From contig NZ_BAAAPK010000001.1 of assembly GCF_039531105.1 (NCBI RefSeq), forward strand, positions 1,674,001-1,738,000: DNA of 64,000 nucleotides, given 5' to 3'. Position 1 is the first letter of the stretch; each line of letters opens with the position of its first letter. This stretch comes from Microbacterium lacus. GTDB taxonomy: Bacteria; Actinomycetota; Actinomycetes; Actinomycetales; Microbacteriaceae. The notes beneath the pieces are model-generated. The model was not told where the DNA came from. It saw nothing but the letters and a program-made list of their open reading frames with translations, and did no database searches. Position numbers and translations under genes: made by a program. Positions 1-64,000 of this stretch are shown piece by piece.

Positions 1-1
1 T

Positions 2-1153
2 CTGATCCTGTCCAAGAAGCGCGCCCAGTACGAGCGCGCCTGGGGCGACGTGGAGAAGATCAAGGAGACCGACGGTGTCGTCACCGGTTCCGTGATCGAG
101 GTCGTCAAGGGTGGCCTCATCGTCGACATCGGCCTGCGCGGCTTCCTCCCCGCATCGCTCATCGAGCTCCGTCGCGTCCGCGACCTCACGCCGTACCTCG
201 GCCAGGAGATCGAGGCGAAGATCCTCGAGCTCGACAAGAACCGCAACAACGTGGTGCTCTCGCGCCGCGCGCTGCTGGAGCAGACGCAGTCCGAGTCGCG
301 CACGTCGTTCCTGAACAACCTGCACAAGGGTCAGGTCCGCAAGGGCACGGTCTCGTCGATCGTCAACTTCGGTGCGTTCGTGGACCTCGGCGGTGTGGAC
401 GGCCTCGTGCACGTCTCCGAGCTGTCGTGGAAGCACATCGAGCACGCCTCCGAGGTCGTCGAGGTGGGTCAGGAAGTCACCGTCGAGATCCTCGAGGTCG
501 ACCTGGACCGCGAGCGCGTGTCGCTTTCGCTCAAGGCCACCCAGGAGGACCCGTGGCAGGTCTTCGCGCGTACGCACGCGATCGGACAGGTCACGCCCGG
601 TAAGGTCACCAAGCTCGTTCCGTTCGGCGCGTTCGTGCGCGTCGCGGACGGCATCGAGGGCCTCGTGCACATCTCCGAGCTCTCCGGCAAGCACGTCGAG
701 CTCGCCGAGCAGGTCGTGTCCGTCGGCGAAGAGGTGTTCGTCAAGGTCATCGACATCGACCTCGAGCGTCGCCGCATCTCGCTGTCGCTCAAGCAGGCCA
801 ACGAGTCGGTCGACCCGTTCGGCACCGAGTTCGACCCCGCCCTGTACGGCATGGTCACCGAGTACGACGAGAACGGCGAGTACAAGTACCCCGAGGGCTT
901 CGACCCGGAGACCAACGCCTGGAAGGAAGGCTCCGACGAGGCCCGCGAGAAGTGGGAGCAGGAGTACGCCGCCGCCCAGGCTCGCTGGGAGCAGCACAAG
1001 GCTGCCGTCGCCAAGGCCGCCGAGGCCGAGGCTGCAGCCCCGACCGAGACCAGCTCCGCATCGAGCTCGTTCTCGTCCGACAGCTCCGCCGGCGGCACCC
1101 TGGCCGACGACGAGGCTCTCGCGGCTCTCCGCGAGAAGCTGTCGGGTCGCTGA
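2..1153 (+). CDS. rpsA: 30S ribosomal protein S1, 5' end outside the window
   Basis: Ribosomal protein S1 binds mRNA on the 30S subunit and helps initiation. The frame is open from base 2, reading LILSKKRAQYERAW, a conserved S1 stretch, so the gene starts before the window; the GTG at 50 is internal. At least two and a half S1 (OB-fold) repeats are visible, with typical GFLPASLIE, GAFVDLGGVDGLVHVSELSW and GAFVRVADGIEGLVHISELSG blocks. The C-terminal tail is acidic and rich in Ala, Ser and Glu, as in actinobacterial S1 proteins. A strong hairpin follows at 1171-1202. The identity is certain; the start cannot be seen. Confidence 0.97.
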   Translation: MILSKKRAQYERAWGDVEKIKETDGVVTGSVIEVVKGGLIVDIGLRGFLPASLIELRRVRDLTPYLGQEIEAKILELDKNRNNVVLSRRALLEQTQSESRTSFLNNLHKGQVRKGTVSSIVNFGAFVDLGGVDGLVHVSELSWKHIEHASEVVEVGQEVTVEILEVDLDRERVSLSLKATQEDPWQVFARTHAIGQVTPGKVTKLVPFGAFVRVADGIEGLVHISELSGKHVELAEQVVSVGEEVFVKVIDIDLERRRISLSLKQANESVDPFGTEFDPALYGMVTEYDENGEYKYPEGFDPETNAWKEGSDEAREKWEQEYAAAQARWEQHKAAVAKAAEAEAAAPTETSSASSSFSSDSSAGGTLADDEALAALREKLSGR

Positions 1154-1170
1154 TCCACACGCTGTAACCA

Positions 1171-1202
1171 CACAGGCCGTCACCTTCGGGTGGCGGCCTG
1201 TG
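1171..1202 (+). terminator. rpsA hairpin terminator
   Basis: A 14-bp stem (arms CACAGGCCGTCACC and GGTGGCGGCCTGTG, one G-T wobble) closes a TTCG tetraloop 17 nt after the rpsA stop codon. No T run follows, which is common in high-GC actinobacteria. Confidence 0.8.
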
Positions 1203-1216
1203 TCGTCGGTGGCACG

Positions 1217-1222
1217 TATCTT
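1217..1222 (+). promoter_or_regulatory. -10 element TATCTT, leaderless start at 1229
   Basis: TATCTT ends 6 nt before GTG 1229. This spacing implies that transcription begins at or next to the start codon. It argues against the in-frame upstream start at 1190, which lies inside the rpsA terminator. Confidence 0.6.
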
Positions 1223-1228
1223 GAGCGG

Positions 1229-1786
1229 GTGATCGACTCCGCACCGCCGTGCCTCGTGGACGGATGCCGCGCCGACGTCCCGGCCGACGCTCCGCTCGCG
1301 CTGTGCGAGCATCACCTGGCCGTTGCAGGGGAGTGGGACCAGCGCCGGTACGGCGTGACGGATGCGCTGCCGTCACCGTGCCGTCTCTGCGGCTCGAGGA
1401 TCGGCATCCGCTACCCGTCCGCATGGGTGTGCGCCGTCTGCGAGTGGCGCCACGGCGAACTCGTCGACCACGAGCTTCCGCCGCCGAGGGTCGACGTCGT
1501 GTACTACCTCCGGGTGGCCGATCGCGTGAAGATCGGCACGTCCGGCAATCCACGGCAGCGGTTGCGCGCCCTCTGGCATGACGAGCTGCTCGCCTTCGAG
1601 CGCGGTGATCGCCGGCTCGAACGTCGACGACACGAGCAGTTCGCCGCGGAACGGTTCGCGACCACCGAGTGGTTCCGGCTCAGCGGGCGACTGCTCGCAC
1701 ACATCGAGCACGTGCGTGCCGGCGTGGAAGACCCCTGGGATCGGTACGTGCGGTGGATGAGCGAGAGCTACGCGGTCAGCCGGTAG
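1229..1786 (+). CDS. Zinc-motif protein with C-terminal GIY-YIG/T5orf172-like domain
   Basis: A 185-residue protein of unknown role. The N-terminal half has two cysteine groups: CLVDGC followed by CEHH, then CRLC and CAVC about 20 residues apart, which look like a zinc ribbon. The C-terminal half reads VYYLRVADRVKIGTSGNPRQRLRAL and ends with RFATTEWFRLS, resembling the GIY-YIG/T5orf172 (MUG113-like) family, here with YYL in place of the GIY signature. Family members are DNA-binding or nuclease-like; activity is not shown here. The start is GTG 1229, supported by a -10 six bases upstream. Its 3' end overlaps the convergent response regulator by 19 bp. Confidence 0.65.
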   Translation: MIDSAPPCLVDGCRADVPADAPLALCEHHLAVAGEWDQRRYGVTDALPSPCRLCGSRIGIRYPSAWVCAVCEWRHGELVDHELPPPRVDVVYYLRVADRVKIGTSGNPRQRLRALWHDELLAFERGDRRLERRRHEQFAAERFATTEWFRLSGRLLAHIEHVRAGVEDPWDRYVRWMSESYAVSR

Positions 1787-2610
1787 CCGACGCCCCGCAC
1801 GGTCTCGATCCATCGCGGCTGCGAAGCCGACTCGCCGAGCTTGCGGCGGAGGTTCGCGACGTGCACCTCGATCGCCCGGGCGTCGCTGTCGCTGACGAAT
1901 TCGACTCCGGTGTACTGCTCACCGCGCAGCATGAGGGCGAGGTCGGACTTCGCGCGGACGCGTCGTCCCGAGCCGAGCAGGTCGGCGAGGATGTCGAACT
2001 CGCTGCGGGTGAGTTCGAGATCCGCGCCGTCCACCGTCACGATGCGGGTGTCGGGGTTGAGACGGACGCCGCGGTGCTCGAGCCATCCGACCGCGCCTTC
2101 GTCGTCGCCGATCGTGGCGACCGGGACGGTGGCGACATGGTGACGGGGGCGGCGCAGCATCGCGTCGATCCGCGCGCGGAGCTCGCGGGGTCGGAACGGC
2201 TTGGCGACGTAGTCGTCGGCGCCCGCTTCGAGGCCCTGCAGGGCGTCGATCTCCTCAGTCCGCGCGCTGAGCATCACGATGTAGGTCGAACTCACGGCAC
2301 GGATCCGCTTCGCGGTCTCGAAGCCGTCCATGCCGGGCATGTTGACGTCGAGCGTCGTGACGATCGGTCCGTGGGTGCGGACGAGCTCGAGGCCCTCTTC
2401 TCCGGTGCCGGCGCCGTGGACGGTGAACCCCGCCTGGGTGAGGACCGTCGACAGCAGCGACCGGATGTCTTCCTCATCCTCGATCACGACGGCGACGCGC
2501 GCTTCTTCCACCTCTGCACCTTCCGGCGCGGGCGAATCGATCGGCGACGCCCGAACGTCGGCCAGGATATCCCACAACGGCGTCTCGGACCCGTCGACGA
2601 GGCCGCTCAT
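1768..2610 (-). CDS. OmpR/PhoB-type response regulator, orphan
   Basis: A DNA-binding response regulator of 280 residues. An unusual N-terminal extension of about 36 residues precedes the receiver domain (about 38-152), which has the acidic pocket at 44-48, phospho-acceptor D88 in VTTLDVNMPGMDGF, the conserved S115 and K137 in VAKPF. The C-terminal winged-helix domain (about 175-280) ends ARAIEVHVANLRRKLG and ETVRGVGYRLTA, typical of OmpR/PhoB. No histidine kinase gene lies next to it, so its partner and signal are unknown. A perfect 13-bp inverted repeat lies 20 bp upstream of the start and may be its operator. The 3' end overlaps the convergent gene by 19 bp. Confidence 0.88.
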   Translation of the reverse strand: MSGLVDGSETPLWDILADVRASPIDSPAPEGAEVEEARVAVVIEDEEDIRSLLSTVLTQAGFTVHGAGTGEEGLELVRTHGPIVTTLDVNMPGMDGFETAKRIRAVSSTYIVMLSARTEEIDALQGLEAGADDYVAKPFRPRELRARIDAMLRRPRHHVATVPVATIGDDEGAVGWLEHRGVRLNPDTRIVTVDGADLELTRSEFDILADLLGSGRRVRAKSDLALMLRGEQYTGVEFVSDSDARAIEVHVANLRRKLGESASQPRWIETVRGVGYRLTA

Positions 2611-2629
2611 GGGCGCACCGGGGAGTTAT

Positions 2630-2661
2630 GGGATGGCGATCGCCCCCACGATCGCCATCCC
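2630..2661. repeat. Perfect 13-bp inverted repeat upstream of the response regulator
   Basis: Arms GGGATGGCGATCG and CGATCGCCATCCC flank a 6-nt spacer (2643-2648). It lies in the 221-bp gap between the divergent response regulator and coaE, 20 bp from the regulator start. It follows no gene on either strand, so an operator or leader hairpin is more likely than a terminator. The rest of the gap shows no gene. Confidence 0.65.
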
Positions 2662-2831
2662 TCCGCACCGAGAGCGGGACTGCTGTGTTGCATGGCTGTC
2701 CTCCTCGAACACCGTCCGAGGATTCGCCTTCATCGGGCTGACACCGACGATACGGCGCTCCGCTCAGCCGCGGCTCAGGCGAGGCTCAAGACTGGCTGAG
2801 GTTCTGCGCGCGGGCATGGAATGCTCGTCTC

Positions 2832-3458
2832 ATGCCACTCATCGCCCTCACCGGAGGCATCGCTTCGGGAAAGTCCACCATCGCGCGGCGCCTTGCGGAG
2901 CATGGCGCAGTCATCGTCGACGCCGACCAGGTCGTCCGCGATGTGCAGCAGCCCGGATCCCCGGTCCTCCGCGCGATCGCGGACGCCTTCGGCGACGGCA
3001 TGCTCCGCGAGGACGGCGCGCTGGATCGGGCGGCCCTCGCGGCTCGGGTCTTCGGGGATCCCGAGGCGGTCGGCAGGCTGAATGCGATCGTGCACCCGGC
3101 CGTGCGGGTGGAGTCCCAGAGGCAGTTCGACGAGGCCTTCGGATCCGACCCCGATGCGGTGGTGGTGTACGACGTGCCGCTGCTGGCGGAGGCCCGCCTC
3201 GCCGATCCGTGGGATCTGATCGTCGTGGCGCATGCGCCCGCGGAGGTCAGGGCGCACCGGCTGGTGGAGCTGCGCGGCATGACCGAGCAGGAGGCAGCGG
3301 CCCGGATCTCGTCGCAGGTCAGCGACCAGGAGCGGCTGTCGATCGCGGACGTCGTCATCGAGACCGACGGCCCTCTGGAGCGCACGCTCGCGCAGGCGGA
3401 TGACCTCTGGTCGCGTCTGGGCGAGCTCGTCGGCGCCCGGCGGGGCCTGCGGCGGTAA
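2832..3458 (+). CDS. coaE: Dephospho-CoA kinase
   Basis: Phosphorylates the 3'-OH of dephospho-CoA with ATP, the last step of coenzyme A synthesis in the cytosol. The 208-residue product is of usual length for the kinase domain alone, without the C-terminal extension of some actinobacterial CoaE proteins. It has P-loop GGIASGKS at 8-15, then DADQVVRD, the IVHPAVR block and the YDVPLLAE motif, all characteristic of the family. AATGCT (2820-2825) ends 6 nt before ATG 2832, so the gene may be transcribed without a leader. In actinobacteria coaE is commonly found near rpsA and uvrB, as here. Confidence 0.95.
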   Translation: MPLIALTGGIASGKSTIARRLAEHGAVIVDADQVVRDVQQPGSPVLRAIADAFGDGMLREDGALDRAALAARVFGDPEAVGRLNAIVHPAVRVESQRQFDEAFGSDPDAVVVYDVPLLAEARLADPWDLIVVAHAPAEVRAHRLVELRGMTEQEAAARISSQVSDQERLSIADVVIETDGPLERTLAQADDLWSRLGELVGARRGLRR

Positions 3459-3486
3459 AATCGGAAGCCCCGGCGAAGGAGATGCC

Positions 3487-4125
3487 ATGGGCCTGTTCTC
3501 GGGATTCCGCCGCCGCAAGCACTCTGCCGCCGTGACGGAGGAAGAGCGCATCGCGCGCTACGTGTACCTGCTCAATACCCTCCCGGCGAGTGTGATCGAG
3601 AGCGCGCACGCGGCGGCCTTCGCCGATGTGCCGGCGCAGCGCCGCCGCGAGATGTTCGAGCAGCTCCGCCCCTTCATGTCCGAGTCCGAGCGGTCCGCGT
3701 CTCCCGAGGACCCGCACGTCCTGGCCCGGCTCGTCCGCCGCGCGGAGGAGCGGCGGGCCGAGCGCGCCGCCGCCGGTGACGCTCCGGATGCCGCCGCCGA
3801 AGCCGCCGTGCGGACGCGCACCGCGACCGCGGACGACTCGTACGTCGACCCTCGGGCGATGATGATGCAGACGGGCGTGATGGCGCTCGTGGCCTACCAG
3901 TTCATGACGGCGTCTGCGGTGTCGGCCTACTTCACCGTCGGTGCGGGTTCCCTGACCGTCGGCGACGAGCCGGCATGGGTCGGCGACACGTTCGACCCGG
4001 GCTCGTCGGGCATGGACGCCTCCGCGGGCTTCGACGGCGGAGCCTGGGACGGTGGAGGGTTCGGCGGCGGTTTCGACGGTTCAGGGCTCGGCGGAGGATT
4101 CGACGGCGGGGGCGGCTTCGGCTGA
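3487..4125 (+). CDS. Unknown protein with one hydrophobic segment and Gly/Asp/Phe-rich tail
   Basis: I do not recognise a function. The 212-residue product starts at ATG 3487, 7 nt after a GAAGGAG ribosome-binding site; the frame is open further upstream but lacks a better start. Residues about 1-110 are charged and Arg-rich ([20 protein letters not shown]). A hydrophobic stretch follows ([20 protein letters not shown], about 126-145), and the last 40 residues are low-complexity repeats of GGFDGGG and [11 protein letters not shown]. It lies 28 bp downstream of coaE and may share its transcript. It could be a membrane-attached protein with a disordered tail. Confidence 0.7.
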
Positions 4126-4144
4126 GCGCGAACGCCGGCCGTGA

Positions 4145-4166
4145 TGTCGGAGGCCCCGCCTACCCT
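4145..4166 (+). promoter_or_regulatory. Candidate PafBC (RecA-NDp type) damage promoter of uvrB
   Basis: TGTCGGAG (4145-4152), an 8-nt spacer GCCCCGCC (4153-4160) and -10 TACCCT (4161-4166) fit the mycobacterial RecA-independent damage promoter TTGTCRGTG-N8-TAnnnT. The -10 ends 6 nt before ATG 4173, implying leaderless uvrB mRNA. The first 18 nt are identical to the block upstream of uvrA. Confidence 0.65.
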
Positions 4167-4172
4167 GGAAGG

Positions 4173-6254
4173 ATGCAGACGACACGATCCGTACGGCCGT
4201 TCGAGGTCGTCAGCGAGTACGTCCCCTCCGGAGATCAGCCGCAGGCGATCGCCGACCTGGCGGCGCGCATCAACGCCGGTGAGACCGACGTCGTGCTTCT
4301 GGGTGCGACCGGAACGGGCAAGTCCGCGACGACCGCCTGGCTCATCGAGCAGGTGCAGCGACCGACCCTCGTCCTCGCCCACAACAAGACCCTGGCGGCC
4401 CAGCTCGCGAACGAGTTCCGCGACCTCATGCCGCACAACGCGGTCGAGTACTTCGTGTCGTATTACGACTACTACCAGCCCGAGGCGTACGTCCCGCAGA
4501 CGGACACCTTCATCGAGAAGGACTCCTCGGTCAATGCCGAAGTCGAGCGACTGCGCCACTCCACCACCAACTCGCTCCTGAGCCGTCGCGACGTCGTCGT
4601 GGTCTCGACCGTGTCGTGCATCTACGGACTCGGTGCGCCGGAGGAGTACCTCCGGGCGATGGTCGCGCTCCAGGTGGGGGAGCGCTACGACCGCGATGCG
4701 CTCATCCGCAAGTTCATCGCGATGCAGTACAACCGCAACGACGTCGACTTCTCCCGCGGCAACTTCCGCGTGCGCGGCGACACGATCGAGATCATCCCCG
4801 TGTACGAGGAGTACGCGATCCGCGTCGAGCTGTTCGGCGACGAGATCGAAGCGCTCTACATGCTGCATCCGCTCACCGGCGACGTGATCCAGAAGCTCGA
4901 TTCCGTCCCGATCTTCCCCGCGTCGCATTACGTCGCGGGCACCGACACCGTTCAGCGCGCGATCGGGACGATCGAGGTCGAGCTCGCCGAGCGGCTCAAG
5001 GAGCTGGAGTCGCAGGGAAAGCTGCTCGAAGCTCAGCGCCTGCGGATGCGCACGACGTTCGACCTCGAGATGCTGCAGCAGCTCGGATTCTGCTCGGGGA
5101 TCGAGAACTACTCGCGCCACCTCGACGGACGTGCGCCGGGCGAGGCGCCGCACTGTCTCCTGGACTTCTTCCCCGACGACTTCCTCGTCGTGATCGACGA
5201 GTCGCACGTGACGGTTCCGCAGATCGGCGCGATGTACGAAGGCGACGCCTCCCGCAAGCGCACGCTCGTCGAGCACGGTTTCCGCCTGCCCAGCGCCATG
5301 GACAACCGCCCGTTGCGGTGGGATGAGTTCAAGGATCGTGTGGGTCAGACCGTCTACCTGTCGGCCACGCCGGGGCGTTACGAGATGGGCATCGCCGATG
5401 GAGTGGTCGAGCAGATCATCCGCCCGACGGGTCTGATCGACCCGCAGATCATCGTCAAGCCGTCCAAGGGACAGATCGACGACCTGCTGGAAGAGATCCG
5501 GGTGCGTGCCGAGCGCGATGAGCGCGTCCTGGTCACCACCCTCACCAAGAAGATGGCCGAGGAGCTCACCGACTTCCTCGGCGAGCACGGCGTGCGTGTG
5601 CGCTACCTCCATTCCGACGTCGACACGCTGCGCCGGGTCGAACTGCTGACCGAGCTCAGATCCGGCGTGTACGACGTGCTGGTCGGCATCAATCTGCTCC
5701 GTGAGGGGCTCGACCTTCCCGAGGTCTCCCTCGTGGCGATCCTGGATGCCGACAAGGAGGGGTTCCTGCGGTCGGGGACCTCGTTGATCCAGACGATCGG
5801 ACGCGCGGCACGAAACGTGTCCGGTGAAGTCCACATGTACGCCGACACCATGACCGACTCGATGCGCGCGGCGATCGAGGAGACCGACCGCCGGCGCGAC
5901 AAGCAGATCGCCTACAACCTCGAGAACGGAATCGACCCGACGCCGCTGCGCAAGAAGATCGCGGACATCACGGACGTGCTGGCGCGCGAAGGCGCGGACA
6001 CCGCCGCGATGATGTCGAAGCGGGATGCCGCGAAGACGAAGTCCGGGAAGGGCAAGTCGCCGACACCGCGCCTGCGACGCGAAGGAATCGCCGCGGAGGG
6101 CGCCGAGCAGCTGGAGGCGACGATCCTCGATCTCTCGAACCAGATGCTCGCCGCCGCCGGCGAGCTCAAGTTCGAGCTGGCCGCACGACTGCGTGATGAG
6201 GTCCAGGACATGAAGAAGGAGCTGCGCGCCATGGAGCGCGCCGGCCACGCCTGA
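4173..6254 (+). CDS. uvrB: Excinuclease ABC subunit B
   Basis: Damage-verification helicase of nucleotide excision repair; it receives lesions from UvrA and recruits UvrC. The product has 693 residues, of usual length. Walker A GATGTGKS lies at 44-51, followed by the DNA-clamping beta-hairpin region [13 protein letters not shown], the Walker B-like VIDESH, the helicase motif QTIGRAARN, and a C-terminal UVR domain (about 640-685) that binds UvrC. ATG 4173 is chosen because it matches the conserved N-terminus and sits 6 nt after a -10. Longer in-frame starts run into the preceding gene. Its promoter resembles the PafBC-controlled damage class. It ends 1 bp from the convergent zinc-ribbon gene. 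Confidence 0.98.
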
Positions 6255-6255
6255 A

Positions 6256-6504
6256 TCACGGACAGTGCATGAGGGGCTTCGGGCCCGACCTGTCGAACGA
6301 GTGAGCCGTCATCGGCTGCCCGCACAGCGGACACGCGCGTTCCGCGCGCTCGGCGACCGTGGGTGGGGGAGTCGTCTCGTAGGGACCGACCGACGCGGGG
6401 CCGGCGAGCGAGATGAGCCGGGCGTTGATCCAGGCGTACCAGCCGCCGGCCTCCCGGACGCGTTCCCGGAGCGGTCGGCGGGGTTCGGCATCCGGCGTGG
6501 GCAT
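6256..6504 (-). CDS. Small zinc-ribbon-like protein divergent from a MarR regulator
   Basis: An 82-residue protein with no function I recognise. The middle reads GGWYAWINARLISLAGPASVG, and the C-terminus carries CPLCGQPM, a histidine and HCP, a likely single zinc site. The ATG at 6504 follows TACACT (6517-6512 on the minus strand) by 7 nt, suggesting leaderless transcription. That -10 lies inside a palindrome shared with the divergent MarR gene, so the MarR protein probably regulates it. The gene ends 1 bp from uvrB. Confidence 0.7.
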   Translation of the reverse strand: MPTPDAEPRRPLRERVREAGGWYAWINARLISLAGPASVGPYETTPPPTVAERAERACPLCGQPMTAHSFDRSGPKPLMHCP

Positions 6505-6510
6505 ATCACT

Positions 6511-6535
6511 TAGTGTACGAATGATTCACGCACTA
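6511..6535. promoter_or_regulatory. Palindromic operator between zinc-ribbon gene and MarR gene
   Basis: A 25-bp interrupted palindrome, TAGTG-N3-GAAT-N-ATTC-N3-CACTA, 18 paired positions centred at 6523. It overlaps the minus-strand -10 (TACACT, 6517-6512) and the first two bases of the plus-strand -10 (TATGCT, 6534-6539). Its position suits a MarR dimer repressing both divergent promoters. Confidence 0.7.
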
Positions 6536-6539
6536 TGCT
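6534..6539 (+). promoter_or_regulatory. -10 element TATGCT of the MarR gene, leaderless
   Basis: TATGCT ends 6 nt before ATG 6546 and abuts the operator palindrome. Confidence 0.65.
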
Positions 6540-6545
6540 AATCGG

Positions 6546-7004
6546 ATGCCGAACTCGTCCACAGCCGCGGAAGACCTGCTCAAACTGGACAACCAGGTGT
6601 GCTTCGCGCTCGTCACCGCCGCGCGCAACGTGGTGTCGATCTACCGGCCGATCCTGGAACCGCTCGGCCTCACACATCCGCAATACCTCGTGATGCTGGC
6701 GCTGTGGGAAGCGGCACCGCGTTCGGTGCGCGATCTCGCGGACGAGCTCGCCCTCGAGTCCGCCACGCTCTCGCCGCTGCTGAAGCGACTCGAGGCGCAA
6801 GGGCTCGTGACGCGCCGGCGCCGTCCTGACGACGAGCGGGCGCTCGACGTCGGTCTGACCGACGCCGGCCGGCGGCTGCGCGATGAGGCACTGGAGGTGC
6901 CGGCGCGCGTCATGGCGGCCGTCGGGGCCGATGCCGACGCGCTCGTGGCCCTCCGTGATGCGCTCGCACCGTGGGCGGGGCATCGTGCGGGCAACGATGC
7001 GTGA
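6546..7004 (+). CDS. MarR-family transcriptional regulator
   Basis: A 152-residue winged-helix regulator. It starts with a dimerisation helix (LKLDNQVCFALVTAARNVVSIYRPIL), as in the OhrR/MarR subgroup, then LTHPQYLVMLALWE, the recognition region SVRDLADELALESATLSPLLKRLEAQGLV, and the wing RRRRPDDERALDVGLTDAGR. A cysteine at about residue 22 (NQVCFA) falls where OhrR proteins carry their peroxide-sensing cysteine, so a thiol-oxidation sensor is plausible. No ohr peroxidase gene is adjacent. The likely targets are itself and the divergent zinc-ribbon gene through the shared palindrome. Transcription appears leaderless. Confidence 0.9.
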   Translation: MPNSSTAAEDLLKLDNQVCFALVTAARNVVSIYRPILEPLGLTHPQYLVMLALWEAAPRSVRDLADELALESATLSPLLKRLEAQGLVTRRRRPDDERALDVGLTDAGRRLRDEALEVPARVMAAVGADADALVALRDALAPWAGHRAGNDA

Positions 7005-7044
7005 ACAATCTCTCATCCCTCTGGATTCGCGTCGCCGCTGACCA

Positions 7045-7087
7045 TAGTCTCGAAGCGGTGCGAGGGTGCACGACCCGAACTCGTACC
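7045..7087 (+). promoter_or_regulatory. Promoter and 5' hairpin of the 5'-nucleotidase gene
   Basis: A possible -10, TAGTCT (7045-7050), is followed by a hairpin at 7057-7087 with arms GGTGCGAG and CTCGTACC (one mismatch). The hairpin would lie at or near the 5' end of the mRNA, 33 nt before the GGAGGA ribosome-binding site. The -35 is weak. Confidence 0.4.
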
Positions 7088-7120
7088 ATCTCCTTCTTCA
7101 TCCCCCATCGGAGGAACGTC

Positions 7121-9478
7121 ATGCGATCAAGGTCACACCCGCGCGGCGCCCGGCGCTTCGCCGCCGCAGCTGCTCTCACCGCCGCGGCACTCGGAGCGAG
7201 TGCTCTCGCCGCGCCCGCCGCTCAGGCCGATCCCACTCAGGTGCAGATCCTGGCCACGAACGACTTCCACGGCCGCATCGCCGCGAACGGCACAGAGGCA
7301 GGCGCCGCGAAGCTCGCGGGCGTGGTGCAGTCGCTGCGCGCGTCCAACCCGAACACGGTCTTCGCCGCCGCCGGCGACCTGATCGGCGCATCGACGTTCG
7401 AGTCGTTCATCCAGAGTGACAAGCCGACGATCGACGCGCTCAACGCGGCAGGCCTCGAGGTCTCGGCGGTGGGCAACCACGAGCTCGATCAGGGCTACGA
7501 CGACCTCGTCAACCGGGTGATGGCGCCCTACGACGCGGTGACGAACCCGTACGGCGGCGCGGAATGGCAGTACATCGCCGCCAATCTGAAGGTGCGCGCG
7601 ACCGGCGATGACGCGGTCCCGGCGACGTGGATCAAGGAATTCGGCGACGTGCAGGTCGGGTTCGTCGGCGCGGTCACCGAAGAGCTGCCCGCACTGGTCA
7701 GTCCTTCCGGCATCGCCGACATCGAGGTGCGCGGCATCGTCGACTCCGTCAACGCCGAGGCCGCTGAACTGGTCAGCGCCGGCGCCGATCTCGTCGTGAT
7801 GCTCGTGCACGAGGGCGCGGCGACGACCGACTGCCAGCAGGGCATCGCCGCCGGGACCACGTGGGGCGAGATCGTCGGCGGGGTCTCGGCCGACGTCGAT
7901 GCGATCGTCTCCGGTCACACCCACCTCGCCTACAACTGCGAGTACCCCGTGCAGCAGTGGGCCAACGAGCAGCGCCCGGTCGTGAACCGACCCGTGGTCT
8001 CCGCGGGTCAGTACGGCACGAACCTGAACCAGCTGCTGTTCACCGTGGACGGCAGCACCGGTGTCGTGAGCGCGAAGACCCAGAACATCATCGCGATCGC
8101 CCCGCAGGCTGCGGCGCCCGATTCGGCGGTGGCCGCTCTCGTCGCCGAGGCGATCGCCGAAGCGGACGTGCTCGGTGCGGAGCCCCTCGGCGAGATCGCC
8201 GGCGGATTCAACCGGGCGAAGCTCGCGAACGGCACGACCGAGAACCGCGGCGGCGAATCGACGCTGGGAAACCTGGTCGCCGAGGTCCAGCAGTGGGCGA
8301 CCGAAGCGCCGGAGTCCGGAGGCGCACAGATCGCGTTCATGAACCCGGGCGGACTCCGTCAGGACATGGTCGGGACGGATGCGGGCACCGGCGCATACCC
8401 GCGGACGCTCACCTACAAGCAGGCTGCGGTCGTGCAGCCGTTCGCGAACACGCTCGTGAACCTGCAGCTGACCGGCGCCCAGATCAAGACCGTGCTCGAG
8501 CAGCAGTGGCAGCGCGATGCCTACAACGCTCTGCCGACCCGGCCGTACCTGCGACTCGGCGCGTCCGAGGGCTTCGAGTACACCTACACCCAGCAGACCG
8601 TGACGGAGACCCAGCGCGACAACCCCACGACGGCGGAGAACGAAGAGGGCCGTACCTACCAGGCTCCGCGGGGCACCGTCACCGGCATGTGGCTGAACGG
8701 CGAGCCGATCGACCCGGCCGCGACCTACTCGGTCACGGTCAACTCGTTCCTCTCCAGCGGCGGCGACAACTTCCGCGAGTTCGCCAACGGCGCGAACCGC
8801 CGCGACACGGGCAAGGTCGATCTCGCTGCGATGGTGGACTACCTCGGGCAGTTCGCCCCGGCCGGCTCGCCGCTGGCGGTCGACTACTCGCAGCGCGCCG
8901 TCGAGGTTGCTCCGGCCGCCGGCTCGCCGGCGTCCTACGCACCGCGGGGAACGGCATCCTTCCAGGTGAAGTCCTGGGCCATGACCGCGCCCGGTGACGC
9001 CAAGGACAGCGAGATCATCGTCAGCTCGGGTGGTCGCGAGCTCGGGCGCTTCCCCGTGGACAACACCGTCGGGACCGCGATCTACGACGATTACGGCACG
9101 GCGTCGATCTCGGTGACGCTGCCGCCGAACGTCCGCCCGGGCGCCGCGGAGCTGACCCTCACGGGCGCGACGACCGGCACCGAGGTCTCCGTGCCGATCA
9201 CGATCGGAGAGAAGTCCACCCTCAGCCTGCGCACGAAGCAGGACGGGCGCGGAGGCGACGTCAGTGCGACCGTGACGGTCCGCACGAAGGGCACCGGCAC
9301 CGGAACGGTGCAGCTGCGCGAGGGCGACGTGGTGATCGGCTCCGCGCAGATCGTCGACGGCTCCGCGACGTTCGATCTGACCGGGCTCTCGGCCGGCCGA
9401 CACCGCATCACCGCGGTGTACTCCGGCGACGCGAGCACGCTCGGCAGCGAGGTCTCCGGAACGGTCCGCGTCCGCTGA
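7121..9478 (+). CDS. Secreted bifunctional 5'-nucleotidase/metallophosphoesterase with Ig-like tail
   Basis: An exported UshA-family enzyme that likely hydrolyses extracellular nucleotides. The 785-residue product starts at ATG 7121 behind GGAGGA. A signal peptide of about 36 residues (Arg-rich start, Ala-rich core, AQA-D cleavage site) is followed by a metallophosphatase domain with NDFHGR, GDLIGAST, GNHELDQGYDD and GHTHLAYN metal-binding motifs. The C-terminal nucleotidase domain contains NPGGLRQDM and FLSSGGDNF. The last 85 residues look like a bacterial Ig-like repeat (AVYSGDAST). There is no LPxTG or membrane anchor, so it may be fully released. A strong terminator follows. Confidence 0.9.
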   Translation: MRSRSHPRGARRFAAAAALTAAALGASALAAPAAQADPTQVQILATNDFHGRIAANGTEAGAAKLAGVVQSLRASNPNTVFAAAGDLIGASTFESFIQSDKPTIDALNAAGLEVSAVGNHELDQGYDDLVNRVMAPYDAVTNPYGGAEWQYIAANLKVRATGDDAVPATWIKEFGDVQVGFVGAVTEELPALVSPSGIADIEVRGIVDSVNAEAAELVSAGADLVVMLVHEGAATTDCQQGIAAGTTWGEIVGGVSADVDAIVSGHTHLAYNCEYPVQQWANEQRPVVNRPVVSAGQYGTNLNQLLFTVDGSTGVVSAKTQNIIAIAPQAAAPDSAVAALVAEAIAEADVLGAEPLGEIAGGFNRAKLANGTTENRGGESTLGNLVAEVQQWATEAPESGGAQIAFMNPGGLRQDMVGTDAGTGAYPRTLTYKQAAVVQPFANTLVNLQLTGAQIKTVLEQQWQRDAYNALPTRPYLRLGASEGFEYTYTQQTVTETQRDNPTTAENEEGRTYQAPRGTVTGMWLNGEPIDPAATYSVTVNSFLSSGGDNFREFANGANRRDTGKVDLAAMVDYLGQFAPAGSPLAVDYSQRAVEVAPAAGSPASYAPRGTASFQVKSWAMTAPGDAKDSEIIVSSGGRELGRFPVDNTVGTAIYDDYGTASISVTLPPNVRPGAAELTLTGATTGTEVSVPITIGEKSTLSLRTKQDGRGGDVSATVTVRTKGTGTGTVQLREGDVVIGSAQIVDGSATFDLTGLSAGRHRITAVYSGDASTLGSEVSGTVRVR

Positions 9479-9499
9479 TTCGCTGACAGCGCACCCTCG

Positions 9500-9535
9500 G
9501 GCGGGGCCTCCGACCTTCGTGTCGGAGGCCCCGCC
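9500..9535 (+). terminator. Perfect 15-bp hairpin terminator of the nucleotidase gene
   Basis: Arms GGCGGGGCCTCCGAC and GTCGGAGGCCCCGCC flank a CTTCGT loop, 21 nt after the stop codon. Its 3' arm is also the upstream box and spacer of the uvrA promoter, and the uvrA -10 starts at the very next base. Confidence 0.8.
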
Positions 9536-9541
9536 TAGACT
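9520..9541 (+). promoter_or_regulatory. Candidate PafBC (RecA-NDp type) damage promoter of uvrA
   Basis: TGTCGGAG (9520-9527), 8-nt spacer (9528-9535) and -10 TAGACT (9536-9541) have the same layout as the uvrB promoter and the RecA-NDp consensus. The -10 ends 6 nt before GTG 9548. Confidence 0.65.
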
Positions 9542-9547
9542 TGTGCG

Positions 9548-12445
9548 GTGCCCATCGTCCCCGTCGCCGCGCCCGGAAACACCAGTGGAAAGCTCAGTGT
9601 CCGGGGCGCCCGTGTCCACAATCTCAAGGATGTCGACCTCGACATCCCCCGCGACTCGCTCGTCGTCTTCACCGGTCTGAGCGGATCCGGAAAGTCCAGC
9701 CTCGCGTTCGACACGATCTTCGCCGAAGGGCAGCGTCGCTACGTCGAGTCGCTCAGCGCCTACGCGCGTCAGTTCCTCGGACAGGTCGATCGCCCCGACG
9801 TGGACTTCATCGAGGGTCTCAGTCCCGCGGTGAGCATCGACCAGAAGTCCACGAACCGCAACCCGCGATCGACCGTCGGAACGATCACCGAGATCTTCGA
9901 CTACATGCGTCTGCTCTGGGCGCGCATCGGGGTACCGCACTGCCCGGAGTGCGGCGAGGTGATCCAGCGGCAGACCGTCCAGCAGATCGCCGATCAGCTC
10001 ATGGAGCTGCCCGAGCGCACCCGTTACCAGATCGTCGCCCCCGTCGTCTCGCAGAAGAAGGGCGAGTTCGTCGACCTGTTCAAGGAGCTGTCGGCGAAGG
10101 GGTACGCGCGTGCCGTGGTCGACGGTGAGCTCATCCAGCTGGCCGAGCCGCCCGTGCTCAAGAAGAGCTACAAGCACGACATCGCGGTGGTCGTGGACCG
10201 TCTCGTGGCCAGCGACGACATCCTGAGCCGGGTGACCGACTCCGTCGAGACCGCCCTGGGCCTCGCCGGCGGCATCGTCCAGGTCAACTTCGTCGATGAG
10301 GAGGGGGACGCCGCCTGGCAGTCGTTCTCCGAGAAACTGGCCTGCCCGAACGGCCACCCTCTGCAGCTCACCGAGATCGAGCCGCGCACCTTCTCGTTCA
10401 ACGCGCCGTTCGGCGCGTGCCCGACGTGTTCCGGTCTCGGCACCCGCATGTCCGTGGACGTCGACCTCATGCTCGGCGACGAGGACCTCTCCATCCGCGA
10501 AGGCGTCCTCATCCCGTGGACCACGCAGGGCAAAGGTCTCTTCCAGTACTACGAACGCCTTCTCGAGGGACTCGCGTCCGATCTGAACTTCTCACTGGAC
10601 ACGCCGTGGCGCGACCTGCGCGTCGACGTGCAGGATGCCGTGCTCCGCGGTGAGAACTACAAGGTGACCGTCAAGTGGAAGAACCGCTACGGCCGCGAGA
10701 TGCGCTATTCGTCGGGCTTCGAAGGTGTCGTGCCGTACATCGAGCGGCAGTACATCCAGGCCGACTCCGACTCGCAGCGCCAGCGGTGGTCCGAGTACCT
10801 GCGCGAAGTGCCGTGCCTGGCGTGCAACGGCGACCGACTCAAGCCCGAAGTGCTCGCCGTCCTGGTCCACGGCCACTCCATCGCGGATGCCGCACGCCTG
10901 AGCCTCGCGGATGCCCAGGAGTACTTCGACAAACTCGAGCTCACTCCGCGCGAGGCGAAGATCGCCGCGCAGGTCCTGCGTGAGATCCGCGCGCGCCTGA
11001 ACTTCCTCCTGCAGGTGGGGCTGAACTATCTGAGCCTCAGCCGCTCGGCCGGGTCTCTCTCCGGCGGCGAGGCGCAGCGCATCCGTCTGGCCACGCAGAT
11101 CGGCTCCGGACTCACCGGCGTGCTCTACGTGCTGGATGAGCCGTCGATCGGCCTGCACCAGAGGGACAACCGCCGGCTCATCGAGACGCTGCTCACCCTG
11201 CGCGACCTCGGCAACACGCTCATCGTCGTCGAGCACGACGAGGAGACGATCCACGCGGCCGACTGGGTCGTGGACATCGGACCACGCGCGGGCGTCGACG
11301 GCGGTCACGTGGTGCACTCCGGTCCGCTCGCCGAACTCCTCACGGACAGCGAGTCGATCACGGGCGACTATCTGGCCGGCCGACGGTCGATCCCGACGCC
11401 GAAGAAGCGACGTCGCATCGACAAGAAGCGAATGATCACGGTCGTCGGGGCGCGCGAGAACAACCTGCGCAACGTCACGGTCGACTTCCCGCTCGGCGTC
11501 ATGACGGCGGTGACCGGGGTCAGCGGCTCGGGCAAATCGTCGCTCGTGAACGGCATCCTGTACGAAGTCCTCGCCACGCGTCTGAACGGCGCGCGTCGCA
11601 TCGCGGGCAAGCACACCCGCGTGACGGGCCTGGACAACCTCGACAAGGTCGTCCACGTCGATCAGGCGCCGATCGGCCGTACGCCGCGCTCGAATCCGGC
11701 GACATACACCGGCGTGTTCGATCGGGTGCGGACCCTGTTCAGCGAGACACCCGAGGCGAAGGCACGCGGCTACCAGCCCGGGCGCTTCAGCTTCAACGTC
11801 AAGGGCGGGCGCTGCGAGGCGTGCTCGGGTGACGGCACGATCAAGATCGAGATGAACTTCCTGCCCGATGTGTACGTCGACTGCGAGGTGTGCCACGGCA
11901 AGCGATACAACCGCGACACGCTGTCGGTGCACTACAAGGGCAAGAACATCGCCGAAGTGCTCGAGATGCCGATCGCCGAGGCGGCGGAGTTCTTCGAGCC
12001 GATCCAGGCGATCCACCGGTATCTGAAGACGCTCGTGGACGTGGGCCTCGGCTACGTCCGGCTCGGCCAGTCGGCGACGACGCTCAGCGGCGGCGAGGCG
12101 CAGCGCGTGAAGCTCGCGACCGAGCTCCAGCGCCGCAGTAACGGCCGCAGCATCTACGTCCTCGACGAGCCGACGACCGGCTTGCACTTCGAAGACGTCG
12201 CCCGGCTGCTCGAGGTTCTCGGCAGCCTGGTCGAGAAGGGCAACACGGTGATCGTGATCGAGCACAACCTCGACGTGATCAAGTCCTCCGACTGGGTGAT
12301 CGACCTCGGACCGGAGGGGGGCTCCGGCGGCGGGCAGATCGTGGCGACCGGCACGCCCGAGCAGGTCGCGCGGGTCGAGGGCAGCCACACCGGCGCGTTC
12401 CTGGCGGAGGTGCTCGGCCTGTCTGCGGTGCGCAAGGCCGGGTGA
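9548..12445 (+). CDS. uvrA: Excinuclease ABC subunit A
   Basis: ABC-type damage sensor of nucleotide excision repair that loads UvrB. The product has 965 residues, of usual length, with two nucleotide-binding modules. The first has Walker [10 protein letters not shown] (about 36-44) and signature [13 protein letters not shown]; the second has GVSGSGKSS (about 657-665) and [13 protein letters not shown]. Zinc-binding cysteines are seen in CPECGEV, CLACNGD and CEACSGDG...CEVCHGK. GTG 9548 matches the start expected from the -10 at 9536-9541. uvrC follows after 6 bp, so both are probably co-transcribed from the damage-type promoter. Confidence 0.98.
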
Positions 12446-12451
12446 TCCGGG

Positions 12452-14335
12452 GTGGCCAAGACGGCGCGACCGACGGTCGCGTACAAACCGCGCCCAGGTG
12501 AGATCCCGACCAATCCCGGGGTGTACCGGTTCCGGGACGCCTCGGGCCGGGTGCTCTACGTCGGCAAGGCGAAGAACCTGCGCGCGCGGCTGTCGAACTA
12601 CTTCGCGCCGCTGCGGACGCTGCACGAGCGCACGCGGCGGATGGTCACGAGCGCGGCATCCGTCGAGTGGACGGTCGTGGCCAGCGACGTGGACTCCCTG
12701 CAGCTGGAGTACATGTGGATCAAGGAGTTCGATCCGCCGTTCAACGTCCGCTACCGCGACGACAAGTCGTACCCGTTCATGGCGATCACGCTCGCCGACG
12801 AGGCTCCCCGCGTGATCGTGACACGCAACCGGCGCATTCCCGGTGCGAAGTACTTCGGCCCGTACCCCAAGGTGTGGGCGGTGCACGACACGATCGATCT
12901 GATGATCAAGGTCTTCCCGATCCGCACGTGCAGCGACGCGTCGTACAAGAAGGCGATGGCGACGGGGCGGCCCTGCTTCCCCGGGCAGATCGGCCGCTGC
13001 GGCGGCCCGTGCTCGATGAAGGTCACGATCGAGGAGCATCGCGCGATCGTCGACGACTTCGTCGCGTTCATGGCCGGCGGCGATCAGCGCTTCTCGCGGG
13101 AGCTCAACGCCCGCATGCGCGAGGCGTCCGCCGCGATGGACTACGAAGCGGCAGCCGTGTACCGGGACCGGCTCCAGGCGATCGACGCCGTACTCAACAA
13201 GAGCGCGCTCGTGCTGTCCGAGGACACGGATGCCGACCTCTTCGGCATCGCGGAGGACGAGCTCAGCGCCGCCGTGCAGCAGTTCGTGATCCGCGGCGGC
13301 CGCGTCCGCGGTGTGCGCGCGACCACGATCGACAAGGAGATCGACATCGACGGGGCCGATCTCGTCGATCAGGTGGTCCAGCGCGCGTACGGGGATGCCG
13401 CCGCCGCCGACATCCCGCGCCAGGTCCTCGTCCCCGCACTGCCCGAGGACGCGGCCGAACTCGAGATGTGGCTGCGCGAGCGACGCGGCAAGCAGGTGAG
13501 CATCCAGGTCGCGCAGCGGGGTCGCAAGGCGGAGCTGCTCAAGACGGCGAACCTGAACGCCCAGCAGGCGCTCATCCTGCACAAGACCCGACGGACGAGT
13601 GACTACGTCGCCCGCACGCAGGCGCTCACGGACCTGCAGGAGGCCCTCGGACTCAGCGAAGCGCCGCTGCGCATCGAGTGCTACGACGTCTCCCACCTCG
13701 GCGGCACGAATGTGGTCGCCTCCATGGTCGTGTTCGAGGACGGCCTGCCGCGCAAGGACCAGTACCGAAACTTCGGCGTGAGCGAGACGACGGACGACAC
13801 CGACTCGCTGTACCAGGTGCTGATCCGGCGACTGGCGTACCTGGACCGCCCGGAGCCGGTGGAGGATCCGGATTCCACCGCGCCCAAACGGCCCCGCTTC
13901 GCCTACCCGCCGCAGCTCCTCGTCGTCGACGGCGGCAAGCCGCAGGTCGAGGCGGCCGCGCGCGCTCTCGCGGATGCCGGGCACGAGGAGATCGCGCTGT
14001 GCGGGATCGCCAAGCGACTCGAGGAGGTGTGGCTGCCGGGGGAGGAGTATCCGGTCATCCTCCCGCGCACGAGCGAGGCGCTGTACCTGCTGCAGAGACT
14101 GCGCGACGAGGCGCACCGTTTCGCGATCACCCACCAGCGCCGGCGCCGGCGCCGCGACATCCAGAGCGTGCTGGCGGAGGTGCCCGGACTCGGTGAGGCG
14201 CGCATCAAGGCGCTGCTGCGGCACTTCGGTTCCGTCGCGGCACTCAAGCAGGCCACGCCCGAGGAGATCACCGAGTTACCCGGCGTCGGGCCGAAGCTCG
14301 CGGCTGCCATCCATGCCCACCTGGCGAGTGGGTAG
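12452..14335 (+). CDS. uvrC: Excinuclease ABC subunit C
   Basis: Dual-incision nuclease of nucleotide excision repair, cutting 3' and then 5' of the lesion in the UvrB-DNA complex. The 627-residue product starts at a GTG 6 bp after uvrA. Domains in order: GIY-YIG nuclease ([20 protein letters not shown], about 16-95), a cysteine cluster ([20 protein letters not shown], with GRCGGPC after it), the UVR domain near 200-235, the RNase H-like nuclease with [10 protein letters not shown] and [10 protein letters not shown], and C-terminal helix-hairpin-helices ([13 protein letters not shown]). It forms an operon with uvrA. Confidence 0.97.
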
Positions 14336-14381
14336 GCTGGGCACCCGGAGTCGAGCGCGCGGGGAGCAGGTGGCGGAGGCC

Positions 14382-15284
14382 ATGACGGACCTTGAGGAAG
14401 CGGCTTCGGCCGACCATCGCGACGGCGGAGAGGTGCTGATCGTCACCGGCATGTCCGGCGCCGGCAGGTCGACGGTCGCCGACGCGCTGGAGGACCTCGG
14501 CTGGTACGTCGTGGACAACCTGCCGCCCCAGATGCTGCGCCCGTTGCTCGACCTCACCGAGCTTGCAGCCGGCGCGCTGCCGCGGGTCGCCGTGGTCGTG
14601 GACGTGCGGGGACGGGATCTGTTCGTCGACCTCCCCGAAGTGACCCGCGCGCTGCAGCGCAGCCGTCGTCAGGTCCGGACGATGTTCCTGGACGCGTCCG
14701 ACGACGTGCTCGTACGCCGGTTCGAGGCGGTCCGCCGCCCCCATCCGCTGCAGGGCGACGGCACGATCCTGGACGGCATCCTCCTCGAACGCGAGCGACT
14801 GGCGATCGTGCGAGAGAGCGCAGACGTGCTGATCGACACGTCGGGTTTCAACATCCACCAGCTCGCCACGCGCGTGATCGAACTGTTCTCCGCCGAGGAT
14901 GCCGCGCGCCACACCGTGACGGTGATGAGCTTCGGCTTCAAGTACGGACTGCCGCCGGACGCCGACCTCGTGGCCGACATGCGATTCCTGCCGAACCCGT
15001 TCTGGAACGACGAACTCCGCGCCCTCACCGGCGAGGATGAGGCCGTCCGCGACTACGTGCTCGCCCAGGACGGTGCGTCGGACTTCCTCGACTCGTACGC
15101 CGCCGCGCTCGAACCGGTCCTGGCCGGCTATCAGCGCGAGAACAAGGGCCACTCGGTCGTCGCGGTCGGATGCACCGGCGGCAAGCACCGCTCCGTCGCG
15201 ATGGCCCGCGAGCTCGCTGCGCGCCTGTCGGCGCTTCCCGGGGTGGCCGTCCGGGTGAAGCACAGGGACCTGGGTCGCGAGTAG
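14382..15284 (+). CDS. rapZ: RapZ-family nucleotide-binding protein
   Basis: P-loop protein of the RapZ/YvcJ family. In E. coli RapZ controls GlmS through small RNAs and RNase E; its role in actinobacteria is not established. The 300-residue product has a Walker A-like GMSGAGRST with Arg in place of the usual Lys, as in other actinobacterial homologues, followed by [17 protein letters not shown]. The C-terminal domain has [15 protein letters not shown] and [11 protein letters not shown]. The start is uncertain: ATG 14382 is used, but GTG 14370, with GGGGAG upstream, is an equal alternative. A TAGGCT at 14332-14337 could give it its own promoter inside the uvrC end. Confidence 0.93.
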
Positions 15285-15287
15285 GCT
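15282..15287 (+). promoter_or_regulatory. -10 element TAGGCT upstream of whiA, overlapping the rapZ stop codon
   Basis: TAGGCT includes the rapZ TAG stop. It would give whiA a separate transcript with a leader of about 40 nt that carries a GAGGAG ribosome-binding site. Confidence 0.45.
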
Positions 15288-15332
15288 GGACCGTCGTTCC
15301 CCCACCCGACAACGCCCACCACGAGGAGATCC

Positions 15333-16310
15333 GTGTCGCTGACCGCTGACGTGAAGGCCGAACTGACCTCAGTACGCGATCCCAGCCCCACGGCTCGCGT
15401 AGCCGAGCTGACCTCGCTCCTGCGGTTCTCCGGCGGCCTGCACTCGATCGCCGGCCGCGTCGCCGTCGAGGCGGAACTGGATTCGGATCCGCTGGCCCGC
15501 CGGGTCGCGCGCGACCTCATGGAGATCTACGGCGTTCGTCCCGAACTCGTCCACGTGCAGGGGTCGGGTGCCCGCAACGGCAGCCACTACGCCGTCCGGG
15601 TCATCGACGGCGGCGAGACCCTCGCTCGGCAGACCGGGTTGCTCGATCAGCGGCGCCGGCCGGTCCGCGGCCTGCCCAACAAGCTCACGACCGGATCGCG
15701 CGGCGATCTCGCGGCGATCTGGCGCGGCGCGTTCCTGGCTGCCGGGACTCTCAGCGACCCCGGCAGGTCGGCCGCGCTGGAGATCACCTGCCCCGCGCCC
15801 GAGGCGGCGATGGCCCTCGTCGGTGCGGCGCACCGCCTGAACATCCCCGCCAAGGCCCGCGAGGTGCGCGGTGTGCCGCGCGTCGTCGTGCGCGAGGGGG
15901 AGGCGATCCGAGTGGCGCTCGCCCAGATGGGTGCCCAGCGTGCGGCGGGCGAATGGGATCAGATGCGCCAGCGCCGCGAGGTCCGCGCCGGGGTGAACCG
16001 ACTCGTCAACTTCGATGACGCGAACCTGCGTCGATCTGCGCAGGCCGCCGTCGCGGCGTGCGCACGCGTGGAGCGGGCGCTCGAGATCCTCGGTGAGGAG
16101 GTGCCCGAGCACCTCCGCGAAGCCGGCGCGCTGCGCCTGGCGCACCGCGACGCGAGCCTGGATGAGCTCGGCCACCACGCCGACCCCCCGCTGACGAAGG
16201 ACGCCGTCGCCGGACGCATCCGTCGACTGCTCGCGATGGCCGACAAGAAGGCCGAGGTCGAGGGGATCCCCGACACCGAGTCCGCCGTGCCGGTCGGCGC
16301 CGAGGACTGA
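15333..16310 (+). CDS. whiA: DNA-binding protein WhiA
   Basis: WhiA is a conserved Gram-positive regulator; in Streptomyces it works with WhiB in sporulation septation. The 325-residue product starts at GTG 15333 behind CGAGGAG. The N-terminal region ([20 protein letters not shown]) and central region ([13 protein letters not shown]) are LAGLIDADG homing-endonuclease-like folds without nuclease residues. The C-terminal helix-turn-helix region reads [19 protein letters not shown] and [19 protein letters not shown]. It follows rapZ directly; yvcK, usually between them in other actinobacteria, is absent. It abuts phzF tail to tail with no gap. Confidence 0.97.
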
Positions 16311-17159
16311 TCAGGGAATCGGGACAGCGCTTCCGGAGACCGTGATGCCGCCCGTCTCCGGGACATCCACCGTGAGCACTCCGGGGCGGCCGACGTGCCG
16401 GCCCTGGGTGATCACGATGCGCGCCGGCGGCCGCACGGCCCCGGTCGCACGCAGGTAGCCGCCGGTCGCGGCGGCGGCCGCGCCGGTCGCCGGATCCTCG
16501 ACCAGCGTGCCCACCGGGAAGATGTTGCGCGCGTCCCACCGGCCATCGCCGAGGTCGCGGAGCACGATGATCGTCGCCGGCCAGCCCTCGGCATCCATGA
16601 GAGCCCGCGCAGCGCCGGCGTCGAACGCGAACGTCTCGAACAGTTCGCTGTCCGCGAGCACGATCAGGGGATGCCGATTGCCGGCATACGCGAGCATCGG
16701 CGGGTGCGCGGCGTCCAGGTCGGCCCGTTCCGCACCGATCAGGGCCAGGACCGCGTCGAGCGGCCGATCGGCGAGGGGCTCGACGTACGGCTCGACGCTC
16801 GTGAAGGATGCCGCGCGCACCCCCGCGTCGATGCGTGTCGTGATCGCGACCTCGCCGACCCGGGTCTCGAACGCGAACATGCCGTCGCCTTCGGTCCGCG
16901 CCAGAGCGATCGCCGTCGCGACGGTCGCGTGACCGCAGAAGGGCACCTCCGCGACGGGGGAGAAGTACCGGATGCCGCGCCGCCGGCCTGCGCCGCTGAC
17001 GAAGGCCGTCTCGGCGTAGCCCACGTCGGCCGCGATCCGCTGCATGCGCGCCTCCGAGAGCGCATCGGCGCCGACGACGACGCCGGCGGGATTGCCGCCG
17101 TCGGGATCGCCCGTGAAGGCCGCCCAGCGTTCGATCACCGGTTCGGGATGCCGACTCAT
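16311..17159 (-). CDS. PhzF-family isomerase
   Basis: A 282-residue member of the PhzF/DapF-fold family, named after the phenazine isomerase; most family members act on unknown small metabolites. Seen are WAAFTGDPDGGNPAGVV at the start, the conserved glutamate in VGYAETAFV, PFCGHATVATA, and GTLVEDPATGAAAAATGGYL near the end, all typical. No phenazine genes are nearby, so a housekeeping role is more likely. ATG 17159 follows TACGAT (17171-17166, minus strand) by 6 nt, suggesting a leaderless message. Confidence 0.9.
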   Translation of the reverse strand: MSRHPEPVIERWAAFTGDPDGGNPAGVVVGADALSEARMQRIAADVGYAETAFVSGAGRRRGIRYFSPVAEVPFCGHATVATAIALARTEGDGMFAFETRVGEVAITTRIDAGVRAASFTSVEPYVEPLADRPLDAVLALIGAERADLDAAHPPMLAYAGNRHPLIVLADSELFETFAFDAGAARALMDAEGWPATIIVLRDLGDGRWDARNIFPVGTLVEDPATGAAAAATGGYLRATGAVRPPARIVITQGRHVGRPGVLTVDVPETGGITVSGSAVPIP

Positions 17160-17165
17160 CCGGCG

Positions 17166-17171
17166 ATCGTA
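17166..17171 (-). promoter_or_regulatory. -10 element TACGAT of phzF, leaderless
   Basis: On the minus strand TACGAT ends 6 nt before the phzF ATG. Confidence 0.55.
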
Positions 17172-17297
17172 GCGGCGATAGTGGGTGTCATCCAGGGAAG
17201 CAACCCCGGCGGCCGCGCGTTGCTGCTCGGTAGGATGAAGACGTCATTCTCGCTGGGCCGAGGAGTATCGGCTCAGCGCCGACAGGAAGAAGAGAAC

Positions 17298-17933
17298 ATG
17301 GCGAAGTACACCTTGCCCGACCTCCCCTACGACTTCGCAGCCCTCGAGCCGCACATCAGCGGCAAGATCATGGAGCTGCACCACGACAAGCACCACCAGG
17401 CGTACGTCACCGGCGCCAACACGGCGCTCGAGCAGTTGGCGGAGGCGCGGGAGACCGGCAACCTGGCGAACGTGAACAAGCTCGAGAAGGACCTCGCGTT
17501 CAACCTCGGCGGTCACGTCAACCACTCGATCTTCTGGACGAACCTCGCTCCGGCGAGCGACGGCGGAGGCGGCGAGCCCGAGGGCGAGCTGCAGGCCGCG
17601 ATCACCGAGTTCTTCGGCGGCTTCGACAAGTTCCAGGCCCACTTCACCGCGGCCGCCACCGGCATCCAGGGTTCGGGCTGGGCGGTGCTGAGCTGGGACC
17701 CGATCGGGGAGCAGCTGATCATCCAGCAGCTCTTCGACCAGCAGAGCAACACCGCGCAGGGCACCGTCCCGATCTTCCAGCTGGACATGTGGGAGCACGC
17801 CTTCTACCTGGACTACCTGAACGTCAAGGCCGACTACGTCAAGGCCGTCTGGAACATCGCGAACTGGCAGAACGTCGCGCAGCGCCTCGACGCCGCCCGC
17901 GAGAAGACCTCGGGCCTGCTGGTACTGTCATAG
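17298..17933 (+). CDS. sodA: Superoxide dismutase (Mn/Fe)
   Basis: Converts superoxide to hydrogen peroxide and oxygen. The 211-residue product has the metal ligands of the Fe/Mn family: H28 in MELHHDKHH, the His in GGHVNHSIFW, and Asp and His in DMWEHAFYLDY. GGSG-type surroundings (GIQGSGWAVLSWD) are typical of Mn-preferring actinobacterial enzymes, but metal choice cannot be settled by eye. The start is ATG 17298 with AGGAAGAAG upstream. A TAGGAT at 17231-17236 is a possible -10. A perfect hairpin follows the stop. Confidence 0.97.
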   Translation: MAKYTLPDLPYDFAALEPHISGKIMELHHDKHHQAYVTGANTALEQLAEARETGNLANVNKLEKDLAFNLGGHVNHSIFWTNLAPASDGGGGEPEGELQAAITEFFGGFDKFQAHFTAAATGIQGSGWAVLSWDPIGEQLIIQQLFDQQSNTAQGTVPIFQLDMWEHAFYLDYLNVKADYVKAVWNIANWQNVAQRLDAAREKTSGLLVLS

Positions 17934-19049
<1,116 letters not shown>

Positions 19050-19061
19050 GCGCGCTCTGAC

Positions 19062-20276
19062 ATGCCTCTGCGCACCCTGGAATCGCTGGGTTCGCTCGCC
19101 GGCACGCGGGTCATCGTCCGCTGTGATCTGAACGTCCCCCTGAAGGACGGCCAGATCACGGACGATGGCCGCGTGCGGGCGTCGCTGCCCACCCTGAACG
19201 CGCTCATCCAACAGGGTGCGCGTGTCGTCGTCTGCTCGCACCTGGGTCGCCCCGACGGGGCTCCCGACGCGAAGTACAGCCTCGCCCCCGTTGCGCAGCG
19301 TCTTTCCGAGCTCCTCGGCAAGCCTGTCGCGTTCGCGCGCGACACGGTGGGCGAGTCGGCGCAGGAAGCCGTCGCCGCCCTCGAGGACGGTGATGTCGCC
19401 GTGATCGAGAACCTCCGCTTCAACCCGGGGGAGACCTCGAAGGACGACGCCGAGCGCCGCGCGTTCGCGGAGCAGCTCGCCGGGCTCGGCGACGTGCTGG
19501 TCTCGGACGGATTCGGCGTCGTGCACCGCAAGCAGGCGAGCGTGTACGACCTCGCCGAGATCCGTCCGTCGGCGGCCGGCCTGCTCATCGCGGCCGAGCT
19601 CGACGTGCTGGACCGGCTCACGGAGACCCCGGAGCGCCCGTACACCGTCGTCCTCGGCGGCTCGAAGGTCAGCGACAAGCTCGGCGTGATCTCGCACCTG
19701 CTGCCGCGCGTGAACCGTCTGCTCATCGGCGGCGGGATGCTCTTCACCTTCCTCGCCGCTCAGGGCCACAAGGTCGGCGCGAGCCTGCTCGAAGCCGATC
19801 AGCTCGACACCGTGCGCGAGTACCTGCGCACTGCGCAGGAATCCGGCGTCGAGATCGTGCTGCCCACGGACATCGTCGTGGCATCGAAATTCGGGGCGGA
19901 TGCCGAGCACGTCGTCACCGCGGCGGACGCGATCGAAGACACACCGTTCGGCGCCTCCGGCCTCGGTCTGGACATCGGGCCGGAGACGGCCGCGCGTTTC
20001 GCGGAAGCGATCCGCGAAAGCCGGACCGTGTTCTGGAACGGCCCGATGGGCGTGTTCGAACTCGCTCCGTTCGCCGCCGGCACGAAAGCCGTGGCTCAGG
20101 CGCTCACCGAGGTCGACGGCCTGAGTGTGGTCGGCGGCGGCGACTCCGCGGCGGCGGTGCGGCAGCTCGGATTCCGCGACGACCAGTTCGGTCACATCTC
20201 CACGGGCGGCGGCGCGAGCCTGGAGTTCCTCGAAGGCAAGAAGCTCCCCGGACTGGAGGTCCTCGGATGGTCGTAG
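19062..20276 (+). CDS. pgk: Phosphoglycerate kinase
   Basis: Transfers phosphate from 1,3-bisphosphoglycerate to ADP. The 404-residue product has [14 protein letters not shown] (substrate arginine loop), SHLGRPDG, the hinge and phosphate-binding stretch [33 protein letters not shown], and [13 protein letters not shown] near the C-terminus. [16 protein letters not shown] carries a Val-His where many enzymes have Ala-His. No strong ribosome-binding site precedes ATG 19062, so coupling with gap is likely. It overlaps tpiA by 10 bp. Confidence 0.98.
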
Positions 20277-21055
20277 CGCGACTCCCGCTCATCGCGGGCA
20301 ACTGGAAGATGAACCTGGATCACCAGCAGGCGATCGCCTTCGTGCAGAAGCTGCACTGGGCGCTCAAGGAGGCCAAGCACCTCGACGACTCGGTCGAGGT
20401 GGGGATCTTCCCCCCGTTCACCGACCTGCGCACCGTGCAGACGCTGCTGGATGCCGACAAGATCCCGTTCGCCCTCGGCGCGCAGGACCTGTCGACGAAG
20501 GACTCCGGCGCGTACACCGGCGAGGTGTCGGGTGCGTTCCTGTCCAAGCTCAATTGCGCGTACGTGATCATCGGGCACTCCGAGCGTCGCGAGTATCACG
20601 GCGAAACCGACGAGGTCGTGGCCGCGAAGGTGCAGGCGGCGCTGCGGCATTCGCTGGTGCCGGTGATCTGCGTCGGCGAGACCTTGGAGCAGCGCGAGGA
20701 GTCGGGACCCACGGCGATCTCCGTCGGCCAACTCGAGGTGGCGCTGGAGGGCGTCCCGGCCGACGCCGACATCGTGGTGGCCTACGAGCCGGTCTGGGCG
20801 ATCGGGACAGGTCAGGTCGCGTCGCCTGAGCAGGCGCAGGAGGTGTGCGCGAAGCTCCGCGAGGTCGTCGCGGCCAAGCTCGGTCCGGATGCCGGGCAGC
20901 GCACCCGTGTGCTGTACGGCGGATCGGTCAAATCCGCCAACATCGCCAGCTTCATGCGTGAACCCGATGTGGACGGCGCCCTGGTCGGCGGCGCGAGCCT
21001 CGTCGTCGACGAGTTCGCGGCCATCATCAGGTACCAGAAGCACGTCGGCGTCTGA
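20267..21055 (+). CDS. tpiA: Triosephosphate isomerase
   Basis: Interconverts dihydroxyacetone phosphate and glyceraldehyde 3-phosphate. The 262-residue product has GNWKMN (catalytic Lys), [13 protein letters not shown] (catalytic His), the catalytic glutamate in [11 protein letters not shown], and phosphate-binding YGGSVKSAN and [12 protein letters not shown] 20267 lies inside the end of pgk, 10-bp overlap, with CTGGAGGT upstream as ribosome-binding site, which indicates translational coupling. Confidence 0.98.
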
Positions 21056-21062
21056 CCGCGCT

Positions 21063-21095
21063 TATACTGGGAGATCGTGCGCCCGTGACGGGCGC
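21063..21095 (+). promoter_or_regulatory. secG-rbpA promoter and leader palindrome
   Basis: TATACT (21063-21068) is a good -10 just after tpiA. It is followed, about where the transcript begins, by a 17-bp palindrome of arms GCGCCCGT and ACGGGCGC around a single G (21079-21095). The palindrome could be an operator or an RNA hairpin. Confidence 0.5.
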
Positions 21096-21113
21096 GGTGA
21101 AAGGCGTAGATCT

Positions 21114-21362
21114 GTGCAGATCCTCGAGTTCGTCCTGCAGGTGCTCCTGGGCATCACCAGCCTCCTGCTGACCCTGCTCATCCTGCTCCACAAGGGGCGT
21201 GGTGGCGGTCTGTCCGACATGTTCGGCGGCGGCATGACATCGGCGCTGGGGTCGTCCGGCCTCGCTGAGCGCAACCTCAACCGCTTCACCGTGATCCTCG
21301 CGCTCGCGTGGTTCGTCTCGATCGTGGCCCTCGGCCTGATCACGAAGTTCCAGAGCGTCTGA
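21114..21362 (+). CDS. secG: Preprotein translocase subunit SecG
   Basis: Small membrane subunit of the SecYEG channel. The 82-residue product has two hydrophobic segments (about 6-24 and 58-76) joined by the conserved loop HKGRGGGLSDMFGGG. GTG 21114 is chosen; it follows AAAGGCGTAGATCT, a usable ribosome-binding site. Its stop TGA overlaps the rbpA start ATG by one base. Confidence 0.95.
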   Translation: MQILEFVLQVLLGITSLLLTLLILLHKGRGGGLSDMFGGGMTSALGSSGLAERNLNRFTVILALAWFVSIVALGLITKFQSV

Positions 21363-21718
21363 TGGCCACCGGAGGAAACGCCATCCGCGGCACCCGCGTC
21401 GGTGCCGGGCCCATGGGCGAGCAGGACCACGGCTTCCACGCGGAGCGCATCGCGATCTCCTACTGGGATGCGCTCGGCAACGAGACGATCCGGTACTTCG
21501 CTGCCGGCATCCCCGACGAGGAGATCCCCGAGACGATCGACTCGCCGCACTCCGGCCTTCCCGCCGGACGCGACAAAGAGAATCCGCCGGCCCTGGCGAA
21601 GACCGAGCCGTACAAGACGCACCTCGCCTATGTGAAGGAGCGTCGTACGGAAGAAGAGGCCGAGCAGCTCCTCGACGACGCGCTCAAGCAGCTGCGCGAC
21701 CGTCGCGGCCAGGACTGA
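21362..21718 (+). CDS. rbpA: RNA polymerase-binding protein RbpA
   Basis: Actinobacterial RNA polymerase partner that contacts sigma A and stabilises open complexes. The 118-residue product reads ATGGNAIRGTRVGAGPMGE, then ISYWDALGNETIRYFAAG, then EIPETIDSPHSGLPAGRDK (sigma-interacting end), as in known homologues. The zinc-binding cysteines of Streptomyces RbpA are absent; the mycobacterial protein also lacks them. The ATG overlaps the secG stop (TGATG), so its translation is coupled to secG. A strong hairpin follows. Confidence 0.95.
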   Translation: MATGGNAIRGTRVGAGPMGEQDHGFHAERIAISYWDALGNETIRYFAAGIPDEEIPETIDSPHSGLPAGRDKENPPALAKTEPYKTHLAYVKERRTEEEAEQLLDDALKQLRDRRGQD

Positions 21719-21731
21719 CGCCGAAGCGAAG

Positions 21732-21764
21732 TGAGAAAGGCGCCGCAGTGCGGCGCCTTTCTCA
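21732..21764. terminator. Bidirectional terminator between rbpA and pgl
   Basis: A perfect 15-bp stem (TGAGAAAGGCGCCGC and GCGGCGCCTTTCTCA, 3-nt loop). On the plus strand the 3' arm ends in a short T-rich stretch for rbpA; on the minus strand the stem begins with the pgl stop codon (21764-21762). Confidence 0.8.
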
Positions 21765-22544
21765 GTACTCCTGGTCGATGAGCTCCGGGGGCACCTGCGA
21801 GGCCGCGGCCTCGTCAACGAAGAAGATCGTGCGTCGGCGTCCTTTGGCGCCCGCGGCCGGCACGCTCGCGTAGCTGGCTCCGGCGAGGGCGAGTCCCAGC
21901 GCCGCGGCCTTGTCGGCTCCGGCGAGCACGAGCCACACGCGCCGCGACCCGTTGATGACGGGTCGCGTCAGGGTGATCCGCTCGGGGGGAGGCTTGGGGG
22001 AGTCCCGCACCGCGACGGCGACCTCGTCCGTCAGGAGGATCTCGGGCCGGTCGGGGAAGAGCGAGGCGATGTGACCGTCCGGACCCACGCCGAGGAAGCA
22101 GATGTCGAAGGACGGCCAGGGGGTGCCGTCGTCCTGGGGGAAGCGGGCGAGCTCCGCGGCGTAGCGTGCCGCGCCGCCCTCGAGGTCGATGCCCTCATCG
22201 CTCGCGGGCATGTGGTGGACGTTCGCCGCCGGGATGGTCAGTGCGTCCAGCAGGGCGTCGCGCGCCTGCTTCTCGTTGCGGTCGGGGTGTTCGCGTCCGA
22301 CGAAACGCTCATCGCTCCACCAGAAGTGCACCCGCGACCAGTCGACGCGGTCGCGACGCGGATTCGCGGCTGCGGCGGCCAGGACCGCGGATCCCATCGA
22401 CCCGCCGGTGAGCGACACGTGCACGAGCGCGCCGTCGGCGCCGCACTTGGCAAGGCGATTGAGGAACCGGGTGGCAACGGACTCAGCGAGGGCCGTGGTG
22501 TCGGTGCTGATCACCACGCGCTTCTCGATGACGTAATCAGCCAT
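21762..22544 (-). CDS. pgl: 6-phosphogluconolactonase
   Basis: Hydrolyses 6-phosphogluconolactone to 6-phosphogluconate in the oxidative pentose phosphate pathway. The 260-residue product shows the NagB/DevB-type fold motifs LTGGSMGSAVL, WWSDERFVGREHPDRN and the family block GVGPDGHIASLFP. It is the last gene of a six-gene operon and overlaps opcA by 8 bp; its stop codon lies in the shared terminator. Confidence 0.95.
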   Translation of the reverse strand: MADYVIEKRVVISTDTTALAESVATRFLNRLAKCGADGALVHVSLTGGSMGSAVLAAAAANPRRDRVDWSRVHFWWSDERFVGREHPDRNEKQARDALLDALTIPAANVHHMPASDEGIDLEGGAARYAAELARFPQDDGTPWPSFDICFLGVGPDGHIASLFPDRPEILLTDEVAVAVRDSPKPPPERITLTRPVINGSRRVWLVLAGADKAAALGLALAGASYASVPAAGAKGRRRTIFFVDEAAASQVPPELIDQEY

Positions 22545-23487
22545 GCGTCTCCTGCGTCGCCGGTTCCAAGAGCTCCCAGCCCTCGGTGATCACTCGACCA
22601 TACAGGACGTCGGGATCGAGGCGACGAAGCTCCTCGGCCAGGCACTCGCGGAGCGTGCGCCGCGGCAGGACGAGGTCGTGCTGCGGCTGACCGGGCTGGG
22701 TCAGGCACGCGATCGCAGGGGAGGAGCGCTCGAGAAGGACATCCCCGCTCGCCCGGCTGAGGCGCACGGACTTGATCCCGTCGGCCCACTCGTCCTCGGG
22801 CAGGTAGCGCCAGTCCACCGGCACGTCGAGCATGAGGCGCAGCCACGCGGCCAGCAGGGCCGTGGACGGGGAGCTCGCGGCACCGCGCACCTGAACGGCG
22901 GTCACGGCGTCGTACGGGGGCTGGTCGAGGACCGCCGCAAGCTGCTCGCGCCAGTGCGTGAGCCGCGTCCAGGCGAGATCGGTGTCGCCGGGTGCGTGGT
23001 TCTGTCCGAGCGAGGCCACCCATGCCGACGGGTCCGACTTCGTGGCGGCATCCGTGATGCGTCGTTGCGCGATACGACCGATCGACGTGGTCGACGGCGA
23101 CTCGGGCGTCTTGTTCGGCCACCAGACGACGACGGGGGCATCGGGCAGCAGCAGACCGGTCACGAGGCTCTCGAGATTGCTCTCGCCCGCCTCGCCGAGC
23201 GCGCGGAGCGTCACGACCTCGCTCGCACCGGCGTCGCCACCGACGCGGATCTGCGCGTCCAGCCGGGAGTCGGCATCCGCTCCGTCGACCATGAGCACGA
23301 TCACCCGCATCGGGTGCTCGCGCGAGGCGTCGTTCGCGGCCTCGACGACCTCTTCGAGCGCCGCCTCCCGCGTGAGGATCACCAGGGTCAGGACGCGACC
23401 GAGTGCGACCGCGCCGCCCTCCTCGCGCACGCTGACCAGGGCCCGCGAGATCTTGCTGACGGTCGTGTCGGGCAGGTCGATGATCAC
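22537..23487 (-). CDS. opcA: Glucose-6-phosphate dehydrogenase assembly protein OpcA
   Basis: OpcA is needed for full glucose-6-phosphate dehydrogenase activity in cyanobacteria and actinobacteria. The 316-residue product starts at GTG 23487 behind CTGGAGG. It begins MIIDLPDTTVSKISRALVSVREEGG and contains LLLPDAPVVVWWPNKTPESP and PVDWRYLPEDEWADGIKSVRLSR, recognisable actinobacterial OpcA blocks. Its GTG overlaps the zwf TGA stop (GTGA), so the two are translationally coupled, fitting their partnership. Confidence 0.95.
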   Translation of the reverse strand: MIIDLPDTTVSKISRALVSVREEGGAVALGRVLTLVILTREAALEEVVEAANDASREHPMRVIVLMVDGADADSRLDAQIRVGGDAGASEVVTLRALGEAGESNLESLVTGLLLPDAPVVVWWPNKTPESPSTTSIGRIAQRRITDAATKSDPSAWVASLGQNHAPGDTDLAWTRLTHWREQLAAVLDQPPYDAVTAVQVRGAASSPSTALLAAWLRLMLDVPVDWRYLPEDEWADGIKSVRLSRASGDVLLERSSPAIACLTQPGQPQHDLVLPRRTLRECLAEELRRLDPDVLYGRVITEGWELLEPATQETHG

Positions 23488-25034
23488 GGGCGCCTCCAGG
23501 TGCGTCCATCGCGGGCGAGCATCTCGTCCGCGGATGCCGGACCCCAGGAACCAGGGGCGTACTGCTCGAGCGGGCCGCCCTGCTGCGTCCAGAACTCCTC
23601 GATGGGGTCGAGGATCTTCCAGGACAGCTCGACCTCCTCGTGCCGCGGGAAGAGCGGCGGATCGCCCAGGAGGACGTCGAGGATGAGCCGCTCGTAGGCC
23701 TCGGGGCTCGCCTCCGTGAAGGCGTGACCGTAGCCGAAGTCCATCGTGACGTCGCGCACCTGGGCGCCCGCGCCGGGCACCTTCGAGCCGAAGCGGATCG
23801 TGACGCCCTCGTCGGGCTGCACGCGGATCACGAGGGCGTTCTGCCCTTGACCGGAGGTCTGGCTCCGGGAGAACAGCTGTTCGGGCGCCGTCTTGAAGAC
23901 GACGGCGATCTCGGTGACGCGGCGCCCGAGGCGCTTTCCGGTGCGCAGGTAGAACGGCACCCCCGCCCAGCGCCGCGTGTTGATCTCGAGTGTGATCGCC
24001 GCGTACGTCTCGGTCGTGGACTTGGGGTCCATCCCGTCTTCCTCGAGGAAGCCGAGCACCTTCTCGCCGCCCTGCCAACCGCCGGCGTACTGTCCGCGCG
24101 CCGTCGAGCGCGCCAGGTCGTCCGGAAGCGTGACGGCCGCGAGGACCTTCTCCTTCTCGGCGCGCAGGTTCTTCGCGTCGAACGAGATGGGCTCCTCCAT
24201 CGCGGTGAGCGCGAGGAGCTGCAACAGGTGGTTCTGGATCACGTCGCGGGCGGCTCCGATGCCGTCGTAGTACCCGGCCCGGCCGCCGACGCCGATGTCC
24301 TCGGCCATCGTGATCTGGACGTGGTCGACGTAGTTCGCGTTCCAGATCGGCTCGTAGAGTTCGTTCGCGAATCGGAGGGCCAGGATGTTCTGGACCGTCT
24401 CCTTGCCGAGGTAGTGATCGATGCGGAAGATCGAGTCGGTCGGGAACGTGGAGCGCAGCGCGTCGTTCAGCTCCCGCGCCGAGGCCAGGTCGTGCCCGAA
24501 CGGCTTCTCGATCACGACCCGCCGCCAGCGCTCGGGCCGGTCGGCGGTGTCATCCACGAGGCCCGACGCGCGCAGCTGCTCGGCGACGAGGGCGAACGCC
24601 TTCGGGGGGATGGAGAGGTAGAAGGCGTGGTTGCCCATCGTGCCGCGTTCCACATCGAGGGTGTCCACGGTCTCCCGGAGGCGGCGGAACGCGTCCGGGT
24701 CGTCGAACTCGCCCGAGACGAACTTGATGCCCTGCAGCAGCTGCTGCCACGTCTCCTCGCGGAACTCGGTCCGCGAGTGCTCCTTCACGGCGTCCTTGAC
24801 GACCTCCGCGAAATCCTGGTCCTCCCAGTCCCGGCGCGCGAAGCCCACCAGGGCGAAACCCGGGGGCAGAAGACCGCGATTGGCCAGGTCGTAGACGGCC
24901 GGCATGAGCTTCTTGCGCGACAGGTCGCCGGTCACCCCGAAGATCACGAGGGCGCTGGGCCCGGCGATCCGGTTCAGCCGGTGGTCCTCCGCATCGCGGA
25001 GCGGATTGTGCCCGCGCGAGATCTCTACAGTCAT
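23484..25034 (-). CDS. zwf: Glucose-6-phosphate 1-dehydrogenase
   Basis: Oxidises glucose 6-phosphate with NADP+, the entry to the oxidative pentose phosphate pathway. The 516-residue product has the nucleotide-binding VIFGVTGDLSRKKLMPAVYDL, the catalytic stretch RIDHYLGKETVQNILALRFAN, and the C-terminal PFYLRTGKRLGRRVTEIAV. ATG 25034 is used, 11 bp after pgi; the ribosome-binding site is weak (AGCAGGAT), suggesting coupling to the upstream genes. Confidence 0.97.
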   Translation of the reverse strand: MTVEISRGHNPLRDAEDHRLNRIAGPSALVIFGVTGDLSRKKLMPAVYDLANRGLLPPGFALVGFARRDWEDQDFAEVVKDAVKEHSRTEFREETWQQLLQGIKFVSGEFDDPDAFRRLRETVDTLDVERGTMGNHAFYLSIPPKAFALVAEQLRASGLVDDTADRPERWRRVVIEKPFGHDLASARELNDALRSTFPTDSIFRIDHYLGKETVQNILALRFANELYEPIWNANYVDHVQITMAEDIGVGGRAGYYDGIGAARDVIQNHLLQLLALTAMEEPISFDAKNLRAEKEKVLAAVTLPDDLARSTARGQYAGGWQGGEKVLGFLEEDGMDPKSTTETYAAITLEINTRRWAGVPFYLRTGKRLGRRVTEIAVVFKTAPEQLFSRSQTSGQGQNALVIRVQPDEGVTIRFGSKVPGAGAQVRDVTMDFGYGHAFTEASPEAYERLILDVLLGDPPLFPRHEEVELSWKILDPIEEFWTQQGGPLEQYAPGSWGPASADEMLARDGRTWRRP

Positions 25035-25045
25035 GGATCCTGCTT

Positions 25046-26665
25046 CTACTGGGCGGCTTCGAAGAGCGTGAGCACCTCGGCCTGCGGATCGGTGAGGGTC
25101 AGCGTGACCACCGGGCGGCCGTGCGCGGCGAGCACCGCAGCGTCGCCGGCGGCCTGGGCCCGGATGAGCTGACCGAACGTGAACGGCCGGCCGGGGATCT
25201 CGAGGTCGACGTCCGTCTGCTCGAGGATCTGCAGGAACACGCCCGTCGCCGGGCCGCCCTTGTGGAACTGCCCGGTGGAGTGCAGGAAGCGCGGGCCCCA
25301 CCCGAACGTCGTCGGACGCCCGGAGTCGGCGGCGACGAGTTCGCGCAGGCCCTCGAGCTGCGACAGGCGGTCACGATCCGCGTAGGCCTGGATCGACACG
25401 TAGCCGTCCGCCGGCAGCTGTGCCCAGAGGGCGTCGAGCACCCCGGCCACGGTTCCGGAGGCCGCGAGTGCGGCATCCGACACCCGCACTTCGACGCCGT
25501 CGAGCGCAAGAGCCGGTGCGGTGTCGGCGGGTCGCTCGTCGAGGAGTCCGCGCGCGGCGACCTTGGCCGATTCGACGTCCGGCTGGTCGAACGGGTTGAT
25601 GCCGAGCATACGGCCGGAGATGGCGGTCGCGTACTCCCAGACGATGAACTGCGCCGCCAGCGAGCCGCTGATCAGCACTTCGCCGAAGTGATGCTCGCGG
25701 AAGTGGAACGCGTTCGCCTCGTCGACGAACCGGACGATCTGCAGGTCGGCCGGCGGGTTCTCGACTTCGGGTGAGACGGGGAGAAGGACGACGGGCAGGA
25801 TGCCGGTGCCGTTCTTCCCGGTGGACTCCGCGACGAGCTGCTCGATCCAGTCGGGGAGTCCGACGATGTGCGTGCCGTCGGTGACCAGCCCGAGCTTGTC
25901 GCGTCGCGGATCCCCTCCGGCGATCGCGGCAGCGAGCACCAGAGCAGGGTTCTCGGGGCTGTCGATCGCCACCTCGAGCAGCGTCGCCTCCGCCTCGTCC
26001 AGCAGGGTGGCGATGTCGACGCCCGCGAGGCCGCTCGGGACCAGTCCGAACGCGGTGAGCGCCGAGTATCGACCACCCACCGTCGGATCGGCGTTGAAGA
26101 CGCGGAATCCCTCGGCGCGCGCGGACACGTCCAGCGGCGAGCCGGGGTCGGTCACGATCACGATGCGGCCCGTGGGCTCGATGCCGATGTCGCGGAACGC
26201 GGCCTCGAACACCCGCTTCGCCGAGTCGGTCTCGACGGTGGAGCCGGACTTGGACGACACCACCAGGACGGTCTGCTCGAGTCCGCCTGCCTCGGCATCG
26301 CCGTCGACCGCGGCGAGCACCTGGCTCGGCGCGGTCGAGTCGAGGATCACGAGGGGGACCCCGGAGGTCTGCGCGATCACTTCGGGCGCGAGGGACGATC
26401 CGCCCATGCCCGCCAGCACCACGCGGGTGACGCCCTGCGCGACCAGTTCGGCGCGGAGCGCCTCGATCTCCGGGACGAGCGGACGCGAGACCGAGACGGC
26501 CTGCACCCATCCCAGGCGCTTCGACGCTTCGGGCTCGGCCTCGGGACCCCACAGCGACGAATCGCCGGCGGTGATGCCGGACGCGACCAGATCGGAGATC
26601 AGGCCGGGCAGCGTCTCGTTCACGACCTCCTTGACGTCGCCGGTCAGGTGGATCTCGAAAGCCAT
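25046..26665 (-). CDS. pgi: Glucose-6-phosphate isomerase
   Basis: Interconverts glucose 6-phosphate and fructose 6-phosphate. The 539-residue product has VVLAGMGGSSLAPEV and VVSSKSGSTVET sugar-phosphate-binding loops, DPTVGGRYSALTAFG and GINPFDQPDVESAKV. This is the divergent actinobacterial form found next to transaldolase. Its ATG overlaps the tal TGA by one base. Together with zwf downstream it links glycolysis to the pentose phosphate pathway. Confidence 0.95.
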   Translation of the reverse strand: MAFEIHLTGDVKEVVNETLPGLISDLVASGITAGDSSLWGPEAEPEASKRLGWVQAVSVSRPLVPEIEALRAELVAQGVTRVVLAGMGGSSLAPEVIAQTSGVPLVILDSTAPSQVLAAVDGDAEAGGLEQTVLVVSSKSGSTVETDSAKRVFEAAFRDIGIEPTGRIVIVTDPGSPLDVSARAEGFRVFNADPTVGGRYSALTAFGLVPSGLAGVDIATLLDEAEATLLEVAIDSPENPALVLAAAIAGGDPRRDKLGLVTDGTHIVGLPDWIEQLVAESTGKNGTGILPVVLLPVSPEVENPPADLQIVRFVDEANAFHFREHHFGEVLISGSLAAQFIVWEYATAISGRMLGINPFDQPDVESAKVAARGLLDERPADTAPALALDGVEVRVSDAALAASGTVAGVLDALWAQLPADGYVSIQAYADRDRLSQLEGLRELVAADSGRPTTFGWGPRFLHSTGQFHKGGPATGVFLQILEQTDVDLEIPGRPFTFGQLIRAQAAGDAAVLAAHGRPVVTLTLTDPQAEVLTLFEAAQ

Positions 26666-27792
26666 CAGACTGCGGATGCCGCAGCGGCGGGACCGGCGAG
26701 GGCCTGGGCGACCGTGTCCTTGAGCTCGTGCCAGGACGCGATGAACTTCTCGACGCCTTCGTCCTCGAGCACTTGGGTGACGTCGGCGAAGTCGACGCCG
26801 ACCCCGGCGAGCGCCGCGAAGACCGCGTGTGCGTCGTCGTAGTTCCCGGTGATCGTGTCGCCGGTGACCACACCGTGGTCGAACGTGGCCTCGAGGGTCT
26901 TCTCCGGCATCGTGTTGACCGTTCCGGCCGCGACGAGCTCCGTGACGTAGAGGGTGTCCGGCAGCGCCGGGTCCTTCACTCCGGTCGACGCCCACAGGGG
27001 ACGCTGTACGTTCGCGCCGGCTTCACGAAGGGCGGCGACGCGCGGGGTGGCGAACTCGCCCTCGAACAGCTCGTAGGCCAGACGCGCGTTCGCGACGCCC
27101 GCCTTGCTCTTGAGCGCCTCCGCCTCGGGCGTGCCGATCGCGCTGAGCCGCTTGTCGACCTCGGTGTCCACCCGAGAGACGAAGAACGACGCGACGGAGT
27201 GGATGCCGGACAGGTCGATGCCCGCCTCCTTCGCCTTCTCGAGGCCGGCCAGGTACGCGTCGATCACCTCGGCGTAGCGCTCCAGGCTGAAGATCAGGGT
27301 GACGTTCACCGAGATGCCGGCGCCGATGACCTCGGTGATCGCCGGCAGTCCGGCCAGGGTCGCCGGGATCTTGATGAGCGCGTTGGGACGGTCCACCGTC
27401 GCCCACAGCTCCTTGGCCTGCGCGACGGTCGCCTCGGTGTCGTGGGCGAGGTCGGGGGAGACCTCGATCGAGACGCGGCCGTCGACGCCGCCCGTCGCGT
27501 CGTAGACGGGACGGAAGATGTCGGATGCCGCGCGGACATCGTCGGTGGTGAGGGTGAAGATCGCGTCGTCCACGGTCGCCCCGCTGCGCGCGAGGTCGCC
27601 GATCTGGCCCGCGTACGAGTCCGATCCGGAGCCGATCGCCCCGGCGAAGATCGTCGGGTTCGTGGTGACGCCCACGACGTTGCGCGTGGCGATCAGGTCG
27701 GCGAGGTTGCCGGTGATGATCCGGGACCGGGACAGGTCGTCCAGCCAGATGCTGACGCCGGCGTCGGAGAGATTCTTGGTGGGAGTGCTCAT
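26665..27792 (-). CDS. tal: Transaldolase
   Basis: Transfers a dihydroxyacetone unit between sugar phosphates in the non-oxidative pentose phosphate pathway. The 375-residue product has [25 protein letters not shown], the Schiff-base lysine in [11 protein letters not shown], and [18 protein letters not shown], matching the long actinobacterial class. ATG 27792 has an excellent AAGGAG ribosome-binding site 9 nt upstream. It lies 12 bp after tkt in the operon. Confidence 0.97.
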
Positions 27793-27804
27793 GCGTGTGT
27801 CTCC

Positions 27805-29910
27805 TTATTCCGCCGCGGATGCGGCCGCGACGGTCTCGCGCGCCGCATCGACGACAGCTTCGGCGGTGATGCCGAACTTCTCGAACAGGGTCTTGTAGTC
27901 AGCCGACGCGCCGAAGTGCTCGATCGAGACGCTCCGACCCTTGTCGCCGACGATGTGGCGCCACGGCATCGCGATGCCCGCTTCGACCGACACCCGGGCG
28001 GTGACGGATGCCGGCAGCACGGACTCGCGGTAGGCGGCATCCTGCTCGTCGAACCACTCGAGCGCGGGTGCCGAGACGACGCGGGCGTTGATGCCCTCGG
28101 CCGCCAGGGTCTCGCGCGCGGCGACCGCGAGCTGGACTTCGGAGCCGGTCGCGATCAGGATCACGTCGGGCGTTCCGTTCGGCGCCTCGGCCAGGACGTA
28201 CGCGCCCTTGACCGCGAGGTCCGCCGAGGCGAACGTGTCGCCGGACGCCTCGCCGTCGCCGCGAGCGAACACGGGGATGTTCTGGCGGGTCAGGGCGATG
28301 CCGGCGGGGCCGGCGTGGCGGCGCAGCATCTCCAGCCACACCACGGCGGTCTCGTTCGCGTCGCCCGGGCGGACCAGGGTGAAGTTCGGGATGGCCCGCA
28401 GCGTCGCGATCTGCTCGATCGGCTGGTGCGTGGGGCCGTCCTCGCCGAGCGCGACGGAGTCGTGCGTCCAGACGAAGATCGACGGGACGTTCATGAGGGC
28501 CGCGAGGCGCACCGGCGGACGCATGTAGTCGCTGAAGATCAGGAACGTCCCCCCGAAAGGACGGGTGGGGCCGTGCAGGACGATGCCGTTCACGATCGCG
28601 CCCATCGCGTGCTCGCGGATGCCGAAATGCAGCACGCGGCCGTACGGGTCACCGGACCACTCGTGCGTGGACCACTGCGCGGGGATGAACGACTTCGCGC
28701 TCTTGATCGTGGTGAGGTTCGACTCGGCGAGGTCGGCGGAGCCGCCCCACAGTTCGGGGAGCTCGGCGGCGAGAGCGTTGATCACGGTGCCGGACGCGGC
28801 GCGGGTCGAGACATCCTTGCCCGCTTCGAACACCGGGAGTGCCGCGGCGATGTCGGTCGGCAGCTCGCGGGCGTTCACGCGATCCCACAGCGCCTTGCGC
28901 TCGGGGCTCGCTTCCGCCCACGCGTCGAACGCGGTCTGCCACTCGGCGTGCGCGGCGGCGCCGCGCTCACCGAGGCCGCGGGTGTGCGCGAGCACGTCCT
29001 CCGCGACGGCGAAGGTCTGCTCGGGGTCGAAGCCGAGGACCTCCTTCGTGGCCTTCAGCTCGTCGGCACCCAGGGCGGAGCCGTGGATCTTCCCGGTGTT
29101 CTGCTTGCCGGGCGAGGGCCAGCCGATGATCGTCTTCAGGATGATCAGCGACGGCTTGTCCGTCTCGCCCTTCGCGGCCTCGATCGCGGCGTACAGCGCG
29201 GCGGCGTCCTCGACGTACTGACCGGTCTTCTTCCAGTCCACCGTCTGCACGTGCCACCCATACGCCTCGTAGCGCTTCGCGACGTCCTCGGTGAAGGCGA
29301 CGTTCGTGTCGTCCTCGATCGAGATCTGGTTCGAGTCGTAGATCGCGATGAGGTTGCCGAGGCTCTGGTGCCCCGCAAGGCTCGACGCCTCCGACGTCAC
29401 GCCTTCTTGCAGGTCGCCGTCGCCGGCGATCACGTACACGAAGTGGTCGAACGGCGACTGGCCCGCGGGGGTCTCCGGGTCGAAGAGCCCGCGCTCGTAG
29501 CGCGCGGCGTACGCGAAACCGACCGACGAGGCCAGACCCTGACCGAGCGGGCCAGTCGTGATCTCCACGCCGTCGGTGTGCCCGAACTCGGGGTGTCCGG
29601 GGGTCTTGGAGCCCCACGTGCGCAGCGCCTTCAGGTCGTCCAGCTCGAGTCCGAAGCCACCGAGGTACAGCTGCACGTACTGCGTGAGCGACGAGTGACC
29701 GGCCGAGAGGATGAACCGGTCGCGCCCGGGCCAATGCACGTCGTTCGGGTCGTGCCGCAGCACGCGCTGGTAGAGCAGGTAGGCGGCCGGGGCGAGGCTC
29801 ATCGCCGTACCCGGGTGACCGTTGCCGACCTTCTCGACCGCGTCCGCCGCCAGCACGCGAGCGGTGTCCACCGCGCGCCGATCGATTTCATCCCAACGCA
29901 GTTCCGACAC
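27805..29910 (-). CDS. tkt: Transketolase
   Basis: Thiamine-diphosphate enzyme moving two-carbon ketol units in the pentose phosphate pathway. The 701-residue product has the substrate-binding GNGHPGTAMSLAPAAYLLYQ, the cofactor motif GDGDLQEGVTSEAS, and TRQNIPVF and LIATGSEVQLAV in the C-terminal domains. It begins at GTG 29910 with AAAGGCGG upstream. It is the first gene of tkt-tal-pgi-zwf-opcA-pgl and is divergent from ctaB, a common actinobacterial arrangement. Confidence 0.97.
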   Translation of the reverse strand: MSELRWDEIDRRAVDTARVLAADAVEKVGNGHPGTAMSLAPAAYLLYQRVLRHDPNDVHWPGRDRFILSAGHSSLTQYVQLYLGGFGLELDDLKALRTWGSKTPGHPEFGHTDGVEITTGPLGQGLASSVGFAYAARYERGLFDPETPAGQSPFDHFVYVIAGDGDLQEGVTSEASSLAGHQSLGNLIAIYDSNQISIEDDTNVAFTEDVAKRYEAYGWHVQTVDWKKTGQYVEDAAALYAAIEAAKGETDKPSLIILKTIIGWPSPGKQNTGKIHGSALGADELKATKEVLGFDPEQTFAVAEDVLAHTRGLGERGAAAHAEWQTAFDAWAEASPERKALWDRVNARELPTDIAAALPVFEAGKDVSTRAASGTVINALAAELPELWGGSADLAESNLTTIKSAKSFIPAQWSTHEWSGDPYGRVLHFGIREHAMGAIVNGIVLHGPTRPFGGTFLIFSDYMRPPVRLAALMNVPSIFVWTHDSVALGEDGPTHQPIEQIATLRAIPNFTLVRPGDANETAVVWLEMLRRHAGPAGIALTRQNIPVFARGDGEASGDTFASADLAVKGAYVLAEAPNGTPDVILIATGSEVQLAVAARETLAAEGINARVVSAPALEWFDEQDAAYRESVLPASVTARVSVEAGIAMPWRHIVGDKGRSVSIEHFGASADYKTLFEKFGITAEAVVDAARETVAAASAAE

Positions 29911-30005
29911 CGGGCCGCCTTTCTCAGAGGGAGTGCACCCTGGGGTGTGCCGACCTCGTCGCAGAAGGCGGAGGAGTCGCCGGCGCTGGGCGCGCGTGTG
30001 GTCTC

Positions 30006-30011
30006 AGCATA
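30006..30011 (-). promoter_or_regulatory. Possible -10 TATGCT of the tkt operon
   Basis: On the minus strand TATGCT lies about 95 nt upstream of the tkt start. No convincing -35 is seen. The 229-bp tkt-ctaB gap holds nothing else I can support besides the ctaB promoter. Confidence 0.35.
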
Positions 30012-30102
30012 GCGAGTGGTGCCGATCGTCCGAGGACGGTTGACACCGTATGACGATGGTGCGCGGGGCCCTGGCGCGGGCGGGAGTGGGTGCCGGATGA
30101 CG

Positions 30103-30108
30103 TAGACT
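30103..30108 (+). promoter_or_regulatory. -10 element TAGACT of ctaB
   Basis: TAGACT lies about 30 nt before the ctaB start, giving a short leader that includes GAGCGGGGAG. Confidence 0.5.
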
Positions 30109-30139
30109 CGAAAGGCTGTTCCAGGCGGTCGAGCGGGGA

Positions 30140-31072
30140 GTGATGGACACCACGATGACTGCGGGCACGTCTGCCCGCGCCGTACGTCCGTCCTCCCTCG
30201 GCCGAACGATCCGGGCGTACATCGCCCTGACCAAGCCCCGGGTCCTCGAGCTTCTGCTCGTGACGACGGTCCCGGTCATGATCCTCGCTGAGGGCGGCTT
30301 CCCGAACGTGTGGCTCGTGCTCGCGACGGTCCTCGGGGGATCCCTGAGCGCGGGATCCGCCGCCGCGTTCAACATGTACCTCGATCGGGACATCGACGCC
30401 CACATGCAGCGCACCGCCGGGCGTCCGCTCGTCACGGGCGAGGTCTCGCCCCGCGGCGCGCTCGTCTTCGCGTGGACGCTGGCGGCGGCATCCACGATCT
30501 GGCTCGCCCTCACGACGAATCTCCTCGCGGCGGGCCTGTCGGCGGCGGCCATCTTCTTCTACGTCGTGATCTACACGATGATCCTCAAGCGACGTACCGA
30601 GCAGAACATCGTCTGGGGCGGCATCGCGGGGTGCTTCCCGGTGCTGATCGGCTGGACCGCGGTGACCGGGTCGCTCGCGTGGCCGCCGGTCATCCTGTTC
30701 GTGCTGGTGTTCCTGTGGACGCCGCCGCACTATTGGCCCCTCTCGATGAAGTACAAGGATCAGTACGACGAGGTGGACGTGCCGATGCTGGGCGCCACGC
30801 GCAACGGTTCGCAGGTGGGTCTGCAGGTCATCCTGTACGCGTGGGCCACGGTCGCCTGCTCGCTGCTGCTGGTCCCGGTGGCCGGGATGGGGCTCGTCTA
30901 CACCGTGTCGGCGGTCGTGTTCGGCGGGTGGTTCATCTACGAATCGCACCGCCTCTACACGCGCGCGGTGCGCGGCACGGAGCCGCGCCCGATGCGGGTC
31001 TTCCACGCGTCGATCACGTACCTCACGCTGCTGTTCGTCGCGATCGCCGTCGATCCGCTGCTGCCGTTCTGA
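30140..31072 (+). CDS. ctaB: Protohaem IX farnesyltransferase (haem O synthase)
   Basis: Adds a farnesyl group to haem B, making haem O for the terminal oxidase. The 310-residue membrane protein has about nine hydrophobic segments, the prenyl-diphosphate-binding [15 protein letters not shown], and the second conserved loop [19 protein letters not shown]. Start: GTG 30140 or ATG 30143 are equally possible. It is divergent from tkt; ctaA, the next enzyme of the pathway, is 2 kb away on the other strand. Confidence 0.95.
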
Positions 31073-31079
31073 GCCGCGG

Positions 31080-32654
31080 TCAGTTCTCGCGCGGGAACTG
31101 GGCGCGCAGCGCGGTCTCCTCGGCGTCGATGGCCTGCAGAGCCGCGATGATCGCCGGTTCCTGATACCTGCCCTCCTTGCGCGCGGCGAGCACGGCGGCG
31201 CGCTCGGCTTCGAGCATGGCGCTGCGCAGGCGGAATTTCGCCTCCAGGTGCGCCACGGACTCGTCCAGCCCGTATGCGTCGAGCGTCTCCCCGAGGAACC
31301 CGGCGTCGGCGCGCAGCAGATCCACGACCCGTTCCTCGTCGGGGGTGACCGGCGCCCGCTCGAGGACGTCGATGCCGGCCTGCCGTGCCTCCACCATCAG
31401 CAAGCGGCGCTCGTTGAGCTCCTGGGCGAAGCTGGGCTTGGGCAGGTGGAGGGCGCGGATGATCGACGGGAGCAGGAGACCGCCGAGGAGGCTCGCGACG
31501 ACCACGACGAATGCGAGGAACTGCAGATACTCCCGCAGCGGGGTCTCGGGCGGCAGCAGGAACACGGCGGCCAGCGTCACGACACCGCGCACGCCGGCGG
31601 AGGCGACCGCCACCCCGTTGCCCCATGCCCACGCGCGCTCGCGCAGACGCCGCGGCCCCTTGCGGTAGAGCAGAGTCGTGCCCATCACCCACGCGAAGCG
31701 CGACGCGACGAGCGCGAGCAGGATGCCGAGGCAGATGAGGACCGTGTGCCAGAAGCCGGGTCCGGCACTCACCGCCCCCTCGAGGATCGATCGGAGATTC
31801 AGCCCGATGAACAGGAACACCGCGTTCTCGAGCAGGAACTGGATCGTCCGCCAGTTCAGCCGCTCCGCCACACGCGCTTCGGCTGAGGAGACGGCGGGAG
31901 CGCGATAGCCGAGGTACAGCCCCGCGATCACGACGGCGAGCACTCCCGACCCGTGCAGCACGTCGCCGAGCAGGAACGCCGCGAACGGCGTGACCAGCGT
32001 CAGGCTCGTATCCAGCACGGGCGAATGCAACCGCGCACGCACCCACGACACGGTGAACCCCGCCAGGAGACCCACGCCGCCGCCGACGAGCACCGCGATC
32101 GCGAAGTCGAGGCCGACCTGGACGGGCGAGACGACGCTGACGATCGCGGCGATCGCCGCATTCAGGGCGACGAGCGCGGTCGCATCGTTCAGCAGGCTCT
32201 CACCCTCGAGGATCGTCACCACGCGGCGCGGCAGGCCGAGCTTCCCGGCGATCGCGGTGACGGCGATCGCGTCGGTGGGGGCGATCACGGCTGCGAGCGC
32301 GAACGCCGCCGCGAGCGTGATCGAGGGGACGAGGGCGAAGGCCGCGAAGCCGACCGCGACGACCGTGAACGCCACGAGCCCGACCGAGAGCAGCAGGATG
32401 CTGTCCCGACGGGCTCGGACGTCGATGACGGACGTGCGGATCGCCGCCGCGAACAGCAGCGGCGGGAGTATGCCGTACAGGATGAGCTCGGGCTGCACCT
32501 GCACGGGCGGGACGGCGGGGATGAACGAGACCGCCCCGCCGACGATCACCAGGGCGACCGGCGCGGACCACCCGAGCCGGCCGACGACCCCGGTGACCGC
32601 GACGGTGGCGATGACGAAGAGGACGATCCAGGTGATCGTCGCGACCGGGTCCAT
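31080..32654 (-). CDS. Na+/H+ antiporter, CPA1 family
   Basis: Membrane cation/proton exchanger of 524 residues with about 12 hydrophobic segments. Family motifs are visible: PPLLFAAAIRTS, VIAPTDAIAVTAIAGKLGLP with the conserved PTD, LEGESLLNDATALV with the acidic residues essential for transport, and GVRGVVTLAAVFLLP. A charged cytoplasmic tail of about 110 residues follows. ATG 32654 lies 6 nt after GATACT (32666-32661, minus), a slightly degenerate -10, suggesting leaderless transcription. It converges with ctaB, 7 bp apart. Confidence 0.92.
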   Translation of the reverse strand: MDPVATITWIVLFVIATVAVTGVVGRLGWSAPVALVIVGGAVSFIPAVPPVQVQPELILYGILPPLLFAAAIRTSVIDVRARRDSILLLSVGLVAFTVVAVGFAAFALVPSITLAAAFALAAVIAPTDAIAVTAIAGKLGLPRRVVTILEGESLLNDATALVALNAAIAAIVSVVSPVQVGLDFAIAVLVGGGVGLLAGFTVSWVRARLHSPVLDTSLTLVTPFAAFLLGDVLHGSGVLAVVIAGLYLGYRAPAVSSAEARVAERLNWRTIQFLLENAVFLFIGLNLRSILEGAVSAGPGFWHTVLICLGILLALVASRFAWVMGTTLLYRKGPRRLRERAWAWGNGVAVASAGVRGVVTLAAVFLLPPETPLREYLQFLAFVVVVASLLGGLLLPSIIRALHLPKPSFAQELNERRLLMVEARQAGIDVLERAPVTPDEERVVDLLRADAGFLGETLDAYGLDESVAHLEAKFRLRSAMLEAERAAVLAARKEGRYQEPAIIAALQAIDAEETALRAQFPREN

Positions 32655-32684
32655 TCAGCCAGTATCGGGCCCGGCGCGCCGAGA

Positions 32685-33104
32685 TTAGTTCTTGGGCTCT
32701 GCGGTGACGGGCTCGCCGACGACCGGCTCGTCCGCGATCGTGGGCTGCGCGACCGTCGTCGGCTGCTCGGCGGGCGTGACGTCGGCGACGGGCTCGTCAT
32801 CGGCGGACCAGTCCATGGCCTCGATGATCTCGACGTCGGTCACGGGCACGAAGGAGCGGACGACCGCGACGACGAGGGTGAGCGCGAGACCCACGATGCC
32901 GGTGGCGATCAGGATGCCGCCCACGATCGCCCAGACCTGGCCGACGTACACGTCGACCGGAGTGGCGGTGCCGGCGGTCAGGGCCGTCGACATCGTGCCG
33001 AGCGTGCTGACGGTCAGCCACGCGCCGAACGCGACGACGGCGAGGGATCCGACCAGGAGCAGCCAGAACGGGATGCTGCGGATGAGGCTGGGACGAACGG
33101 ACAT
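32685..33104 (-). CDS. Unknown membrane protein with two hydrophobic segments
   Basis: A 139-residue protein of unknown function. It has two strong hydrophobic segments (about 12-33 and 55-80) and a Pro, Glu, Val, Thr-rich C-terminal tail from about residue 105. ATG 33104 has CAGGAGATCTCC upstream as a good ribosome-binding site. It lies downstream of ctaA on the same strand with a 121-bp gap. I cannot link it to haem synthesis beyond position. Confidence 0.75.
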   Translation of the reverse strand: MSVRPSLIRSIPFWLLLVGSLAVVAFGAWLTVSTLGTMSTALTAGTATPVDVYVGQVWAIVGGILIATGIVGLALTLVVAVVRSFVPVTDVEIIEAMDWSADDEPVADVTPAEQPTTVAQPTIADEPVVGEPVTAEPKN

Positions 33105-33225
33105 GGAGATCTCCTGATCTGACGTGGATGATGTGCGGACCCGGGACAGCCTGGCCCCTGGGCCGGAGTCGAACGTATGCGGAACCGATGAACCCGCTAT
33201 GAATGCGACGCCTCGGCGAGAGCCG

Positions 33226-34215
33226 TCAGCGGCCGGCGGACGCGATGGATCCAGCGTACGCCCGGTCCTCCTGGACGAACCCTGCGGGGCGGTTCATGTG
33301 CATCAGGACGGCGGTCATGGCGGCGACGAGGAGGACGGCGAGGACCATGTGGATGTTCACCAGGACGATGGGCAGGCCCGTGCGCGCCTGCCACAGCCCC
33401 ACGACGATCTGGGCGATCTCCACTCCGAGCAGGAGTCCGACCCACAGTCGAAGCCTGAGATCGGGGTCGGTACGCCACGCTCCCGCCAGCAGAAGGACCG
33501 TCGCGGCCAGGAGGGCATACGCGGGCCAGGAATGCACGTGCTGCATGAATTCGGGGTCCAGCCCGTTGCGCGCCGCTCCGCCGTCACCGGCGTGCGGTCC
33601 CGATCCGGTCACGAGGATGCCCACGACGACGGTGACGGCGACCAGGATGCTCGTGAACCAGCTCAGACGCGCGAACCACGTCGGCACCGCGCGTACACGA
33701 GGACCGGGCTGCGCGTAGACCCGGGCGACGAACACGGCGGCGAGGGCGACGAGCACGACGGAGGCGAAGTAGTGCAGGCCGACGACATAGGGGTTGAGGT
33801 TCGTGAGCACCGTGATGCCGCCGATGATCGCCTGCACGGGGACGTACAGACCGATCACCAGGGCGAGCCAGAACAGATCGCGACGCTCGCGGCGCATGCG
33901 CACCACGAACAGGAACGTCACGATCGCGACCGCGACCAGCACGAACGTCAAGACGCGGTTGCCGAACTCGATCACGCCGTGAATGCCCATCTCGGGCGTG
34001 TTCACGAAGGATTCCGGGGTGCAGCGTGGCCACGTGGGGCAGCCGAGACCCGAGCCGGTGAGTCGCACCAGGCCACCCGTGCCCACGATCCCGATCTGCA
34101 CGACCAGCGTCGCCCACGCCGCGATCTTCACGCGCCGATCGACGCGTGACGGAAGCCGATCGCGCACGCGCGCCAGCGGACCGCGACGGGCGGGGGGGAT
34201 CGGGTCGTGGGCCAC
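33226..34215 (-). CDS. ctaA: Haem A synthase
   Basis: Oxidises the haem O methyl group to formyl, yielding haem A for cytochrome c oxidase. The 329-residue protein has eight hydrophobic segments and the COX15/CtaA motifs GGLVRLTGSGLGCPTWPRC, HGVIEFGNRVLTF, GLHYFASVVLVA, and a second half with HVHSWPAYALL and NIHMVLAVLLVA carrying the haem-ligand histidines. GTG 34215 is preferred over upstream starts because AGGAGG lies 9 nt before it. It works with CtaB and, distantly, SURF1. Confidence 0.93.
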   Translation of the reverse strand: MAHDPIPPARRGPLARVRDRLPSRVDRRVKIAAWATLVVQIGIVGTGGLVRLTGSGLGCPTWPRCTPESFVNTPEMGIHGVIEFGNRVLTFVLVAVAIVTFLFVVRMRRERRDLFWLALVIGLYVPVQAIIGGITVLTNLNPYVVGLHYFASVVLVALAAVFVARVYAQPGPRVRAVPTWFARLSWFTSILVAVTVVVGILVTGSGPHAGDGGAARNGLDPEFMQHVHSWPAYALLAATVLLLAGAWRTDPDLRLRLWVGLLLGVEIAQIVVGLWQARTGLPIVLVNIHMVLAVLLVAAMTAVLMHMNRPAGFVQEDRAYAGSIASAGR

Positions 34216-34293
34216 GGGGCCTCGCCTCCTGGGAATGCGCTCCGGGGGGTGCCGGGGAAGGGGCCTGCCATCCGGAGGGAGGCGGGAACCCTG

Positions 34294-34299
34294 TAGAAT
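34294..34299 (+). promoter_or_regulatory. Possible -10 TAGAAT of the suf operon
   Basis: TAGAAT lies about 170 nt before sufB. The resulting leader (about 34306-34467) holds no clear gene or riboswitch that I can recognise, and no sufR repressor gene is present upstream. Confidence 0.4.
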
Positions 34300-34467
34300 C
34301 AACGGGTCGGATGCCGCGCGTCGCGCATCGCATCACCGACAAGTGTAGGCGCGCAGGACGGCGCCAGTGATTGGGCCCACCAAGCGGCATCCTCTCCGGG
34401 AACTCCCTCGGAGGACAAGGAATGCCGGGGCGGATGACACCGTTGTGGCCCGGAGGAGAGTGTGACG

Positions 34468-35886
34468 ATGTCGGATGTCCTGATCGACCGCCCGGAGCTT
34501 GCGAGCCTGGGCCAGTACGAGTTCGGCTGGCACGACGAGGACGCCGCAGGCGCCGTCGCCCAGCGCGGAATCAACGAATCCGTGGTGCGCGGTATCTCCG
34601 CGCTCAAGAGCGAGCCCGAGTGGATGCTCAACACGCGCCTGAAGGGCTACCAGCTGTTCGGACGCAAGCCGATGCCGACGTGGGGTGCCGACCTCAGCGA
34701 GATCGACTTCGACAACATCAAGTACTTCGTGCGCTCGACCGAGAAGCAGGCGGGCTCCTGGGAGGAGCTTCCCGAGGAGATCCGCAACACGTACGAGCGG
34801 CTCGGCATCCCGGAGGCGGAGCGTCAGCGCCTCGTCGCCGGTGTGGCCGCGCAGTACGAGTCCGAGGTCGTCTACCACCAGATCAACGAGCAGCTCGAGG
34901 CGCAGGGTGTCATCTTCATGGACACCGACACCGCGCTGCGCGAGCACCCGGAGTTCTTCGAGGAGTACTTCGGCACGGTGATCCCCGCGGGCGACAACAA
35001 GTTCGCGGCGCTCAACACCGCGGTGTGGTCGGGCGGATCGTTCGTGTACGTGCCCCCGGGTGTGCACGTCGAGATCCCGCTGCAGGCCTACTTCCGGATC
35101 AACACCGAGAACATGGGCCAGTTCGAGCGGACGCTCATCATCGCCGACGAAGGCTCCTACGTGCACTACATCGAAGGATGCACCGCGCCGATCTACAAGA
35201 GCGACTCGCTGCACTCGGCCGTCGTCGAGATCATCGTGAAGAAGAACGCCCGCGTCCGGTACACGACGATCCAGAACTGGTCGAACAACGTGTACAACCT
35301 CGTCACCAAGCGGGCCGTGGCGCACGAGGGCGCGACGATGGAGTGGATCGACGGCAACATCGGCTCGAAGGTCACGATGAAGTACCCGTCCATCTTCCTG
35401 GTCGGCGAGCACGCGAAGGGCGAGACCCTGTCCGTCGCGTTCGCCGGTCCCGGTCAGCACCAGGACGCCGGCGCCAAGATGATCCACATGGCGCCGTACA
35501 CGCAGTCCTCGATCGTCTCCAAGTCGATCGCCCGCGGTGGTGGCCGGGCCGGGTATCGCGGCGAGGTGCGGGTGGACGCGAACGCGCACCACTCTGCCAA
35601 CACCGTGCGCTGCGATGCGCTCCTGGTCGACACGATCTCCCGATCGGACACGTACCCGGCGATCGACATCCGCGTCGACGACGTGCAACTCGGGCACGAG
35701 GCCACCGTCTCGAAGGTCAGTGAGGAACAGCTGTTCTACCTCATGAGCCGCGGCCTGCCCGAGGACGAGGCCATGGCGATGATCGTGCGCGGATTCATCG
35801 AGCCGATCGCCCGCGAACTGCCCATGGAGTACGCCATGGAGCTCAACAAGCTCATCGAGATGGGCATGGAAGGATCGGTCGGCTAG
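34468..35886 (+). CDS. sufB: Fe-S cluster assembly protein SufB
   Basis: Scaffold subunit of the SufBCD complex, on which Fe-S clusters are built. The 472-residue product has the conserved [25 protein letters not shown] region (split family motifs), [19 protein letters not shown] with the cluster-linked cysteine region, and [20 protein letters not shown] at the C-terminus. ATG 34468 (MSDVLIDRP) is chosen; GGAGGAG lies 9 nt upstream, and GTG 34462 is a near alternative. It begins a tight operon with sufD, a Rieske protein and sufC. Confidence 0.97.
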
Positions 35887-37071
35887 ATGACGGCCACGAC
35901 GCAGGCGCCCCCCGTGGTGCCGGGTTCCACCGCGCACACAGACGGACGCTGGGTTCCGATCCAGACGCGTTCGGAACGCCCCACGTCCACCGACCCGACC
36001 GACTTCCCGGTCCCCACGGGTCGTGAGGTGAACTGGAAGCACACCCCGACCGATCGGATCGGCGCGCTGTTCGCCGACGAGGCGGGTCCCCACGGTGTTG
36101 TCGAGGTGTCGGTCTCCGCGCCCGACGCCGTCCAGCAGCTCGTCCTGCGCAAGGGAGACGCTCCTCGTGGTGAGGTCTTCGTCCCCGAGGACCGCCCGAG
36201 CGCGATCGCGTGGTCGCACGAGGAGGAGGCCCCGCTGCTGCGGATTCCGGCCGACGTCGAGCTGGACGAGCCCGTCGTGATCGATCTGGTCGGCACCGGC
36301 GGCGTGGCTCACGCGCACGTGATCCTCGAAGCGATGCCGCACTCGCGCGGCACGGTCGTCCTCCGCCATTCCGGGACTGCTCAGCACGCGCAGAACGTCG
36401 AGATCATCGTCCGTGACGGTGCCCACCTGGAGGTCGTCTCCGTCCAGCAGTGGGACGACGACGCCGTGCACCTGTCCGCGCATCAGGCGCGCGTCGATCG
36501 CGACGCCACGCTGCGGCACATCGTGGTCAGCTTCGGCGGCGGCGTCGTGCGGGTGAACCCCAGCGTCGAACTGGCCGGTACCGGCTCGCGCGGTGAACTG
36601 TACGGCCTGAGTTACTCCGACGCCGGGCAGCACCTGGAGAGCCAGGTGTACCTGCACCACAAGGGCGCCGAGACCAGCGGTGACGTGCTCTACAAGGGGG
36701 CACTGCAGGGCGAGGGTGCGCGCAGCGTCTGGATCGGCGACGTGCTGATCGGCCCCGACGCCGTCGGCACCGATTCCTACGAGGCGAACCGCAACCTCGT
36801 GCTGACCGACGGTGCGCGCGCGGATTCGATCCCGAACCTCGAGATCGAGACCGGCGACATCCGGGGCGCGGGCCACGCCAGCGCGACCGGACGCTTCGAC
36901 GACGAGCAGCTCTTCTACCTCCAGTCGCGCGGAATCCGCGAGGACGAAGCACGGCGACTCGTCGTGCTGGGGTTCCTCAGCGACATCGTCCAGCGCATCG
37001 GCATTCCCGAGCTCGAGGCCGAGCTGCACCAGGCCATCGAGCGAGAACTCCAGGAAGGAGCGGCCTCGTGA
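35887..37071 (+). CDS. sufD: Fe-S cluster assembly protein SufD
   Basis: Partner of SufB in the SufBCD scaffold. The 394-residue product is of usual length, with the beta-helix core (HVILEAMPHSRGTVVLRHSG), GAETSGDVLYKGALQGEGARSVW and the C-terminal QLFYLQSRGIREDEARRLVVLGFL block that mirrors SufB. ATG 35887 directly abuts the sufB stop. The last four bases overlap the next gene. Confidence 0.95.
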   Translation: MTATTQAPPVVPGSTAHTDGRWVPIQTRSERPTSTDPTDFPVPTGREVNWKHTPTDRIGALFADEAGPHGVVEVSVSAPDAVQQLVLRKGDAPRGEVFVPEDRPSAIAWSHEEEAPLLRIPADVELDEPVVIDLVGTGGVAHAHVILEAMPHSRGTVVLRHSGTAQHAQNVEIIVRDGAHLEVVSVQQWDDDAVHLSAHQARVDRDATLRHIVVSFGGGVVRVNPSVELAGTGSRGELYGLSYSDAGQHLESQVYLHHKGAETSGDVLYKGALQGEGARSVWIGDVLIGPDAVGTDSYEANRNLVLTDGARADSIPNLEIETGDIRGAGHASATGRFDDEQLFYLQSRGIREDEARRLVVLGFLSDIVQRIGIPELEAELHQAIERELQEGAAS

Positions 37072-37394
37072 CCGCGACCCGTGTCTGCGCCCTGAGTGAG
37101 CTCGAACAGGACTCGGCCCTGCGCGTCGAGGTCGACGGCGTCGCGATCTGCGTCGTGCGCGACTCCAATGACGAGGTCCACGCGATCGGCGACGTCTGCA
37201 CCCACGGTGACATCTCGCTCGCCGAGGGCTTCGTCGACGGCGACACGATCGAATGCTGGGCGCACGGCTCGGCGTTCTCGCTCCTCTCGGGGCGCCCCCT
37301 GAACCTCCCCGCGTACGAGCCGGTCCCGGTCTTCGCGGTCACCATCGACGGCGACGATGTGCTCATCGACCCTGCCGTGAAAAAAGAAGTCTGA
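37068..37394 (+). CDS. Rieske-type ferredoxin of the suf operon
   Basis: A 108-residue Rieske [2Fe-2S] protein of the non-haem oxygenase ferredoxin type. The cluster ligands are CTHGD and CWAHGS (Cys-x-His and Cys-x2-His), about 20 residues apart, inside DVCTHGDISLAEGFVDGD. GTG 37068 overlaps the sufD stop (GTGA). No oxygenase gene is near. Its place inside the suf operon is common in actinobacteria, where it may be an electron donor or a client of cluster assembly; its role is unproven. Confidence 0.93.
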   Translation: MTATRVCALSELEQDSALRVEVDGVAICVVRDSNDEVHAIGDVCTHGDISLAEGFVDGDTIECWAHGSAFSLLSGRPLNLPAYEPVPVFAVTIDGDDVLIDPAVKKEV

Positions 37395-37408
37395 AGGAAG
37401 AAGCCTGC

Positions 37409-38179
37409 ATGTCAGTCCTCGAGATCCGCGACCTCCACGTGACGGTCGAGACGGATGCCGGAACCACGCCCATCCTCAACGGCGTCACCCTCACGATCCG
37501 CAAGGGCGAGACCCACGCGATCATGGGTCCCAACGGCTCCGGCAAGTCCACGCTGGCGTACACGATCGCCGGCCACCCCAAGTACACCGTCACCTCCGGG
37601 TCGATCACGTTCGACGGTGAGGACGTCCTCGCGATGAGCGTGGACGAGCGCGCCCGCGCGGGACTCTTCCTCGCGATGCAGTACCCCGTCGAGATCCCGG
37701 GCGTGACCGTGACGAACTTCCTCCGCACGGCCAAGACGGCGATCGACGGCGAAGCGCCCGCGATCCGCACCTGGACCAAGGACGTCAAGCAGTCCATGAA
37801 GAACCTGCGCATGGACCCGAAGTTCGCTCAGCGCAACGTGAACGAGGGGTTCTCCGGCGGCGAGAAGAAGCGCCACGAGATCCTGCAGCTCGAGCTGCTG
37901 CAGCCGCAGATCGCCGTCCTCGACGAGACGGACTCGGGTCTGGACGTGGACGCGCTCAAGATCGTCTCCGAGGGCGTCAACCGGGCCAAGGAGAGCACCG
38001 ACCTCGGTGTCCTGCTCATCACGCACTACACGCGCATCCTCCGCTACATCCGCCCGGACTTCGTCCACGTCATGGTCGCCGGCCGCATCGTCGAGGAGGG
38101 CGGCTCCGAGCTCGCCGACCGCCTGGAGGACGAGGGCTACGACCGCTTCATCGAGCCCGTCCTCGAGGGTGAAGCGTAG
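37409..38179 (+). CDS. sufC: Fe-S cluster assembly ATPase SufC
   Basis: ABC-type ATPase that drives the SufBCD scaffold. The 256-residue product has Walker A GPNGSGKST, signature NEGFSGGEKKRHEILQ, Walker B AVLDETDSGLDVDALKIV, and the switch histidine in LLITHYTRIL. ATG 37409 follows GAAGGAAG. It is 14 bp downstream of the Rieske gene. Its TAG stop is the first part of the -10 of the next gene. Confidence 0.97.
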   Translation: MSVLEIRDLHVTVETDAGTTPILNGVTLTIRKGETHAIMGPNGSGKSTLAYTIAGHPKYTVTSGSITFDGEDVLAMSVDERARAGLFLAMQYPVEIPGVTVTNFLRTAKTAIDGEAPAIRTWTKDVKQSMKNLRMDPKFAQRNVNEGFSGGEKKRHEILQLELLQPQIAVLDETDSGLDVDALKIVSEGVNRAKESTDLGVLLITHYTRILRYIRPDFVHVMVAGRIVEEGGSELADRLEDEGYDRFIEPVLEGEA

Positions 38180-38182
38180 GCT
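38177..38182 (+). promoter_or_regulatory. Internal -10 TAGGCT of sufT, overlapping the sufC stop
   Basis: TAGGCT includes the sufC stop codon and ends 6 nt before ATG 38189, so sufT may have its own leaderless transcript in addition to operon readthrough. Confidence 0.5.
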
Positions 38183-38188
38183 TCGAGC

Positions 38189-38518
38189 ATGACCGCGACG
38201 CTCGCACCCGAGAAGTACGACGAGGTCCAGGAAGCCCTCAAGGACGTCATGGACCCCGAGCTGGGGATCAACGTCGTCGACCTGGGGCTCATCTACGACC
38301 TGAGCTGGGATGACGAGAACGATGCCCTTGTCATCCACATGACGCTCACGAGTGCCGGATGCCCCCTCACCGACGTTCTCGAGGAGCAGACCGCGCAGGC
38401 CCTGGACGAGGTCGTGGAGCGATTCCGCATCAATTGGGTGTGGATGCCGCCGTGGGGTCCTGAGCGCATCACCGACGACGGGCGCGACATGATGCGTGCG
38501 CTCGGATTCGCCATCTGA
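38189..38518 (+). CDS. sufT: SufT/MIP18-family metal-sulfur cluster assembly factor (DUF59)
   Basis: A 109-residue DUF59 protein; members assist Fe-S cluster maturation or transfer. It shows the family blocks VMDPELGINVVDLGLIYDL, the conserved cysteine in LTSAGCPLTDVL, and a C-terminal WVWMPPWGPERITDDGR. It is the last suf gene here; the cysteine desulfurase sufS and the sufU gene that often sit between sufC and sufT in other actinobacteria are missing. Confidence 0.92.
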   Translation: MTATLAPEKYDEVQEALKDVMDPELGINVVDLGLIYDLSWDDENDALVIHMTLTSAGCPLTDVLEEQTAQALDEVVERFRINWVWMPPWGPERITDDGRDMMRALGFAI

Positions 38519-38563
38519 GTGTCGGTTTCTGACACGCCATCGGGCCGTCCGCGCTGTGCTCGG

Positions 38564-38569
38564 TAGGCT
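38564..38569 (+). promoter_or_regulatory. -10 element TAGGCT of the aminotransferase gene
   Basis: TAGGCT ends 7 nt before GTG 38577. The intervening CGGAGGA could also act as a ribosome-binding site, but it lies too close, so a leaderless start is preferred. Confidence 0.5.
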
Positions 38570-38576
38570 CGGAGGA

Positions 38577-39737
38577 GTGAGCGTCACCCCCCTCCAGGCC
38601 CTTCCCCTCGACGAGCTGAGGCAGCGGTCCAGCACGAAATGGCGGAAGTATCCCGCCGATGTGCTGCCGCTCTTCGTGGCCGAACTGGACTACGAGCTGG
38701 CACCGGAGATCACGCGCGTCCTCGCGGAGGCCGTTCGACGCGGCGACACCGGATACACGCCGCCGGACCCCGGCATCCGCGAAGCCTTCGTGGAGTTCTC
38801 CCGCCGCCGGTTCGGCTGGAAGGTCGACCCGGACCACGTGTTCTGGACAGGCGATGTGATGATGGGCGTCGTCGAGATCCTGCGGAGGGTCATCGCGCCG
38901 GGGGAGCGCGTCGTCGTGATGACGCCGGTCTACCCGCCCTTCTTCGATACGGTCGAGGAAGCAGGCGGTGTCGTCGAACGCGTACCCCTCGAGCGTGTCG
39001 ACGGCGGCTGGCGGATCGATCTGCCCGGCATCCGCAGCGCTCTGCAGAACGGCGCGCGCGCGGTGCTTCTGTGCAATCCGCACAACCCCACCGGCACCGT
39101 GCACTCCCGAGAGAGCCTGTCGGCCCTCGCGGCCCTCGCGGCGGAATTCGGCGCCGTCGTCGTCAGCGACGAGATCCACGGGCCGCTCGCGCACGACGGG
39201 CACACGTTCGTGCCGTTCCTGGACGCCTCGCCGACCGCCACCGAGGTCGGGTACGCCGTGACGAGCGCGAGCAAGACGTACAACCTCGCGGGCCTCAAGT
39301 GCGCCGTGATGGTCGCCGGCGCGGAACCGCAGGCGCGCACGTTGCGCGCGCTGCCCGCCGAAGTCGAGTGGCGGACGGGCCTCTTCGGGGCGCTCGCGAA
39401 CGTCGCCGCCTACGCGCCCGAGAGCGACGCGTGGCTCGACGCACTGCTCGCGGCGCTCGGGCAGAATCGGGCGCTGCTGGTCGACCTGCTCGCGGAGCAT
39501 CTTCCGCTCGCACGTTTCGACGCTCCGGATGCCGGGTTCCTCGCGTGGGTGGACGTGTCGGCGTACGGGTGGGGCGAGAACCCGTCTCCGCACATCCGCC
39601 GTCAGGCGAAGGTGGCGCTGCACCACGGCCCGCTCTTCGGGGCCGAGGGCGCGGGTCACGTGCGCATCAACTTCGGATGCTCGCCCGACGTGTTGACGGA
39701 GGCTGTCCGCCGCGTCGCCGGGATCGTGCCGGCGTGA
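38577..39737 (+). CDS. MalY/PatB-type PLP aminotransferase (cystathionine beta-lyase-like)
   Basis: A 386-residue fold-type I PLP enzyme of the MalY/PatB subgroup, whose known members cleave C-S bonds of cystathionine or cysteine conjugates. It shows LPLFVAELDYELAPEI, GYTPPDPGIREAFVEF, LLCNPHNPTGTVH, SDEIHGPLAHDGH and the PLP lysine in TSASKTYNLAGLKCA. The start is GTG 38577, set by the -10 seven bases upstream. It lies next to sufT and overlaps an MFS exporter gene by 4 bp. Substrate is not known; sulfur release for the suf system is only a speculation. Confidence 0.9.
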   Translation: MSVTPLQALPLDELRQRSSTKWRKYPADVLPLFVAELDYELAPEITRVLAEAVRRGDTGYTPPDPGIREAFVEFSRRRFGWKVDPDHVFWTGDVMMGVVEILRRVIAPGERVVVMTPVYPPFFDTVEEAGGVVERVPLERVDGGWRIDLPGIRSALQNGARAVLLCNPHNPTGTVHSRESLSALAALAAEFGAVVVSDEIHGPLAHDGHTFVPFLDASPTATEVGYAVTSASKTYNLAGLKCAVMVAGAEPQARTLRALPAEVEWRTGLFGALANVAAYAPESDAWLDALLAALGQNRALLVDLLAEHLPLARFDAPDAGFLAWVDVSAYGWGENPSPHIRRQAKVALHHGPLFGAEGAGHVRINFGCSPDVLTEAVRRVAGIVPA

Positions 39738-41107
39738 GCCGGGTGCACCCGCGAACCGACGCGAGCATCTGGTCGCCCGAATACGTCTGGGTCACGATCG
39801 GCGCCGTCGCGCTCATCTTCCTCGCGGCGATGCAGGCGCTGGCCGTCACGACGGTCATGCCCGTCGTGAGCGCCGATCTGGACGGAGACGCCCTGTATGC
39901 CGTCGCCTTCGCGGGCACCCTCGCGACGAGCGTGATCGGGATGGTGGCGGCGGGGGCATGGAGCGATCGGTCGGGGCCGCGCGGACCGCTGTACGTGTCC
40001 GTCGCGCTGTTCGTGATCGGGCTCGTGATCGCAGGGCTCGCGACGACGATGCCGATGCTCGTCGTGGGACGCCTCGTTCAGGGTCTCGGGACAGGTGGAC
40101 AGACCGTCGCGCTGTACGTCGTCGTGGCGCGTGTGTATCCGCCCGCGACGCACGGCCGGGTTTTCGCCGCGTTCTCCGCCGCCTGGGTCGTCCCCTCCCT
40201 CATCGGACCGTTCCTCGCGGGCGCGGTGGCCGAGTACCTGCACTGGCGGTGGGTCTTCCTCGGCGTCGCGGTCCTGACCGCCGTCGCTTTCGCGATGGTG
40301 GCACTGCGCCTGCATCACACCCCGTTGCACACCGACGAGCCGTCCGAGGGGGGCAGGCGTGCCGTCGCCGCGCGGCTGGCATGTGCCGTCGCGCTGGCGC
40401 TCGGGGCGCTCGGTCTGAGCCTGGCGGGCGAGGCCGCTGGATGGGCGCCGGGCGTGGTCGCGGCATCCGTCGTCGTGATCGCCCTCGCCGCCCGCCCGCT
40501 CCTGCCGCGGCGGACGCTGCTGTCGGGGCGAGGTCTGCCGAGCGTGATCCTCATGCGCGGCCTGATCGCGGGGGCGCTCTTCGGCGCGGAGATCTACGTG
40601 CCGTACCTCCTCATCGCCGACTACGACTTCTCACCGACCTGGGCGGGGCTCGGGCTCACCGCGGCGGCGCTCCTCTGGGCGGCTTCCGCCTATGTGCAGG
40701 GCCGCTTCGGAGACCGCATCGGCAACCGCCGCATCACCCTGATCGGGACGACGCTGCTGCTGTCTGCGGTGCTCAGCGCGGCGGCGACGGCGGCCTGGCA
40801 CCTGAGCCCCGTCGTCCTGATCGCGGGATGGGCTCTCGCCGGTGCCGGCATGGGGCTCATGTACCCCCGGCTGACGGTGCTCACGCTCGCGTACTCGACG
40901 CCGCAGAACCAGGGTTTCAACTCCTCGGCGCTGTCGATCTCGGACGCGATCGGCGCGTCGGCGGCGATCGCCGCGATGGGACTCACGTTCGTCGCGCTGG
41001 CGGGGACGTCGGCGGCCTTCCCGGCGGTGTTCGCCGTCGCCGCGGCGCTGGCCCTGGCCGGACTGATCCCGGGCCTGCGGCTGGGACACGCGAGCGAGCG
41101 ACGCTGA
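39734..41107 (+). CDS. MFS transporter
   Basis: A 457-residue major facilitator with 12-14 hydrophobic segments. It has a membrane segment with ALAVTTVMPVVSADLDGDALY near the N-terminus (split here as a DHA-type feature), GAWSDRSGPRGPL, and GRLVQGLGTGGQTVALYVVVARVYP, consistent with a drug/proton antiporter. GTG 39734 overlaps the aminotransferase stop (GTGA), so the two are coupled; the pair may make or detoxify and then export a sulfur or amino-acid compound. Substrate unknown. Confidence 0.88.
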   Translation: MSRVHPRTDASIWSPEYVWVTIGAVALIFLAAMQALAVTTVMPVVSADLDGDALYAVAFAGTLATSVIGMVAAGAWSDRSGPRGPLYVSVALFVIGLVIAGLATTMPMLVVGRLVQGLGTGGQTVALYVVVARVYPPATHGRVFAAFSAAWVVPSLIGPFLAGAVAEYLHWRWVFLGVAVLTAVAFAMVALRLHHTPLHTDEPSEGGRRAVAARLACAVALALGALGLSLAGEAAGWAPGVVAASVVVIALAARPLLPRRTLLSGRGLPSVILMRGLIAGALFGAEIYVPYLLIADYDFSPTWAGLGLTAAALLWAASAYVQGRFGDRIGNRRITLIGTTLLLSAVLSAAATAAWHLSPVVLIAGWALAGAGMGLMYPRLTVLTLAYSTPQNQGFNSSALSISDAIGASAAIAAMGLTFVALAGTSAAFPAVFAVAAALALAGLIPGLRLGHASERR

Positions 41108-41111
41108 CCGA

Positions 41112-42029
41112 TCAGTTCTCGGCGCGGCCGTCGCGCCAGTAGCCCATGAATGCCACGGCGCGCCGGTCCACACCGTGCTCGGCGACCAGGTGTCGGCGGA
41201 GGGCTTTGATCGCGCCGGATTCGCCCGCGAGCCACGCGTAGAGCGGCGCACGCTTGAGCGCGGCCCCGCCTTTCGCCGTGCGCGGGACCTCCCACAGGAT
41301 GCCGGCGTCGATGTCCACCTCTTCCACGGGGGTGGCCGCCCCGGCGGGGACGAGCGCGTCCGCGACGGTCTCCACGGCGGGGATCAGGTGCGAGTGCCTG
41401 TCGCGGTCTTCGCGGGCGTGCACGTGGTAGACGAAGCCGGGATGCACCGGCAGGTAGTCCGCATCCCGCTCGTGCGGCAACTCCATCACCACGACTCCGG
41501 TCGCCGTGCGAGGGAGCTGCTCGAGGATGACGGCGATCGCCGGCGCCGCCGTCTCGTCTCCGGCCAGGAGCAGCGTGTCCACGTGTGCGGGCGGTACGAA
41601 ATCGATCCCGTAGCTCACCCCCGTGTGCGCGGTGGTCGGCGCGAAGATCAGCACCTCGTCGCCGACGGACGCCGAGGCGATCCAGGCGGATGCCGGACCA
41701 CGGACGTCGTGCGCGACCATGTCGATCTCGACCTGGGCCTCCTCCCGGCGCACGCGCCGGGTCGTGTAGGTGCGGAACGGCGGCCGGGCATCCTCCGGGA
41801 GGTCGCGCCAGCGCAAGTACCAGTCCTCACCCAGCGGCATCGCGGCCAGCGGAGCGGCGACGGTGGGGAAGACGACCTTCACGCGCTGGTCGAAGCCCGG
41901 GTCACCGTACTCGGCCAGGTCCGGACCGGTGAAGGTGAACCGGCGGAAGCTCGGCGTGAGGTCGGTGACGGCGGTCACCGTGGCGTGGAAGAAGCGATTC
42001 GTGACCGGGGGAGCGGCGACGGCTGTCAT
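41112..42029 (-). CDS. Siderophore-interacting protein (FAD/NAD(P)H ferric reductase)
   Basis: Cytosolic flavoprotein that reduces ferric siderophores to release iron. The 305-residue product has a flavin-binding domain (TPSFRRFTFTGPDLAEYG; RTYTTRRVRREEAQVEIDMV, with the RxYT motif) and the C-terminal SIP domain (LLLAGDETAAPAIAVILEQL; ESGAIKALRRHLV). It is the last gene of the iron-uptake operon, 33 bp after the ATPase gene. Confidence 0.93.
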   Translation of the reverse strand: MTAVAAPPVTNRFFHATVTAVTDLTPSFRRFTFTGPDLAEYGDPGFDQRVKVVFPTVAAPLAAMPLGEDWYLRWRDLPEDARPPFRTYTTRRVRREEAQVEIDMVAHDVRGPASAWIASASVGDEVLIFAPTTAHTGVSYGIDFVPPAHVDTLLLAGDETAAPAIAVILEQLPRTATGVVVMELPHERDADYLPVHPGFVYHVHAREDRDRHSHLIPAVETVADALVPAGAATPVEEVDIDAGILWEVPRTAKGGAALKRAPLYAWLAGESGAIKALRRHLVAEHGVDRRAVAFMGYWRDGRAEN

Positions 42030-42062
42030 GGGTTCCTCGTTCGTCGAGAGCGTTCGGCGGGG

Positions 42063-42872
42063 TCAGGCGGGGCTGATCACGTGATGGCGGCCGCGGGGGA
42101 GCACCATCGGCGTTCCGGAGACGGGGTCGGGCACCACGAGCGCCTCGAGCTCGAACACGTCGCGGATGAGTTCGCTCGTAAGCACCTCGGCCGGCCGCCC
42201 GCCGGTGACCACGCGTCCGTCGCGGAGGGCGAAGAGATGATCCGCGTAGCGCGCGGCGAGGTTGATGTCGTGCAGGACCATCACGATGGTCGTTCCCTGC
42301 TCGCGATTGAGGTCGGTCAGCAGGTCCAGCACCTCGATCTGGTGGGTCAGGTCGAGGAACGTCGTCGGTTCATCCAGCAGCAGGATGTCCGTCTCCTGCG
42401 CGAGCGCCATCGCGATCCACACCCGCTGACGCTGGCCGCCGGAGAGTTCGTCCACCGAGCGGTCGGCGAATTCCGTGATCCCGGTGGCGGCCAGCGACCG
42501 GGCGACGACGTCGTAGTCGTGGGCGGTGAAACGGGCGAGCATCCGCTGGTGCGGGTGCCGGCCGCGGCCCACGAGATCGGCCACGGCGATCCCCTCCGGC
42601 GCGACGGGGCTCTGCGGCAGAAGACCGAGCGTACGGGCGATCTCCTTCGTCGGCCGGCCGTGCAGTGCCTTGCCGTCCAGGATCACCTGGCCCGAGCGGG
42701 GACTGATCAGCCGGGCCAGCGCACGCAGCAGCGTGGACTTGCCGCATCCGTTCGCGCCGACGATCGCGGTGATCGCACCGGAGGGGATCGTCAGATCCAG
42801 TCCGTCGACGATCACCCGGTCGCCGTAGGCGAGGGAGAGGGACTCGGCGGAAAGCCGATGCGGTTCGGTCAT
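42063..42872 (-). CDS. Iron-siderophore ABC transporter ATP-binding protein
   Basis: ATPase of the FecE/FepC type energising siderophore import. The 269-residue product has Walker A VGANGCGKST, signature DELSGGQRQRVWIAMAL, Walker B ILLLDEPTTFLD and the switch histidine in VMVLHDINLA. Its ATG overlaps the stop of the upstream permease gene (ATGA), so translation is coupled. Confidence 0.95.
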   Translation of the reverse strand: MTEPHRLSAESLSLAYGDRVIVDGLDLTIPSGAITAIVGANGCGKSTLLRALARLISPRSGQVILDGKALHGRPTKEIARTLGLLPQSPVAPEGIAVADLVGRGRHPHQRMLARFTAHDYDVVARSLAATGITEFADRSVDELSGGQRQRVWIAMALAQETDILLLDEPTTFLDLTHQIEVLDLLTDLNREQGTTIVMVLHDINLAARYADHLFALRDGRVVTGGRPAEVLTSELIRDVFELEALVVPDPVSGTPMVLPRGRHHVISPA

Positions 42873-43894
42873 ATCGACGCTCCCGAGCGGTTGATGCGGA
42901 TGAGCAGGAAGACCAGGTAGGGCGCGCCCAGGACGCCGGTGATCACCCCGACCGGGTACCGGTTCTCGAAGGCGAACTGACCGATCAGGTCGGCGAGCAG
43001 CACGAGAAGCGCTCCGACGAATCCTGCGGGGAGGAGAAGGGAGCCGCCCGAGCCGACGACGCGCGCCGCGATGGGACCGGCCATGAATGCGACGAACGCG
43101 ATCGGTCCCGTCGCCGCCGTCGCGAACGCGAGGAGCGCGACGGCGCCGATGATCAGCAGGACCCGGGTCCGCGTCACCTCGACGCCGAGACTCGCTGCCG
43201 AGTCATCGCCCAGGCGCAGCATCCCGAGCCCGCGTCCCTGCGTGAGCAGGAGGGGGACCAGGACGGCGGTCGCGATCGCGAGCGGCAGGACGGCCTGCCA
43301 CGTCGCGCCGTTGAGACTCCCGGTGAGCCACTGCATCGCCGTCTGCAGGTCCCAGGCGGCCGCGCGGGAGAGGACATACGTGATCGCGCTGTCCAGCATC
43401 GCCGCCACACCGATCCCGATGAGGATCAGGCGGGCGCCGGCGAATCCGCCGCGATGGGAGAGCAGGTAGATCACCGCGGCGGTGACCAGGGCTCCGGCGA
43501 GGGCGAGGAAGGACACCGCCGTCTCGTTCAGCGACAGCACGATGATCCCGTACACGGCCGCAAGGCTCGCCCCGGAGCTGATCCCGATGATGTCGGGGGA
43601 GGCGAGCGGATTGCGCAGCAGCGTCTGGAACGTCGTTCCCGCGATGCCGAACGCGAAGCCCGCGAGGATCGCCATCGTCGCGCGTGGCAGGCGCAGTTCG
43701 CCCACCGTGAAGGACGCACCCGGAACCGTCTCGCCGAGCACGACGCGGAAGACCTCGACGGGAGTGTAGAAGGATCGTCCGACCATCAGCGTGAGCGCGA
43801 ACGTCACGACCAGGAGCACGGCGAGGGTGGCGATCACGAACGTGCGGGAGCGGCGGCGGGCACGGATGCCGGCGGCGACGGTGAGCGCGGTCAC
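42869..43894 (-). CDS. Iron-siderophore ABC transporter permease, second copy
   Basis: FecCD-family membrane subunit of 341 residues with about nine to ten hydrophobic segments. Typical are RLPRATMAILAGFAFGIAG, QTLLRNPLASPDIIGISSGA, and the ATPase-contacting TGPIAFVAFMAGPIAARVVG. GTG 43894 overlaps the stop of the other permease gene (GTGA). The two permeases probably form a heterodimer, like FepD and FepG. Confidence 0.94.
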   Translation of the reverse strand: MTALTVAAGIRARRRSRTFVIATLAVLLVVTFALTLMVGRSFYTPVEVFRVVLGETVPGASFTVGELRLPRATMAILAGFAFGIAGTTFQTLLRNPLASPDIIGISSGASLAAVYGIIVLSLNETAVSFLALAGALVTAAVIYLLSHRGGFAGARLILIGIGVAAMLDSAITYVLSRAAAWDLQTAMQWLTGSLNGATWQAVLPLAIATAVLVPLLLTQGRGLGMLRLGDDSAASLGVEVTRTRVLLIIGAVALLAFATAATGPIAFVAFMAGPIAARVVGSGGSLLLPAGFVGALLVLLADLIGQFAFENRYPVGVITGVLGAPYLVFLLIRINRSGASI

Positions 43895-44937
43895 AGCTCG
43901 CGCACCCTCTGCCGACGCACGATCCAGATGAACAGGGGCGCGCCGATGAACGCGGTGATGATGCCGACCTCGATCTCCTCGGGGCGCGCCACGATTCGGC
44001 CGAGGACATCGGCCGCGACCAGGAGCGCGGCGCCTGAGATCGCGGTGAACGGGAGCAGCCAGCGGTGGTCGGTGCCGACCAGAAGCCGGCACATGTGCGG
44101 GATCACGAGTCCGACGAACGCGATGGGACCGGCGACGGCGGTCGCCGCGCCGCACAGGATCACCGCGCCCGCGGCGGCGAGCAGCCGCGTACGGAACACA
44201 TTCTCGCCGAGCCCGGCGGCCAGGTCGTCGCCGAGGGCGAGCGAGTTCATCCCCCTCGCGCACAGCACGCAGATGAGCGCGCCGGCGGCCAGGGCCGGCA
44301 GGACGAGGCCGATCCGGTCCCACGTCGCACCTCCGACACCGCCGATCTGCCAGAAGCGGAACGTCTCCATCGCGTCGACGCGGGGGAGGAGGATCGCGCT
44401 GGTGAGCGACGCGAACGCGGCTGAGATCGCCGCGCCGGCGAGGGTGAGTTTGAGCGGCGTCGCGCCGCCGCGGCCGAGCGACCCGACCGCGTAGACGAAG
44501 ACCGCTGCGGCAGCCGCTCCGATGATCGCGACGACCATGTACGCTACCGGATCCGACATCCCGAAGAAGACGATGCCGAACACCACCGCGAGCGCGGCGC
44601 CGCCGGAGACGCCCAGGATCCCGGGGTCGGCGAGCGGGTTGCGTGTGACGGCCTGCATTCCGGTGCCGGCCATCCCGAGGGCGGCGCCGACGAGCAGGGC
44701 GAGCACCGTGCGGGGGATGCGGGCCTGGACGGCTGCCTGGGCTATGCCGTCCGCGCCGCCGCCCAGCCCCGCGATGAGGTCCGCGAGCGTCACTTCGCGC
44801 ACGCCGAACGCGACGGACAGCGCACACAGCACCGTCAGCACGCCGGCGCCGGCCGCCAGCCACGCGACGCGCACCGCCGCCGGGCGCCGCAGGGAAGCGG
44901 CATCCGGCAGCGGTGTACGCGTCGCGGCGAGGGTCAC
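43891..44937 (-). CDS. Iron-siderophore ABC transporter permease, first copy
   Basis: FecCD-family membrane subunit of 348 residues. It contains RIPRTVLALLVGAALGMAG, QAVTRNPLADPGILGVSGGA and AGPIAFVGLVIPHMCRLLVG, the expected permease and ATPase-contact motifs. GTG 44937 is used; it lies 28 bp after the binding-protein gene. It partners the next permease and the ATPase. Confidence 0.94.
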   Translation of the reverse strand: MTLAATRTPLPDAASLRRPAAVRVAWLAAGAGVLTVLCALSVAFGVREVTLADLIAGLGGGADGIAQAAVQARIPRTVLALLVGAALGMAGTGMQAVTRNPLADPGILGVSGGAALAVVFGIVFFGMSDPVAYMVVAIIGAAAAAVFVYAVGSLGRGGATPLKLTLAGAAISAAFASLTSAILLPRVDAMETFRFWQIGGVGGATWDRIGLVLPALAAGALICVLCARGMNSLALGDDLAAGLGENVFRTRLLAAAGAVILCGAATAVAGPIAFVGLVIPHMCRLLVGTDHRWLLPFTAISGAALLVAADVLGRIVARPEEIEVGIITAFIGAPLFIWIVRRQRVREL

Positions 44938-44965
44938 TCGGACGTTCCGTCGATCGTGCGGCGGA

Positions 44966-46018
44966 TCAGCGCAGCGCGCCGGCGAGCAGCGCGAAGTACT
45001 CGTCGATTCCCCAGCCGATCGAGAGCGGCGAGGGGTTGGCCGATGCCGCGAGCGGAGTCGAGTTCTCGAGCACCGCGATGCGCCCTTCGGCGATGGCGGG
45101 GATCTGCGAGAGCAGGGGGTCGGCCTGCAGCTGCTCGATGATCGCGCCGTCGGGATCGCCGTACGTGACGAACACGTCGACGTCCGAGAACCGGTCGGCC
45201 TGCTCGGCGCTCACGGTCACGTAGAACAGGTCGGTCCCCGCCGACTCCTCGGTCACGATCTCGGGCTCGGGCAGACCGAGGCTCGCCAGGAACCCGGGAC
45301 GGGTGTCCAGGCTGGTGTAGAAGCCGACCTGGCTGAGGTCGGACGGATCGAGATAGGAGAAGAGCACCTTCCCGTCGGCGAGTTCGGCGTTCGCGTCCAG
45401 CGCGGTCTGCACCTGCGCCTCGAGGTCCTCGATCAGCGCGTCGCCTTCCTCGGAGAGCCCGATCGCGGCGGAGTTCATGCGGATCATGTCCTGGTAGGAC
45501 GTTCCCCACGCGACCTCGGGGTACGCCACGACGGGCGCGATCTTGGAGAGCGTGTCGTACTCCTCCTGTGTCAGGCCCGAGTACGAGGCGAGGATGACGT
45601 CGGGCTCGGTGTCGGCCACGGCCTCGAAATCGATCCCGTCCGTCTCGTCGAACAGGACGGGGGTCTCGGCACCGAGCTCGGTCAGCTGGTCCTCCACCCA
45701 CGGGAGCACGCCGTCGCCGTCGTCGTCGCCCCATGTCGCCTTGCTCATGCCGACCGGGACCACGCCGAGCGCGAGCGGCACCTCGTGGTTCCCCCACGCG
45801 ACGGCGGCGACACGCTCGGGCTGCGACTCGATCGTGGTCTGCCCGAACGCGTGCTCGATCGTGACGGGGAACGCGCCGTCCTCTGCCGCCGCGGTTCCTC
45901 CGGCGGAGGATCCGCTCGTGTCGGACGCGCAGCCGGTGACCAGCAGAACGGTGGCGGCGGTGAGGATCGTCGCGGCGGCGACCTTGGCGGATGACGGGGC
46001 GATGCGGGTGCGAGGCAC
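44966..46018 (-). CDS. Iron-siderophore ABC transporter substrate-binding lipoprotein
   Basis: Membrane-anchored binding protein that captures ferric siderophores. The 350-residue product starts at GTG 46018 behind CCGGAG, has a signal peptide ending in the lipobox LVTGC (Cys about 30), a Gly/Ser/Ala linker, and the TroA-like fold (ERVAAVAWGNHEVPLALGV, EPDVILASYSGLTQEEYDTL). It is the first gene of the operon; an iron box lies about 50 bp upstream. No siderophore synthesis genes are in the window, so it may take up siderophores of other organisms. Confidence 0.94.
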   Translation of the reverse strand: MPRTRIAPSSAKVAAATILTAATVLLVTGCASDTSGSSAGGTAAAEDGAFPVTIEHAFGQTTIESQPERVAAVAWGNHEVPLALGVVPVGMSKATWGDDDGDGVLPWVEDQLTELGAETPVLFDETDGIDFEAVADTEPDVILASYSGLTQEEYDTLSKIAPVVAYPEVAWGTSYQDMIRMNSAAIGLSEEGDALIEDLEAQVQTALDANAELADGKVLFSYLDPSDLSQVGFYTSLDTRPGFLASLGLPEPEIVTEESAGTDLFYVTVSAEQADRFSDVDVFVTYGDPDGAIIEQLQADPLLSQIPAIAEGRIAVLENSTPLAASANPSPLSIGWGIDEYFALLAGALR

Positions 46019-46067
46019 GGGGTACTCCGGATGAGTCGGGTGTCGGCAGGGTGTGGTGCAAGACTTG

Positions 46068-46086
46068 TTAGGTAAGCCTTACATTA
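46068..46086. promoter_or_regulatory. IdeR/DtxR-like iron box of the siderophore uptake operon
   Basis: The 19-bp site TTAGGTAAGCCTTACATTA has a perfect GTAAG-C-CTTAC core and resembles the DtxR/IdeR consensus TTAGGTTAGGCTAACCTAA. It lies 50 bp upstream of the binding-protein start, where a repressor would block transcription when iron is plentiful. Confidence 0.75.
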
Positions 46087-46134
46087 CCCAGCACATTACC
46101 GAACCGGACCCCGGAACCCGAATCCGCCCGCGGA

Positions 46135-46767
46135 TCAGCTCCGCTTGGTGGCGTCGATCCGCCGGACCAGGGCCCAGGCGCCCGGGACGATGAGCGCCGC
46201 GAGGGCCGCCTTCACGATTCCGCCGACGATGAACGGGAAGAGCCCCGCCTCGAGGATCTGCCAGAAGGTCAGGTCCAGACCCATCCCGACGTTCAGGACG
46301 TACGCGAGGTACGGGATGCCGAAGACGAAGGGGACTGTGCTCGCCAGGGCGAACCCGGCGAACGCGAGGAGCGGGCGGCGGTCCCACGCGCGCTCGGCGA
46401 ACCATCCGGCGACGAAAGCGGAGACGATGAAGCCGATCACGAACCCGAAGCTGGGCTTGGCGACCGCCGCGAGCGAGCCGGTGAACCCGGCGAAGATCGG
46501 CAGGCCGGCGAGGCCCAGAGCCATGTAGGTCGTCAGTGCGGCGGCTCCGCGCCATGCGCCGAGCGAAGCGCCCACGATGATGACACCGAGCGTCTGGCCC
46601 GTGATCGGGACCGGCCACAGCGGGATCTCGACCTGGGCGAGCGCGGCGACCACCGCGGCCCCGGTCAGCACGAGTGCGGCATCCAGAGCGAACGCCCGCG
46701 CGCGGGTGGAGGGGCGGGCGATGAAGTCGGCGAGCACGCGACGGGTGGGGATGGCGGCGACGGACAT
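46135..46767 (-). CDS. bioY: Biotin transporter BioY
   Basis: Substrate-binding membrane subunit of the biotin ECF transporter. The 210-residue product starts at ATG 46767 behind AGAGGAG and has about six hydrophobic segments, with the family blocks VEIPLWPVPITGQTLGVII, GAWRGAAALTTYMALGLAGLP and FGFVIGFIVSAFVAG. No bioM/bioN (ATPase, permease) genes follow, so it works alone or with a shared ECF module elsewhere. A palindrome over its -10 may be the operator of a biotin-responsive repressor. Confidence 0.93.
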   Translation of the reverse strand: MSVAAIPTRRVLADFIARPSTRARAFALDAALVLTGAAVVAALAQVEIPLWPVPITGQTLGVIIVGASLGAWRGAAALTTYMALGLAGLPIFAGFTGSLAAVAKPSFGFVIGFIVSAFVAGWFAERAWDRRPLLAFAGFALASTVPFVFGIPYLAYVLNVGMGLDLTFWQILEAGLFPFIVGGIVKAALAALIVPGAWALVRRIDATKRS

Positions 46768-46810
46768 GGCGCTCCTCTGCAGGGGGACGACGGTGGGAAG
46801 CGGCGCGGGC

Positions 46811-46827
46811 CGCTGATTTTCAGCGTA
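46811..46827. promoter_or_regulatory. bioY -10 with overlapping palindrome
   Basis: On the minus strand TACGCT (46827-46822) is a likely bioY -10. It overlaps the 15-bp palindrome CGCTGATTTTCAGCG (46811-46825), so a bound repressor would cover the promoter. Confidence 0.5.
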
Positions 46828-46911
46828 GGGGAGCGATCGCGGCACTTCTTGGATGCCGTCCACTATGTCTGCCCCGCTCTTTGTCGGTGTCGTGCAGTAT
46901 TCGTGGCCGGT

Positions 46912-46917
46912 AGACTG
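46912..46917 (+). promoter_or_regulatory. -10 element TAGACT of the ABC-F gene
   Basis: TAGACT lies 50 nt before the preferred GTG 46968. It is only 2 nt before the in-frame ATG 46920, too close for that codon to be in the transcript, which supports the downstream start. Confidence 0.45.
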
Positions 46918-46967
46918 GGATGTCGGCCACTCGGCCATCCTCCACTTCGACGAAACGGACCTTCGCT

Positions 46968-48566
46968 GTGCTCGCCGTGCACGACCTCGAGATCCGCGTG
47001 GGCGCCCGCGTGCTCATGGCGGACGTCTCGTTCCGCGTCAGCAACGGCGACAAGGTCGGGCTCGTCGGCCGCAACGGCGCCGGCAAGACGACGCTGACGA
47101 AGGTCCTCGCGGGAGACCTGCTGCCCGCCGCCGGCCGCGTCGACCGGTCCGGAGAGCTCGGATATCTCCCGCAGGACCCCCGGACGGGCGATCCCGAGAT
47201 GCTGGCCCGTACGCGCATCCTCGACGCGCGCGGCCTCGGCACCCTTGCGATCGGCATGCACGAGGCGTCGATGCAGATGGGTGACGACGACCCGGCTGTC
47301 GCCGCGAAGGCGATGAAGCGCTACAGCAGTCTGACCGAACGTTTCGAGGCGCTCGGCGGATACACCGCGGAGGCGGAGGCCGCGTCGATCGCGCACAACC
47401 TCTCGCTTCCGGACCGCATCCTCGACCAGCCGCTGAAGACCCTCTCGGGTGGCCAACGCCGCCGGATCGAGCTCGCGCGCATCCTCTTCTCGGATGCCGA
47501 ATCGATGATCCTGGATGAACCGACGAACCACCTCGACGCGGACAGCGTCGTGTGGCTGCGCGAGTTCCTGAAGAACTACAAGGGCGGGCTCATCGTGATC
47601 AGTCACGACGTCGAGCTCGTGGGGGAGACCGTGAACCGCGTCTTCTACCTCGACGCGAACCGCCAGGTCATCGACGTCTACAACATGAACTGGAAGAACT
47701 ACCTGCGCCAGCGGGTGGCCGACGAGGAGCGCCGCAAGAAGGAGCGCGTCAACGTCGAGAAGAAGGCCTCCCAGCTCCAGCTGCAGGCGGCCCGGTTCGG
47801 CGCGAAGGCGTCCAAGGCCGCGGCCGCGCACCAGATGGTGGCCCGCGCCGAGAAGATGCTGTCCGGCCTGGACGAGGTGCGCCAGGTCGAGCGGGTCGCC
47901 AAGCTCCGCTTCCCCAAGCCCGCCCCCTGCGGCAAGACGCCGCTCATGGCGTCGGGTCTGTCCAAGTCGTACGGCTCGCTCGAGATCTTCACCGATGTCG
48001 ACCTCGCGATCGACCGCGGATCGAAAGTCGTCGTGCTGGGTCTGAACGGTGCCGGCAAGACCACGCTGCTGCGGATCCTCGCCGGCGTCGACCAGCCCGA
48101 CACCGGGCAGCTCGAGCCCGGCCACGGGCTGAAGATCGGGTACTACGCGCAGGAGCACGAGAACCTCGACGTCTCGCGGTCGGTGCTCGAGAACATGATG
48201 TCCGCCGCTCCCGACATCAGCGCGACCGAGGCGCGGAAGGTGCTCGGCTCGTTCCTGTTCACCGGCGACGATGTGCTCAAGCCCGCCGGCGTCCTCTCCG
48301 GCGGAGAGAAGACGCGCCTGTCGCTCGCGACGCTCGTGGTCTCCTCGGCCAACATGCTGCTGCTCGACGAGCCCACGAACAACCTCGACCCGGCATCCCG
48401 GGAAGAGATCCTCGGGGCACTCGCCCACTACGAGGGAGCGGTTGTGCTCGTCTCGCACGACGAGGGTGCCGTGGAGGCGCTGAATCCGGAGCGGGTGCTC
48501 ATCCTCCCCGACGGCGTCGAGGACCTCTGGAACCGCGAGTACCAGGAACTCATCTCGCTCGCCTGA
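46968..48566 (+). CDS. ABC-F family ATPase
   Basis: A 532-residue soluble protein with two ABC domains and no membrane segment, of the ABC-F group that acts on ribosomes. Domain 1 has GRNGAGKTTL, TLSGGQRRRIELA and ILDEPTNHLDADS; the linker of about 80 residues is Lys/Arg-rich and helical (VADEERRKKERVNVEKKASQ); domain 2 has GLNGAGKTTLL, VLSGGEKTRLSLA and LLDEPTNNLDP. GTG 46968 is chosen over ATG 46920 because of the promoter position and the domain start. The function could be translation regulation or antibiotic protection; I cannot choose between them. Confidence 0.92.
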   Translation: MLAVHDLEIRVGARVLMADVSFRVSNGDKVGLVGRNGAGKTTLTKVLAGDLLPAAGRVDRSGELGYLPQDPRTGDPEMLARTRILDARGLGTLAIGMHEASMQMGDDDPAVAAKAMKRYSSLTERFEALGGYTAEAEAASIAHNLSLPDRILDQPLKTLSGGQRRRIELARILFSDAESMILDEPTNHLDADSVVWLREFLKNYKGGLIVISHDVELVGETVNRVFYLDANRQVIDVYNMNWKNYLRQRVADEERRKKERVNVEKKASQLQLQAARFGAKASKAAAAHQMVARAEKMLSGLDEVRQVERVAKLRFPKPAPCGKTPLMASGLSKSYGSLEIFTDVDLAIDRGSKVVVLGLNGAGKTTLLRILAGVDQPDTGQLEPGHGLKIGYYAQEHENLDVSRSVLENMMSAAPDISATEARKVLGSFLFTGDDVLKPAGVLSGGEKTRLSLATLVVSSANMLLLDEPTNNLDPASREEILGALAHYEGAVVLVSHDEGAVEALNPERVLILPDGVEDLWNREYQELISLA

Positions 48567-48575
48567 GGTCGTGCG

Positions 48576-49436
48576 TCAGCGCCCGGCGCCGTCCAGGATC
48601 GAGTCCTCTTCCTCCATGTCGCGGTCCGTCCGGCGGGCGGGTTTCCGCTCACGCGGCTCGACGCCCTTCGCTCGGTCTTCGGCATCCTCGCGCCGGTGGC
48701 GCCGCTCGGTGCGGATCACATAGCCGATGAAGACGAAGCCCATGACGGCGAAGAGAATCCACTGGATCGCGTAGGACAAGTAGGGCCCGGGGTCATCCGA
48801 CGGCGCCGTGAGTGCTTCCGGACGCGTCGCCGGCGCCGGGTCCTCGGTCACCATCACGCCGTAGGCGCTGCGCTCGAGCGCCCCGTCCAGACCGGTCTGC
48901 GCGGCGACGAGGCCGGGCGTGATCGAGGGGACCTGCCCGTCCGGTGCCGAGCGCCCGGATGCGGGCACCGCCTCGGCGGGCCGCAGCCGCGCGATGACCG
49001 TGACCTCGCCCTCGGGGGGCGCGGGCACGGTGTCGGGCAGCGGCTGAGACTCACCCGGTCGGACCCAGCCCCGGTCGATCAGCAGCACGCGGCCGTCGTC
49101 GAGGCGGAACGGCACGAGCACTTCGAACGCGGCGGTCCCGCCGTGTGGCCGGTTGCGGACCAGCAGCTGCTGTCCGGCGAGGTACTCGCCCTCGAGCGCG
49201 ACCGGGCGCCACTCGTCGGCGGGGTCCAGTGCGCCCCCCTCGGGGATCACTTCGGCCAGCGGAACGGGGTCGGCGTCGTAGTTGCGATCCACGAGCTCCA
49301 GCTGCGCCGATCGGTCGGCATTCCGGGTGAACTGCCAGTTCGACAGGAAGCCGCACGCGATCGCGAAGACGATCGCCACGGCGACGTACGCGGTCCACCG
49401 CACCGCCGCGGGAGCGGCATCCCGCCGCCCGCTCAT
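48576..49436 (-). CDS. SURF1 family cytochrome oxidase biogenesis protein
   Basis: SURF1 proteins help insert haem A into cytochrome c oxidase. The 286-residue product has two membrane segments (about 14-33 and 220-240) enclosing the external domain, with LSNWQFTRNADR, the RPVALEGEYL block and LIDRGWVRPG. A charged C-terminal tail of about 45 residues follows. Its ATG overlaps the stop of the upstream small gene (ATGA). It fits functionally with ctaA and ctaB elsewhere in the window. Confidence 0.92.
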   Translation of the reverse strand: MSGRRDAAPAAVRWTAYVAVAIVFAIACGFLSNWQFTRNADRSAQLELVDRNYDADPVPLAEVIPEGGALDPADEWRPVALEGEYLAGQQLLVRNRPHGGTAAFEVLVPFRLDDGRVLLIDRGWVRPGESQPLPDTVPAPPEGEVTVIARLRPAEAVPASGRSAPDGQVPSITPGLVAAQTGLDGALERSAYGVMVTEDPAPATRPEALTAPSDDPGPYLSYAIQWILFAVMGFVFIGYVIRTERRHRREDAEDRAKGVEPRERKPARRTDRDMEEEDSILDGAGR

Positions 49437-49678
49437 GACAGCGCCTCCGCTCCGCCGGTCTCGAGCGGGAAGACTGCGACGGGGAAGTCCCGCGCGGCGA
49501 GATAATCCCTCAAGAACTCACGGTGATCGTCGCACGCGACCCAGACTTTGCGACGGTCCGCGGCGTGGATCCGCGGGTTGCGCCATTCCACGCGCCATCG
49601 CGCCGCTTCCCGGCAGCCGGCTCGTGAGCAGTCCACTCGGGGTGCGACCTCTCGCGCGTCGGGGCGCGCGACGGTCAC
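49433..49678 (-). CDS. Small conserved Cys-containing protein coupled to SURF1
   Basis: An 81-residue protein of unknown function. It has CSRAGC near the N-terminus and CDDH near the middle, a possible zinc or haem site, and the conserved-looking WRNPRIHAADRRKVW and FLRDYLAARDFPV. GTG 49678 overlaps the upstream stop (GTGA) and its own stop overlaps the SURF1 ATG, so the three genes are translated as a coupled unit. A role in oxidase assembly is inferred from position only. Confidence 0.8.
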   Translation of the reverse strand: MTVARPDAREVAPRVDCSRAGCREAARWRVEWRNPRIHAADRRKVWVACDDHREFLRDYLAARDFPVAVFPLETGGAEALS

Positions 49679-50049
49679 TCCGGGGCGCCCGGGCGGCGTT
49701 CGTCGATCGAGCGGGTCTCCTGGATGCGCAGAACCGGCGGCGCCCCGTCCGAGCTCGGCGTCGGCTGCGGCGTCGGGGCTGACGGCAGTGCCCGCTCGGG
49801 ACGGATCACCTCGGTGCGCGCGGTGTCCGGACCGACGTTCGCCACGACGACGGCGATGTACGGGATCACGATGGCGCCGGCCGCGAACACCCACGTGTAC
49901 CAGCTGTACGGCGTCACCACGACCATCAGGATGAAGCACGCGATGCGGATGCCCATCATCACGAGATACCGGCTGGAACGACGATGTTCGTCGTCGCGCG
50001 GTGCTTCCGGCAACGATGTCGCGGACTGGGGCTTCGGCGTGGTCTTCAC
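49675..50049 (-). CDS. DUF3099 domain membrane protein
   Basis: A 124-residue protein with two adjacent hydrophobic segments (about 29-46 and 50-70: RYLVMMGIRIACFILMVVV and WVFAAGAIVIPYIAVVVAN), matching the actinobacterial DUF3099 family, then a Pro-rich tail. It is first in the coupled operon with the small Cys protein and SURF1. A TACCCT (50065-50060, minus) lies 10 nt before GTG 50049. Function unknown. Confidence 0.85.
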   Translation of the reverse strand: MKTTPKPQSATSLPEAPRDDEHRRSSRYLVMMGIRIACFILMVVVTPYSWYTWVFAAGAIVIPYIAVVVANVGPDTARTEVIRPERALPSAPTPQPTPSSDGAPPVLRIQETRSIDERRPGAPE

Positions 50050-50120
50050 GGTGAGACCAGGGTACGCCCGCTGCGAGGGGGGTCGGCCGGTTCAGCCCGG
50101 ATCGCTGGGCCGATTTCGGC

Positions 50121-50627
50121 TCAGCTGCTGTAGCGCACACCCTGCGAAGCGGCGAACGCGAAGAAGGCGAAGAACGCGATGACGCCGATCACGAACAGCG
50201 CGAGACCGGCGTAGCCGACGATCAGTCCCGCCAGGGCCATGCCGCGGCCCTTCTCGCCGGACGTCGCGATCTGCTTCAGCGAGATGTGCCCCATGATGAC
50301 GCCGCCCAGCGATCCGATGAACGGAAGGATCCAGATGAAGCCGACGATCGAGGCGATCATCGAGATGACCGCGAGCGTGTTCGTCTTCACCGGGGCGTAC
50401 GCACCGTAGGGTGCGGGTGCGTAACCGGCGCCGGGGCCGTAGGCGGGGGCCGTGCCGTAGGAGGGCGCCGGAGCGGAGCCGTATGCCGGCGCGGCGCCGT
50501 ACGAGGGCGGCTGCGGAGCCTGGGGCACGTAGGCGGGCGGGGCGGTGGGTGCCGCGCTCGGCGCCGGCGGCACGGGCGGTACGCCGGCCTGACCGGGAGT
50601 GGTGCCGTCGGGGTTCGTGTCGCTCAC
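50121..50627 (-). CDS. DUF4190 membrane protein with Pro/Tyr/Ala-rich N-terminus
   Basis: A 168-residue protein. The first 85 residues are low-complexity (repeats of APAYG and APSYG type), probably disordered and cytoplasmic. The C-terminal half is a DUF4190 region with two hydrophobic segments and the motif GGVIMGHISLKQIATSGEKGRGMALAGLIVGYAG. GTG 50627 is chosen because AAAGG lies 8 nt upstream; ATG 50642 is an alternative. Function unknown; similar proteins are common in actinobacteria. Confidence 0.85.
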   Translation of the reverse strand: MSDTNPDGTTPGQAGVPPVPPAPSAAPTAPPAYVPQAPQPPSYGAAPAYGSAPAPSYGTAPAYGPGAGYAPAPYGAYAPVKTNTLAVISMIASIVGFIWILPFIGSLGGVIMGHISLKQIATSGEKGRGMALAGLIVGYAGLALFVIGVIAFFAFFAFAASQGVRYSS

Positions 50628-50695
50628 GGGCGTGCCTTTCATCGGGTCACTCCCAGCGTCCCAGTGCGGGCCGGGGGTGTCAAACCGCGCGCGAC

Positions 50696-50701
50696 TAGGC
50701 T
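50696..50701 (+). promoter_or_regulatory. -10 element TAGGCT of fabG
   Basis: TAGGCT lies 39 nt before the fabG ATG and gives a leader with GGGAG as ribosome-binding site. Confidence 0.5.
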
Positions 50702-50740
50702 GGTGCGGTCCACGTCCTCGCCGCATCCGGGAGTCCTCAC

Positions 50741-51451
50741 ATGTCGAATGAACGCGTCGTCCTCGTCACCGGCGGCAACCGCGGCATCGGTCGCGCGATC
50801 GCCGAGCGCTTCGTCGCGGACGGCTACCGCGTCGCCGTCACCGTGCGCTCCGGCGAGGGGCCGGAAGGCACGCTCACCGTGCGGGCCGACGTGACGGATG
50901 CCGCCGCACTCGATGCCGCGTTCACCGAGGTCGAGGCGGCACTCGGTCCGGTGGAGATCGTCGTGGCGAACGCCGGCATCACGAAGGACACGCTCCTGCT
51001 GCGTATGAGCGAGGACGACTTCGACAGCGTCGTCGCCACGAACCTCGGCGGGTCCTTCCGCGTCGTCAAGCGGGCGGCGAAGGGCATGCTCCGCGCGCGC
51101 TGGGGACGCGTCATCCTCATCTCGAGCGTCGTCGGGCTCTACGGGTCGGCCGGGCAGATCAACTACGCCTCGTCCAAGAGCGCGCTCGTCGGCTTCGCGC
51201 GATCCCTCACGCGCGAGCTGGGCGCGCGCGGAATCACCGCGAACGTCGTGGCGCCCGGCTTCATCGAGTCCGACATGACCGCGTCGCTGCCCGAGCAGGT
51301 GCAGGCCGACTACAAGAAGAGCATCCCCGCCGGCCGGTTCGCGACCACCGACGAGGTCGCCGGTGTGGTCGCCTGGCTCGCTTCGGACGATGCGGCGTAC
51401 ATCTCGGGCGCCGTGATCCCCGTGGACGGCGGACTGGGCATGGGGCACTGA
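50741..51451 (+). CDS. fabG: 3-oxoacyl-ACP reductase FabG-type short-chain dehydrogenase
   Basis: NADPH-dependent reductase; the sequence fits the fatty acid synthesis enzyme. The 236-residue product has TGGNRGIGRAIAERF, VANAGITKDTLLLRMSEDDF, the catalytic Ser in LISSVVGLYGSAGQ, Tyr and Lys in INYASSKSALVGF, and GFIESDMTASLPEQV, all close to bacterial FabG. In mycobacteria the equivalent gene pairs with inhA; here it stands alone, followed by a convergent hydrolase, so another reductase role cannot be excluded. Confidence 0.9.
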   Translation: MSNERVVLVTGGNRGIGRAIAERFVADGYRVAVTVRSGEGPEGTLTVRADVTDAAALDAAFTEVEAALGPVEIVVANAGITKDTLLLRMSEDDFDSVVATNLGGSFRVVKRAAKGMLRARWGRVILISSVVGLYGSAGQINYASSKSALVGFARSLTRELGARGITANVVAPGFIESDMTASLPEQVQADYKKSIPAGRFATTDEVAGVVAWLASDDAAYISGAVIPVDGGLGMGH

Positions 51452-51460
51452 CCCGGCCGC

Positions 51461-51492
51461 CAACGACCGGCAGCGTCAACGACCGGCAGCGC
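51461..51492. repeat. Tandem 16-bp repeat at the fabG/hydrolase junction
   Basis: CAACGACCGGCAGCG occurs twice in tandem with a period of 16 bp (51461-51475 and 51477-51491). The second copy covers the last codons of the hydrolase gene on the minus strand, and the first lies just past its stop. Confidence 0.75.
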
Positions 51493-52171
51493 TGACGATC
51501 TCTGCGGCGAGGTTGTCGGGCTGCGAGAACTGCGGCCAGTGACCGGAGTGCAGTTCGACGATGTCGAGATCCTGCACGGCCGCGAGCTCTTCAGCCCAGT
51601 CCGGTGCCGACGCGATGATGTCGCGGATCTCCGCAGCCGGAACCGTGCCGGTGAGCATCGTCACCGGCACCCTCCGCCGTCGCTCGTCGTGCAGGCGCAG
51701 CGGATCCGTCGGTACGAGCGCCGGAACCGTCTTCGCGGTGGCCGCCACGCGGGCGCGGGTCGGCTCGTCGAGATCGGCGATCTCCTGGTCCTCGAAGAAG
51801 TCCCAGCCGGGGAACGGAATGACGCCGTCGACGACGGGGAACTCCCAGATCGACCCGCCGTCTCCCGGCGGGAAGGTGTCGACGAACACGATGCGCGCGA
51901 CACGCTCGGGCCGTGCGTCCGCGGCGCCGTACACCACATTGCCGCCGCCGCTGTGCCCGACGAGGACCACGAGCCCCGACGATCGATCGATCTCGTCGAC
52001 GACCGCGTCCACCCAGTCCGCAATGCCGATCCGATCGGACTGCGCGGCCGGCACCCCGACACCGGGCATCGTCAGGGCGTGCACGGAGTGACCGGATCGT
52101 TCGAGAGCAGGGACCACGGCGTCCCATGACGAGGCGTCGAGCCAGAGGCCCGGAACGAGGATGATGTTCAT
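51476..52171 (-). CDS. Alpha/beta hydrolase
   Basis: A 231-residue serine hydrolase of the alpha/beta fold. It has the oxyanion loop region ILVPGLWLDASSWDAVVPAL, the nucleophile elbow GHSGGG, and a C-terminal HSGHWPQFSQP carrying the likely catalytic His. The substrate is unknown. ATG 52171 lies 6 nt after TAGGTT (52183-52178, minus), so it is probably leaderless. Its last codons are tandemly repeated in the DNA. Confidence 0.88.
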   Translation of the reverse strand: MNIILVPGLWLDASSWDAVVPALERSGHSVHALTMPGVGVPAAQSDRIGIADWVDAVVDEIDRSSGLVVLVGHSGGGNVVYGAADARPERVARIVFVDTFPPGDGGSIWEFPVVDGVIPFPGWDFFEDQEIADLDEPTRARVAATAKTVPALVPTDPLRLHDERRRRVPVTMLTGTVPAAEIRDIIASAPDWAEELAAVQDLDIVELHSGHWPQFSQPDNLAAEIVSAAGR

Positions 52172-52177
52172 TCCGGA

Positions 52178-52183
52178 AACCTA
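52178..52183 (-). promoter_or_regulatory. -10 element TAGGTT of the hydrolase gene, leaderless
   Basis: Ends 6 nt before ATG 52171 on the minus strand. Confidence 0.55.
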
Positions 52184-52203
52184 CTCCCGTCATCCGACAT
52201 CGC

Positions 52204-52845
52204 TCAGGGCAGGAGCGGGATCACCTCGCGCAGGTCGACGCGCGCGATCACGAGATCGGCTCGCGCTCGCACGGCCGGCTTCGCGTTGAAGGCGAGTCCG
52301 AGGCCCGCGACCGCCATCATGCGCAGATCGTTCGCACCGTCGCCGATCGCGATCGTGCGCTGCACAGGGACACGCTCTGCATCCGCCCACTCCTGCAGCG
52401 CGTCGGCCTTTGCCTCGGCATCCACGATCGCGCCTTCGACGGCCCCCGTCAGAACGCCGTCGTGCGTGGCGAGCCGGTTCGCGCGCCACCGGTCCACTCC
52501 GAGCGCCGGGGCGACCGAATCGAGGATCTCGTGGAAGCCGCCGGAGACGACACCCACCGATCCTCCTCGCGCGTGGACCTCGTCGATCAGCTCGCGGACA
52601 CCGGGCGTCGGCTCGATCCGCGACAGCACGCGGGCGAACGCGGACGTCGACACGCCGGTGAGCGCCTGCACGCGCGAGCGCAGGCTCGTCGCGAAGTCCA
52701 CCTCACCGCGCATCGCCGCTTCGGTCGCCGCCGCCACTTCGCCGCCGCGCCCCGCCTCATCGGCGATCAGCTCGATGACCTCGTTGCGGATGAGAGTGGA
52801 GTCGGCGTCGAGCACGACGAGGAACCGGGCAGGCGTGGGAGGCAC
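52204..52845 (-). CDS. serB: Phosphoserine phosphatase
   Basis: HAD-family phosphatase making L-serine from phosphoserine. The 213-residue product has motif I LDADSTLI (nucleophile D13, acid D15), EVIELIADEAGRGGEVA, motif II VVSGGFHEI, and motif III IGDGANDLRMM. It lacks the N-terminal ACT domains seen in mycobacterial SerB. GTG 52845 follows TACCGT (52857-52852, minus) by 6 nt, giving leaderless transcription and separating it from glgC just upstream. Confidence 0.95.
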   Translation of the reverse strand: MPPTPARFLVVLDADSTLIRNEVIELIADEAGRGGEVAAATEAAMRGEVDFATSLRSRVQALTGVSTSAFARVLSRIEPTPGVRELIDEVHARGGSVGVVSGGFHEILDSVAPALGVDRWRANRLATHDGVLTGAVEGAIVDAEAKADALQEWADAERVPVQRTIAIGDGANDLRMMAVAGLGLAFNAKPAVRARADLVIARVDLREVIPLLP

Positions 52846-52851
52846 GACTCC

Positions 52852-52857
52852 ACGGTA
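52852..52857 (-). promoter_or_regulatory. -10 element TACCGT of serB, leaderless
   Basis: Ends 6 nt before GTG 52845 on the minus strand, inside the 31-bp gap after glgC. Confidence 0.5.
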
Positions 52858-52876
52858 GCGTCCGCGCGGCGCCGGC

Positions 52877-54121
52877 TCAGGCGTCGACGCGGATGCCCTT
52901 GCCGACGACGGTCAGCCCGCTGTCGGTGACCGTGAAGCCCCGGGCGATGTCGCGCTCGCGATCGACCCCGACCGTCGCGCCGTCCGCGAGGACGACGTTC
53001 TTGTCGAGGATCGCGCGATGGATGCGCGCACCCTGCCCGACGCGCACGTGGTCGAACAGCACCGAGTCGGTGATCGTCGATCCGCCCCCCGCGAGCGTCC
53101 ACGGGCCCACGACACTGCGCTCGAGATGGGTCCCGGACAGCACCGAGCCGAGCGAGACCACCGAGTCGATCGCGTTGCCGATGCGTCCCACCGAGTCGCG
53201 CACGAACTTGGCCGGCGGAGAGTTCACGGTCTGCGAGTGGATGGGCCAGTCCGTGTTGTACAGGTTGAAGATCGGCAGCGTCGAGATCAGGTCCATGTGA
53301 GCGTCGAAGAACGAGTCGATCGTCCCCACGTCGCGCCAGTAGTCGCGGTCGCGATCGGTGGATCCCGGCACATCGTTGCGCTTCATGTCGTACACGCCCG
53401 CCTCGCCGCGACCCACGAAGTAGGGGATGATGTCGCCGCCCATGTCGTGGTTCGAGGTGGGGAGCTCGCCGTCCGACTCGACGGCCTCGATCAGCGCGTC
53501 GGTGTCGAAGATGTAGTTGCCCATCGAGGCGAGCACTTCGTGCGGAGCGTCGGCGAGGCCCTTGGCGTCCTGCGGCTTCTCCAGGAACTCCCGGATCTTC
53601 CCGGGGTCCTTCTCGTCGACGTCGATCACGCCGAACTGATTGGCCAGGGCCAGTGGCTGACGGATGCCGGCCACCGTGGCGCGGGCACCGGAGTCGATGT
53701 GCGCGGCGAGCATCTGACGGAAGTCCATGCGGTACACGTGATCGGCGCCGATCACGATGACGATGTCGGGCTTCTCGTCGTTGATCAGGTTGAGGCTCTG
53801 CAGAATGGCGTCCGCCGAGCCGGAGAACCAGCGCTTGCCCAGTCGCTGCTGGGCCGGCACCGAGGCGACGTACGAGTCCAGCAGAGGCGACATGCGCCAG
53901 GTCTGCGAGATGTGGCGGTCGAGGCTGTGCGACTTGTACTGCGTCAGCACGACGAGCTGTCTCAGGCCCGAATTGATGAGATTCGATATCGCGAAGTCGA
54001 TCAGGCGGTACTGCCCTCCGAACGGCACCGCGGGCTTGGCCCGATCCGCCGTGAGGGGCATGAGTCGCTTGCCCTCGCCACCGGCGAGGATGATTCCGAA
54101 GACCTTCGGCGTCGTAGGCAT
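52877..54121 (-). CDS. glgC: Glucose-1-phosphate adenylyltransferase
   Basis: Makes ADP-glucose, the donor for glycogen synthesis. The 414-residue product has the nucleotidyltransferase signature [50 protein letters not shown], and a C-terminal left-handed beta-helix ([20 protein letters not shown]). ATG 54121 follows TAGGGT by 6 nt, so the message is probably leaderless. It is divergent from glgA with only 46 bp between them. Confidence 0.96.
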
Positions 54122-54127
54122 GGCCCA

Positions 54128-54161
54128 ACCCTATGCCGCGATTCGACCCGGGGACTAGCGT
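54128..54161. promoter_or_regulatory. Divergent leaderless promoters of glgC and glgA
   Basis: In the 46-bp gap, TAGGGT (54133-54128, minus) ends 6 nt before glgC and TAGCGT (54156-54161, plus) ends 6 nt before glgA. The -35 region of each would fall at or inside the other gene's promoter or coding start, so the two promoters must interact. Confidence 0.6.
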
Positions 54162-54167
54162 GTTGAC

Positions 54168-55361
54168 ATGCGAGTCGACATCGTCACCAAGGAATATCCG
54201 CCGGAGATCTACGGCGGCGCGGGAGTGCATGTGACCGAGCTGGTCCGCGCGCTCCGCGAGCGGATGGACGTGCAGGTTCGCGCGTTCGGCGCGCCTCGCG
54301 CCGAGCAGGGCACGACCGCGTACGGCGTGCCCGCAGAACTGCAGTCGGCGAACGGCGCGATCCAGACGCTCGGCACCGATCTGGAGATCGTGTCGGACAT
54401 CGCCGGCGCGGACGTCGTGCACAGCCACACCTGGTACGCGAACTTCGCCGGCCATCTCGCGGGCCTTCTGCACGGCATCCCGCACATCGTCACGGCGCAC
54501 AGTCTCGAGCCCCTCCGGCCGTGGAAGGCCGAGCAGCTGGGTGGGGGCTACGCCGTTTCCAGCTACATCGAGAAGACGGCCTACGAGGGCGCGGCGGCGA
54601 TCGTGGCGGTCAGCGACGGCATGCGCACCGACATCCTGCGCAGCTACCCCGACCTCGACCCGGCGAAGGTGCGCGTGATCTACAACGGCATCGATGTGGA
54701 CGCCTGGCGGCCGGTGGAGAATCCCGGACTCCTCGCGGAGCTCGGGATCGACCCGGCCCGGCCGTCGGTCGTCTTCGTCGGCCGGATCACCCGGCAGAAG
54801 GGCCTGCCCTATTTCCTCCGAGCCGCGGAGCTCCTGCCGCCGGATGTGCAGGTCATCCTGTGCGCGGGCGCGCCGGACACCCCCCAGATCATGGAGGAGG
54901 TCCAGGGTCTCGTCCGCCGCCTGCAGGAGACGCGTGACGGGGTGGTGTGGATCGAGCGGATGCTGCCGCGCGACGAACTGTGCGCGGTGCTGACCGCTGC
55001 CACGACTTTCGTCTGCCCGTCGATCTACGAGCCGCTCGGCATCGTGAACCTCGAGGCGATGGCGTGCGGTGCCGCGGTGGTCGGGACGGCGACCGGCGGC
55101 ATTCCGGAAGTCGTCGTGGACGGCGTCACCGGCCGGCTCGTGCCGATCGAGCAGGTGCAGGACGGCACAGGGACGCCGCTGGACCCCGATCGATACGTCG
55201 CCGACCTCGCGCGCGTGCTCACCGAGGTCGTGAGCGACCCGGAGCGCGCCGCCGCGTACGGCGCCGCCGGCCGCGAACGGGCGGCGAACGATTTCAGCTG
55301 GGCCTCGATCGCGGACGCCACGGCGGCGCTGTACGCAGAGGTGAGCGGCATCCGCGGATAG
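54168..55361 (+). CDS. glgA: Glycogen synthase (GT4 family)
   Basis: Glucosyltransferase using the product of GlgC; mycobacterial relatives (GlgM) can make maltose 1-phosphate instead, which sequence alone does not exclude. The 397-residue product has EYPPEIYGGAGVHVTELVRAL at the N-terminus, HSHTWYANFAGHLAG, VFVGRITRQKGLPYFL, and the donor-binding CPSIYEPLGIVNLEAMACG. ATG 54168 follows TAGCGT by 6 nt. Confidence 0.94.
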   Translation: MRVDIVTKEYPPEIYGGAGVHVTELVRALRERMDVQVRAFGAPRAEQGTTAYGVPAELQSANGAIQTLGTDLEIVSDIAGADVVHSHTWYANFAGHLAGLLHGIPHIVTAHSLEPLRPWKAEQLGGGYAVSSYIEKTAYEGAAAIVAVSDGMRTDILRSYPDLDPAKVRVIYNGIDVDAWRPVENPGLLAELGIDPARPSVVFVGRITRQKGLPYFLRAAELLPPDVQVILCAGAPDTPQIMEEVQGLVRRLQETRDGVVWIERMLPRDELCAVLTAATTFVCPSIYEPLGIVNLEAMACGAAVVGTATGGIPEVVVDGVTGRLVPIEQVQDGTGTPLDPDRYVADLARVLTEVVSDPERAAAYGAAGRERAANDFSWASIADATAALYAEVSGIRG

Positions 55362-55364
55362 GGT
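55359..55364 (+). promoter_or_regulatory. -10 element TAGGGT of the ABC ATPase gene, leaderless
   Basis: TAGGGT overlaps the glgA stop TAG and ends 7 nt before ATG 55372, ruling out the in-frame GTG 55363 as part of this transcript. Confidence 0.5.
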
Positions 55365-55371
55365 GGAGCGC

Positions 55372-56157
55372 ATGCCGCAGGTGCTCGAGTTCTCCGACGT
55401 CGTCGTCCGCCGAAGTGCCCGGGACATCGTGGACCACCTCGAGTGGTCGGTGGAAGACGATCAGCGCTGGGTGATCCTCGGGCCGAACGGCGCGGGCAAG
55501 ACGACCGTGCTGCAGCTGGCCGACACGCTCGTCCACCCGACTTCGGGTCGCGTCACGATCCTGGGGGAGCAGCTCGGGCGGACGGACGTCTTCGAGCTCC
55601 GGCCCCGCATCGGGTTCGCCTCGAGCGCGATGGCCAAGCGCGTGCCCGCGGAGGAGACGGTTCTGAACGTCGTCCTCACCGCCGCGTACTCGGTCGTCGG
55701 ACGCTGGAACGAGGCGTACGAGGACATCGACGAGCGTCGCGCGCTGCGGGTGCTGGCCGAATGGCGACTGGACCACCTCGCCGACCGCACTTTCGGCACG
55801 CTGTCCGACGGCGAGCAGAAGCGCGTCCAGATCGCGCGGGCGATCATGACGGATCCCGAGCTCCTCCTGCTCGACGAGCCCGCGGCGAGTCTCGATCTCG
55901 GCGCGCGCGAAGAGCTGCTGACCCTGCTGAGCGGCTACGCGCAGGCCCCCACGACGCCCGCGATGGTGATGGTGACGCACCATGTGGAGGAGATCCCGGT
56001 GGGCTTCACGCATGTCCTGCTGCTGCGCGAGGGCCGCGTCGTCGCCGCCGGGCCGCTGGCGGAGGCGCTCACGGCGGAGAACCTGTCCGAGACGTTCGGC
56101 GTGCCGATCGCCCTCACCGCGGCCGACGGTCGGTACGCGGCTCGTGCGAGTGCCTGA
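55372..56157 (+). CDS. ABC transporter ATP-binding protein (ModF/YlmA-like)
   Basis: A 261-residue single ABC domain: Walker A GPNGAGKTTV, signature TLSDGEQKRVQIARAI (SDGE in place of SGGQ), Walker B LLLLDEPAASLDLG, and the switch histidine in MVTHHVEEIP. The SDGE signature and HHVEEI stretch are like the stand-alone ATPases related to ModF. No permease gene adjoins it. Partner and substrate are unknown. Confidence 0.88.
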   Translation: MPQVLEFSDVVVRRSARDIVDHLEWSVEDDQRWVILGPNGAGKTTVLQLADTLVHPTSGRVTILGEQLGRTDVFELRPRIGFASSAMAKRVPAEETVLNVVLTAAYSVVGRWNEAYEDIDERRALRVLAEWRLDHLADRTFGTLSDGEQKRVQIARAIMTDPELLLLDEPAASLDLGAREELLTLLSGYAQAPTTPAMVMVTHHVEEIPVGFTHVLLLREGRVVAAGPLAEALTAENLSETFGVPIALTAADGRYAARASA

Positions 56158-56188
56158 CCGGCGATTCTGCGCGAGGCCGACGGGCTGA

Positions 56189-56242
56189 TAGCATAGACCC
56201 TTGGTGCATTCGCACCGCAGATTTTCACGCCCTGGCAAAATC
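56189..56242 (+). promoter_or_regulatory. rpmE2 promoter and leader with two inverted repeats
   Basis: TAGCAT (56189-56194) is a possible -10. The leader then has a small hairpin GGTGC-ATTC-GCACC (56203-56216) and a spaced repeat GATTTT/AAAATC (56220-56225 and 56237-56242). These may be an operator or a ribosomal-protein leader structure. Confidence 0.4.
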
Positions 56243-56268
56243 CAGTGCACTCTCCCTAGAGGATCACC

Positions 56269-56529
56269 ATGAAGACTGACATCCACCCCGACTACAAGGC
56301 GGTCGTGTTCCGCGACCTCGGCTCGGGCGAGACCTTCCTGACCCGTTCGACGGTCAGCTCCGACAAGACGATCGAGCTCGACGGCGTGGAGTACCCCGTC
56401 ATCGACGTCGAGATCTCGTCCGCGTCGCACCCGTTCTACACGGGCAAGCAGCGCATCATGGACTCGGCCGGGCGCGTCGAGAAGTTCAACCAGCGCTTCA
56501 AGAACTTCGGCGGAGGCTCGCGCAACTGA
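56269..56529 (+). CDS. rpmE2: 50S ribosomal protein L31 type B
   Basis: Large-subunit protein bL31 of 86 residues. It is type B: the zinc-binding CxxC residues of type A L31 are absent. It starts [20 protein letters not shown] and contains [13 protein letters not shown]. In several bacteria type B L31 replaces the zinc form when zinc is scarce, under Zur control. Whether a type A copy exists here cannot be seen. A strong terminator follows. Confidence 0.96.
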
Positions 56530-56543
56530 CGCTCGTCCGCTGA

Positions 56544-56571
56544 GAAAGGCCCCGCTTCGGCGGGGCCTTTC
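56544..56571 (+). terminator. rpmE2 hairpin terminator
   Basis: A perfect 12-bp stem (GAAAGGCCCCGC and GCGGGGCCTTTC) with a TTCG tetraloop, 14 nt after the stop. It may also serve the convergent exonuclease gene. Confidence 0.85.
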
Positions 56572-56590
56572 GCGTGCGCGGAAGACCGCG

Positions 56591-57280
56591 TCAGCGGACG
56601 GGCCACGACCCGTCCAGGTGCGTTTCCGGGTCAAGTCGCCCGATCCTCACGAAGTACTCCGTGAGGCTGTCGGCCTGTGCGCGGGCCCAGCCGATCTGGT
56701 GGGTGTGCAGAACGTCGGCGCGCGCAGGAAGGAGCTCGGCGAACCGACGCGCCAGCGCCTGCGCGAGGCGTCCCGCGGCGACGGCGTCCGCGGACGCGTC
56801 GTGCGCCCCGTCCAGGGGCACTGCGTAATGCGCGGCGACGGCGGCCAGCGTCCGCTTGCCGCGCCGATATCGGTCGTAGGCCTTGTCGATCACGAGGGGG
56901 TCGATCACCGGGGAGGGATCCTCCAGAGGTGCGATCGCGTGCCGGCGGGCTTCGTGCGCGAGCAGGGAGAAGTCATAGGACGCGTTGTACGCCACGACGG
57001 GGATGCCGGCGTCCAGCAAGGCGCGGAGCGTCTCGGCGACCTGCTCCACCACTTCCTCGGCGGGAGCTCCGACCGCCCGTGCGTGCGCCGTCGTGATGCC
57101 GTGCACCGCGGTGGCGGCGGCCGGGATCTCGATTCCGGGGTCGGCGATCCAGTCGCGCGCCAGGATCGCGGTGCCGTCCGCGTCGAGCAGGCCGACGTGC
57201 GCCGTGACGATGCGATCGTGCTCCACATCGACTCCGGTCGTTTCGAGGTCGAAGACTCCGATCACGCGCGTCCATTCCAT
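56591..57280 (-). CDS. DEDD 3'-5' exonuclease (DNA polymerase III epsilon-like)
   Basis: A 229-residue exonuclease-fold protein. The metal-binding motifs are GVFDLETTGVDVEHDRIV (motif I), YNASYDFSLLAHEA (motif II) and AHDASADAVAAGRLA (motif III, with His and Asp). It is shorter than full proofreading subunits and may act in repair or RNA trimming. ATG 57280 lies 7 nt after TACCGT (57293-57288, minus), so transcription looks leaderless. A large palindrome lies just upstream. Confidence 0.9.
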   Translation of the reverse strand: MEWTRVIGVFDLETTGVDVEHDRIVTAHVGLLDADGTAILARDWIADPGIEIPAAATAVHGITTAHARAVGAPAEEVVEQVAETLRALLDAGIPVVAYNASYDFSLLAHEARRHAIAPLEDPSPVIDPLVIDKAYDRYRRGKRTLAAVAAHYAVPLDGAHDASADAVAAGRLAQALARRFAELLPARADVLHTHQIGWARAQADSLTEYFVRIGRLDPETHLDGSWPVR

Positions 57281-57287
57281 GCTCGTG

Positions 57288-57293
57288 ACGGTA
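57288..57293 (-). promoter_or_regulatory. -10 element TACCGT of the exonuclease gene, leaderless
   Basis: Ends 7 nt before ATG 57280 on the minus strand. Confidence 0.5.
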
Positions 57294-57321
57294 TGCGCCA
57301 CCACCGACACCGGCGTGAAGC

Positions 57322-57405
57322 GCGCAGGATGACGGAGATGTGCGCGATGACGGAGACTTCCCGGCCTCCGCATCCGTCATTTCGCACATCGATGCGATCC
57401 TGCGC
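57322..57405. repeat. 84-nt imperfect palindrome between divergent genes
   Basis: Three nested arm pairs share one centre (57363.5): GCGCAGGAT with ATCCTGCGC, TGTGCG with CGCACA, and ATGACGGA with TCCGTCAT, around an 18-nt loop. The 5' arm also contains a direct repeat, ATGACGGAGA twice. It could be an operator, a structured RNA or a pair of inverted repeat-element copies. The 174-bp gap holds no gene. Confidence 0.7.
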
Positions 57406-57442
57406 ACTCGCGGACGCGCAGAGGTCGGACCGAGCGGCCTCG

Positions 57443-57448
57443 TAGACT
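57443..57448 (+). promoter_or_regulatory. -10 element TAGACT of the hydrolase gene, leaderless
   Basis: Ends 6 nt before GTG 57455. Confidence 0.6.
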
Positions 57449-57454
57449 CGGACG

Positions 57455-58354
57455 GTGCCCGCCGCCAACCCATACGCCGACCTCCTCGACGCGATGGAGG
57501 TCCAGCGCGCGGAGGTGGACGTGCTCGGCGGTACGACGGCGTACTGGACCTACGGGTCGCCGGACAGCGACACCACCGTGATCGCGGTCCACGGCTTCCG
57601 CGGCGAGCACCACGGCCTCGAGCCCGTCGTCGCGCACCTCGACGGCATCCGGATCATCTCGCCGGACCTCCCCGGTTTCGGTGAGACGCCGCCGCTGCCG
57701 GGGCGCCGGCACGACCTGGCCGCCTACACCGAGTGGCTGAAGGCCTTCGCCGAGAACGTCGCGCCCGGTGCGGTGATCCTCGGGCATTCGTTCGGCTCGA
57801 TCGTCGTGGCATCCGCCGTGGCGGAGGGGCTTTCGACCCCGAAAGTGATCCTCGTCAACCCGATCGGCGCTCCGGCGCTGGAAGGTCCGCGCGGCATCCT
57901 CACCCGGCTCGCCGTCTTCTATTACTGGGCGGGCGCGCGGCTGCCGCAGCGGGCGGGTGACGCTCTGCTGCGCAACGGCGCGATCGTCCGCGTGATGAGC
58001 GTGTCGATGGCCAAGACGCGAGACGCCGAGCTGCGCCGCTTCATCCACGACCAGCACGACACGTACTTCTCGCGCTTCGCGGACCGCGACGTCCTGCACG
58101 ACGCCTTCGTCGCCTCCGTCTCGCACGACGTCCGCGAGTTCGCCCCGCGGATCACCCAGCCGACGCTGCTGATCGCAGCGATGCGCGACGACATCACGCC
58201 GATCGAGGCGGAGAGGCACCTGGCGACGCTGTTCTCGGATGCCGAGCTGATCGAGATCCCGGACGTGGGCCATCTCATCCACTACGAGACGCCGCAGCCG
58301 GCCGCCGAGGCGATCAGGCGCTTTCTTTCGCCTTCCGCTCCCGGTAGGCGATGA
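57455..58354 (+). CDS. Alpha/beta hydrolase
   Basis: A 299-residue alpha/beta-fold enzyme. It has the oxyanion region VIAVHGFRGEHHGLEPVV, then ISPDLPGFGETPPLPGRRHDL, the nucleophile elbow GHSFGSIV, and an acid and His region TPIEAERHLATLF and IPDVGHLIHYETP. It resembles epoxide-hydrolase or esterase-type members; substrate unknown. The start is GTG 57455, fixed by the -10 six bases before. Its 3' end overlaps the convergent CGNR gene by 41 bp. Confidence 0.88.
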   Translation: MPAANPYADLLDAMEVQRAEVDVLGGTTAYWTYGSPDSDTTVIAVHGFRGEHHGLEPVVAHLDGIRIISPDLPGFGETPPLPGRRHDLAAYTEWLKAFAENVAPGAVILGHSFGSIVVASAVAEGLSTPKVILVNPIGAPALEGPRGILTRLAVFYYWAGARLPQRAGDALLRNGAIVRVMSVSMAKTRDAELRRFIHDQHDTYFSRFADRDVLHDAFVASVSHDVREFAPRITQPTLLIAAMRDDITPIEAERHLATLFSDAELIEIPDVGHLIHYETPQPAAEAIRRFLSPSAPGRR

Positions 58355-58883
58355 CGTTCATGCGGTTGCCGCAGTTGCCGGTGTCGCAGTAGCGCTTCGA
58401 GCCGTTGCGCGAATAGTCGACGTAGACCGATTCGCAGTCGTCGGCCGAGCATGTGCGCACGCGGTCGTACTCGTCGGAGCGGATCACGTCCACGAAGGCC
58501 ATGGCGGCTTCGACGAGGATGCGGGTCGCCAGCGGGGCGTCGTCGGATGTCGCGTGGATATGCCAGTCGTAGCCTCCGTGCCGGACGAGGCGGGGGAGTG
58601 CGCGGCCGTCGGCCAGCATCTCGTTGACCAGCGGCACGGCGCCGTCGCGGTCGACGTCCCACAGGCGCCGCAGCCGCGGACGGATCGCGCGCACGGCGTC
58701 GATCTCGGCCTGATCCCGCCGGATCTCGCCGGTGTAGGGATTGATCGCGAGGTACGCCTCGAACTCCTCGGATGTCTGCAGGGTGTCCTCGCCGTCGAAT
58801 CCGGGCAGGGTGTTCACGAGGTAGACAGCGGCGCGGAGGGACTGCTCGGTGTCACGGATGAACACCATGTTGACTCCTGACAT
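58314..58883 (-). CDS. CGNR zinc-finger/ABATE-domain regulator
   Basis: A 189-residue member of the ABATE (DUF1470) plus CGNR zinc-finger family, predicted stress-responsive transcription factors. The N-terminal ABATE part reads AAVYLVNTLPGFDGEDTL; the C-terminal finger has CSADDCESVYVD and RYCDTGNCGNRMNVIAYR, with the CGNR motif itself. ATG 58883 follows TAGCGT by 6 nt and is preferred to ATG 58868. It faces an EamA transporter gene across a strong palindrome that it probably binds. It overlaps the upstream hydrolase's end by 41 bp. Confidence 0.92.
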   Translation of the reverse strand: MSGVNMVFIRDTEQSLRAAVYLVNTLPGFDGEDTLQTSEEFEAYLAINPYTGEIRRDQAEIDAVRAIRPRLRRLWDVDRDGAVPLVNEMLADGRALPRLVRHGGYDWHIHATSDDAPLATRILVEAAMAFVDVIRSDEYDRVRTCSADDCESVYVDYSRNGSKRYCDTGNCGNRMNVIAYRERKAKESA

Positions 58884-58889
58884 CGGGGA

Positions 58890-58937
58890 ACGCTAGTGTC
58901 ACCAGTGTACGCACCGTACACTCCTGACACGTAGACA
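58890..58937. promoter_or_regulatory. Nested palindrome with flanking -10 elements between CGNR and EamA genes
   Basis: A 35-bp palindrome (58896-58930) centred at 58913 has inner arms GTGTACG/CGTACAC and outer arms GTGTCA/TGACAC. The CGNR -10 TAGCGT (58895-58890, minus) touches one side; a possible EamA -10 TAGACA (58932-58937) is 1 bp from the other. A bound regulator would cover both -35 regions. Confidence 0.75.
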
Positions 58938-58948
58938 GTCGGATTCCC

Positions 58949-59956
58949 ATGGCCGCACCCACCGCATCGATCCCGATCGTCTCCGCGACGGCTGTCCACC
59001 GAGTGAGCACATCGGGGCTCGTTCTCGCCGTCTTGTCCGCCCTGGCGTTCTCCTCGAGCGGCCCGTTCATCAAGCCTCTCCTCGAGGCCGGCTGGTCCCT
59101 CGGCGCCGCACTGCTCGTCCGGATGGGCGTTGCCGGTCTCGTGCTCTCGCCCGCACTCGTGCGCGCCGTGCGGCACCAGCCGGGGTTCCTCCGTCGCCAT
59201 TGGATGCTGATCGTGGCGTTCGGCCTGATCCCGGTCCTCGGCTGCCAGCTCTTCTTCTTCTCGGCGATGCAGCGGATGCCGGTTGCGGTCGCCCTGCTCA
59301 TCCAGTACCTCGCCCCGGTCATGCTCGTGGCGTACGTGTGGCTCCGCACCCGCCGGGCGCCGTCTGCTCTGGTCCTCGGAGGGTCGGCGGTCGCGATCGT
59401 CGGGCTCGTGCTCGTCGTCGACATCTCCGGGGCGTCGTTCGATCTCCTCGGGACGCTGCTCGCCCTGGCCGCCGCGGTGTGCGTGTGCGTCTACTTCGTG
59501 ATCTCCGAGCGGGCTGGCGGTGATCTTCCGCCGCTGGCGCTGGCCGCCGGGGGACTGCTGGTCGGCGCGGCGGTCATGGCGGTCTTGTGCCTCACCGGCG
59601 CGATGCCGTTCGCCGCGCCGCCCGTCTCGGTCGTCCTCGCCGGAGTCGAGGTGCCCTGGTTCGTGCCACTGCTGTGGGTCGCCGCGGTCGCGACGACGGT
59701 CGGCTATGCGTTCGGCGTCATGGCGGTGCCGCGTATCGGCTCGCGGGTGGCGTCCTTCGTCGGCCTGTCGGAAGTGCTGTTCGCGCTCGGTTTCGCGTGG
59801 CTGTTCCTCGCCGAGGTGCCCGCTCCCATCCAGTTCGCGGGCGGAGCGCTCATCCTCGTCGGCGTGGTGCTCGTGCGCGCGGACGCGAAGGCGACCGGGC
59901 TTCCGCCGAAGGGCGAGGACGAGGCCCCTACGCTTCCCGTCGTGCCAGCTCCATGA
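58949..59956 (+). CDS. EamA/DMT family transporter
   Basis: A 335-residue membrane protein with ten hydrophobic segments in two EamA repeats. Segments include GLVLAVLSALAFSSSGPFIK and MPVAVALLIQYLAPVMLVAY in the first repeat and PRIGSRVASFVGLSEVLFAL in the second, similar to RhtA/YdcZ-like metabolite exporters. The substrate is unknown. It is divergent from the CGNR regulator, which likely controls it. Its 3' end overlaps the convergent Lrp gene by 29 bp. Confidence 0.9.
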   Translation: MAAPTASIPIVSATAVHRVSTSGLVLAVLSALAFSSSGPFIKPLLEAGWSLGAALLVRMGVAGLVLSPALVRAVRHQPGFLRRHWMLIVAFGLIPVLGCQLFFFSAMQRMPVAVALLIQYLAPVMLVAYVWLRTRRAPSALVLGGSAVAIVGLVLVVDISGASFDLLGTLLALAAAVCVCVYFVISERAGGDLPPLALAAGGLLVGAAVMAVLCLTGAMPFAAPPVSVVLAGVEVPWFVPLLWVAAVATTVGYAFGVMAVPRIGSRVASFVGLSEVLFALGFAWLFLAEVPAPIQFAGGALILVGVVLVRADAKATGLPPKGEDEAPTLPVVPAP

Positions 59957-60401
59957 GCGGAGTCACGCGGTAGTCGATGACCTCGCCCATGACGAGCGAG
60001 GTCTCGGTCCGCTCCACCCCCTCGATGGAGAGGATGCGGGCGTCGGTGTCGAACAGGTGCTGCGTGTCCCGGCACACGACGCGCACGAGCAGATCGACCG
60101 GTCCGCTGAGGCCGTGGGCCTGCACGACTTCAGGGATGTGAGCGAGCTCAGCGGTGATGCGCGGCAGCTCGGCCTGGCGGACCGTGACGCTCACGAAGGC
60201 CTCGATGGGGTAGCCCAGCGCCCGGGCCGAGATCGCGCGTTCGTAGGAGAGGAAGACCCCGGTCCGCTCGAGACGCGCCATGCGCGCCTGCACCGTGTTG
60301 CGCGACATCCGCAGACGCTCGGACAGGGCGACGACGGTCGCGCGGGGATCGGCCGCGAGGGCGGCGAGAAGCTCGAGGTCGACATGGTCCACGCTGGTCA
60401 T
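59928..60401 (-). CDS. Lrp/AsnC family transcriptional regulator
   Basis: A 157-residue regulator with the N-terminal helix-turn-helix (VDLELLAALAADPRATVVAL; RMSRNTVQARMARLERTGV) and the C-terminal RAM ligand-binding domain (VSVTVRQAELPRITAELAHI, and PEVVQAHGLSGPVDLLV after it). Such proteins sense amino acids. It is divergent from the branched-chain 2-oxoacid dehydrogenase operon and is probably its regulator, as BkdR is in other bacteria. ATG 60401 lies 8 nt after TAATCT (60415-60410, minus). Confidence 0.92.
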   Translation of the reverse strand: MTSVDHVDLELLAALAADPRATVVALSERLRMSRNTVQARMARLERTGVFLSYERAISARALGYPIEAFVSVTVRQAELPRITAELAHIPEVVQAHGLSGPVDLLVRVVCRDTQHLFDTDARILSIEGVERTETSLVMGEVIDYRVTPLMELARREA

Positions 60402-60446
60402 AGTGTGGAAGATTAGCAGGCCCACCCTCGTCAGGCTACGCAACAT

Positions 60447-60496
60447 GCTCAATCTGATCGTCAATGCTTGAGCTAGGTGCAAAACGGACGTACTGT
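60447..60496 (+). promoter_or_regulatory. bkd operon promoter and candidate Lrp site
   Basis: A standard-looking promoter: -35 TTGAGC (60468-60473), 17-nt spacer, -10 TACTGT (60491-60496). The -35 is the right arm of an inverted repeat GCTCAA/TTGAGC (60447-60452 and 60468-60473), a plausible binding site for the divergent Lrp-type regulator. Confidence 0.55.
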
Positions 60497-60573
60497 CGGC
60501 CTCGTCGGCGACGCCGCCGACGATCCGCGCCGGATCACCTCACGAGGGCGGTCCGCAACGACGAGGGATGACG

Positions 60574-61707
60574 ATGATGCACACCCTGAGCCCGACCGCC
60601 GATCACGCCACCGACACGGACGACGTGGCACGTCTGATCACCCCCGACGGTGAGCGCCTCGCCGATCGCGAGCTCGACCCGTGGGTCGCCGACGTCGACG
60701 CCGAAGCCCTTCGGGGCCTGTACCGCGACATGACCGTGGTCCGACGGATCGACACCGAGGGCGTCGCCCTGCAGCGCCAGGGGCAGCTCGGACTCTGGGC
60801 GCCCTGCCAGGGGCAGGAGGCCACCCAGGTCGGCACCGCCCGGGCGTTCCGTGCCGATGACTTCGTCTTCCCCAGCTACCGCGAGATCGGCGTCGGCTTC
60901 GTCCGCGGCGCTGCGCCCGCAGATTTCGTGCTCGCGTGGCGCGGGGAGGCGCACTCGACCTACAACCCGTACGACCTCAACACCGCCACGCCGCAGATCA
61001 TCATCGGCGCCCAGGCTCTGCACGCCGTCGGCTACGGGATGGGCATCACGTTCGACGGCACCGATCAGGTGGCGGCGGCGTACTTCGGCGACGGTGCGAC
61101 GAGCCAGGGCGACGTGAACGAGGCCATGGTCTTCGCCTCTTCCTTCCGTGCTCCCGTCGTCTTCGTCTGCACGAACAACCAGTGGGCGATCTCCGAGCCG
61201 GTCACCGTGCAGGCGAAGTTCCCGATCGCCGGGCGCGCACCGGGGTTCGGCATCCCGAGTCTGCGGGTCGACGGCAATGACGTGCTCGCGTGCCTCGCGG
61301 CGATGCGATGGGCCACCGACCACGCGCGCACCGGGAACGGCCCCGTCTTCCTCGAGGCGGTGACGTACCGGATGGGTCCGCACACGACCTCGGACGACCC
61401 CACGCGCTACCGCGACAAGGATGAGGTCGAGCGCTGGCGCCGCCGGGACCCGCTCGCTCGCGTGGAGGCATTGCTGCGGCGCCGCGACGAGTTCTCGGAC
61501 GAGTTCGCCCGCGATGTGGCGGCCGAGGCCGACCGCTGGGGTGCGGAGGTCCGCGCCGCGACGCTGAACGCCCGCACGAAGGAGCCGATCGAGATCCTCG
61601 ATCACGTCTACGCCGAGCCGCACGTCGGCCTGGACGCGCAGCGCGCCGACTTCGCTGCCTATCTCGGGAGCTTCTCGGATGCCGTCGCCGGAGGTGAGGC
61701 GCGATGA
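60574..61707 (+). CDS. bkdA: Branched-chain 2-oxoacid dehydrogenase E1 component, alpha subunit
   Basis: Thiamine-diphosphate subunit of the complex that decarboxylates branched-chain 2-oxoacids from Val, Leu and Ile breakdown. The 377-residue product has GLWAPCQGQEATQVG, the cofactor motif GDGATSQGDVNEAMVFASSF and CTNNQWAIS, and the TYRMGPHTTSDDPTRYR loop typical of branched-chain rather than pyruvate enzymes. ATG 60574 is preferred to 60568 because GAGGG lies 6 nt upstream. A pyruvate preference is not fully excluded. Confidence 0.92.
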   Translation: MMHTLSPTADHATDTDDVARLITPDGERLADRELDPWVADVDAEALRGLYRDMTVVRRIDTEGVALQRQGQLGLWAPCQGQEATQVGTARAFRADDFVFPSYREIGVGFVRGAAPADFVLAWRGEAHSTYNPYDLNTATPQIIIGAQALHAVGYGMGITFDGTDQVAAAYFGDGATSQGDVNEAMVFASSFRAPVVFVCTNNQWAISEPVTVQAKFPIAGRAPGFGIPSLRVDGNDVLACLAAMRWATDHARTGNGPVFLEAVTYRMGPHTTSDDPTRYRDKDEVERWRRRDPLARVEALLRRRDEFSDEFARDVAAEADRWGAEVRAATLNARTKEPIEILDHVYAEPHVGLDAQRADFAAYLGSFSDAVAGGEAR

Positions 61708-62720
61708 CCCAGCTCACGATGGCGAAGTCCATCAACGAAGGTCTGCGGCGGGCGATGGCCGATGACCCCCGGGTCCTCGTCATGGGGGAGGACATCGGCA
61801 AGCTCGGCGGCGTGTTCCGCATCACCGACGGCCTCCTGGACGAGTTCGGCGCCAAGCGGGTGATCGACACTCCGCTGGCGGAGGCCGGGATCATGGGTAC
61901 GGCGGTGGGCCTGGCGTTCCGCGGATTCCGGCCCGTCGTGGAGATCCAGTTCGACGGTTTCGTCTATCCGGCGTTCGACCAGATCGTGTGCCAAGTGGCG
62001 AAGCTGCACTATCGGACGCAGGGCAACGTCACGATGCCGATCACGATCCGCATCCCCTGGGCCGGCGGCGTGGGCGCCGCGGAGCACCACTCCGAATCGC
62101 CCGAGGCATACTTCGTGCACACCTCCGGACTGCGCGTCGTCGCGGTCTCCAACCCGCAGGACGCTTACGTGATGCTTCGTCAGGCCATCGCCTCGGACGA
62201 TCCGGTGGTGTACTTCGAGCCCAAGCGGCTGTACCACCAGAAGGGCGAGGTCGACCTCGACATGGACGTCGCGGACGCGCCGCCGATGGGGGTCGCCCGC
62301 GTCGCTCGCGAGGGCGAGGACGTGACGCTGCTCACGTACGGCGCGCAGGTCGCCACTGCGCTCGATGCCGCCACCGCGGCGGAGGATGAGGGCGTCTCGA
62401 TCGAAGTGATCGATCTGCGCTCGATCTCGCCGGTCGACTACCGCACCGTCACCGCGTCGGTCCGCAAGACCGGCCGCGTCGTCGTCACGCACGAAGCGGC
62501 GCGTGAGGCGGGCGTCGGTGCGGAGCTCATCGCGAGCGTCACCGAGCAGTGCTTCCACTATCTCGAGGCACCGCCCGTGCGCGTCACCGGCTTCGACATC
62601 CCCTATCCGCCGGCGAAGCTCGAGAAGCACCATCTGCCCGACCTGGACCGCATTCTGGATGCCGTGGACCGGGTGCTCGATCGGCCGAACAGCCTGACGA
62701 CGGCGGAGGCGGGCTCATGA
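61704..62720 (+). CDS. bkdB: Branched-chain 2-oxoacid dehydrogenase E1 component, beta subunit
   Basis: Beta subunit of E1, 338 residues. It has MGEDIGKLGGVFRITDGLLD, FGAKRVIDTPLAEAGIMGTA, VEIQFDGFVYPAFDQIV, GVGAAEHHSESPEAYFVHTS and the C-terminal VVVTHEAAREAGVGAEL. ATG 61704 overlaps the alpha subunit stop (ATGA), ensuring equal translation of the two subunits. The E2 gene follows with the same 4-bp overlap. Confidence 0.94.
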   Translation: MTQLTMAKSINEGLRRAMADDPRVLVMGEDIGKLGGVFRITDGLLDEFGAKRVIDTPLAEAGIMGTAVGLAFRGFRPVVEIQFDGFVYPAFDQIVCQVAKLHYRTQGNVTMPITIRIPWAGGVGAAEHHSESPEAYFVHTSGLRVVAVSNPQDAYVMLRQAIASDDPVVYFEPKRLYHQKGEVDLDMDVADAPPMGVARVAREGEDVTLLTYGAQVATALDAATAAEDEGVSIEVIDLRSISPVDYRTVTASVRKTGRVVVTHEAAREAGVGAELIASVTEQCFHYLEAPPVRVTGFDIPYPPAKLEKHHLPDLDRILDAVDRVLDRPNSLTTAEAGS

Positions 62721-64000
62721 GCACCGACTTCCGGCTGCCCGACCTGGGCGAAGGGCTTCCCGAGGCGGAGCTCGTGCAGTGGCTCGTCGCCGAAGGCGAC
62801 ACGGTGGCCCTGAACCAGACGATCGCCGAGGTCGAGACCGCGAAAGCCGTCGTGGAACTGCCGTCGCCATATGCGGGGGTCGTCACCGGACTGCACGCCG
62901 CGGCCGGAGACGTCGTCGAGGTGGGGTCGGTCCTGATCACCTTCGACGTCGCGGGAGAGACGGCATCCGCGCCCGCCGCCCCGCCGGTCCGCGCCGACGA
63001 GCCCGCGCAGACGGAGACCGCGGAGGAGAAGGCGCAACCGAACCTCGTCGGCTACGGCGCCGCCCCTCGCGGCAGCGCCCGGCCGCAGCGGCGGGCGAGA
63101 GCCGGGGCCGCAGCGCGCCCGGCCGCGGACACCGCGGTCCTCGAGGCCGCGCCGCACGACGCCATCACGATGCACGACCACATCGAAGCGCTGCGCGAGC
63201 GTCCGCGCTCGACCCCGCCCGTGCGGGCCCTGGCGAAGAAGCTGGGCGTCGATCTGGCGCTGGTGAACCCGACCGGCCGGACCGGGATCATCACCCGGTC
63301 CGACGTGGAGGAATACGCCGCGAAGCTGTCCGCGGCGCCCGCGCCGACGCAGGTGCGGACCGCGCCGTCGAGCGACCCCGGCGTCGCTCACGAGCGCACC
63401 ACTCGCCTCCCGATCCGCGGAGTGCGCAAACACACCGCGGACGCGATGGTGCGCAGCGCCTTCACCGCGCCGCACGTGACGACGTTCCTGACCGTGGACG
63501 TGACCGCCACGAGCGAGCTCATCTCATCGCTGCGCGCGGACCGCGCCCTGCAGGATCATCGCATCGGGGTGATGGCGATCGCGGCCAAGGCCGTCTGCCT
63601 CGCCCTGGCCCATCACCCGAGCCTGAATTCGCGGTGGGATGCCGAGCACGGCGAGATCGTCCAGCATCACTACGTGAACCTCGGCATCGCCGCCGCGACC
63701 GAGCGCGGACTCGTCGTGCCGAACATCCGCGACGCCGACGGGATGACGCTCGTGCAGCTCGCGGACGAGATCGGCGCTCTCGCGCAGACCGCGCGTTCGG
63801 GAAAGACGCCGCCGAGTGCGATGAGCGGCGGCACCTTCTCCATCACGAACGTCGGCGTGTTCGGTGTGGACGCCGGGACCCCGATCCTGAACCCCGGGGA
63901 GGCGGGCATCCTCGCGTTGGGCGCGGTGCGCCGCCAGCCGTGGGAGCACCGGGGCGAGATCGCGCTCCGCGACGTGATGACGCTGAGTCTGTCGTTCGAT
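62717..64000 (+). CDS. bkdC: Branched-chain 2-oxoacid dehydrogenase E2 (lipoyl acyltransferase), 3' end outside the window
   Basis: Dihydrolipoyl acyltransferase core of the complex. 428 residues are visible. The N-terminal lipoyl domain reads LPDLGEGLPEAELVQWLV with the lipoylated lysine in EVETAKAVVELPSP. An Ala/Pro-rich linker leads to an E1/E3-binding domain (TPPVRALAKKLGVDLALVNP) at about 170-205. The acyltransferase domain begins near 235 (LPIRGVRKHTADAMVRSAF) and contains FSITNVGVFGVD. The window ends at LSFD, just before the expected catalytic His-x3-Asp-Gly motif. ATG 62717 overlaps the E1 beta stop. Confidence 0.93.
   Translation, partial: MSTDFRLPDLGEGLPEAELVQWLVAEGDTVALNQTIAEVETAKAVVELPSPYAGVVTGLHAAAGDVVEVGSVLITFDVAGETASAPAAPPVRADEPAQTETAEEKAQPNLVGYGAAPRGSARPQRRARAGAAARPAADTAVLEAAPHDAITMHDHIEALRERPRSTPPVRALAKKLGVDLALVNPTGRTGIITRSDVEEYAAKLSAAPAPTQVRTAPSSDPGVAHERTTRLPIRGVRKHTADAMVRSAFTAPHVTTFLTVDVTATSELISSLRADRALQDHRIGVMAIAAKAVCLALAHHPSLNSRWDAEHGEIVQHHYVNLGIAAATERGLVVPNIRDADGMTLVQLADEIGALAQTARSGKTPPSAMSGGTFSITNVGVFGVDAGTPILNPGEAGILALGAVRRQPWEHRGEIALRDVMTLSLSFD

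Follow-up and report, generated by a model that had tools for sequence, protein, structure and literature searches.

Sigma adaptation by PafBC, activated by single-stranded DNA, is established in Mycobacterium smegmatis (PMC11804915). The structure of PafBC and the RecA-NDp promoter have been described (PMC6789036), the promoter consensus being tTGTCRgtg-8nt-TannnT (PMC5656591). In a pafBC mutant the uvrB mRNA is 37% lower (PMC5656591), and the members of the PafBC regulon include UvrABC, RecA, and other repair proteins (PMC8223512). The mycobacterial uvrA and uvrC genes are additionally under SOS control, and RecA-NDp promoters occur in other Actinobacteria as well (PMC8223512). M. smegmatis has many leaderless mRNAs (PMC5741613).

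Here we analyze a 64-kb stretch of the Microbacterium lacus genome (C1:1674001-1738000; hereafter the window), in which uvrB and uvrA very probably share, judging from the DNA, the damage-triggered PafBC switch known from mycobacteria. Since a PafBC regulon with UvrABC is already known from Mycobacterium, this kind of control is not new. Less expected are the mostly leaderless geometry and the persistence of PafBC and its regulon where a Pup ligase/Dop was not found.

Promoter elements of uvrB and uvrA

The window contains three exact matches to the general motif TGTCRGNG-N8-TANNNT. The PafBC-type promoter of uvrB (4145..4166, plus strand) consists of the box TGTCGGAG (4145-4152), an 8-nt spacer, and the -10 element TACCCT (4161-4166); the ATG of uvrB (4173..6254, plus strand; UvrB by Pfam) follows 6 nt past the -10, and the gene is predicted to be leaderless. 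The promoter of uvrA (9520..9541, plus strand) has the same box (9520-9527), again an 8-nt spacer, and the -10 element TAGACT (9536-9541), 6 nt before the GTG of uvrA (9548..12445, plus strand; UvrA by Pfam), which is likewise predicted to be leaderless. The third exact site (57288..57309, minus strand) lies 7 nt ahead of the start of a DnaQ-like exonuclease gene (56591..57280, minus strand), whose product scores above the cut-off of NF005927, a DNA polymerase III subunit epsilon subfamily model.

The initial annotation had reported that the 18-mer TGTCGGAGGCCCCGCCTA stands twice on the plus strand (4145-4162 and 9520-9537), that each -10 ends 6 nt before the start codon, and that the layout at both genes fits the RecA-NDp motif TTGTCRGTG-N8-TAnnnT. 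The coordinates and distances are exact, and both sites have a TGTCRG.G box, an 8-nt spacer, and a TANNNT -10. It had also placed uvrC 6 bp behind uvrA, and the gap is confirmed: 6 nt separate the uvrA stop (12445) from the first possible uvrC start (uvrC, 12452..14335, plus strand; UvrC by Pfam), and the two genes would share a transcript. Its remark that the consensus T before the final G is replaced by A is correct for these two sites, and in the M. lacus genome this position is free (6 T, 6 C, 5 A, and 3 G in the 20 sites that we assign to the regulon below). The other weak consensus position is not matched either: the base before TGTC is A at uvrB and G at uvrA, and the leading T of the consensus is present in 1 of the 20 sites.

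The predicted regulon and PafBC in M. lacus

The M. lacus genome (3.54 Mb, 8 contigs) holds 28 exact sites of TGTCRGNG-N8-TANNNT, while the reversed pattern gives 0. Because reversal changes the dinucleotides, this control is weak, and we therefore also modeled the window as a first-order Markov chain, which predicts about 2.3 sites per genome. The R position is G in 28/28 sites, i.e., the box is always TGTCGG. At 18 of the 28 sites, an open frame of at least 130 codons starts 6 or 7 nt after the -10, and 11 of these 18 genes belong to repair or replication by domain matches: uvrA, uvrB, mfd, radA, xth, ligA, sbcD, dnaE, dnaX, a dnaQ-like gene, and a UvrD-like gene. Enrichment near repair genes, which had been named as a genome-wide check in the initial annotation, is thus found. 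The remaining seven encode an OmdA/YdeI-type protein, FtsK, YjbR, three DUF222 proteins (one with HNH, one just under the cut-off), and a protein without an assigned family. The 18 names come from domain matches and N-termini, several of the proteins being truncated where the locus ends; radA is named by its domains, mfd is partial and under the full-length cut-off, and YjbR is under the cut-off.

Two further sites lie farther from their genes: that of recA is 107 nt from the start, and that of a TM0106-type RecB-like nuclease is 21 nt from it. We judged the other eight (L004, L014, L019, L020, L021, L024, L025, L026) not to belong to the regulon. In seven of them no gene starts at 6-7 nt; at L020 a GTG at 7 nt opens a frame of only 27 amino acids, owing to which the letter pattern itself counts 19 leaderless sites against the 18 given here. 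A relaxed pattern with 5-8 nt to the start yields 22 matches, all of them at 6 or 7 nt (control: 1). It takes in L020 and adds a RecQ-like helicase, an SRPBCC-like protein, and an alpha/beta-hydrolase-like protein, as read from their translations. A near-match in the window, TGTCGGAT-N8-TAGGTT (52178-52199, minus strand), lies 6 nt before an alpha/beta-hydrolase-like gene and is a possible extra member of the regulon.

Is the leaderless geometry peculiar to these sites? By a heuristic gene list, TANNNT stands 6-7 nt before an in-frame RTG in 13 of 48 window genes, uvrA and uvrB included. The geometry is found at 18/20 of the judged regulon sites and in 11/46 other window genes (Fisher, 1e-6), a test that is indicative because the regulon set was picked partly by plausibility. 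On the motif matches, uvrA and uvrB would share a regulon of about 20 sites with mfd, radA, xth, ligA, sbcD, recA, several replication genes, and genes for DUF222 proteins.

Three WYL matches were found in the genome, two of them in adjacent genes 21 kb past the window (C1:1759282-1761245). The first, PafB (334 amino acids), contains WYL and WCX; the second, PafC (320 amino acids), contains HTH_PafC (98.8 bits), WYL, and WCX. No match to an HTH model was found in PafB; its N-terminal part still aligns with the solved PafB chains. The gene order is pafB-pafC-tatA-tatC-helicase (DSHCT), which mycobacteria presumably share, with FKBP- and TrmI-like genes upstream of pafB. The customary, non-defining neighbor pafA was not found: PF03136 has no match in the M. 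lacus genome. For both proteins the best solved relative is Arthrobacter PafBC (6sj9); next come chains from 7p5x and 9fnd, which we take to be M. smegmatis PafBC-RNA polymerase complexes. M. lacus PafB shares the segment MFERDK..L..(L/F)G with all three chains in the alignment. Two of the WYL residues that PMC11804915 names for M. smegmatis (R181 and R208) are conserved in M. lacus PafB, while R204 is replaced by V and Y196 by H (alignment read and residues counted by eye). PafB of M. lacus has WHV where that of M. smegmatis has WYL, which we count against control by PafBC.

In line with the initial annotation, whose reading is supported, we hold with high confidence that both elements are PafBC-dependent RecA-NDp (P1) promoters of uvrB and uvrA, within this regulon of about 20 sites. 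The reading draws on the motif, its geometry, the regulon content, the tandem pafB-pafC genes, and the conservation and co-variation with PafC described below. As in M. smegmatis, single-stranded DNA arising from damage would activate PafBC, which would then sit between domain 4 of sigma-A and the promoter -26 box, a placement described for M. smegmatis and assumed here for M. lacus. The housekeeping RNA polymerase would thereby be able to use such promoters. For both uvrB and uvrA, the predicted start point of transcription is the first base of the start codon, so that the mRNAs would be leaderless; transcription from uvrA would run on into uvrC.

Conservation of the sites and co-variation with PafC

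We examined the upstream DNA of the best 80 of 587 uvrB loci, of which 78 were readable (L064 and L067 excluded); the best named UvrB match is that of Microbacterium commune (Microbacteriaceae; 91%). A strict site is present in 17/29 loci of L055-L085, with the start at 6-7 nt in 17/17, and in 0/49 loci of L086-L134, which include actinobacterial metagenome-assembled genomes (MAGs) and two loci labeled Bifidobacterium breve. PafB gave no match in 3 of the 30 genomes searched (two Bifidobacterium, one Mobiluncus; L076 was outside this search), and all three are without a uvrB site. Counting against PafBC control, nine of the 12 site-less loci in L055-L085 come from genomes with a PafB match: Saccharothrix, Hamadaea, four MAGs, S. 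oceani (match in pieces), and Rothia and Corynebacterium (both weak). Some site-less loci with PafB keep a related layout, e.g., TGTCATAC-N8-TAGGTT.

Within the family, we took 60 genera of Microbacteriaceae, with 58 uvrB and 58 uvrA upstream regions usable (left out: the uvrB of G444, at a contig edge; G420, with no full UvrB/UvrA match; and the uvrA of G430, L227, with no N-terminal match). The strict site is found in 38/58 genera at uvrB and in 31/58 at uvrA, compared to 0.04 sites per 116 shuffled upstream regions. Conservation of both upstream regions in relatives, a further check that had been proposed, therefore held. An in-frame start lies 6-7 nt from the strict site in 38 cases at uvrB and in 29 at uvrA (67/69 overall). 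The absence of the strict site from 20/58 genera at uvrB and from 27/58 at uvrA counts against PafBC control; among these strict-less genera, a TGTC-N12-TANNNT variant is present at uvrB in seven and at uvrA in one. In a further nine genera (L176, L190, L192, L193, L224, L228, L231, L232, L236) the spacer at uvrA is 7 nt rather than 8 nt, which is a naturally occurring variation in promoter geometry.

Does the motif follow its presumed regulator? In a phylum panel of 246 genomes, 6-35 leaderless motifs occur in each of the 25 genomes that belong to the same class or are closer still, against 0-1 for the reversed control. Of the remaining 221, 80 contain one motif or more, usually one or two, with up to 10 in family f15. 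All 25 same-class genomes also have PafB matches, so this panel offers no negative at class level; one genome outside the class, G002, is an exception with 4 motifs and no PafB match. In an order panel of 129 genomes, there are 1302 motifs (reversed control, 9), and at least three motifs are found in 102/107 genomes with strong PafC against 6/22 with weak PafC or none (Fisher, 1e-11). PafC is called strong here at E < 1e-15, and within the family at E < 1e-25, both cut-offs having been set after the data were seen. The exceptions are six genomes with weak or no PafC and at least three motifs (G276, G343, G356, G286, G299, G387, the last three in 270-1060 contigs); conversely, fewer than three motifs are found in five genomes whose PafC is strong (G283, G316, G338, G349, G377). 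PafC was found in 58/60 family genera. For 59 of the genera (G420 missing), a uvrB site, strict or layout variant, is present in 43/47 with strong PafC against 2/12 with weaker PafC or none, one of the four negative strong-PafC genera being unassessed; for uvrA sites, strict or with the 7-nt spacer, the numbers are 34/47 and 4/12 (Fisher, 0.018). The motif thus tends to be scarce where PafC is absent, a trend with exceptions that is correlational and partly confounded by phylogeny.

The Pup ligase/Dop family (PF03136) has no match in 9/9 own-family genomes of the order panel, M. lacus included, and matches in 118/120 of the other genomes; the absence rests on this one Pfam model and on nine genomes from three genera. 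At the M. lacus pafBC locus (L054:6355-14950), PafBC is kept while PF03136 was found neither in this genome nor in the eight further family genomes. Family f65 shows the reverse: a Pup ligase in 8/10 genomes, no or weak PafC in 10/10, and 0-2 motifs. Taken together, the patterns of f65 and of the Microbacteriaceae indicate that the motif follows PafC rather than Pup.

This distribution bears on another explanation, namely that we are looking at ordinary leaderless sigma-70-type promoters whose TGTCGG box is read by some other regulator such as ClgR. A study cited in PMC5656591 has ClgR recognizing the P1 region in M. smegmatis, and leaderless -10 elements are common in the window, as the 11/46 other genes with this geometry show. 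However, the motif tends to go with PafC, f65 with its poor PafC is nearly devoid of it, and few family genera whose PafC is weak or missing have a uvrB site. We therefore consider a ClgR-type reading improbable.

The inverted repeat, LexA, and known systems

A 15-bp perfect inverted repeat (9500..9535, plus strand; arms 9500-9514 and 9521-9535) overlaps the uvrA promoter, its right arm lying within the box and spacer. The 60-nt fold reaches -45 kcal/mol (z, -6.9), and the repeat may in addition terminate transcription of the gene before it (6971-9478), in which case terminator and promoter would overlap. It is very unlikely that the repeated 18-mer is nothing but such a hairpin or terminator element, or a local duplication, with no regulatory role. 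The uvrA copy is indeed an arm of the hairpin behind the upstream gene, and GGAGGCCCCGCC occurs in the window in both promoter copies and in the other arm of the hairpin, nowhere else. But no inverted arm of at least 8 nt was reported at the uvrB site, the next longest arm is 9 nt (the script being limited to strict sites in L135-L194), and box, spacing, and -10 recur in relatives despite divergent spacers, by which the hairpin reading is largely refuted.

The same comparison corrects the weight that the initial annotation had given to the 18-nt identity. With three or fewer mismatches allowed, the 18-mer has three matches in the window (shuffles, mean 0.11), the sole further one being the minus-strand arm at 9498-9515. 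Because the 8-nt spacer varies among the 28 M. lacus sites and in relatives, we rejected the whole identity as a signal: it was overstated, is incidental, and at uvrA is tied to the hairpin.

That LexA controls uvrA and uvrB, with the PafBC-like site irrelevant, is barely credible: some family genera do have LexA-like boxes at these genes and a box with 2 mismatches lies at 4189, but in the 64-kb window we found no LexA-type box with one mismatch or less near uvrA or uvrB, as scored against an actinobacterial SOS-box consensus. The box at 4189, just inside the uvrB coding sequence, we judged to be due to chance; none of the other 57 uvrB loci has it as its reported match. The claim that the two genes are outside LexA was overstated too, as it may not be true of all genera in the family. 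LexA-like boxes are found at uvrB in L213 (perfect) and L218 and at uvrA in L242, L243, L167, and L169 (one mismatch each). Several SOS-like matches about 70-170 nt upstream of uvrA in relatives look like sequence coding for the C-terminus of a UvrB encoded just before, so we rely on the promoter-proximal boxes. Three genera have a LexA-like box and no PafBC site (G441 at both genes, G451 at uvrB, G437 at uvrA), and PafC matches are weaker in all three. The boxes concerned (L213 and L218 at uvrB, L242 and L243 at uvrA) suggest a swap of regulator from PafBC to LexA; L167 and L169, with strong PafC, fit a simple swap poorly. In M. lacus itself, LexA-like boxes with 1-2 mismatches lie near five of the motif sites (L009, L014, L026, L028, L031), among them the sites of recA and of two DUF222 genes, where dual control is possible.

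Returning to PafBC control, we lean toward the view that the family has a PafBC response without pupylation: the Pup ligase/Dop would have been lost, PafBC would have been kept together with an intact, mostly leaderless regulon, and the response would have to be shut off differently. Pup and PafBC would then be separated both ways, given f65, and uvrA or uvrB looks rewired to LexA in the three genera with divergent PafC. The open literature, outside of which most subscription papers lie, yielded nothing on PafBC in Microbacterium, on pupylation in Microbacteriaceae, or on pafB with gene loss. How is the response shut off if pupylation cannot remove the induced proteins? A natural PafBC without Pup ligase/Dop raises this question. 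In addition, the LexA-independent damage response, studied mainly in mycobacteria, would extend to another large actinobacterial family. The predicted gene list spans both branches of excision repair (uvrA-uvrC, uvrB, mfd), and, given the near-fixed 6-7 nt geometry, it can be tested directly whether damage-induced repair genes are translated from leaderless mRNAs.

Compared to actinobacterial LexA SOS boxes, the M. lacus sites serve the same kind of target gene, with no box of one mismatch or less at uvrA or uvrB. The Streptomyces RecA-NDp promoters (recA and SCO6735, the latter UV-inducible; PMC5087735) are of the same promoter class outside mycobacteria and have a different target gene. The PafBC regulon of M. 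smegmatis and M. tuberculosis is alike in the tTGTCRgtg-8nt-TannnT layout and in its UvrABC targets. In contrast to the mycobacterial consensus, M. lacus nearly always lacks the leading T, leaves the second T free, and always has TGTCGG as its box. New beyond this known system would be the predicted regulon list, the near-fixed leaderless geometry, the co-variation with PafC, and the apparent independence from pupylation.
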